Assembly: GCA_902561355.1 (NCBI GenBank)
Contig: CACEPG010000014.1
Span: forward strand, 1-33,410
Reading direction: 5' to 3'
DNA: 33,410 bases
Origin: an uncultured Alphaproteobacteria bacterium
Lineage (GTDB): Bacteria > Pseudomonadota > Alphaproteobacteria > HIMB59 > GCA-002718135
Shown: one piece after another, positions 1 to 33,410 of the stretch
How the letters are laid out: every line of letters begins with the position of its first letter
Position numbering within the stretch: position 1 is the first letter of the stretch
The notes under the pieces: model-generated
Databases searched by the model: none
What the model was told of the DNA's origin: nothing
Seen by the model: the letters and a program-made list of their open reading frames with translations, nothing else
Translations under genes and position numbers: made by a program

Positions 1-221
1 GCAGAAGATATTTGAACAAAAATATAAAACCAAATTTTTTGCTGCCAATTAAAAATAAAAGCAATAACAAATATAAGAATTATAAAATAATATGGATGTC
101 TTTGTTTCAAACACATTGAGCATGGTTCTAAATTAAAAATAAATTCTGCAACTAATGCAAAACTGATTGAAATAAAACTTATTGCACCTAAAATCCAAAA
201 CCAGTATTTTTTTAATTTCAT
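1..221 (-). CDS. dsbB: DsbB-type disulfide bond formation protein, 5' part only
   Basis: The reading frame starts at an ATG at 221-219 and runs off the left edge after 73 codons. The first residues form a membrane segment. It is followed by a Cys-x-x-Cys pair in the context EPCSMC, then Gln-Arg and His-Pro-Tyr, then a second membrane segment. This arrangement (first periplasmic CxxC followed by QR.PY) is the hallmark of DsbB, the inner-membrane quinone reductase that re-oxidises DsbA. The start overlaps the TGA stop of the upstream DedA gene in an ATGA, so the two are translationally coupled. The second periplasmic cysteine pair lies outside the window. Confidence 0.85.
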   Translation of the reverse strand, partial: MKLKKYWFWILGAISFISISFALVAEFIFNLEPCSMCLKQRHPYYFIILIFVIAFIFNWQQKIWFYIFVQISS

Positions 222-802
222 AAAACCTTAAGTAGTAATATACTGCCTATAAGTAATATAAAAAATAGACTTGCTAGCAAATTAAAATATTTGTCAATTA
301 ATTGCTTAACCGTGTTACCAAAAATATACAATAATCCAGCTAATATATAAAATCTTAAACCTCTTGCAAAAAACGCAACAATAATAAATTGTAAAATATT
401 TAAATTAAATACACCACTAGCAATTGTTATAAATTTAAATGGAAATGGAGTAAAACCAGCTCCTAGGACTATCCAAATGCCATATTTATTGTAATAATCT
501 TCAAAAGAATCAAAAGAATTTGACAATCCGTATAAATCTACAATAAAACTTCCAATTACAGAATAAAAAAAATAACCAATTGCATAACCAATTAATCCGC
601 CTGCTACAGAAGATATTGTACATACAAAAGCATAAAACCATGCACGTGCACGTTTAGCTATTATCATTGGAATTAAAATAATATCTGGAGGAATAGGGAA
701 GAAAGAACTTTCCATAAAAGATACAATGCCTAAGAACCAACTTGCATTTTTATGAGCTGATTTGTTTAATGTCCAATTATATAATCTTCTAAGAATATTC
801 AT
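218..802 (-). CDS. DedA/YqaA-family membrane protein (VTT domain)
   Basis: This is a 194-aa membrane protein with about four to five hydrophobic segments. A Pro-rich ESSFFPIPPDI stretch near residue 30 and a G-x-G-F-T-P-F-P-F-K motif near residue 120 are typical of the DedA/VTT family, specifically the YqaA-like branch. These proteins are thought to move or scramble lipids such as undecaprenyl phosphate. The start is MNILRR at 802. The frame stays open further upstream, but those 28 codons are the translated tRNA-Leu gene (MAELVDAP... artefact) and are not part of the protein. It sits 5 bp downstream of the tRNA and is coupled to dsbB by an ATGA overlap, so the tRNA may share its transcript. 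Confidence 0.85.
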   Translation of the reverse strand: MNILRRLYNWTLNKSAHKNASWFLGIVSFMESSFFPIPPDIILIPMIIAKRARAWFYAFVCTISSVAGGLIGYAIGYFFYSVIGSFIVDLYGLSNSFDSFEDYYNKYGIWIVLGAGFTPFPFKFITIASGVFNLNILQFIIVAFFARGLRFYILAGLLYIFGNTVKQLIDKYFNLLASLFFILLIGSILLLKVL

Positions 803-807
803 ATTTT

Positions 808-892
808 TGGTAGGAGTAGAGGGAATCGAACCCACACCACCGAAGTGACCGGATTTTGAATCCGGCGCGTCTACCAGTTCCGCCATACTCCC
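808..892 (-). tRNA. tRNA-Leu (anticodon CAA)
   Basis: The 85-nt gene reads 5' to 3' from 892 to 808. The acceptor stem pairs GGGAGTA with TACTCCT (one terminal G-U), followed by discriminator A and an encoded CCA. The anticodon stem CCGGA/TCCGG carries loop TTCAAAA, giving anticodon CAA, which reads UUG leucine codons. A long class II variable arm (CAC-TTCG-GTG) fits leucine. The T stem (GTGGG/CCCTC) has one apparent U-U mismatch. The 5' 50 nt are duplicated at 2138-2187, which marks the gene as an integration target. Its present upstream region therefore belongs to the inserted DNA and not to the original locus. Confidence 0.95.
843..892. repeat. 50-bp direct repeat, copy 1 (inside tRNA-Leu; putative att site)
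   Basis: This covers the 5' end of tRNA-Leu through the start of the variable arm. It is identical base for base to 2138-2187 (offset 1295). The match ends sharply on both sides: cg versus aa before it, and at versus tt after it. This is what integration into a tRNA gene by a tyrosine recombinase leaves, with the anticodon stem-loop as the likely crossover region. Confidence 0.9.
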
Positions 893-946
893 ATATTGTT
901 TTTTACTGTTTTACTGGGTTTTTTTGATTAAGTCTATTGAGTAATT

Positions 947-952
947 ATTATA
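947..952 (-). promoter_or_regulatory. Possible -10 element for tRNA-Leu
   Basis: Read on the minus strand the bases are TATAAT, about 55 nt upstream of the tRNA 5' end. It is the best -10 match between the tRNA and the cargo gene. No good -35 is visible at the usual spacing, and an A+T-rich sequence gives such matches by chance. If real, it is a promoter supplied by the inserted DNA. Confidence 0.3.
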
Positions 953-965
953 AATTACAATCACA

Positions 966-985
966 GGGCGTATTAAGGGCGTATT
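966..985. repeat. Tandem GGGCGTATT motif pair (putative integrase arm sites)
   Basis: GGGCGTATT occurs at 966-974 and again at 977-985, an 11-bp period (one helical turn), 74 bp outside the tRNA repeat. The same motif recurs at 2079-2087 and, as GGGCGTACT, at 2286-2294. Short G-rich direct repeats flanking a tRNA core resemble arm-type binding sites of tyrosine recombinases. The binding role is inferred. Confidence 0.45.
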
Positions 986-998
986 GAAACTGATCAAA

Positions 999-2024
999 TT
1001 AATTCCTAAAATCAATATAAATAAAATGAATATTTGGACTCTTAGTTTTAAAATTAGAGTGTTCTCGCATTTTATCATGTTCCCAACCATGCGCTTCAAG
1101 TTTTTCATAATCCCATTGTTCTAAATAATCTTTATCATCACTTACATAAATTAATTTAGTAAACCTTCGTAGTTTACTTTCCATTTTTAATCTCTGTTTG
1201 AGTAAAATAGTTTCAATTTCAACATTATCTTTATATGATTGATCATATATTTCATAAATTGGAAAAATACCACAGGGTACATTAATTTCTAAATTCTCTC
1301 CTATTAAATCACAAATTAATTTACCAGATTTTATTTCTATAGATTTATTTTGCAATTTTGAAATTCTGGGTATGAATTTATTAGTATAAATTTTATTTTT
1401 AAAATTTGCAATTTTGATAATTCTTTCAATAGAATTTTCATTTAACTCTGCGGTTGTATCAGGATCATAAATATTCTTGATATACTTTTTAATTATATTT
1501 TCCGCTCCCTCCTGGGCTGCTAAGAGAAGAAATTGATCATCTCCCTTAATATCAGAAGCTTCTTCTTCAAAACCAATTTTTTTGTAACTAAAATGACTTA
1601 ATTTTCTTATATTTAATATATCTGCATTTTCATTTGTTTTAATTGTTTCTATTTTATTATTTTTTTTATTTCGTATTAATTTTATTAAACCAAATTTTTC
1701 TAATTCATCTAATTGATCGTCTATATTTTGAAGGGGCAAATCCTTTACATCCATATGAGTAGTAGAAATTAATAACTCCTCAAACTCACCTTTATTATTT
1801 TGTTTTCCAAAAAATTTAAATCTATTTAACCAACCATCTGAAAAAGTTATAAATTTCGTATTTTTATAAGCAAAATTTAAAACTATACCATTACTAGGAT
1901 TTTTATTTATGCAAATATCTAGTGAATACTTATGTTTTTCATTAAATATCTTCTTATCTAAAATGCAGAACATGCATGAACTACTATCTCTATGTTTAAT
2001 TTCTCCTATGTATGAATAATTCAT
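999..2024 (-). CDS. Hypothetical protein, sole cargo gene of the tRNA-bounded element
   Basis: This 341-aa protein matches no family I recognise. It is hydrophilic, rich in Lys, Asn and Ile, with no signal peptide or membrane segment. A Cys-x-x-Cys (CMFC) lies near residues 17-20. The middle (about 90-220) is charged and probably helical. The C-terminal third has the RLKMESKLRRF and YEKLEAHGWEHDKMREH segments. The start at 2024 has no clear ribosome binding site, and no better ATG is visible upstream. The gene fills almost the whole element and points toward the tRNA. A defence, regulatory or mobilisation role would be typical for such cargo, but nothing in the sequence shows it. Confidence 0.65.
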   Translation of the reverse strand: MNYSYIGEIKHRDSSSCMFCILDKKIFNEKHKYSLDICINKNPSNGIVLNFAYKNTKFITFSDGWLNRFKFFGKQNNKGEFEELLISTTHMDVKDLPLQNIDDQLDELEKFGLIKLIRNKKNNKIETIKTNENADILNIRKLSHFSYKKIGFEEEASDIKGDDQFLLLAAQEGAENIIKKYIKNIYDPDTTAELNENSIERIIKIANFKNKIYTNKFIPRISKLQNKSIEIKSGKLICDLIGENLEINVPCGIFPIYEIYDQSYKDNVEIETILLKQRLKMESKLRRFTKLIYVSDDKDYLEQWDYEKLEAHGWEHDKMREHSNFKTKSPNIHFIYIDFRN

Positions 2025-2078
2025 TAATTAATTATGTTAACATTTAGAGGTAGAAATTTTAATCTAAAAGCGTAGCAT

Positions 2079-2087
2079 GGGCGTATT
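2079..2087. repeat. GGGCGTATT motif, inner side of the second tRNA repeat
   Basis: This is an exact copy of the 966 and 977 motif, 51 bp before the second 50-bp repeat. It places one candidate arm site at each end of the element. Confidence 0.4.
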
Positions 2088-2137
2088 TATCAATTAGACT
2101 TACTTAATTTATTTGAATAAATTGACATTTTTTTAAA

Positions 2138-2187
2138 AAGTGACCGGATTTTGAATCCGGCGCGTCTACCAGTTCCGCCATACTCCC
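2138..2187. repeat. 50-bp direct repeat, copy 2 (truncated tRNA-Leu; putative att site)
   Basis: This is a perfect duplicate of the first 50 nt of tRNA-Leu(CAA), in the same orientation as the intact gene. It holds the 5' acceptor strand, D arm, anticodon arm and the first bases of the variable arm. It lacks the T arm and 3' acceptor strand, so it cannot make a functional tRNA. Confidence 0.9.
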
Positions 2188-2285
2188 TTTGTTGTTATTC
2201 AAGTTAAAAACGCCTATGTTTCAGCCTTTCACTTTCTTATTTCTGCGTAAACAATAACATAAAAAACATAAAAAAAAACACCTAA

Positions 2286-2294
2286 GGGCGTACT
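2286..2294. repeat. GGGCGTACT motif outside the second tRNA repeat
   Basis: It differs by one base from the motif inside the element and lies 99 bp beyond the second tRNA repeat, comparable to the 74 bp between the first repeat and the 966 motif. It hints that the DNA to the right of the second repeat also came in by a related recombinase. Confidence 0.35.
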
Positions 2295-2316
2295 TGGGGA
2301 ATCGCTATACTAGATT

Positions 2317-2354
2317 GATTCAAAACATGATTCTAAATGATTCATAATTGATTC
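2317..2354. repeat. Four GATTC repeats at about one-helical-turn spacing
   Basis: GATTC begins at 2317, 2329, 2339 and 2350 (spacings 12, 10 and 11 bp), mostly within the longer word TGATTCA. Each is a GANTC site, the target of the cell-cycle methyltransferase CcrM in alphaproteobacteria. The phasing places all sites on one face of the helix, as in iteron-like or cooperative protein-binding arrays. A similar group lies at 5087-5128. Which protein binds is not known from the sequence. Confidence 0.5.
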
Positions 2355-2618
2355 AGATCGGGGTTTAAAGTATATTAAATGATTAGCTGATTGCCTATAA
2401 TAAATTGAGTTATAGTAAAATAATTTAATGAAAAAAAATATTTAACAGCTTTATCAATGTAATTAATGATTATGATTAAAATTTAGTTAATATGTTATTT
2501 TACTCAGTTGAATTTATTTTTATATTTTTACCTCTATTTTTTTTAATTTTTTTAGTACTACGCATAACAGCCTACGGCATACCTCGAAAAAACGTGCTGT
2601 TCATCCAGTTAACAAATC

Positions 2619-2651
2619 TATAATATAAGACTGAAACTTAACCTATGGAGG
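2619..2651 (+). promoter_or_regulatory. Candidate -10 box and ribosome binding site of the accessory operon
   Basis: TATAAT at 2619-2624 is followed after a short leader by GGAGG at 2647-2651, six bases before the ATG at 2658. The Shine-Dalgarno match is stronger than for most genes in this window. No convincing -35 is seen. Confidence 0.45.
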
Positions 2652-2657
2652 TGTGAG

Positions 2658-2834
2658 ATGAAATCTTATGCTGGGCTGAAAGCTAAAAAGGAAGCAATTC
2701 AGCAGCAGATAGTTGTAGCAAAGAAGAACGAACTTGCAAACGCACTGAAAGAAGTTAAGCGTCTTTGCAAAGAGTTTGACTTTACAGCTGGGTTGCTGAA
2801 AGGTTCGTTGGATGAAGAACGAAAGAAATCATGA
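2658..2834 (+). CDS. 58-aa H-NS-like N-terminal (oligomerisation) domain protein
   Basis: This short gene encodes a charged helical protein: MKSYAGLKAKKEAI, then a run of Glu, Lys and Ala, then EVKRLCKEFDFTAGLL. The pattern of a coiled coil followed by a (V/I)xxLxxEFxxTxxxL segment resembles the N-terminal oligomerisation half of H-NS family proteins of proteobacteria. The C-terminal DNA-binding AT-hook-like part is absent, and the protein ends in basic residues. Truncated H-NS relatives on islands (H-NST type) are known to antagonise full-length H-NS. A similar role here is an inference. The stop overlaps the next start in ATGA, and a GGAGG ribosome site precedes it. The homology is weak because of length. 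Confidence 0.6.
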   Translation: MKSYAGLKAKKEAIQQQIVVAKKNELANALKEVKRLCKEFDFTAGLLKGSLDEERKKS

Positions 2835-4186
2835 GTTTAGAGGAAAGAATTGAAAAGGTTTTTACAGATCTTTTTCCTATTAACAGAAGTCTTACGGGTA
2901 AGGGGGTATATGAAACTTTTAACTATCTCCTCGAAAATTTTTCACTTAATGGAGAGCTGAAATCAATTCCGTCTGGTACACAAGTATTTGATTGGGTTGT
3001 TCCTGACGAATGGAACATAAATGATGGATATATTCTAAATGGAGCAGGTGAAAAAATTATTGACTTCAAAGATTCTAATTTACACGTAATGTCATATTCG
3101 GCGCCTGTAGATAAGATAGTAAATGCAGATGAACTAAGAAACCATATTTACACACTTCCAAAATATCCTGATCGAATTCCTTACCGAACCTCTTATTACA
3201 AGAAAAATTGGGGATTTTGTTGCTCTCATAATTTGTTTAAAAGTGATAAATTTTACCCACCTTTTACAGTGTTCATAGACTCTTCTTTTAATTCTGATGG
3301 GAATTTAAGTTGGCTTGAGTGTGTCAAAAAAGGCCACACAAAAAAAGAAATTCTAATTTCTACCTACTGCTGCCATCCAAGTTTAGCTAATGATAATCTT
3401 AGCGGAATCGTTTTGGCAGCATTTTTATTTGAATATTTGAGTAAGTTAGATACAAAATATACTTACCGACTAGTTGTTTTGCCTGAAACAATTGGTGCGA
3501 TATCATTTCTTTCCCAAACGAATAAGAAGAACATCATTGGTGGCATGGTGCTAAGTTGCGTAGCTGGGCCTGATAAACTTTCCATTAAGGAAGGTTTTGA
3601 TCCAAATCACTTTATGACTGAAAGTGCTCATCTGGCAGTCAAATCTTGTGTCGGTGAAGAATATTTGACTTATCCTTTTGTTCCAGATGGAAGCGATGAA
3701 CGTCAGTACTCAACGCCAGGGTTTAGAATAGTCACGCCCTCAATTCACAAATCAAAATACTATGAATTTGATGAATACCATACATCTGCTGATGACTTAG
3801 ATTTTGTGAAGCCTAAATCACTTGTTGAGACCTTGGAAGTTCATAAGAACTGGATAGGTTTGATAGAAAGTTATTGTTATCCTAAACGCACAAATGAATT
3901 TTGCGAATTCCATTTGGGGAAACGAAATTTATACCCTCATTTGGGTGGTACCCTTAATCAAAAAGCTCATCACGAAAATGAAGTTGGCAATCATCAAAGA
4001 TTGTTCAGTTTTGAAGATGAGGTGGATTTGACTGGTGCGCATTTGGATGCGTTCCATTGGTTAATGCATTTAGCTGATGGAACTATTTCTAATTTTGATA
4101 TAGCCAAACGAAGTAAATTAGACATCTCGATAGTCAATGAAGCTATTGCAGCGATGTATCAAAAAGAATTATTGGAGTTAATATGA
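2831..4186 (+). CDS. DUF4910 / M28-type aminopeptidase-like protein
   Basis: This 451-aa protein has the architecture of the DUF2172-DUF4910 family. The N-terminal domain (about 1-130) opens with the LFPINRSLTG signature. The M28-like zinc peptidase core (about 130-350) has the metal-ligand pattern Cys-Cys-His182-Pro...Asn-Asp188, Glu219 and His317 in EYHTSADD. The C-terminal winged-helix-like region covers about 370-451. Members are common in capsule, O-antigen and modified-sugar gene clusters, where their reaction is unsettled. It is sandwiched by 4-bp overlaps between the small H-NS-like gene and a formyltransferase, so the three are co-translated. The ligands appear intact, so it is probably an active metalloenzyme. 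G+C is higher than in neighbouring core genes, consistent with transfer. Confidence 0.85.
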   Translation: MSLEERIEKVFTDLFPINRSLTGKGVYETFNYLLENFSLNGELKSIPSGTQVFDWVVPDEWNINDGYILNGAGEKIIDFKDSNLHVMSYSAPVDKIVNADELRNHIYTLPKYPDRIPYRTSYYKKNWGFCCSHNLFKSDKFYPPFTVFIDSSFNSDGNLSWLECVKKGHTKKEILISTYCCHPSLANDNLSGIVLAAFLFEYLSKLDTKYTYRLVVLPETIGAISFLSQTNKKNIIGGMVLSCVAGPDKLSIKEGFDPNHFMTESAHLAVKSCVGEEYLTYPFVPDGSDERQYSTPGFRIVTPSIHKSKYYEFDEYHTSADDLDFVKPKSLVETLEVHKNWIGLIESYCYPKRTNEFCEFHLGKRNLYPHLGGTLNQKAHHENEVGNHQRLFSFEDEVDLTGAHLDAFHWLMHLADGTISNFDIAKRSKLDISIVNEAIAAMYQKELLELI

Positions 4187-4989
4187 AGCTGATTTTATTT
4201 TCTGGAGATCATCCAAGACATCTTTTTGTTAACAAAAAGGTACTAGAATTTTTTGACGATATCTTTGTAATAGTAATGCAAAGAGAGGAATTATTACCTA
4301 AGCCACCAAATGAACTAGATAATCACGACAAAGAATTATTCCAGCTGCACTTTGAAAATAGATATCGCGTGGAATCTTCATTCTATGGAGATTTAAACGC
4401 CCACGAAGTATTCAAAAACTTCAATTCTATTTTCATCAAACCTAAAGAACTTAACACAGAATTAGTTGCGGATAAGGTTAAAAAATTTGATGCAAACTTT
4501 TGTTTTATATTTGGTGTAAATTTGATACTTGATCCAGTTATTGATGCGCTGCCAGTGGACAAAATAAATCTCCATCTAGGTTTGTCACCTTGGTATAAAG
4601 GTGGTGCTACACTTTTTTGGCCGTTTTATCACTTGGAGCCACAGTTTTGTGGCTCTACATTTCATCAAATTACAAAGCAGGCTGATGCCGGAGAAATAAT
4701 ACACCAGTGTGTCCCTGAGTTACTGTCAGGTGATACACTTCATGATGTTGGTGCGCGCTGTGTTGTAAAAGCTAGAGATGAAATAAGTAAAATATTTGCT
4801 CATTGGAAGAGAGTGCGGAAATTTGATGGTCAAGTACAGAGAGCGTCTGGAAGAAATTGGCGAGAAGAAGATTTTCACGCTTCTCAGCTACGTGTCATTT
4901 ACGATTTGTACCAAGATAAAATGGTAGATAGTTACTTATCGGGAGAACTAAGCAATAGAAAGCCAAAGCTTATTTCATGTATTACTTAA
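4183..4989 (+). CDS. Formyltransferase (10-formyl-tetrahydrofolate dependent, sugar N-formyltransferase-like)
   Basis: This 268-aa protein shows the formyltransferase catalytic signature: Asn129-x-His131-x-Gly-x-Ser-Pro, then a K-G-G loop and Asp168 in QADAGEI, matching the Asn-His-Asp triad of the Fmt/GART family. It lacks the long C-terminal tRNA-binding domain expected of methionyl-tRNA formyltransferase (about 310 aa). Together with the DUF4910 neighbour this suggests formylation of an amino-sugar or other small amine. It overlaps the preceding gene by ATGA. No nucleotide-sugar aminotransferase is visible in the window, so the substrate is open. Confidence 0.85.
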   Translation: MKLILFSGDHPRHLFVNKKVLEFFDDIFVIVMQREELLPKPPNELDNHDKELFQLHFENRYRVESSFYGDLNAHEVFKNFNSIFIKPKELNTELVADKVKKFDANFCFIFGVNLILDPVIDALPVDKINLHLGLSPWYKGGATLFWPFYHLEPQFCGSTFHQITKQADAGEIIHQCVPELLSGDTLHDVGARCVVKARDEISKIFAHWKRVRKFDGQVQRASGRNWREEDFHASQLRVIYDLYQDKMVDSYLSGELSNRKPKLISCIT

Positions 4990-5086
4990 CTGATATTAAA
5001 AATTAAAGTCAAAATTCCTAATAATTGTTTCATTGACTCAATATATAAAAAAATTATGAAAGTTAAATAAAAAAAATGTCTTGTAA

Positions 5087-5128
5087 GATTCTATTCAAAT
5101 CAGATTTATATTGATTCATGTTTGATTC
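5087..5128. repeat. GATTC repeats upstream of the rhodanese gene
   Basis: GATTC begins at 5087, 5113 and 5124. The last two lie in TTGATTCA-type words 11 bp apart. The group ends 29 bp before the rhodanese start, a promoter-proximal position. It echoes the array at 2317-2354. Confidence 0.4.
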
Positions 5129-5157
5129 AGTAGTATTTTTTAGGAAAGTAAAATATA

Positions 5158-5574
5158 ATGTTAATTAAATTTTGTATAAAAATTATAGTTTGTTTATTAA
5201 CTGTAAAATTTGCATTTGCAGATATTGTCGATATAAATAATGTGCAAATTAAAGAATTATCAAAAAATAATATTCCAATTGTAGACGTAAGAAGAAGTTC
5301 TGAATGGGACCAAACTGGAGTTGTTCCAAAAAGCATTCTGTTAACCTTTTTTGATAAAGAAGGAAATTATAATTATGATGAATGGTATGAAAAATTACGT
5401 TTAGAAATTGATGAAGGTCAACCAATAATCTTAATTTGTAGAACTGGAAGAAGAACTAAGATAATTGCCAAAATGATGGAAATAAAAAAATTTGATAATG
5501 TTATTTATAACGCAAAAAGTGGAATAACGTCTTGGATTGATGAAAAATTAATAACTGTTAAACCACAGTATTAA
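5158..5574 (+). CDS. Exported single-domain rhodanese-like protein
   Basis: This 138-aa protein starts with a signal peptide (Lys-rich start, hydrophobic 5-19, cleavage plausible after FAFA at about 21). A rhodanese domain covers about 25-135. It has the N-terminal IVDVRRSSEW motif and the active-site loop C94-R-T-G-R-R-T100, matching CxxGxR(S/T). The catalytic Cys is intact, so sulfur transfer or thiol chemistry in the periplasm is expected. It is a lone gene: the preceding 168 bp separate it from the higher-G+C operon and the next gene is 330 bp away. It seems to mark the return to core-like sequence composition. Confidence 0.85.
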   Translation: MLIKFCIKIIVCLLTVKFAFADIVDINNVQIKELSKNNIPIVDVRRSSEWDQTGVVPKSILLTFFDKEGNYNYDEWYEKLRLEIDEGQPIILICRTGRRTKIIAKMMEIKKFDNVIYNAKSGITSWIDEKLITVKPQY

Positions 5575-5591
5575 TTTATTCTTTTTATTTA

Positions 5592-5754
5592 AATAAATTA
5601 TCAGGAAATATATTTTTAGATTTTAATAACGATGATTATTATAAACATAATATAAAAAATTGCCCCGATTTAGCTGATAGCAAGTATTTAATTAAATTTT
5701 GATTATTATTTGTGGTTTGAGAGAAATTTACCACAAGGAAAAGATTTAAATTGA
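5592..5754 (+). pseudogene. Possible frameshifted remnant of a small gene
   Basis: Reading from 5592 gives a protein-like string (NKLSGNIFLDF ... CPDLADSKYLIKF) that stops at 5700-5702. Shifting one base gives DYYLWFERNLPQGKDLN up to the stop at 5752-5754. The amino-acid mix, with Trp, Cys and several Pro, is unlike random A+T-rich translation. There is no start codon. The family is not recognised and chance is not excluded. Confidence 0.25.
5710..5736. repeat. Inverted repeat TTGTGGT-N13-ACCACAA
   Basis: A perfect 7-bp stem with a 13-nt loop lies about 170 bp upstream of the bactofilin gene. No U-tract follows, so it is a poor terminator. It may be an operator or RNA hairpin. Confidence 0.35.
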
Positions 5755-5904
5755 TGTCCAAAACCTACTATCGACGCTTTTACTAATATTTTTATAATAA
5801 AGTTAATATAATCGAAGCCCCTCTAAAGCAAATGTATGTAACAAAAATTTCAGATTAAAAACTTGTTCATTGTGTGTAATTTATAAGTATGCTATAAAAA
5901 TATC

Positions 5905-6369
5905 ATGTTTGAAAAGAATAAAAGCAAAAGTCCTGATGGAAGCAATAGTGATGTCTTTAGACCTATGAAGGGTTCTGCCAAAGTAATTATTGGTAATGGA
6001 GTAAAGTTAAAAGGAGAAATTACTCAAGCTGATGAGGTTCAGATAGACGGCGAAGCTGATGTAACTATGAAGACTGATAATTTAATTGTAGGTGCTACAG
6101 GAAATTGCAAAGGTAATGTAGAAACTCACAATGCAGATGTATGGGGGGTTTTTGATGGTGATATTAAAGCTTCAGGAACACTAACTGTTCAAGAAGCTGG
6201 CAATGTATCTGGTACTGTAGAATATCAATCTTTACAAATTAAATTAGGTGGTAAAATTAGTGGTGATGTTAAATTATCTGATAAAATAAAACCAATTAAA
6301 CAAGAAATTAAAGAAGATGGAGATTCTTCAGTTAAATCACTTCAAGATTCAATAAGTAAAAATAAATAA
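5905..6369 (+). CDS. Bactofilin (polymer-forming cytoskeletal protein)
   Basis: This 154-aa protein has the bactofilin layout: a short polar N-terminus (1-22), a central repetitive beta-helix core (about 25-125) and a charged Lys/Glu-rich tail. In the core, Gly and hydrophobic residues recur roughly every six residues (VIIGNGVKLKGEI, VQIDGEADV, LIVGATGNCKGNV). Bactofilins self-assemble without nucleotides into filaments at the membrane and help set cell shape or polar organisation. It ends 4 bp from the convergent racemase-like gene. No M23 peptidase neighbour, a common partner elsewhere, is present. Confidence 0.9.
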   Translation: MFEKNKSKSPDGSNSDVFRPMKGSAKVIIGNGVKLKGEITQADEVQIDGEADVTMKTDNLIVGATGNCKGNVETHNADVWGVFDGDIKASGTLTVQEAGNVSGTVEYQSLQIKLGGKISGDVKLSDKIKPIKQEIKEDGDSSVKSLQDSISKNK

Positions 6370-6373
6370 TTAA

Positions 6374-7165
6374 TTAGAGTTCAGTAAATAGTCTTCCAAG
6401 TTTAGGTATTTTGTCATTTATGCCTGCAAGACGTAAGCAATCCCAAAGCATTGCTTGATTACTTGCAATAACAGGTTTCCCTATAGCATCTTCGATTTGA
6501 TTAATAACATCCATAGTTCTTAGAGCACCGCAACTCATTAAAAAACCATTTGATTCTGGATGATCAACAGCCTTGGCAAATTCGACCAAGTATTCAGGAG
6601 TTACTCGTATCATATCTTTATCATAGTCTAAGTTCATTCCTTGAAAGTTTAGTATTTCAAAACCATTTTGTACAAAATAGTTTGCCATTTCTGTATTTAA
6701 TTCATCTACATAAGGTGTTCCTACCGATAATTTTTTTATCCCCATTTTGTTTAATGCTTTTCTTACACCAGATATAAGAGTTGTTGCTTTGGAGTCAGGA
6801 TGCGCTTTTATTAATTCTTTCATTGAAACATCTTCTCCAACTGCTACAGCACCTGAAGTACATGCAAAACAAATTACATCTAATTTATCATCTGGTAAAA
6901 TGCGTTTAGCAGTTTCTGCTAATGTATCTTTACATTTTGCTAGAGCAGATGTTGATATTTCATGAGGCATAATTGCACGAGAAAAATACATACCCACATC
7001 TTTAGGTGCCCAATTAAGCATATCTTTTTCTATTGTTTGCTCATTTGGAATAAGTACAAATCCAATTTTACCACGCGCATTACGCCCAGCATCAAATTGA
7101 ACATTCCATTTTTCTGATTTTACTTGATTATTTAACAAAGAGTCCTCAAAATTTTTTTTCAACAT
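6374..7165 (-). CDS. Asp/Glu racemase superfamily protein, maleate isomerase / arylmalonate decarboxylase-like
   Basis: This 263-aa protein has the two-cysteine pattern of the superfamily. Cys of CFACTSGAVAVG (about 117-128) and Cys of LMSCGALRT (about 208-216) lie in the two pseudo-symmetric halves. The N-terminal GKIGFVLIPNEQTIEKD segment and length fit maleate cis-trans isomerase or arylmalonate decarboxylase relatives rather than glutamate racemase (MurI). It is last in the minus-strand run and 65 bp downstream of the isomerase-like gene, a wider gap than elsewhere in the run. Substrate is unknown, but a small dicarboxylate would fit the neighbouring malate synthase. Confidence 0.8.
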   Translation of the reverse strand: MLKKNFEDSLLNNQVKSEKWNVQFDAGRNARGKIGFVLIPNEQTIEKDMLNWAPKDVGMYFSRAIMPHEISTSALAKCKDTLAETAKRILPDDKLDVICFACTSGAVAVGEDVSMKELIKAHPDSKATTLISGVRKALNKMGIKKLSVGTPYVDELNTEMANYFVQNGFEILNFQGMNLDYDKDMIRVTPEYLVEFAKAVDHPESNGFLMSCGALRTMDVINQIEDAIGKPVIASNQAMLWDCLRLAGINDKIPKLGRLFTEL

Positions 7166-7230
7166 CTAGATAAGCTCCAAAAAAAAATGATATGAACTTT
7201 TTGTAACATATCTTTTGATAAAAGGAATAG

Positions 7231-8145
7231 CTATTTAATGTAAGATTCTAAGTTCTTCTTAGCTAATAGAAAACCCTTTTTAATAAGTGCTTCTGTGTCT
7301 TCAAAATTTCTATCTTCATGTTCGATTATAACTGGTCCTTCGTATCCAACTTGATTTAGTTCAGAAAAAAATGATGACCAATTTACATCACCAAGACCAG
7401 GCATTTTTGGAATTTGCCATCCCATACCTTTTGATAAAATTCCAAATTCATACAAACCTTCTTCATTAATTGTTAAATCTTTTGCATGTACATGTTTTAT
7501 ATATGGTCCAAATTCTCTAATAAATTTAACTTGATCAATCATTTGAAGTATAAGGTGACTCGGATCAAAATTCATTCCAACTGATCCATCCCATTCTTCT
7601 ATAATACGTCTCCAAATGTTAGGAGAATAAGCAATATTGTTTCCTCCTGGCCATTCATCATAACTAAAAATCATTGGACAGTTTTCAAAAGCTAATTGGA
7701 TGCCTTCATTTTGAGCAAACTTAATAAATTCAGGCCATATTTTTTGTGCTCTCTCCCAATTTTCATCAATATTTAATTCTTTATCACCTCCACAGAACGT
7801 ATTAACTATTTTAACATTCATCATTTTCGCACAATTCACAATCTTTTTTAAGTGATTGAAAATTTCTTCCCGATGATTTGCATCTGAGTGAAGAGGATTT
7901 GGATAATAACCTAAGCCAGAAATAAATAATTTTTTTTCTGCTAAAGATCCCATAATTTCATCAGCTTGATCTTGTGAAATATTAGCAACATCAATATGAG
8001 CAGTTCCAGCATAACGTCTTTTTTCCCCAATAGCTTTTGGCCAGCAAGCAATTTCTAAAGAGCTGAATTCATTTGCGCTAGCCCATTCGGCTACTTCTTT
8101 TAATTCTTTATTTTCGAAAGGTGCAGTTAAGATACCCAGTTTCAT
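7231..8145 (-). CDS. Sugar phosphate isomerase/epimerase-like TIM-barrel protein (AP endonuclease 2 fold)
   Basis: This 304-aa protein is a Xyl-isomerase-like TIM barrel of the IolE/IolH type. It starts with MKLGILTAPF and FSSLEIACWP. Later come VNTFCGG, an LAFENCP segment (Glu metal ligand), GMNFDPSHL (Asp/His ligands), IKHVHAKD (His) and VIIEHED (Glu). These metal-binding positions are all present, so it should be an active divalent-metal isomerase or epimerase. It lies 6 bp after the TauD gene, in the same run. The exact substrate cannot be told, as members act on inositol derivatives, ketoses and hydroxypyruvate. Confidence 0.8.
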   Translation of the reverse strand: MKLGILTAPFENKELKEVAEWASANEFSSLEIACWPKAIGEKRRYAGTAHIDVANISQDQADEIMGSLAEKKLFISGLGYYPNPLHSDANHREEIFNHLKKIVNCAKMMNVKIVNTFCGGDKELNIDENWERAQKIWPEFIKFAQNEGIQLAFENCPMIFSYDEWPGGNNIAYSPNIWRRIIEEWDGSVGMNFDPSHLILQMIDQVKFIREFGPYIKHVHAKDLTINEEGLYEFGILSKGMGWQIPKMPGLGDVNWSSFFSELNQVGYEGPVIIEHEDRNFEDTEALIKKGFLLAKKNLESYIK

Positions 8146-8151
8146 ATTTAT

Positions 8152-8997
8152 TTATAATTTTTCTCTTTTATCATTTAATATTGTAACCCTGTGCATCTTG
8201 CGTTCATAAGGCATATAATCTCCTAAAGCATAATGCATAGTGCATCTATTATCCCAAATCGCAATTGTATTTTCTGTCCATTTGAAACGTACTTGAAACT
8301 CAGGTTTATTCATCAAATTAAAAAGATAAGATAAAAGATTTTGAGAATCAGAAGCATTTAACCCAACAATATGATTTGTAAAACCAGGGTTAATATACAG
8401 TAGTTTTTTTTTGGTAATTGGATGAACTTTTATTATTGGATGAATTGAGCTACCAAATTTATTAAATCCTTTATTTAGTTTAGCAGCTTCTCCTAAAGGC
8501 TCATTTTTAGTAAATGTGTTACGAAAATCTCCCATATCATGTACAGCATTTAATTTTTCTAAATAAATTTGAATATCATTTGGAAGAGCTTCATATATTG
8601 ATGTTAAACAGGACCAAAGAGTATCTCCTCCTACCGGTGGTATAGTTTGACTATACAATATAGAAGCAAAAGGAGGGTTGGGTCTAAAAGTAACATCAGT
8701 ATGCCATACATCAGTATCAGGGGGATTTTTTTTATTATTTTCTAATAAAACGATTTCAGGATAGTTTTGGACGTTTGGATAAACTGGATGAGGTGGTTCT
8801 ATCTCACCTAAGCTTTTTGCAAATTTTATGTGAGTTTCAGGACTCATTTTTTTATTTCGGAAAAAAATTACTTTATTTTCAATTAATAAATTATAAATTT
8901 TATCAGAATTAAGATCTGTTAATGTTTCACTAAAATCTAAACCAACAATTTCCGCACCTATTTTGGGTGTAAGCTTATTAACAGTGATTTGATTCAT
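8152..8997 (-). CDS. tauD: TauD/TfdA-family Fe(II)/2-oxoglutarate dioxygenase, probable taurine dioxygenase
   Basis: This 281-aa enzyme carries the 2-His-1-Asp iron triad as His99-x-Asp101 (WHTDVTF) and His255, with Arg266 for 2-oxoglutarate. Its numbering coincides with E. coli TauD. The residues that hold the taurine sulfonate there are also present: His70 and Tyr73 in HPVYP, and Arg270. One active-site position differs (Thr95 where E. coli has Asn). TauD releases sulfite and aminoacetaldehyde. The neighbouring aldehyde dehydrogenase, 21 bp upstream in the same operon, would fit such a product. Other alkylsulfonates or related acids remain possible, as this family has many side branches. 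No TauABC transporter is in the window. Confidence 0.82.
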   Translation of the reverse strand: MNQITVNKLTPKIGAEIVGLDFSETLTDLNSDKIYNLLIENKVIFFRNKKMSPETHIKFAKSLGEIEPPHPVYPNVQNYPEIVLLENNKKNPPDTDVWHTDVTFRPNPPFASILYSQTIPPVGGDTLWSCLTSIYEALPNDIQIYLEKLNAVHDMGDFRNTFTKNEPLGEAAKLNKGFNKFGSSIHPIIKVHPITKKKLLYINPGFTNHIVGLNASDSQNLLSYLFNLMNKPEFQVRFKWTENTIAIWDNRCTMHYALGDYMPYERKMHRVTILNDKREKL

Positions 8998-9018
8998 TTA
9001 TTATTAAAACAATTAATC

Positions 9019-10455
9019 TTATTTCCAACCACTTATAGATTTAACTTCCAAAAAATCCTCTATTCCCCAAGTTCCTCCTTCACGACCGTTGCCAGATTGT
9101 TTGTAACCACCAAAAGGGGATCCTTCTGCAAATCCTACACCATTAATCTCTACCATTCCAGAACGAAGTTGTCTTGCAACACGTTGTGCCTTATCCATAT
9201 CTTTTGTTTGAATATAGTTTGTTAAACCATAAGATGTATCATTGGAAATACTAATAGCTTCTTCTTCTGATTCAAAAGGTATAATTGAAACAACAGGTCC
9301 AAAAATCTCTTCTCTAGCTATTGTCATTTTGTTATTTACATCAGAAAAAACAGTTGGTTTAACAAAATAACCTTTAGTCAAACTTGAAGGTCTATCAAGA
9401 CCTCCGGCAATAAGATTAGCACCTTCTTCTATGCCTTTTTTAATTAAATTTTGTATTTTGTCATATTGAATTTTAGATACTACTGGACCAATATGCTTTC
9501 CATTTTTTTCTGATATATCTACACTTGTATTATTTGCAACTTCAACTGCTTCATTGATTGCTTTTTCATATATTGATTTTTCAACTAAAAGTCTTGTGGG
9601 CGCATTACAACTTTGTCCTGAATTATTAAATACTCGTCTTACCCCACGTTTAACGGATTTTTCATCTGCATCAGCAAAAACTATATTAGCACCTTTGCCA
9701 CCTAATTCTAATGAAACTCTCTTAATTGAATCTGCAGCATTTTTTGTTATTAATTTTCCTGCTCTAGTAGAACCAGTAAAAGAAATCATATCAATGCCAG
9801 GGTGAATAGATAATTGAGTGCCTACACCAGGTCCATCACCATTAATTAAATTAAATACTCCTTTTGGAAAACCTGACTCATGTATCATTTCAGCAAAAAG
9901 CATTCCTGACAAAGGAGCTATCTCTGACGGCTTAAGTATCATTGTACATCCCGCAGCAAAAGCAGGCAAAACTTTTAGTGCTATTTGATTAATTGGCCAA
10001 TTCCAAGGAGTAATTAAGCCACAAACACCAATTGGTTCCCGTGAGATATAATTGCCTACATTTTCATCATAGTAATTTTCAAAATTAAATTCTTCAAATT
10101 TTTTTATAAAAGTCTCAATATGCTCTTCACCAGATTTACTTTGTTCATTTGTTGCCCAGTCGATTGGAGCACCCATTTCTACTGAAATAGCTGCCGCCAT
10201 TTCATCAGAGCGTTTAATATAAATTTTTAAAAGATTATTTAATAAGTTTAATTTTTTTTCTTTGGGTGTATGCCACCAAGATAAAAATGAATCTCTAGCC
10301 GCTTTTACTGCAGCATCTGTGTCAGCTTGTGATCCTAGTGATATGATAGCACAAACTTCTTCATTAGAAGGATTAATAACTTCAAAATCATTTTGATTTA
10401 CTGGGGCAATCCATTCACCATTAATGTAAAATTCTTTTTTTGATTCAATTTTCAT
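9019..10455 (-). CDS. NAD(P)-dependent aldehyde dehydrogenase
   Basis: This 478-aa protein covers the full ALDH superfamily length. Its catalytic residues are intact: Asn152 in TPWNWP, Glu250 in LELGGKGAN and nucleophile Cys283 in NNSGQSCNAPTR. The nucleotide-binding FTGSTRAGK motif is at about 226-234. The C-terminal EIFGPVVSI and SPFGGYKQSGNGREGG motifs are present. It oxidises an aldehyde to the acid in the cytoplasm. It lies 15 bp after malate synthase G and just before the TauD-type gene, so its aldehyde is probably the dioxygenase product. The exact substrate class cannot be read from these motifs. Confidence 0.9.
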   Translation of the reverse strand: MKIESKKEFYINGEWIAPVNQNDFEVINPSNEEVCAIISLGSQADTDAAVKAARDSFLSWWHTPKEKKLNLLNNLLKIYIKRSDEMAAAISVEMGAPIDWATNEQSKSGEEHIETFIKKFEEFNFENYYDENVGNYISREPIGVCGLITPWNWPINQIALKVLPAFAAGCTMILKPSEIAPLSGMLFAEMIHESGFPKGVFNLINGDGPGVGTQLSIHPGIDMISFTGSTRAGKLITKNAADSIKRVSLELGGKGANIVFADADEKSVKRGVRRVFNNSGQSCNAPTRLLVEKSIYEKAINEAVEVANNTSVDISEKNGKHIGPVVSKIQYDKIQNLIKKGIEEGANLIAGGLDRPSSLTKGYFVKPTVFSDVNNKMTIAREEIFGPVVSIIPFESEEEAISISNDTSYGLTNYIQTKDMDKAQRVARQLRSGMVEINGVGFAEGSPFGGYKQSGNGREGGTWGIEDFLEVKSISGWK

Positions 10456-10470
10456 ATCAGATTTAATAAA

Positions 10471-12627
10471 CTATTTATTTTTTGATTTAAATTCTAATCG
10501 TCGTTTATGTAATATAGGCTCTGTATAACCTGAAGGTTGATTAGCGCCTTCAAAAACAAGTTCCTTTGCAGCTTGAAAAGCAATTGAGTTATAATTGGGT
10601 GACATCTTAATATAGTTTGAATCCTCTTTATTTTGTTGATCCACTACTATTGCCATTTTTTTTAATGCATTTAATGCCTGTTCTTTTGTTATTAAACCAT
10701 TTTCAATCCAGTTAGTTATAGCTTGTGAGGAAATTCTACAAGTTGCTCTGTCTTCCATTAATCCAATATTATTTATATCAGGTACTTTTGAACAACCAAT
10801 ACCTTGATCTATCCACCGAACTACATAGCCTAAAATTCCTTGAGCATTATTTTCAATTTCTGCATTAATTTCCTCTTGAGATAAATTTTGTCGATCCAAA
10901 ATTGGTACAGAAAGAAGGTCATTTAATTTAGCTTTATTTCTATTCTTAATTATATTGTTTTGAACATCTAAAACATTAATTTGATGGTAGTGCATTGCAT
11001 GTAATGTTGCTGCAGTTGGACTTGGTACCCAAGCACAATTGGCTCCAGATTTAGGATGTGATATTTTTTGATCTACCATCTCAGCCATTAAATCTGGCAT
11101 TGCCCACATACCTTTTCCAATTTGTGCTTTTCCCTGAAGTCCACATTCTAAACCAATATCAACATTTCTATCTTCATATGATTTTATCCAAGTAGCATTT
11201 TTCATATCAGCTTTTCTAATAAAATTTCCAGCTAACATTGATGTATGAATTTCATCTCCAGTTCTGTCTAAAAAACCTGTGTTTATAAAAGCGATTCTAG
11301 ACTTAGCTTCTCGAATGCATTCTTTCAAATTAACACTAGTTCGTCTTTCTTCGTCCATAATACCGATTTTAATTGTATTCATTGGAAGTGATAACATTAC
11401 TTCTATTTTTTCAAAAAGTTTTACAGTAAATGCAACTTCTTCCGGACCGTGCATTTTTGGTTTTACGATATAAATCGAATTGTAAAGAGAGTTTTTATTG
11501 TCTAGTTTTTTAAGATCATGTATAGCAATTAGTGAGGTAATTACCCCATCCATTATACCTTCACCAATTTCTTCATTTTGATTATCTAGAATTGCTGGAG
11601 TTGTCATCAAGTGTCCAACATTTCTAATTAACATGAGAGATCTACCTTTAAGAATTTTATTTTCCCCACTTAAAGTCTTAATAGTTATATTTTCATTTAA
11701 TACCCTTTTTATTTTTTTTTCATTTTTAGTAAAAGTAGATTCTAAATCTCCTTTCATCAATCCTAACCAATTTCTATATGCAGTCACTTTATCATCAGCA
11801 TCTACTGTTGCAACACTGTCTTCACAATCAAGTATAGTTGATATTGCTGATTCAAAAATAATATCAGAAATTCCAGCAGAATCTACTTTGCCAATAGCAT
11901 CTTTATTGTTGATTATTATTCTACAATGAAGATTATTTTTTACTAATATTAGTTCGCCAAGATTATTTTGAATATTTTTAGAAATTCCAACAATTTGATT
12001 TTCATTTTTAAAAACAGTTGAATCATTTGATAATAATTTAAATGTGATTTTATTATTTTCTAAATTTATGTTTTTTACCTGATCCCAATTAGAATTTTTT
12101 AATGGAGCAAAATTATCTAAATAGGATTTAGCATATTTAACTACGTCTTGACCTCTTTTCGGGTCATATTTTTTCAAATTTGGCAAACTTCCTAATACAT
12201 TAGTTCCATAGATTGCGTCATAAAAACTACCCCATCTTGCATTTACTGCATTAAGTGCGTAACGTGCATTAGTAATTGGAACAACCAATTGTGGACCACA
12301 AATATATGCTATTTCAGGATCAATGTTAGTAGTTTCAACTGTAAATTCAGCCCCTTCTTCTACGAGATATTCTATTTCAACTAAGAATTTTTTATAATTT
12401 TCAATATCAACTTCCTTGCCTTTATAACTTTTATTCCATTCATCAATTTTAATTTGAATATCTTTTCTTTTTTTAAGAAGTTTTTTATTGATTGGATTAA
12501 ATTCATCAACAATATTAGAAAAATTACTCCAAAAAATTTCCTTATCAAGATCTAGGCCTTGTAGAACCTCATTGTTAATAAATTCATATAAGTGAGTATT
12601 TATTTTTAAATTAAATTTATCAATCAT
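10471..12627 (-). CDS. glcB: Malate synthase G
   Basis: This 718-aa protein has the length and order of malate synthase G (isoform G, about 720 aa): LDCEDSVATVDADDK, the catalytic-arginine region GIMDEERRTSVNL, NTGFLDRTGDEIHTS and GANCAWVPSPTAATLHA. It condenses glyoxylate with acetyl-CoA to malate. In Pelagibacter the gene is reported under a glycine riboswitch. Here it follows sufE by only 11 bp, leaving no room for one, so it must depend on the upstream gal-suf transcript or an internal promoter. No isocitrate lyase is in the window. The glyoxylate may come from glycolate, glycine or a dioxygenase product. Confidence 0.95.
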   Translation of the reverse strand: MIDKFNLKINTHLYEFINNEVLQGLDLDKEIFWSNFSNIVDEFNPINKKLLKKRKDIQIKIDEWNKSYKGKEVDIENYKKFLVEIEYLVEEGAEFTVETTNIDPEIAYICGPQLVVPITNARYALNAVNARWGSFYDAIYGTNVLGSLPNLKKYDPKRGQDVVKYAKSYLDNFAPLKNSNWDQVKNINLENNKITFKLLSNDSTVFKNENQIVGISKNIQNNLGELILVKNNLHCRIIINNKDAIGKVDSAGISDIIFESAISTILDCEDSVATVDADDKVTAYRNWLGLMKGDLESTFTKNEKKIKRVLNENITIKTLSGENKILKGRSLMLIRNVGHLMTTPAILDNQNEEIGEGIMDGVITSLIAIHDLKKLDNKNSLYNSIYIVKPKMHGPEEVAFTVKLFEKIEVMLSLPMNTIKIGIMDEERRTSVNLKECIREAKSRIAFINTGFLDRTGDEIHTSMLAGNFIRKADMKNATWIKSYEDRNVDIGLECGLQGKAQIGKGMWAMPDLMAEMVDQKISHPKSGANCAWVPSPTAATLHAMHYHQINVLDVQNNIIKNRNKAKLNDLLSVPILDRQNLSQEEINAEIENNAQGILGYVVRWIDQGIGCSKVPDINNIGLMEDRATCRISSQAITNWIENGLITKEQALNALKKMAIVVDQQNKEDSNYIKMSPNYNSIAFQAAKELVFEGANQPSGYTEPILHKRRLEFKSKNK

Positions 12628-12638
12628 AAAAATTAATA

Positions 12639-13052
12639 TTAATTATATGAATTAGCATATTCTTTTATTTTTTTTAACATTGAATAGACACCATTTCTCC
12701 TTCCAGGAGTGAGTAAAGTATTTAGTTTTAAAGAGTCTAATAAATTTAAGTCTGAATTAGCAATTTCTTTAGTATCTCTATCACCATAAATGTCACATAA
12801 GATTGTTACCATTCCTTTAGAAATAAATGCATCAGAATCTGAATAAAAATTAATTTTATCATTTTTTTTATATGGTACTAACCATACTTTGGCTTGACAA
12901 CCTGAAACTAAAAATGAATCTTGTCTATATTCTTCTGGAAATTTTTTAGAATTTTTTGCTTGATCAAGTAAAAATTTATATTTTTCCATATCATCATCGA
13001 AAATTTCTAAACTATCTTTATAGTAATTAATTTTTTCTTCTATAGATGTCAT
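12639..13052 (-). CDS. sufE: SufE-type cysteine desulfuration protein
   Basis: This 137-aa protein matches SufE in length. Persulfide-carrying Cys52 lies in VSGCQAKVWL, and the C-terminal TPGRRNGVYSML motif is present. SufE accepts sulfur from SufS and stimulates it for Fe-S cluster building. It is coupled to galT by a 4-bp ATGA overlap and followed after 11 bp by glcB, away from any suf cluster. Such scattering of housekeeping genes into mixed operons is usual in streamlined genomes. Confidence 0.92.
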   Translation of the reverse strand: MTSIEEKINYYKDSLEIFDDDMEKYKFLLDQAKNSKKFPEEYRQDSFLVSGCQAKVWLVPYKKNDKINFYSDSDAFISKGMVTILCDIYGDRDTKEIANSDLNLLDSLKLNTLLTPGRRNGVYSMLKKIKEYANSYN

Positions 13053-14098
13053 TGCGTATGTTCTCTAAGTATTTTTGCAGAGTCTTCGGGTAGCACATCC
13101 ATAATAAAGACACCAGCCATTGATTCAGAACCAGCAAGAATTTTAGGCTTGTCTCCATGTCTTAAAGGAGGATAGAATTCTATATGAAAATGGAAATCAG
13201 GATCTTTGAATGTAGGAGCGGCATGCAAGCCCATTATATAGGGACATTTTCTGCCTATTAAAGAATCATATCCTTTAACAACTTTTTGAAGTGCTAATGA
13301 AAAAGATTTTTTTTCCTCAATATTTAATTCCCATGGCCCAGCAACTTGACGTTTCGGTATTATCCAAATTTCATATGCATATCTTGCAAAGGGAGGTACT
13401 GTGGCTATTACATTTTCATCTTGATATGTGTAATACTTATCTTCAAGACTACTCATCAAATTTAAAATAAAGTTTTCTTTTTTAAATGCCTCTAATTCTT
13501 TTTGGATTACAGGAGGTATAAAAGGGTAAGCATAAATTTGACCGTGTGGATGATGTAATGTTACTCCACATTCTTCACCTCTATTTTCAAAAGGCATAAC
13601 ATATTTAATATCATCCTTATTTAATAAAGCTTTATATCTGTCAATCCATGCGTTAAGTAAAAGTTCTACTCTATTTAAAGACATTTGTGCAATTGTGTCT
13701 AAATGTTTAGCTGAGTAAACAACTACCTCGCACTGACCATTAGAATTTTTTGTTTCAAGTTCATTAATAAATAAATTGTCGTTATGTGTGTTGAAACTAG
13801 CCCACCTATTTGGAAATATAGCTACTTCAAAATTTTTAAACGGAATTTCAGTTGGAAAATCTAATTCAGCACCTGGACACAAAGGGCAATATTCTTTTGG
13901 AGGAAATGCAGTTCTATTTTTTCTAGTTGGTGAATATGTAACCCATTCTTGTCTTGAAGGATTCCATCTCATATGAGGTTTTGAAGGATCAACAACTTCT
14001 AATTCTTTGGCTGGTGTTTCATTGTGTTCTTTATAACCATATAATAATAATTCTTTATTATCATTACGCTTAAAACTGCGTTTATAAATTTTGTTCAT
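13049..14098 (-). CDS. galT: Galactose-1-phosphate uridylyltransferase
   Basis: This 349-aa protein has Zn-ligand Cys71 and Cys74 in CPLCPG, the FPNRWASF substrate region and the catalytic His185 in HHPHGQ. It exchanges UMP between UDP-glucose and galactose-1-phosphate in the Leloir pathway. The start is taken at MNKIYKR (14098). An ATG at 14131 is in frame, but it would lengthen the overlap with galE from 17 to 50 bp and adds residues not expected in the family. The galE overlap and the ATGA link to sufE show tight coupling. Confidence 0.92.
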   Translation of the reverse strand: MNKIYKRSFKRNDNKELLLYGYKEHNETPAKELEVVDPSKPHMRWNPSRQEWVTYSPTRKNRTAFPPKEYCPLCPGAELDFPTEIPFKNFEVAIFPNRWASFNTHNDNLFINELETKNSNGQCEVVVYSAKHLDTIAQMSLNRVELLLNAWIDRYKALLNKDDIKYVMPFENRGEECGVTLHHPHGQIYAYPFIPPVIQKELEAFKKENFILNLMSSLEDKYYTYQDENVIATVPPFARYAYEIWIIPKRQVAGPWELNIEEKKSFSLALQKVVKGYDSLIGRKCPYIMGLHAAPTFKDPDFHFHIEFYPPLRHGDKPKILAGSESMAGVFIMDVLPEDSAKILREHTQ

Positions 14099-15065
14099 AT
14101 AATTTTTTTTCCCAGCTAATTGATGATTCAAGTATTAGTGATAAATTATTAAATTTAGGTTTATAATTAATATATTTAGAAATTTTTTCAATGTTGGATA
14201 CTAATTCTTCCGCATCACCAATTCTTCTATTAGCATATTCAAATCTAATTTTATTCCCCGTTAACTTATTTCCTTCATCAATTACCTCTTTAACTGAATA
14301 ACCTCTTCCATAACCACAATTAAAAATATTAGATTCTTTTATTGTAAGTAAATATTTTGCAACTTCCAAATGAATATTAGCTAAATCACTAACATGAATG
14401 TAATCTCTAACTGCTGTTCCATCTTTAGTATTATAATCATTACCAAAAATGAAAATTTTTTCTTTTTTCCCAACAGCTACCTCACTGAGTATTTTAATAA
14501 GGTGAGTTGGTTCTTTTGAAATTAATCCAGTTCTTAACTTTTGATCAGCACCAGCGACATTAAAGTAACGAAGAATTGTGTATTGAAATTTATCTTGATT
14601 ATTAATCAAAAAATTTTCTGTTTTTAATTTTGATTCGCCGTAAGGATTAAGAGGTTTTAGAATTTCTTCCTCAACTATACTTTTCTGATTTGATGGATTG
14701 CCATATACTGCCGCAGTTGATGAAAAAATAATGTTTCTCAAACCGTTTTCATAACATGTCTCAAATAATGCTATTGAATTATTTGTATTATTAAAAAAAT
14801 ATTTTTCTGGATTATTTACTGACTCTTCTACCTTAATTGATCCAGCAAAATGCATAAGTACATCGAATTTTTCTAATTTTAATAAATTTGATAATTTTTC
14901 TTTATTATTAATATTACAATTAATTAGTTTTATGTTGCTAGGTATTAACTTTTGATGACCAGTTGATAAATCATCAATAACAGTAACATTGTGGCCATTT
15001 TCAAGAATTGCTAGAATTACATGGCTTCCAATATATCCTGCACCTCCGGTTAATAGTATGTTCAT
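14082..15065 (-). CDS. galE: UDP-glucose 4-epimerase
   Basis: This 327-aa extended short-chain dehydrogenase has an N-terminal NAD-binding TGGAGYIGSH motif (6-15), IDDLSTGH, catalytic Ser/Thr in FSSTAAVYG (114-122) and Tyr142-x3-Lys146. The LRYFNVAGA and RDYIHVSDLA segments are standard for GalE. The start is set at MNILLTGG (15065), since the eight codons upstream are not family-like and the glycine motif normally sits at the very N-terminus. It is first in the eight-gene minus-strand run and faces the OGT-like gene across 63 bp, so a divergent promoter is likely there. It supplies UDP-galactose for surface glycans. Confidence 0.93.
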   Translation of the reverse strand: MNILLTGGAGYIGSHVILAILENGHNVTVIDDLSTGHQKLIPSNIKLINCNINNKEKLSNLLKLEKFDVLMHFAGSIKVEESVNNPEKYFFNNTNNSIALFETCYENGLRNIIFSSTAAVYGNPSNQKSIVEEEILKPLNPYGESKLKTENFLINNQDKFQYTILRYFNVAGADQKLRTGLISKEPTHLIKILSEVAVGKKEKIFIFGNDYNTKDGTAVRDYIHVSDLANIHLEVAKYLLTIKESNIFNCGYGRGYSVKEVIDEGNKLTGNKIRFEYANRRIGDAEELVSNIEKISKYINYKPKFNNLSLILESSISWEKKLYEQNL

Positions 15066-15128
15066 CAGATTATGGCTTATTATTATCAAATTTTTACTTA
15101 TTTGATATAGATATTCTAAAAATTAAAC

Positions 15129-17198
15129 ATGAGTGAAAAAAATTTAGATAAAAAAATTATTAATTTAATCAATATATATAATTCTAGTGATTATAACTCA
15201 GCTATTTTATTAGCTAATGAATTAATTGAGAAAAAAATAAACGAAAGCATAGTTTATAATATTCTTGGTGCATCATTGTCTTCAGTTAATCAACATAATC
15301 AGGCTATTAAAGCCTATAATGCTGCTATTTTAATTGATCCTAAAAATGAAGAACTTTATAGAAATCTTGGAAAATCACTTAGCATTATAGATAAGGATGA
15401 TGAAGCAATAAAAACTTTTGAAAAAGCTATCGAGTTAAAAAATAATAATGAAGATAGTTTTTTTAATATAGGTTTAATTTTTTTAAAAAAAAATAATTTT
15501 AACAAAAGTATTCATTATTTTAAATTAGCAATTGAGAAAAATAATAAATTTTTTCAAGCTTACTATAATTTAGGTATTATTTATTCCAAACAAGGGAATT
15601 TAAATCTAGCATCAACATTTTATTTAAAAGCAATTGGAGTGAATAAAAATTATTATAAAGCTCTTAACAATTTAGGCTCTATATATATTAAACTTAAATT
15701 AACAAATGAGGCTATTTTACAACTACAGAACGCAATAAAAGTTAAGCCAGATTATGTTGAGGCTTTATCAAATCTTGGCGTAGCTTATATGGAAATTAAA
15801 AAGTATAATATTGCTTTAAGTTATTTCGATCAAGCGCTAGCTGTAGATTCAAATTTTACACCAGCTATTGTGCAAAAAATATTTATAAATAGAAAAATAT
15901 GTAATTGGTCTGATGAAAGTTTTTTAGAAAATAATTTAAAATTAATAAATTCAGAAACAAAACCATTAACACCTTGGCAACTTCTTTCTTTAGAAGATGA
16001 TCCTGAAAAAGAATTTAAAAGAGCTGTAAGATATGCCAAATTATTTAGTCTTAAATCGAAAAAAATTGAAAATTACAATAATTCTAAAATACGCATAGGT
16101 TATTTTACTCCAGATTTTTTTAATCATGCAGGTATGATGAATATGGAAGGAATTTTTAAATATTATAACAAAGAAAAATTTGAAATTTATGGATTTGATT
16201 ATGGTGTAAATAACAATGATGACACCCATAATAGAATAAAAAAATATTTTGATAAATTTTACTATATTAACGATTATTCAGATTATGATGTTGCTAAATT
16301 AGCAAAAGAAAATAAAATTGATATTGCAATTCATCGTAATGGTTATAGTCAAAATGCAAGAACAAATATTTTTAGTTATAGAGTTGCTCCATTACAAGTA
16401 AATTTCTTGGGATATCAAGGCACAACAGGTTTAGATTTTATTGATTATATAGTTGCAGATAATGTAGTAATACCAAAAGATAATCAAAAATTTTATTCTG
16501 AAAAGATTATATATTTACCAAATAGTTATTATCCTACTTATAATGGCAGAAGTATTAGTCAAAAAAAGTTTCATAGAAAGTCTATTGGTATCGAAGAAGA
16601 CGCATTTGTTTTTTGTTCTTTTAATAATAGTTATAAAATTTCATCTAGAGAATTTGATATTTGGATGAGATTATTAGATAAATGTAAAGGTAGTTATTTA
16701 TTGTTATTAGTGAATGATGAAGAAACTAAAAAAAATTTATTAAGTGAAGTAAACAACACAAACACTAATCCCAATAAAATAAAGTTTTTAAATTTTATTA
16801 ATATTGAAGATCATTTAGCCAGACATAATTTAGCAGATCTTTATTTAGATACTTTTAATTATAATGGCCATACTTCAGTTATTGATGCATTGTATGCGGG
16901 GCTCCCAGTTATTACAAAGTTAGGAAATTCTTTTGCAGCTAGGGTGTGTGGCAGTATTTTAAATTCTTTTGCAATGGATCACATGGTTACTAATAATGAA
17001 AATGAATATGAACAATTAGCTTTAGAAATTTTCCATAATGTTGAATTATTTGAAAAAATAAAAAAAGAGGTAAAAAAGAATCGATTAAGTACAGATTTAT
17101 TTAATACTGAAAAATACGTCCGTAATTTAGAAAAAGCTTTTCTTTTAGCCCATGAGAATAAAAAAAATAAAAATATTATTGAAAATATTTATTTATAA
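15129..17198 (+). CDS. TPR-containing SPINDLY/OGT-like glycosyltransferase (GT41)
   Basis: This 689-aa protein has about six tetratricopeptide repeats at 40-250 (A-Y-x-x-A-I-x-x-x-P pattern), a linker and a GT41 catalytic region at about 315-670. Residues matching the O-GlcNAc transferase active site are visible: His333 in PDFFNHAG, the HRNGYSQNARTNIF and APLQVNFLGYQGT stretches, Lys503 in FNNSYK (UDP phosphate contact) and HTSVIDALYAGLPV. It probably transfers a sugar from UDP-GlcNAc or another nucleotide sugar to a protein bound by the TPRs. In bacteria, relatives often modify flagellins or surface proteins. Divergent gale-type epimerase next door could feed it. The acceptor is unknown. Confidence 0.9.
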   Translation: MSEKNLDKKIINLINIYNSSDYNSAILLANELIEKKINESIVYNILGASLSSVNQHNQAIKAYNAAILIDPKNEELYRNLGKSLSIIDKDDEAIKTFEKAIELKNNNEDSFFNIGLIFLKKNNFNKSIHYFKLAIEKNNKFFQAYYNLGIIYSKQGNLNLASTFYLKAIGVNKNYYKALNNLGSIYIKLKLTNEAILQLQNAIKVKPDYVEALSNLGVAYMEIKKYNIALSYFDQALAVDSNFTPAIVQKIFINRKICNWSDESFLENNLKLINSETKPLTPWQLLSLEDDPEKEFKRAVRYAKLFSLKSKKIENYNNSKIRIGYFTPDFFNHAGMMNMEGIFKYYNKEKFEIYGFDYGVNNNDDTHNRIKKYFDKFYYINDYSDYDVAKLAKENKIDIAIHRNGYSQNARTNIFSYRVAPLQVNFLGYQGTTGLDFIDYIVADNVVIPKDNQKFYSEKIIYLPNSYYPTYNGRSISQKKFHRKSIGIEEDAFVFCSFNNSYKISSREFDIWMRLLDKCKGSYLLLLVNDEETKKNLLSEVNNTNTNPNKIKFLNFINIEDHLARHNLADLYLDTFNYNGHTSVIDALYAGLPVITKLGNSFAARVCGSILNSFAMDHMVTNNENEYEQLALEIFHNVELFEKIKKEVKKNRLSTDLFNTEKYVRNLEKAFLLAHENKKNKNIIENIYL

Positions 17199-17274
17199 AA
17201 TGCTTTCTAAAAATTTAATAAAAATATAAAATGAAAATGTTTACTAAATAAATAATTATGTTAAAACTAAATTT

Positions 17275-18126
17275 ATGATACCTCTTTTGGATACACACCA
17301 ACATCTTGTTTATAGAAATGAAGCTAATTATAGTTGGACGAAAGATATTCCTCCATTGGCAACTGAAGATTTTACAGTTGATAGTTATATAAGCCTTACA
17401 AAAGACTTGGGTATTGGAGGAACTTTATTTATGGAAACTGGAGTAGATGACCCTGACTATCAAAAAGAAGCACATTTTATCAAATCTTTAATGGATGATA
17501 ACAAAAATGGTATAAAGGGTTTAATACTTTCAATTCGACCTGAAGAAGATGATAACTTTGATAGCTGGCTTGAAGAAACTTTATCAATGGGAGTATCTGG
17601 ATTTAGAAGAATTCTTCATGTTATGCCAGATGATACATCTAAAAGTGCAGTATTTAGAAATAATGTAAAAAAAATTGGAAATGCCGGCAAGCCTTTTGAT
17701 ATATGTTATCTCCCAACCCAGTTAAAAATCGCTGTAGATTTTGCCAAAGTATGTGATGATATGCATTTAGTTTTAAATCATTGTGGAGTCCCATCCATAG
17801 CTGCCGGTGAGATTGATCAGTGGGGTAAAGATATAAAAGAACTTTCTCAATTGCCAAATGTCATTTGCAAGCTATCTGGTTTAATGGCTTATTGTGCTCC
17901 TGGAACTTCATCTTTAGAAACTATTAAACCTTATGTTGATCATGTGCTTAATTGTTTTGGAGCAGATAGAATAGTTTGGGGCAGTGATTGGCCAGTAGTT
18001 AATCTAGGAAAAGGAATTCAAGAGTGGATTAAGGTAACAAGAGAAATTCTATCTAATTTATCTAAAAGTGAAGCGGAATCAATTGGTTATTTAAATGCTC
18101 AAAACATTTATAAGGTAAATTTATAA
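17275..18126 (+). CDS. Amidohydrolase-2 family hydrolase, sugar-lactonase (L-fuconolactonase)-like
   Basis: This 283-aa TIM-barrel metal hydrolase has His8-x-His10 in DTHQHL, His169 in NHCG and Asp238 in GSDWPV, the ligand and base pattern of COG3618 amidohydrolases such as L-fuconolactonase and 2-pyrone-4,6-dicarboxylate lactonase. It would open a lactone in the cytoplasm. It lies 76 bp after the OGT-like gene and 34 bp before an aldose-epimerase-like gene. The mutarotase, dehydrogenase and dehydratase genes at 20-22.6 kb make the sugar-lactone reading likelier than an aromatic one. That link is inferred. Confidence 0.82.
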   Translation: MIPLLDTHQHLVYRNEANYSWTKDIPPLATEDFTVDSYISLTKDLGIGGTLFMETGVDDPDYQKEAHFIKSLMDDNKNGIKGLILSIRPEEDDNFDSWLEETLSMGVSGFRRILHVMPDDTSKSAVFRNNVKKIGNAGKPFDICYLPTQLKIAVDFAKVCDDMHLVLNHCGVPSIAAGEIDQWGKDIKELSQLPNVICKLSGLMAYCAPGTSSLETIKPYVDHVLNCFGADRIVWGSDWPVVNLGKGIQEWIKVTREILSNLSKSEAESIGYLNAQNIYKVNL

Positions 18127-18160
18127 TAAATTTAAACTAAAGTTTTTCTAGTTTATAAAA

Positions 18161-19033
18161 ATGAATTCCATAATTATTCAAAATAAATTCCTATATTTAG
18201 AGTTATCAGCTGAAATGGGAGCAAGTGTTATTAAGTTTTTTGATAAAAGAAAAAAAATTGATATTTTTCGGCCCTTTCCAAAAGAAAAAAGAATAAGTAA
18301 ATATAATTCATATTTTACTGGTTATTTTGCAACAGCTCCTTATTTTGGCGCTATTCAAAAAAAATCATTTTTTTTTAAAAATAAATATATTTCTTTACCT
18401 AAAACACATATTCTTGAGCCACACACTATCCATGGTGAGGGATGGGTTAATAAATGGAAAATAGCCAATTTAAATCAAAATTCAGTGGAATTAGTTTTCA
18501 AACATAATGGAAAAAATTCTTTCCCATACTCTTATAAAGTCAAACAATTATTTAAATTAAATAATAATTCTTTAAGTATTTCTATTTCACTTGATAATAT
18601 AGATAAAAATAATTTTTATTGTGGTATTGGTTTTCATCCATGGTTTAATTTAAGTAAGAACTCAAAAATCTATTCCAATAATTTTTTATTTTTAAAAAAG
18701 AAAAAAGACAATACATTCAGTAAAAAAAAATTTATTAAAAAAAATTATATCGATCTAAATAAATATAAAACTGATACAACTTTTTTAAATTGGATTGGAA
18801 AATCTAAGCTAAAAATAAATAACAACTTATCAATAAATATCAAAAATAAGAAAAATGTTAGTAATTTACATGTATATTCGCCTGCTAAGAAAAATTTTTT
18901 TTGTATAGAGCCTGTTACAAATCATAGAGATTCTTATTATATAAAAAAATTAGGCAGTCAATTTCATGGGTTAAAGAACTTAAAACCAAAAAAGACATTT
19001 AAAGCCTCTGTTGAATTTGAAATTCTCAATTAA
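18161..19033 (+). CDS. Aldose 1-epimerase-like protein
   Basis: This 290-aa beta-sandwich protein follows the GalM/YihR pattern: a hydrophobic start ending in AEMGASVIKF, His91 in TIHGEGWVN, His159 in GFHPWF and a late Glu in FCIEPVTN. These positions match the catalytic histidines and glutamate of mutarotases. It interconverts sugar anomers. Codon use is extremely A+T-rich and lysine-heavy. It ends 3 bp from the convergent MetE-like gene, so no terminator fits between them. Its specificity is unknown, but the lactonase and rhamnose-mutarotase-like neighbours point to a sugar degradation locus. Confidence 0.82.
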   Translation: MNSIIIQNKFLYLELSAEMGASVIKFFDKRKKIDIFRPFPKEKRISKYNSYFTGYFATAPYFGAIQKKSFFFKNKYISLPKTHILEPHTIHGEGWVNKWKIANLNQNSVELVFKHNGKNSFPYSYKVKQLFKLNNNSLSISISLDNIDKNNFYCGIGFHPWFNLSKNSKIYSNNFLFLKKKKDNTFSKKKFIKKNYIDLNKYKTDTTFLNWIGKSKLKINNNLSINIKNKKNVSNLHVYSPAKKNFFCIEPVTNHRDSYYIKKLGSQFHGLKNLKPKKTFKASVEFEILN

Positions 19034-19036
19034 TAA

Positions 19037-20077
19037 TTAATATTTTTTTCTCAATATTGTTGCTGCTTCTACTAATTTTTTTAGTTTTGCCCTAGTTATT
19101 TCAATCGGTACATGACCAAAACCACATTCGCTTGTTAGTAATATTTTTTCAGGATTAAAGAACTTTAATAACGGCTGAGTAAATTTCTCTACTTCTTCAA
19201 CACTTTCTGTTTTATCAATACGTTGATCAATGACACCAGCAGACAAAGATCCTTTAAAATCCCATTCTTTAAAAATATCTAACATTGGATAGTGAAGGCT
19301 GCAGTGTTCTAAATGAATTTCATCTATATTTAATTTTTTAAAAGCATTTATCATTTCAGTATATCTTCCAAAAAAACCTCTTTTTCTGTGTGCATTTCCT
19401 CCGCAAATATGTAAATTAAATTTTATTCCAGGGAATTTTTTTATAATGTAGTTTAAAACATCAGCTCCCCATTCTGATTCAGCAACATTTTCTGTCCACA
19501 CTGGTTCATCAAATTGTATGTAATTACACCCTTCATTACACACTTGTTCTAACTCTTCGATTAAAATATCTGCATAAGCAAATGCTAAAGATTTATCATC
19601 AGGATAAAGATCTGTTCGTTCATTAACACTAAAACGTGAGAGCAAGTGAGGGCCAGTTATTGTTTGCTTAACTTCAATATGTTCTGGAGTATTTAATCTA
19701 GCCGTTTTCCATTTTTGTGCAAGTTTAGTATTTAAATTTTTTAATTCACTTTTAATAACTGCACATTCAACACCAAAACCTTTATCACCATGAGTTTTAC
19801 TTAAATCAACATTATCTAAAGAGCCTCCAACAGAAAAGTTTTTATATTTTTTATTGATAGCATCGACTCCTGTAGTTCTGAGTTGATAAAACCAATACAT
19901 ATTTTCTCTATAACCCTCACCATCAGTAATAATATCAAGTCCTAGTTCAGACTGTTCTTTTACAGCCCATTTAACCATCTCTAATGCTTGTTCATCATCC
20001 ACAGATGATTTTCTTAATGTATCTTTTTGCATTTCTTTTCTTGGATAGCTTCCAGTTACTGTAGTTAAAAACTTCAT
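19037..20077 (-). CDS. MetE C-terminal-like methyltransferase (cobalamin-independent methionine synthase family)
   Basis: This 346-aa protein corresponds only to the C-terminal catalytic barrel of MetE. All four zinc ligands are present: His223-x-Cys225 in NLHICGG, Glu257 in HLEH and Cys318 in TSECGFG. The VTGSYPR start and FDEPVWTE motif are also family features. The zinc activates a thiol acceptor such as homocysteine. Short stand-alone versions use methyl donors other than polyglutamyl methyl-THF. It is last in a four-gene minus-strand operon with sugar-acid enzymes, 6 bp after the SDR gene, an unexpected setting for methionine synthesis. A role in dealing with a methylated substrate is possible but unproven. 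Confidence 0.85.
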   Translation of the reverse strand: MKFLTTVTGSYPRKEMQKDTLRKSSVDDEQALEMVKWAVKEQSELGLDIITDGEGYRENMYWFYQLRTTGVDAINKKYKNFSVGGSLDNVDLSKTHGDKGFGVECAVIKSELKNLNTKLAQKWKTARLNTPEHIEVKQTITGPHLLSRFSVNERTDLYPDDKSLAFAYADILIEELEQVCNEGCNYIQFDEPVWTENVAESEWGADVLNYIIKKFPGIKFNLHICGGNAHRKRGFFGRYTEMINAFKKLNIDEIHLEHCSLHYPMLDIFKEWDFKGSLSAGVIDQRIDKTESVEEVEKFTQPLLKFFNPEKILLTSECGFGHVPIEITRAKLKKLVEAATILRKKY

Positions 20078-20083
20078 AACAAT

Positions 20084-21052
20084 TTATTTCTGATTTGATG
20101 AACGAACCTCATCAATTAAACATTTAACCCCCTCTGCAAATGTGCGAGGAATAAAATCTATTTCTTTTCTTATTCTACTATCATCTTGATCATCAATTAG
20201 AGGGGTAAAAGTTTTTTCATTTAAAAAATTTATTTGTGCATCGGGAATAAATTTTTTTACTGTTGCTTCTAATTTGTGCCCATCAAGAGTTTCTGAGCCT
20301 GAATTAAAAGAAGAAAAATTTAATTTATCTTTAAGCGCAAGCCGAATTAATTGTTCAGCACAATCTTCAACATATATCCAATTATCTACATTATCTTTTG
20401 AAAATGGCAGATTTGCAACTTCACCCAATGCCGGTTTTGCAGCAAAATCTTCTGCCCAATTAATAGCTGTGTTTTGACGACCATAGCCAAATACAACCGA
20501 TGGTCTTGTGTAGGCTATGCTGCATCCATGTTTTTTAATATATTTTTCTGCCATGAACTCATTTAGTAGTTTCATTACTCCATATGTAAAGTGATGGTTA
20601 TCAATACCTGTATAATCTGTTTCTTTTATCGGTCTATTTCCAAAAACAGATTGTTTGGCTCCATATACTGTTTCACTACTTGCAAAAACTAATCTCCTAA
20701 TCTTATGTTTAACTAACATCTCAAAGATAGAAGTTGTTCCTAAAATATTAATTTTACTTGCTAAAAGAGGATTTTCTTCACAAATTGTTCCAATGCCATA
20801 AGCAAGATTTATTATACAGTCGAATTTATATTTTGAAAAAAGATTTTCAATATTTTCTTCATTCGTAATATCAAGTTTTTCAAATGTTAATAAATTTTTA
20901 TCAAATCCTAAATTTATATATTTTTTTTCAAGTTTCGATTTATTTTGATCTAAATCTAAATCAGCTGCTACGATAGGTATTTGTCTTTTCCCTAAATTTA
21001 GAACAACTCTGCTTCCAATAAAACCAGTAGCTCCTGTTACTAAAATAGTCAT
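20084..21052 (-). CDS. NAD-dependent epimerase/dehydratase (extended SDR)
   Basis: This 322-aa protein has a Rossmann TGATGFIGSR motif at 6-15, AADLDLDQ, INLAYG, catalytic Ser in FASSETVYG (about 123-131) and Tyr-x3-Lys in FTYGVMK, so the active site is complete. The family includes UDP-sugar epimerases and also uronate or deoxysugar dehydrogenases. Being between a MetE-like gene and an enolase-superfamily dehydratase, 2 and 6 bp away, it more likely acts as a catabolic sugar dehydrogenase or epimerase than in glycan synthesis. Confidence 0.85.
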   Translation of the reverse strand: MTILVTGATGFIGSRVVLNLGKRQIPIVAADLDLDQNKSKLEKKYINLGFDKNLLTFEKLDITNEENIENLFSKYKFDCIINLAYGIGTICEENPLLASKINILGTTSIFEMLVKHKIRRLVFASSETVYGAKQSVFGNRPIKETDYTGIDNHHFTYGVMKLLNEFMAEKYIKKHGCSIAYTRPSVVFGYGRQNTAINWAEDFAAKPALGEVANLPFSKDNVDNWIYVEDCAEQLIRLALKDKLNFSSFNSGSETLDGHKLEATVKKFIPDAQINFLNEKTFTPLIDDQDDSRIRKEIDFIPRTFAEGVKCLIDEVRSSNQK

Positions 21053-21054
21053 AA

Positions 21055-22233
21055 CTAAATAGTTAGTTTAATATCGTTATTAGATGTTGAGATCATAGTA
21101 TTGATTTTTTCTTTATATGGAAATTTTTTGATTAAATTTTTATCAAACTTTACACCTAATCCGTAACATTTTGGTTTGTCAACGTAACCATTACTTATTA
21201 GCAGCCTCTTGTTTTCAAATAAATAGTTATTGATTGGGTGATCCATAAAACAATATTCAGTAAAGGCTGAATTAGGAATAGTTAATCCAAAGTGAATACC
21301 TGCCATTATACTTATTGCACTCCCCCATGAATGCAGAGCAATTGGTTTATTGTGAATGTATGCTAAATCAGCAATTCTTCTTCCTTCAGTAAATCCAGAA
21401 GTAGCAATATCAAATTGCAAAACATCAAAAACGGCTGAATCTAAATAAGGTTTGAAAGCTCTTGCAGTAGGTATACTTTCTGCTCCTGCAATATTTAATC
21501 TAGTGGATCTTTTAATTTCACTATAACCTTTTAAGTTTTCAACTCTACAAGGTTCTTCAAAGAATAATATGTTATATTTTTCTAATTCTTTTGCCAAGTT
21601 TATAGAAACTTTTGTTGACCAAGGGTTAGCAGCTGAGCCTTGTACAGCATCAACTATAAGATCCATTTTATTGTTAAATTGTTTTTTAAAACTTGCTACA
21701 ATTTTAATAACTGAATTAGGATTCACAACTCTCATTTTGTAAACTCTAAAACCAAGTTTATATGCTTTTTTTGCATCTTTAATTAATTCATTACTTGATT
21801 CAAACAATCCGTTACTTGCATATATTCTTATTTTATCTTTATTAATTCCACCGAGAAGTTGGTAGACTGGTTGCTTCAGTTTTTTTCCTAATAAATCATA
21901 CATTGCGATGTTAATGCCACCCATTACGCCTATGCCAATTCCTTCTCTGTTCCAAAAAACACTCGAGCCATACATATTTTCCCAAGCTTTATTAATATTT
22001 TCGATATCAGTTCCCTTTAATAAATCTTTAAAATGTTGAACAAGACCAATAATAGGTTTGTGTGTGAATTGACCATGTGTAACTTCACCTAATCCATACT
22101 CACCTTTATTGTCTGTAATCTTTATTATAGGAACAATCATGTTTTCTACAACGCCAGCGCTATACCTATAATTTATTTTTTTTGGAAATGGATATTCAAG
22201 AAAAAAAACTTCAATGTTGTTTATTTTAGACAT
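21055..22233 (-). CDS. Enolase-superfamily dehydratase/racemase (mandelate racemase subgroup)
   Basis: This 392-aa protein has the two-domain enolase-superfamily form: an N-terminal capping domain (about 1-130) and a barrel. Visible catalytic residues are Lys166-x-Arg168 in VYKMRVV, metal ligands Asp195, Glu226 and Glu252 (VDAVQG, FFEEPC, AGAES) and His301 in IALHSWG. Lys and His on opposite faces fit mandelate-racemase-type acid sugar dehydratases such as rhamnonate, fuconate or galactonate dehydratase. It lies 32 bp downstream of the rhamnose-mutarotase-like gene and 2 bp upstream of the SDR gene. The sugar acid remains to be identified. Confidence 0.88.
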   Translation of the reverse strand: MSKINNIEVFFLEYPFPKKINYRYSAGVVENMIVPIIKITDNKGEYGLGEVTHGQFTHKPIIGLVQHFKDLLKGTDIENINKAWENMYGSSVFWNREGIGIGVMGGINIAMYDLLGKKLKQPVYQLLGGINKDKIRIYASNGLFESSNELIKDAKKAYKLGFRVYKMRVVNPNSVIKIVASFKKQFNNKMDLIVDAVQGSAANPWSTKVSINLAKELEKYNILFFEEPCRVENLKGYSEIKRSTRLNIAGAESIPTARAFKPYLDSAVFDVLQFDIATSGFTEGRRIADLAYIHNKPIALHSWGSAISIMAGIHFGLTIPNSAFTEYCFMDHPINNYLFENKRLLISNGYVDKPKCYGLGVKFDKNLIKKFPYKEKINTMISTSNNDIKLTI

Positions 22234-22265
22234 TTTAAAATAATTCGTAGATGATTTTTGATTAA

Positions 22266-22595
22266 TTATTCCATATAAAATATTTCATCCATCATTACCC
22301 ATGAGTTGTTATCTTCATTATTAGGAAATGGATTAAAACAATCTATCATTAATTTTGTCCATTTATCGACAATAGGAATTTTTTGCATTTCAGCCATATC
22401 TTGGTCAAAGTTATCCCCGTCATATTCAAGATAGCCAAACATAAAATCTTCTTTAAGATATATGCTATAATTTTTTACTTTTATTTTCTTTAATTCAATA
22501 AGTACTTCTGGCCAAACATTTGCATGATTTTCAATATAGAACTCTCTTTTTTCTTCTTTTAACCTTACAGCCATGGCAAATCTTTTTGTAGTCAT
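22266..22595 (-). CDS. L-rhamnose mutarotase-like protein (RhaM family)
   Basis: This 109-aa ferredoxin-like-fold protein has all RhaM marks: RFAMAVRLKEEK at the start, His in YIENHANVWPEV (proton donor position), NYSIYLKEDFMFGYLEYDG in the centre and a C-terminal WVMMDEIFYME. It speeds anomer exchange of L-rhamnose, and relatives act on L-fucose or other deoxysugars. It leads the minus-strand operon and diverges from the ABC operon across 126 bp, so uptake and first processing of the same sugar are probably co-regulated. Assignment to the family is firm; the sugar is not. Confidence 0.9.
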   Translation of the reverse strand: MTTKRFAMAVRLKEEKREFYIENHANVWPEVLIELKKIKVKNYSIYLKEDFMFGYLEYDGDNFDQDMAEMQKIPIVDKWTKLMIDCFNPFPNNEDNNSWVMMDEIFYME

Positions 22596-22616
22596 ACGTT
22601 CCCTTTATAATATTAT

Positions 22617-22645
22617 TGAATATTTATAAATAAATATAATATTCA
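22617..22645. promoter_or_regulatory. Candidate operator: palindrome TGAATATT-N13-AATATTCA
   Basis: A perfect 8-bp inverted repeat (29 bp in all) lies in the divergent intergenic region, 21 bp upstream of the mutarotase start and 76 bp before the binding-protein start. The position suits control of both operons by a dimeric regulator. The IclR-type gene at 28022 is the obvious candidate. A+T-richness weakens the statistical weight. Confidence 0.45.
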
Positions 22646-22721
22646 TATATAAAAATTACTATATTTTCTCCTTTTAAATTTACAGATAGCGTGTAATATC
22701 CACAAAGAATTGGAGGAGAAT

Positions 22722-24074
22722 ATGAAATTATTTAAAAGTTTTTTAATAGTAATCTCTATTTTCTCTATTCCATTTAGTGTCTTTGCTGTTGATAAAAGTT
22801 TTCCTAACGACAAAGTAACTATGTGGGGAGATTATAGCGGAATTACTCTTGATGTAAAACTTATCGGTGGAGCACCATATGATCCACTTTACGAAGTAAT
22901 GATTCCTATTTGGGAAGAGAAGACTGGTGGTAAAGTTTCTATCTTATCAAAGAAAAGTCACTTTGAATTAGATAAAGAAATAAAACAAGATATCGCTGCA
23001 GGTAACATTAGTTATTGTGTTGTATCTAACCATACTAGTTTCGCAACTCAGTATGGAGACATCTACAGAGATTTAAATGGAATTGTTCCAGGTGATTTTT
23101 TATCTGAATTTGTACCACTTGTTCTTGATCACTCAACTGTTGATGGTCGTTTAGTTCAACTTCCACAACACAGTGATGTAAGCAATCTTTGGTATATAAA
23201 AAGTATTTACGAAGATGCAGATAATAAAAAAAGATTCAAAGCTGAGTACGGTTATGACTTAGCTCCACCAGAAACTTTAGAACAGTGGAAAGAACAAGCT
23301 ATATTTTGGTCTGATCCACCTAATTTTTATGGAACACAATATGTTGGCAAAGAAGAAGCTATTACAGGTCGTTTTTATGAGCTAGTAATTGCTGAAGGCG
23401 GTGCATTATTTGATGATGAATGGCGACCAACTTTCAATGATGAGGCTGGTCAAAGAGCTCTTCAATGGTTTGTTGATCTTTACAATGCTCAAGCAGTTCC
23501 AGCAGGGGTGTTAAACTATCTTTGGGATGAAACTGGTCTTGGCTTTGCTAGTGGAACAGTTGCTCTTAACCTTGATTGGGGTGGATGGGGTGCATACTTC
23601 AATAGTGAAGATTCTAAAATAGGTGGTGATGTAGGATTAGTTAGATTTCCTATGGGATCAGGAGGAAAAAGAGGAGGCTGGTCAGGCTCTCATACTTATT
23701 CAATCCTTAATGGTTGTCCCGATGAAAATTTAGAAGCAGCTGCTTCGTTGATTTGGATATTAACTAATCATGAAGCACAAATGCATGAAGCTAGAGGAGG
23801 AAAACTTCCAACTATGAATAGAGTTTGGGATGATATTGCAAGTGAAATGAATGCTGAAGGAAATGCATTCATGAGCGATCTTTTCTCAACTTTTAAAGCT
23901 TCTATGGCTGAAGACGCATTTACACCTCCACTAATTCCAGAGTGGATTCCTTTTTCAAATATAATTTTCCCTGAATTGCAAGCTGCAATAGTGGGTGATA
24001 AAACTGTAAAGGAAGCATTAGATGCTGCAGCAAAAGAAACTGACTACTTAATGCAAGACGCTGGTTATTACTAA
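22722..24074 (+). CDS. ABC transporter extracellular solute-binding protein (family 1, carbohydrate type)
   Basis: This 450-aa periplasmic binding protein has a signal peptide (MKLFKSFLIVISIFS, cleavage plausible after SVFA near residue 22). The mature part carries typical family 1 segments: IPIWEEKTGGKV, ATQYGDIYRDLNG and LNLDWGGWGAYF, with many Trp residues able to stack on sugar. The start is the ATG at 22722, with GGAGG at 22712-22716. A TTG four codons earlier overlaps the ribosome site and is rejected. It is first in a plus-strand operon with two permeases and an ATPase, and a strong hairpin follows it, as expected for a protein made in excess. Confidence 0.92.
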   Translation: MKLFKSFLIVISIFSIPFSVFAVDKSFPNDKVTMWGDYSGITLDVKLIGGAPYDPLYEVMIPIWEEKTGGKVSILSKKSHFELDKEIKQDIAAGNISYCVVSNHTSFATQYGDIYRDLNGIVPGDFLSEFVPLVLDHSTVDGRLVQLPQHSDVSNLWYIKSIYEDADNKKRFKAEYGYDLAPPETLEQWKEQAIFWSDPPNFYGTQYVGKEEAITGRFYELVIAEGGALFDDEWRPTFNDEAGQRALQWFVDLYNAQAVPAGVLNYLWDETGLGFASGTVALNLDWGGWGAYFNSEDSKIGGDVGLVRFPMGSGGKRGGWSGSHTYSILNGCPDENLEAAASLIWILTNHEAQMHEARGGKLPTMNRVWDDIASEMNAEGNAFMSDLFSTFKASMAEDAFTPPLIPEWIPFSNIIFPELQAAIVGDKTVKEALDAAAKETDYLMQDAGYY

Positions 24075-24085
24075 GCCTCTTTCTT

Positions 24086-24115
24086 TTAACTACCCCTTTT
24101 TTAAGGGGTAGTTAA
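24086..24115 (+). terminator. Strong hairpin after the binding-protein gene (attenuator or mRNA stabiliser)
   Basis: A perfect 13-bp stem, TTAACTACCCCTT with AAGGGGTAGTTAA, closes a TTTT loop. It starts 11 bp after the stop codon and is followed by ATTTAATC and a T-rich tract. It lies inside an operon, so partial termination or 3' protection would raise binding protein over permease. This is the clearest hairpin in the window. Confidence 0.75.
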
Positions 24116-24136
24116 ATTTAATCTATTTTTTATTTT

Positions 24137-25216
24137 ATGAGCAACCAAGAAGAAAATATAAAAAGTTTAAGTCAAACTTGGCCAATACCAACTAAAACAA
24201 GTCCAATTATAATTATAGGTACTGGCGGTATAGTTAAAGATGCGCATCTTCCCGCATATAAAAAAGCAGGTTTTAATGTAGCTGGTTTGTATGATGTAGA
24301 TAAAGAAAAAGCTGATACTTTAGCAAAAGAATATGGAATTAATAAAGTTTTCAATTCTTTTGAAGAGGCATTTGAAAACAAAGATAGTATTTTTGATTTA
24401 GCGCTACCCCCAGCAAATTTATTAGAAGTAGTGGAAAAACTTCCTGAAAATATTTATGCAATTTTTCAAAAACCACTTGGCAGATCTTTAGAAGAAGGAA
24501 ATAAAATTAGAAAACTTTGTCATCAAAAAAATATTAATGCATGTATGAATTTCCAACTTAGATTTAGTCCCATAATGCTTCCTGTATATGAGGCAATTAA
24601 AAATAATCTGCTAGGAGAATTGGTAGAGCTTGAAGTACATGTAAATGTTCACACTCCTTGGGAATTATGGCCCTTTTTAAAAACATTAGATCGTGTGGAG
24701 GTACCATTGCATTCTATTCACTATATCGATTGGATACGATCAGTTTTAGGAAACCCTAAAAGTTTATATTGTCAATCGGTTAAACATCCTAAAGTAAACG
24801 AACTTGCTGACTGCAGAACAAGTGCAATTTTTAATTATGGAGATCAAATCAGATGTTGTATGACAATAAATCACTGCCACTCTTTTGGAAGAAAAAATCA
24901 AGATGCATATATTAGACTAGAAGGCACCAAGGGTGCTGCTAAAATGACATTAGGTCTTTTGTTAGATTATCCAAATGGAGAGCCCGAAGCATTAGAAATC
25001 ATAACTGAAAATACTGATTGGGTTAAATTTGATATTAAAGGCAAATGGTTTCCTGACGCTTTTATAGGTGTAATGGCTAATATGCAAAGATTTAAAAATG
25101 GTGAGGATGAAAAGTTAATTACATCTATAGATGATTCTATTGATACAATGGCTATTGTTGATTCTTGTGGCATATCAAGTCAATCAGGAGGATTAAAGAT
25201 AAATTACGCGGATTAA
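24137..25216 (+). CDS. Gfo/Idh/MocA-family oxidoreductase
   Basis: This 359-aa protein has an N-terminal Rossmann domain with IIGTGGIVKDAHLPAY (about 26-41) and an Asp at the end of beta-2 (YDVD). The family's E/Q-K-P motif appears as FQKPLG near 115-120, where the Lys is catalytic. The C-terminal alpha/beta domain follows. It would oxidise or reduce a sugar or cyclitol with NAD(P). It lies between the binding-protein and permease genes and abuts the first permease with no gap, so its substrate is probably the imported sugar or a derivative. Confidence 0.88.
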   Translation: MSNQEENIKSLSQTWPIPTKTSPIIIIGTGGIVKDAHLPAYKKAGFNVAGLYDVDKEKADTLAKEYGINKVFNSFEEAFENKDSIFDLALPPANLLEVVEKLPENIYAIFQKPLGRSLEEGNKIRKLCHQKNINACMNFQLRFSPIMLPVYEAIKNNLLGELVELEVHVNVHTPWELWPFLKTLDRVEVPLHSIHYIDWIRSVLGNPKSLYCQSVKHPKVNELADCRTSAIFNYGDQIRCCMTINHCHSFGRKNQDAYIRLEGTKGAAKMTLGLLLDYPNGEPEALEIITENTDWVKFDIKGKWFPDAFIGVMANMQRFKNGEDEKLITSIDDSIDTMAIVDSCGISSQSGGLKINYAD

Positions 25217-26107
25217 ATGAATAGAAAATTTTTTAGTAGTCCTGCTATTTTATTATTACCTTCAATATTAGCAATTGGTTTTGTAATAATTATTCCGTTA
25301 ATATTTTCTTTTTATACTAGCTTTACTTCTTATAAATTAACTCGGCCTGACAGCCTTTTTAATTTTGTTGGCTTTAGAAATTATGAACGATTAATTGATA
25401 ATGCTAAATTTTGGGCAGCTTTTGGAAGAACAATATTATTTTTAGCAGTAGTTTTAAATCTTGAGTTGCTGTTTGGACTGGGTATCGCTCTTTTAATTAA
25501 TAAAATTACATGGGGTCAAAGAACATTAAGAACTATCATGATGTTTCCAATGATGTTTTCGCCAATTTTAGTTGGTTTTCAGTGGAAATATATTTTTAAT
25601 GACAACATTGGTTTACTAAATAATTTTTTGTATTTATTTGGTTATGAATCGGCCATTCCCTGGTTGATTGACAAATACCTCGCGATGGGATCAATCATGG
25701 TTGCTGAAATTTGGGCTAACACATCTATTTTTGCTATATTGCTTTTAGCTGGTCTTTTAGGAATTCCAAGAGATCCTATTGAAGCTGCACGAGTAGACGG
25801 TTGTAACAGTTGGCAAGTTTTTAAGAATATTACCCTCCCTTTTTTAATGCCATTTATATTTATTGCATTAACAATTAGATCACTAGATGTAGGTAGAGCT
25901 TATGACATAGTTCATATAATGACAGGTGGAGGACCAGCAATGAGAACTGAGTTGCTTTGGACAATGATTGCAAGGATAGGCTACAAGGATGCTAATATGG
26001 GTTTTGCAAATGCTATGTCATATGTTTCAATAATTTTATCAATAGCTTTTACTTATTATTTCTTCACTAAACTTGTAGCAGCAAGAAGAGAATTAGGACA
26101 ACAATGA
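25217..26107 (+). CDS. ABC transporter permease (MalF/UgpA type)
   Basis: This 296-aa membrane protein has six hydrophobic segments. The EAA loop that docks on the ATPase reads EAARVDGCNSWQVFKNITLP (about 190-209). The N-terminal FYTSFTSYKL segment is typical of CUT1 sugar permeases. The ATG follows the stop of the oxidoreductase gene directly, and the stop overlaps the next permease by 4 bp. It forms the membrane channel with the next gene product. Confidence 0.92.
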   Translation: MNRKFFSSPAILLLPSILAIGFVIIIPLIFSFYTSFTSYKLTRPDSLFNFVGFRNYERLIDNAKFWAAFGRTILFLAVVLNLELLFGLGIALLINKITWGQRTLRTIMMFPMMFSPILVGFQWKYIFNDNIGLLNNFLYLFGYESAIPWLIDKYLAMGSIMVAEIWANTSIFAILLLAGLLGIPRDPIEAARVDGCNSWQVFKNITLPFLMPFIFIALTIRSLDVGRAYDIVHIMTGGGPAMRTELLWTMIARIGYKDANMGFANAMSYVSIILSIAFTYYFFTKLVAARRELGQQ

Positions 26108-26946
26108 TGAAACATATAAAAAAAATTTCTTTTTGGTTTTTGGTATTGTTTCTTCTAATTTTGATTTGTATGCCGGGAATTTGGATTTTTGTAAGTGCAT
26201 TTCGACCTAATCCAGAAATTTTAGCAAAACCTGCTAATTGGATTCCAGATAGATGGACAATTCATCAGTTTACGCAAATGTTTAGTATTAATGGTTATGT
26301 TTCCGTACCTGCATTTAAATATTTAATGAACTCAGTAATAATATCTTCAGTAAGTACTGTTATAGCAATTACAATAGGAATGATGGGAGGATATGCTTTT
26401 GCAAGATTTAATTTTAAAGGTAAGAACAAAATTTTTCTGGGTTTAATGCTCGCAAGAGCAGTACCAGGCATTTCATTAAGTTTACCTCTTTTTATTCTAT
26501 TTGCTAAAATTGGAATTATAAATACATCTTTTGGTGTTATTTTGGTTTATGTTGCTATGAATGTTCCATTTACAATATGGTTAACAGATGGATTTTTTAG
26601 ACAAATCCCAAAAGAAATGTCTGAAGTAGCTAGAACAGATGGCTGTACAAGATTCCAAGCTTTTTGGAATGTAGAATTACCTCTTGCTGGTCCAGGAATT
26701 GGGGCAGCGGCAATATTTGCTTTTTTACTCTCATGGAATGAGTACGCTTTAGCATCTATTATAACTAGGACTGTGCATTCTAAAACTTTACCTATTGGTA
26801 TGATGGATTATTTAGATGAATTTACAATTAATTGGGCAGGCATGTGTGCTATAGCTGTAGTAATGATTATACCAGCTCTAATCTTAACTTTCATTGTTCA
26901 AAAACATTTAGTTTCTGGATTAACTTTTGGAGGAGTAAAAGGTTAA
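26104..26946 (+). CDS. ABC transporter permease (MalG/UgpE type)
   Basis: This 280-aa partner permease has six membrane segments and an EAA loop reading EVARTDGCTRFQAFWNVELP (about 178-197). The start, W-x-x-x-SAFRPNPEI, is common in MalG-like CUT1 subunits. An ATGA overlap couples it to the first permease, and its stop abuts the ATPase start. ATG-ATG at 26104 and 26107 offers two starts; the first is used because of the overlap. Confidence 0.92.
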   Translation: MMKHIKKISFWFLVLFLLILICMPGIWIFVSAFRPNPEILAKPANWIPDRWTIHQFTQMFSINGYVSVPAFKYLMNSVIISSVSTVIAITIGMMGGYAFARFNFKGKNKIFLGLMLARAVPGISLSLPLFILFAKIGIINTSFGVILVYVAMNVPFTIWLTDGFFRQIPKEMSEVARTDGCTRFQAFWNVELPLAGPGIGAAAIFAFLLSWNEYALASIITRTVHSKTLPIGMMDYLDEFTINWAGMCAIAVVMIIPALILTFIVQKHLVSGLTFGGVKG

Positions 26947-28044
26947 ATGGCTAATGTAGAATTAAAAAATTTAACAAAAAAATATGGCGATGTTGTTGCA
27001 GTTCAAAATATGAATTTAAAAATACCGCATAATGAATTTCTTGTATTAGTTGGTCCTTCAGGATGTGGAAAATCAACAACACTAAGAATGATTGCAGGTT
27101 TAGAAGAAATTACAGGCGGTGAGATTTTCATAGGTAATCAATTAGTTAATGAAAAAGATCCAAAAGATAGAAATGTTTCAATGGTATTTCAAAATTATGC
27201 ATTATACCCACATATGACAGTTGAAGAAAATCTTGGATTTAGTCTTAAGATTGCTAAAGTTGAAAAAAAAGAAATTGAACAAAGAGTTAAAGAAGCTGTT
27301 CAAATTCTTGGATTGGAAGAATTACAAAAAAGAAAACCATCACAACTTTCTGGCGGGCAAAGACAAAGAGTGGCTATGGGAAGGGCGATCGTTAGGAGGC
27401 CTGATGCATTTTTATTTGATGAACCATTGTCGAATTTAGATGCTAAATTAAGAACTCAGATGAGAACAGAAATAAAAAAACTCCATCAAAATCTTAAAAC
27501 TACTGTGATTTATGTTACGCATGATCAAGTAGAAGCAATGACTTTAGCTGATCGTATCATCATAATGAAAGATGGATATATAGAGCAGATAGGCTCTCCT
27601 ATTGAAGTTTTTAATAAACCAGTTAATGTTTTTGTTGCAACATTTATTGGAAGTCCTCCAATGAATATAATTGAATGTGATATAATAAAAAAAGATAACA
27701 ATTTATTTATACAAGTTGATAAGAACACAACTTTTTTATGCCCCAAAGAAAAAATAAATAGTTTAGAAAATTTAAAAAAAGTACTTATTGGTATTAGGGC
27801 TGAAGATATCGTTCCTTTAGATAATGCAATTACATCTAATAATGCAAATTGGACTTTTGAAAAAATTATAGATCTAGCAGAGCCTCTTGGTACCGAAACA
27901 CAGTTATTTTTTAAACTAAGTAATAAAGAAATTATTAGTAGGATGTATAATCCTCGACCAGTAAATATTGGTGAAAATATAATTTTTCAAATTGCAATTA
28001 ATAAGGTTCATTTTTTTAATTATGAAACAGAAAAAACTATCTAA
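26947..28044 (+). CDS. ABC transporter ATP-binding protein (MalK/UgpC type)
   Basis: This 365-aa ATPase has Walker [10 protein letters not shown] (about 36-44), Q-loop VFQNYALYP, signature LSGGQRQR (about 137-144), Walker [13 protein letters not shown] and switch His in VTHD. Beyond residue 235 follows a MalK-type C-terminal regulatory (TOBE) domain of about 130 aa. It energises the adjacent CUT1 permeases. Its 3' end overlaps the regulator gene by 23 bp. Confidence 0.93.
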
Positions 28045-28840
28045 AAACTATACTGCACCTGCACTTGAAAAAGGATTAGACATTCTAGAGTTATTATCAA
28101 TTAATGAAAATGGATTAACACAAGCAGAAATTGCAAGTAAATTAAACAAATCGGTAAATGAGATCTACAGAATGGTGAGTACATTAAGAAGTCGAGAATA
28201 TGTTGATTTTGATCAAGATGCTGATTTGTATCGTCTTTCATATAAAATACTTAATATGACAGCCCGGTTTGAACCAGTTAATACATTAACAACTAGAGCT
28301 ATTCCAATAATGAAAGAAATAACTACTAAAGCAAATCAATCAATACATTTGGCAGTTTATACAAAAGGTAAAATTCTTATCATTGCACAAGAGGATAGCC
28401 CATCTTCATTTAATTACCATGTTTCTGTTGGCGCCACTTTTGATTTGTTAGAAACTTCATCTGGTCGAGTAATTTTAACATTTCAAAAAGAAAAAGAGAG
28501 AAAAAGAAGATTAGAAAGAAGAAAGTTTTATAAAAAAATTGAAAAAACATCTCAAATTCCAGGTTCACAATTAAGAAAAATAGAAAGTAAATTTTCTAAA
28601 AATACAATGCAAAACATTAGTAAAAATGGTTATGAGCTTGTTAAAAGTTTACAAATTAAAGGTGTAACAAATATCTCAGTTCCGATATTTGATCATACAG
28701 AAAATGCTATTGCAGCTCTTACAATACCATTTGTCGATAGAATTCTTTCCAAAGGTGAATTAAATCTTAACCAAGTATCTAAGTTATTAATTAGTTCTGG
28801 AAAAATTTTATCATCTGAAATGGGTTATAAAGGAAAATAA
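28022..28840 (+). CDS. IclR-family transcriptional regulator
   Basis: This 272-aa protein has an N-terminal winged helix (about 10-70: [35 protein letters not shown]) and an IclR effector domain (about 85-265), including [12 protein letters not shown] and [11 protein letters not shown]. The start is MKQKKLS at 28022, overlapping the ATPase gene by 23 bp. An earlier ATG at 27992 would add residues unlike the family. Being the last-but-one gene of the transporter operon, it probably responds to the imported sugar or a breakdown acid and controls the divergent promoters at 22.6 kb. Confidence 0.88.
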
Positions 28841-28841
28841 T

Positions 28842-29495
28842 ATGAATAATAATGATTTTACAGAAAGATTAGCAAAATGTTACACAGGTGTTGTTCATGA
28901 TATTATGAGAGATGATGGGCATAAAAATTTTACTCTCCCACCTTCAATTAAACCTACAAAACCTAATCATATTTTAGCAGGTCAAATTTTTACTATGGAA
29001 GGTGAGGTTGATCAAACATTAAGTCACCATGATACATTGTTAGCATGGACAGGTTTTTTATCAAAAGCTCCAAATAATAAAGTTGTCATATGCCAACCAA
29101 ATAATCATGAGGTAGCTTTAATGGGAGAACTATCAGCAGAAACTCTTCAACTAAAAGGGGTCAGAGGTTATATCGTTGATGGAGGTGCAAGAGATTTAGA
29201 TTTTATCCTTAAAATTGATTTTCCAGTCTGGAGTAGCTTTTATACACCAAGAGACGTAGTTGGGTTTTGGAAACCAACGCAATTTGAACATACTATTAAA
29301 ATTAACAACACTACTATTAATAACAATGATTATGTTTTAGCTGATATAGATGGTGTTGTAATTATTCCTGAAAAAAATATAGAAGATATATTAACTCGAT
29401 CTGAAAAATTAATTAATACAGAAAACTTAGTTCGTAAATCTATAAAGGAAGGAATGGATCCTCAAGAGGCTTATTTAAAATATAGTGCTTTTTAA
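28842..29495 (+). CDS. RraA-like protein (HMG/CHA aldolase or oxaloacetate decarboxylase family)
   Basis: This 217-aa protein has the fold signature G-E-L-S-A-x-x-x-x-x-x-G-V-R-G-Y-I-V-D-G-G-A-R-D (about 95-122). It includes the Gly-Glu/Arg-Asp residues that bind pyruvate enolate and metal in 4-hydroxy-4-methyl-2-oxoglutarate aldolases. These proteins are often misnamed RNase E inhibitor or menaquinone methyltransferase. It starts 1 bp after the IclR gene, so it is in the transporter operon. A pyruvate-releasing aldolase step after a sugar-acid dehydratase would fit. Its stop codon abuts that of the convergent MaoC gene. Confidence 0.85.
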   Translation: MNNNDFTERLAKCYTGVVHDIMRDDGHKNFTLPPSIKPTKPNHILAGQIFTMEGEVDQTLSHHDTLLAWTGFLSKAPNNKVVICQPNNHEVALMGELSAETLQLKGVRGYIVDGGARDLDFILKIDFPVWSSFYTPRDVVGFWKPTQFEHTIKINNTTINNNDYVLADIDGVVIIPEKNIEDILTRSEKLINTENLVRKSIKEGMDPQEAYLKYSAF

Positions 29496-29942
29496 TTATT
29501 TTTTTCGTTCAACTAGAAGTATGTGCTCTGAATAACAAACACATTTATCATTTTGATTTAAAATTTCACAAGCTTCATTCACTTGACCAAATTGAGGTCT
29601 TTTAGGATCATCTTTTTTTTCTTTAATTGTAACTTTTGTATGTATTGTATCACCAATAAATACTGGATTAGGAAATCGAAGTCTTTCAAATCCATAAGTG
29701 AAAGCTCTTTTATTAACCACAGCTGCTGTTAAAGCAATACCAATAGAAAACGTACAACTAAATTGAGCGACTCTTTGTCCAAAAGGCCCCTTTTTAGCAA
29801 ATTCTGCATCTACATGATGCGGATAAAAATCCCCTGAATGCATGGCATGTGTGACAATATCAGTTTCAGTAATAGTTCTACCAGCAGTAGTTCTCACCGC
29901 ACCAACTTCATAATCTTCAAAAAATTGTTCTATTTCTACCAT
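29496..29942 (-). CDS. MaoC-like (R)-hydratase, canonical active site
   Basis: This 148-aa hot-dog-fold protein spans one MaoC domain. The D-x-x-P-x-H hydratase motif is present in GDFYPHHVDAEFAK, followed by FGQRVAQ and the FERLRFPNPVFIGDT segment. It should hydrate an enoyl-CoA. The start is MVEIEQF at 29942, since the longer frame (to 29981) has a poor start and would run into the divergent promoter. It is the only minus-strand gene in this part, convergent with the RraA gene (0 bp) and divergent from the second MaoC gene (49 bp). Confidence 0.87.
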   Translation of the reverse strand: MVEIEQFFEDYEVGAVRTTAGRTITETDIVTHAMHSGDFYPHHVDAEFAKKGPFGQRVAQFSCTFSIGIALTAAVVNKRAFTYGFERLRFPNPVFIGDTIHTKVTIKEKKDDPKRPQFGQVNEACEILNQNDKCVCYSEHILLVERKK

Positions 29943-29991
29943 TTTTATTGAATTCAATTTTTTCTGATAATAAAGTAACATAATTTTAAAT

Positions 29992-30555
29992 ATGAATAAA
30001 GATTTTAAATATAAAAATACAGTTGGAATTGAATCAACTCATCCTCAAGATATGCCTGAAGATCATAGTGCAATCCCTGTGTGGAATTCAGAAAATTGGT
30101 TTTATGAGGATGTGATTATTGATCATAAAATTAGATCACTACGCAGAACAATTTCTGAAGGAGAAGCAATGCAATTTAATTGTATGGTTCTTGATATGCA
30201 TCCATATGTTGGAGACGATCATTTTGCAAAAAATGATGGTATGTTTAAAAAAAGATTAGTTGCAGGAGCAATGGTATTTTCTTATGGTTTAGGATTAGTA
30301 GCAACTAATTGTGTTAACTCATTTAGTTATGGTTATGATCGATTGAGATTCATTAAACCTGTTTTTATAGGTGATACAATTTACACAATTAGAACGAATA
30401 TGGAAAAAAAACCTAAATATGAAAAAATGGGATTAGTTCGAACCAGTTATGAGGTTTTTAAAGGAGAAGGTGAAATAGTTTTATATTGCGAACATCTTCA
30501 TTCTGTTATGTATAAAAATCCAGAAGATTTTAAAGATAAGTTTGAAAAAAAATGA
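29992..30555 (+). CDS. MaoC-like protein lacking the catalytic histidine
   Basis: This 187-aa hot-dog-fold protein is a paralogue of the neighbour: [20 protein letters not shown] matches its YGFERLRFPNPVFIGDT. The active-site region reads [13 protein letters not shown], so the Asp and Pro of D-x-x-P-x-H remain but the His is replaced by Val. It may be a non-catalytic partner forming a heteromer with the first MaoC protein, or use a nearby His. It has about 40 extra N-terminal residues. It overlaps the next gene by 4 bp, starting a plus-strand operon. Confidence 0.85.
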
Positions 30556-31685
30556 TAAAATTAAAAGGAATGACCTGGGATCATTCCAGAGGTTATGATC
30601 CAATGATTGCAACAAGTTTAAGATTTTCAGAAAAATTTAATAACAAAGTTGCAATTGAATGGGATAAAAGACCTCTTCAAGCTTTTGCTGATAGACCAAT
30701 TGAAGAAATGACTGATGATTATGATTTGATAGTAATTGATTATCCACATGTTGGTGAAGTAGCAGCTAAAGGTCTATTACAAAATTTAGATATACCTAAA
30801 TATAATAATGAAATTGAGCTTTTAAAAAAACAATCTGTTGGAAGTTCTCATGACAGTTATTTTATTAATGGAAAACAATGGGCACTTGCAATAGATGCCG
30901 CGTCTCAAGTAGCCTGTTATAGAAAAGACTTATTTAATGATCTGCCTAAGAATTGGAAAGCTTTAATAGATTTATCAAAACAAAGAGTTGTTCTTTGGCC
31001 TTTAAAACCTGTTCATGCAATAAGTAGTTTTTATAGTATTTACAATAACATTACTGATCATATTAAACCAGATAACAGAGAATTTATAAACATAAAGTAC
31101 GGTGTAGATACATTACAGATGATGAAAGTTGTTTCTGATGAGCTAGATAGCAATTGTTTAGAAATGGATCCAATACAAGTATCAGAATTAATGAGTACAC
31201 AAAACAATTTTCATTATTGTCCATATCTTTATGGTTTTTCAAATTATGCTAGAAATAATTTTAAAGAATTTTTTCTAACTTATTGTAATGTTTTAGATTT
31301 ATCTGGAAAAGGTCCGTTCGGAACACATCTTGGAGGTACAGGAATTGCTGTTTCAAAGGTAAGTAAAAATATAGAGTTAGCTATTGAATACGCTCATTGG
31401 ATTGCTAGTTCAGATTGTCAAAAAAATATTTTTTATAAAAGTGGTGGTCAACCAGCTAATGCAATTGCATGGCAAGATAAGGAAATAAATTTAGAAACAA
31501 ATAATTTTTTTACTAATACTAGATTAACATTAGATCTTGCTTGGGTCAGGCCGAGACATAACGGTTATATGGAATTTCAAGATGAAGCAGGGAATATAAT
31601 TAACGATTATCTTAAATCAAACATAAAAGAAGAAGTTATTTGTAAGAAACTCTGCGAAATATATAAAGAAAGTTTTAGGAACTAG
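30552..31685 (+). CDS. Solute-binding-protein-like protein without signal peptide
   Basis: This 377-aa protein resembles family 1 extracellular solute-binding proteins: [30 protein letters not shown], then [14 protein letters not shown] and [17 protein letters not shown]. It begins directly with the first beta strand, and no signal peptide or membrane anchor exists. The start overlaps the MaoC gene by ATGA, leaving no room for one. So it is either cytoplasmic or exported by another route. It is co-transcribed with CoA-transferase and dehydratase genes and has no permease partner of its own. A cytoplasmic ligand-binding or enzymatic role is possible. Confidence 0.75.
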
Positions 31686-31687
31686 TT

Positions 31688-32836
31688 ATGGACAGACCAC
31701 TTGAAGGTTTAACAGTTTTAGAATTTAGTCAATTTTTATCAGGTCCCTATGCTGGGTTGCGACTATCAGATTTGGGAGCAAGAGTTATAAAAATAGAAAG
31801 ACCAGATGTAGGTGATTTATGCAGAAATTTATATATTAGTGATACTGATCTTGGTGGAGATAGTACTTTATTTCATGCAATTAATCGTAACAAAGAGAGT
31901 TTTGCAGTAAATCTAAAAGATTCTTCAGATCTCGAATTAGTTAAGAAACTTATTTCTAAAGCAGATATTATTACTCAAAATTTTAGACCAGGAGTTATTG
32001 AAAGAATTGGTTTAGATTATGAAAATGTAAAAAAAATTAATCCAAAAATTGTATATGGGACAATTTCTGGTTATGGTACAGAAGGTCCTTGGAGTAAACT
32101 ACCCGGTCAAGATTTGCTAGCTCAGTCTAGAACCGGTATAGTTTGGTTAAATGGAAATGGTGGAGAGGCTCCAACTCCAATGGGACTTGCTATTGCTGAT
32201 ATTTTAGCAGGTCATAGTTTAGTTGAAGGTATATTATCAGCAGTTATAAAACGTTTTCGCACAAATACTGGGTCACATGTTGAAACTAGTTTAGTTGAGG
32301 CATTATTAGACTTTCAGTTTGAAGTACTCACTACTTATTTTAATGATGGTAATAGAAAACCTCAACGTAGTAAGTATAATAATGCACATGCATATTTATC
32401 AGCACCTTATGGTATATATAAAACTTCAGATGGCTATATTGCTATAGCAATGACTCCACTGCCTCAATTAGGTGAATTATTAAATCTAGATTCTATAAAA
32501 AGTTTAAATGACCAAAAGGAGTGGTTTACAAAAAGAGACGATATTAAAAAATCAATTGGTGATTGGTTAGAAACCCAAACTACAAAGCATTGGTTAAACA
32601 TTTTAGAACCTGCTGATATATGGTGCGCAGAAGTATTGGATTGGGAAAAAATGTTAAAACATGAGGGATTTAAAATACTTGATATGATTCAGAGTATAAA
32701 AAGAGATGATGGATTAAATATTGAAACATTAAGGTGTCCAATTAGAATTGATGGTCAAATTTTTAAATCTGAAATAGCGGCTCCTAAAATAGGACAGGAT
32801 AATGAAAAAATAATTAAAGAGTTTGGAATTGAATGA
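31688..32836 (+). CDS. Class III CoA-transferase (CaiB/BaiF family)
   Basis: This 382-aa protein has the family marks: VLEFSQFLSGPYAG at 10-23, GARVIKIERPDVGD, QNFRPGVIERIGLDYE and ISGYGTEGPW. The catalytic Asp142 in PGQDLLAQSRTG forms the acyl anhydride. It moves CoA between carboxylic acids. It starts 2 bp after the binding-protein-like gene and overlaps the following enolase-superfamily gene by ATGA. With MaoC-type hydratases alongside, a pathway through a CoA thioester of an unsaturated or hydroxy acid is likely; mesaconyl- or itaconyl-type acids are possibilities only. Confidence 0.9.
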   Translation: MDRPLEGLTVLEFSQFLSGPYAGLRLSDLGARVIKIERPDVGDLCRNLYISDTDLGGDSTLFHAINRNKESFAVNLKDSSDLELVKKLISKADIITQNFRPGVIERIGLDYENVKKINPKIVYGTISGYGTEGPWSKLPGQDLLAQSRTGIVWLNGNGGEAPTPMGLAIADILAGHSLVEGILSAVIKRFRTNTGSHVETSLVEALLDFQFEVLTTYFNDGNRKPQRSKYNNAHAYLSAPYGIYKTSDGYIAIAMTPLPQLGELLNLDSIKSLNDQKEWFTKRDDIKKSIGDWLETQTTKHWLNILEPADIWCAEVLDWEKMLKHEGFKILDMIQSIKRDDGLNIETLRCPIRIDGQIFKSEIAAPKIGQDNEKIIKEFGIE

Positions 32837-33410
32837 AAATAAAAGATATTGAAATAAGGATGTGTCGACACAAAGAATCTGTAATGAAAGATTCTGAAAT
32901 GAGAGATGGAAAAAAATCAGATTTGGAATTTTTAGTAATCACATTTCATACTGATGAAGGATTAACAAGTTCAACTTTTGGTTTTGCTGGAAGAGGTGCT
33001 GAAATGGCAGGGGAAATTGCAAATAGTATATTTCGTCCTTTTTTTATTGGAAGAGACCCATTGTATAGAGAGCTACACTGGCACGAATACAGGATGGCAG
33101 ATAGATGGTGGAATCATGCTCCTATTTATAGTTATGGCCCATTTGATATCAATTGCTGGTTACTTTCTGCGTTACAAGCAGGACAACCTTTATATAAATA
33201 TTTAGGTGCTTATAGAGATAAAGTTCCAATTTATGGGAGCTCCTTAGTTTTAAAAACTGCAGAAGCATATGCTAATGAAGCACTAGAATACAAAAAAAAA
33301 GGATTTAATGCTTATAAACTACATCCTCCTGGACAATATGATTTTGATTTAGAAGCACATACAAAAGTTCGTGAAGCAGTAGGAGTTGATTTTAAATTAA
33401 TGAGTGATCC
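32833..33410 (+). CDS. Second enolase-superfamily (mandelate racemase-like) protein, 5' part only
   Basis: The frame starts in an ATGA overlap with the CoA-transferase and runs off the right edge after 192 codons. The capping domain is seen (LVITFHTDEGLTSSTFGF, SYGPFDINCWLLSALQAG), then barrel strands VPIYGSS and AYKLHPPG and the first metal-ligand strand LMSDP. The catalytic Lys motif is Lys-x-His here, unlike the Lys-x-Arg of the paralogue at 21 kb, so the two probably act on different substrates. It is a probable sugar-acid or hydroxy-acid dehydratase. Confidence 0.85.
   Translation, partial: MKIKDIEIRMCRHKESVMKDSEMRDGKKSDLEFLVITFHTDEGLTSSTFGFAGRGAEMAGEIANSIFRPFFIGRDPLYRELHWHEYRMADRWWNHAPIYSYGPFDINCWLLSALQAGQPLYKYLGAYRDKVPIYGSSLVLKTAEAYANEALEYKKKGFNAYKLHPPGQYDFDLEAHTKVREAVGVDFKLMSD

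Follow-up and report, generated by a model that had tools for sequence, protein, structure and literature searches.

The tRNA-Leu(CAA) locus of an uncultured HIMB59 alphaproteobacterium raises the question of how the 5' half of a tRNA gene comes to be present twice, with a single gene between the two copies. The window, i.e. the whole stretch of 33,410 nucleotides that was analysed, is contig 14 of a 1.29-Mb assembly that is 68% complete. It contains one tRNA gene, tRNA-Leu(CAA), detected by ARAGORN, in agreement with Rfam on the first 5.2 kb. Nucleotides 1–50 of this tRNA (843–892) recur at 2138–2187 as a perfect direct repeat, exactly as described in the initial annotation. A chance origin of this 50-bp repeat is ruled out, with about 10^-15 such repeats expected in the window, and a scan of the window with a 27-mer from the repeat, with up to three mismatches allowed, matches at the two copies only. 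The duplicated block begins with the 5' acceptor strand, as first reported, and continues across the anticodon arm; it stops where the variable arm begins (nt 50) and does not run through it. The terminal fragment has the same orientation as the intact gene and lies on the correct side for a tRNA island. The features of the locus are as follows.

808–892, minus strand: intact tRNA-Leu(CAA) (ARAGORN, Rfam, repeat)
893–2137, no strand: cargo-only insert (cassette), 1,245 bp (repeat bounds, locus map)
908–936, minus strand: promoter-like block in the insert, with a -35-like TAGACT (936–931), a 17-nt spacer and a -10-like TAAAAC (913–908)
965–985, plus strand: left-end arm-type direct repeats, AGGGCGTATT twice, 11-bp spacing (9/9 match)
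999–2024, minus strand: cargo ORF, 341 aa, of no known family (ORF list, domain searches)
2059–2137, no strand: right end of the insert (75–79% identity to the right ends of L034, L035 and L043)
2068–2087, plus strand: right-end arm-type direct repeats, AAGCGTAGC..GGGCGTATT, 11-bp spacing, the weaker pair (6/9 match)
2138–2187, minus strand: putatively displaced native tRNA 5' fragment (nt 1–50), outer attachment half-site (repeat match)
2188–2347, no strand: outer flank, left-end remnant of an earlier element (homologous, 113/150, to the corresponding end of the integrase-remnant insert of L047)

A clean pair of occupied and empty sites is provided by a sister insert at the same tRNA in another genome (G087, locus L100), which is 1,057 bp long and carries an RNase_T-like gene. 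When this insert is removed in silico, so that its left flank meets its 5' fragment, the resulting sequence matches five uninterrupted loci, i.e. empty sites (L101, L060, L084, L106 and L066), with 95.6–96.0% identity (1,441 aligned bp, 5 gap columns). Many other relatives are empty as well. For the window itself, the comparison rests with L047, the best pre-insertion state available, where the tRNA adjoins a homologue of 2188–2347 (113/150), and the joined window flanks are 73.8% identical to L047 over 763 bp. By analogy with the L100 occupied/empty pair, tRNA nt 1–50 (892–843) would be supplied by the insert and nt 51–85 (842–808) would be native. The reading of the locus as a 5'-type, non-autonomous insertion, put forward in the initial annotation, is largely supported by the L100 pair and by the locus map described below.

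That annotation also held that the insert has become the upstream region of the tRNA and should carry its promoter, and this idea fares well. In L100, the promoter known from the empty relatives lies ahead of the displaced fragment, and a different, cassette-borne one lies ahead of the intact tRNA; the native promoter was displaced along with the 5' half, and the element supplied a new one. The displaced fragment of L100 also contains a change in the D-loop region that is absent from the intact copy, and has begun to mutate. In the window, the block at 936–908 probably drives tRNA-Leu. Its -35-like motif fits a positioned pattern: TNGACT is present in 73 of the 99 upstream sequences, starting in 48 of them exactly at -44 of the tRNA, compared with 2.9% of random 60-mers.

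The locus was mapped, as the place defined by the DedA-family gene and tRNA-Leu, at 78 loci from about 76 genomes of the genus, with counts limited by draft genomes and cut contigs. A single tRNA copy is present at 50 of these loci, many of them empty. Upstream 5' fragments, which mostly end at nt 41–63, are found at 19 loci (three are decayed, with 77–84% identity, and in L032 the intact tRNA itself is cut by the contig start), and downstream 3' fragments, which start at nt 25–36, at eight. The distance between the full tRNA and the fragment is mostly 0.7–2.9 kb, often with one gene, and at some loci the inserts are stacked, as in L033 (685, 1,091 and 880 bp). tRNA-Leu(CAA) is an insertion hotspot in the genus. 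Because nearly all fragments overlap in the anticodon arm, strand exchange is likely to occur there. At two loci (L039:3343–4883 and L040:2307–3389), a single gene is flanked by complete copies of tRNA-Leu(CAA), as though the whole tRNA were contained in the attachment site. On the other side of the tRNA, the DedA-family ORF of the window (218–886) can be read from a start within the tRNA gene (222 aa); the true start is likely to lie downstream, as in the relatives (194 aa).

Several inserts at this hotspot share their ends. The right end of the window insert matches that of L034 with 79% identity and those of L035 and L043 with 75–78%, and the left end also matches L034 (90 of the 107 aligned positions). 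Despite both ends in common, the cargo of L034 is a polysaccharide lyase (Polysacc_lyase) unrelated to the 341-aa gene; other cassettes carry an HNH protein, a DNA methylase, an FkbM methyltransferase or a staphylococcal-nuclease homologue. Relatives that lack the 341-aa gene and keep both repeats had been named as a sign against insertion; they exist only as loci with different cargo behind the same ends (L034), and therefore speak for a family of cassettes and against a local duplication of the tRNA. Both cassette ends contain pairs of repeats of about 10 bp, spaced by 11 bp and lying at similar distances from the core, as in the window insert, where arm-type repeats flank the core. Such 11-bp-spaced pairs, with at least 8/9 matches, are present in eight of the 22 right ends and 22 of the 98 upstream ends, compared with 1.3% of random 80-mers, and resemble integrase arm sites. 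The motif GGGCGTAYT has four copies in the window, all within 966–2294, with 0.1 expected.

The insert encodes no recombinase, as the initial annotation had stated: its only long ORF, that of 341 aa, has no integrase domain. Linked recombinases, which it had been suggested to seek in relatives, are indeed found at the same tRNA. A tyrosine integrase of 332 aa (alignment A1), with the PF00589 Phage_integrase domain and the expected catalytic residues conserved, belongs to a family present at tRNA-Leu in L044, L052 and L054 and, as a truncated remnant of 118 aa, in L047. L044 is a 9.5-kb, 3'-type element; in L052 and L054, the integrase lies next to a 5' fragment and the contigs stop short of the intact tRNA. 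The 80-bp stretch that separates the integrase from the 5' fragment in L054 is 85–98% identical to the right ends of integrase-less cassettes (L033, L035, L036, L037, L048 and L049), against a baseline of 45% median and 66% maximum identity for random 80-mers. The dependence on the integrase of another element, proposed at the outset, gains support from these common ends for sister cassettes only; the search for an integrase element with the exact end subtype of the window returned a single strong match, an insert without an integrase (G058). No integrase of the 332-aa family is present in the assembled 68% of the source genome, and the viral contigs searched contain neither relatives of the integrase nor the exact 42-mer of the attachment core.

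The wider integrase family is found in 10 of the 162 genomes of the order. Among named records, related integrases occur in single-cell genomes labelled 'Alphaproteobacteria' (AG-457 series) and in a MAG labelled 'Pelagibacteraceae'. Members of the family adjoin tRNA-Gly, Arg, Phe and Ser genes as well as tRNA-Leu, in elements of both the 5' and the 3' type. The larger integrase elements encode primase/helicase-like proteins (DUF5906, CHC2 zinc finger) and, because of these, resemble phage satellites; a tyrosine recombinase together with replication genes is present in L044, L145, L147 and L148 and absent from the window insert. Complete 5'-type integrase elements lie at tRNA-Ser(GCT) in L145 (10.9 kb) and L147 (7.3 kb), where the intervals L145:1747–12786 and L147:7426–14904 contain primase/helicase genes and tRNA-Ser(GCT) fragments of nt 1–39 and 1–42. 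At tRNA-Gly(GCC), L148:4221–12567 contains three 3' fragments (nt 25–75 or 27–75) about 1.2 kb apart and an integrase element; this is a 3'-type cassette array at another tRNA.

The preferred reading, held with a probability of about 75%, takes the 1,245-bp segment to be a non-autonomous integrative cassette, inserted by an integrase of the 332-aa family from a satellite-like element at tRNA-Leu. Such a cassette would consist of a single cargo gene, with half of a full tyrosine-integrase attachment site on either side. In the circular form expected upon excision, attP would be composed of the right arm (2059–2137), the core (tRNA-Leu(CAA) nt 50–1) and the left arm (893–985), the last of which would also hold a tRNA promoter. 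The integrase, acting in trans, would cross over in the anticodon region and, because the homology extends towards nt 1, integration would displace the native 5' half and promoter; the cassette would bring replacements for both, so that the essential tRNA survives. The newest cassettes would enter at the intact tRNA, and therefore old ones would pile outward into a tandem array with decaying 5' fragments. Against this reading, the right arm repeat of the window is weak (6/9), the search turned up no integrase element of the exact end subtype, a family integrase is missing from the assembled 68% of the source genome, and L052 and L054 are cut by contig ends, with the intact tRNA outside the sequence. 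The 1-kb inserts might, moreover, be defunct leftovers of deletions and not mobile units.

The insert could instead be a decayed, CIME-like island, now immobile, left by a larger integrase-bearing element that inserted here and kept only its ends and one gene. L047, a 5'-type insert with the 118-aa integrase remnant and one other gene, is such a decay state; the outer flank at 2188–2347 is the left end of an L047-like element, and both CIMEs and accretion are known (PMC5704250). Yet many cassettes hold little more than one or two genes between a pair of full arms, with cargo that differs between genomes behind the same ends, and independent, repeated decay to one minimal form is a less simple account than the recurrent arrival of minimal units. 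No integrase remnant, moreover, is recognisable in the window insert, and decay is accordingly considered unlikely. Farther out, at 2658–4989, a 58-aa ORF, a DUF4910/M28-like protein gene and a formyltransferase gene separate the outer element remnant from the rhodanese gene; they may be cargo of an older insertion. No further decayed tRNA fragment was found at 2188–6500, where the best scores are no better than in the rest of the window.

Exchange of cargo by homologous recombination between the conserved flanks and tRNA copies would dispense with a present-day site-specific recombinase. Homologous recombination has been proposed for other islands of HIMB59 (PMC10734472), and the common cassette ends could serve as the homology. 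Nevertheless, the exactness with which the L100 insert sits in an otherwise continuous site, the fixed 11-bp repeat pairs at both ends and the linked integrases at the same tRNA make such exchange very improbable. That part of the tRNA gene was duplicated locally, with no mobile DNA involved, might be supposed from the full second tRNA copies of L039 and L040, but is hardly credible in view of the empty sites in relatives, the cassette-specific ends and the arm repeats; for L100, it is refuted by the empty-site comparison.

As a tiny, cargo-only tRNA island, the window insert is a variant of known tRNA islands. In the Islander collection, 3,760 islands have 3' fragments and 159 have 5' fragments (PMC4383910), so that the initial annotation was right that duplication of the 3' end is the rule, with the amendment that the 5' type is already on record (159 of 3,919). 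As in those islands, the tRNA and a same-orientation fragment mark the ends, and the crossover, anticodon-centred there, probably is so here; unlike them, the window insert is 1.2 kb long and lacks an internal integrase, and at tRNA-Leu the 5' type outnumbers the 3' type (19 vs 8 loci). The closest descriptions of integrase-less, stacked elements are those of CIMEs and accretion (PMC5704250) and of the Dehalococcoides ssrA arrays (PMC3146451), which likewise keep attL and attR and pile up at one RNA gene. The window insert, too, has no integration or transfer genes and retains attL and attR; an integrase remnant that would speak for a CIME-like decay origin is present in L047 and absent here. 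The Dehalococcoides islands differ in that their repeats are the ssrA 3' end, the enzyme is a serine recombinase and the islands are larger (PMC3146451), and replacement of the tRNA 5' half and promoter sets the window apart from both.

The accessible part of the report on 'Ca. Methylopumilus' describes fGI-2 at tRNA-Lys as an additive island of 330 bp to 42 kb, with 1–63 genes, marked by recurring 20-bp tRNA-Lys repeats (PMC10872708). The printed repeat, when reverse-complemented, looks to us like a tRNA 5' end; an integrase, arm sites and promoter replacement are not reported in that part of the source. Tycheposons and marine phage satellites, as far as the accessible parts of PMC10872708 and PMC11389934 describe them, have a tRNA-linked tyrosine recombinase, and the integrase-bearing relatives in this study share with them the primase/helicase genes, whereas the window insert has neither a tRNA-linked recombinase nor replication genes. 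With integron gene cassettes the insert shares the single-gene unit and, as proposed here, collection beside one site by a recombinase in trans; unlike there, half of a tRNA, accompanied by arm repeats, serves as the site, and no attC or IntI-type enzyme is implied.

The present case differs from these in that the insert is minimal, with a single gene, the 5' type prevails, the tRNA promoter is replaced and one integrase family is linked with both types. More broadly, and tentatively, a streamlined marine lineage may possess a cassette-collecting system that uses the 5' half of an essential tRNA gene, together with its promoter, for attachment, with minimal one-gene cassettes, each with full attP arms, inserted in trans by satellite integrases and the promoter swapped each time. 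Genome-streamlined ocean bacteria could in this way gather single genes at one address, a simple and testable route. The data suggest that integrases of a single family, by acting at the anticodon region, are able to leave behind one or the other half of a tRNA gene and that 5'-type elements must bring a working promoter for an essential tRNA. Cassettes this small may be overlooked elsewhere because Islander-style searches exclude them: candidates without an integrase or below 2 kb are rejected (PMC4383910).

The cargo of the window itself matches no known family. Pfam yields only a sub-threshold winged-helix match to the 341-aa protein, PADLOC and PHROGs give no matches, a pattern scan of the genome contigs searched finds no relatives, and the AlphaFold model (six sequences) has a mean pLDDT of 54.8, too poor for use. 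Relatives with 28–34% identity are encoded in G027, G011, G000 (contig 30), G043 and G007. Loci with relatives elsewhere in the genus are L138 (the locus on G000 contig 30, at 11616–12311), L136, L137, L139 and L140; that of L137 lies near tRNA-Ser(TGA) and that of L140 beyond a tRNA-Arg 3' fragment. Proteins of 84 aa and 202–204 aa are recurring neighbours of some of these relatives, and the protein in L139 is similar to the cargo of 240 aa at tRNA-Leu in L111.
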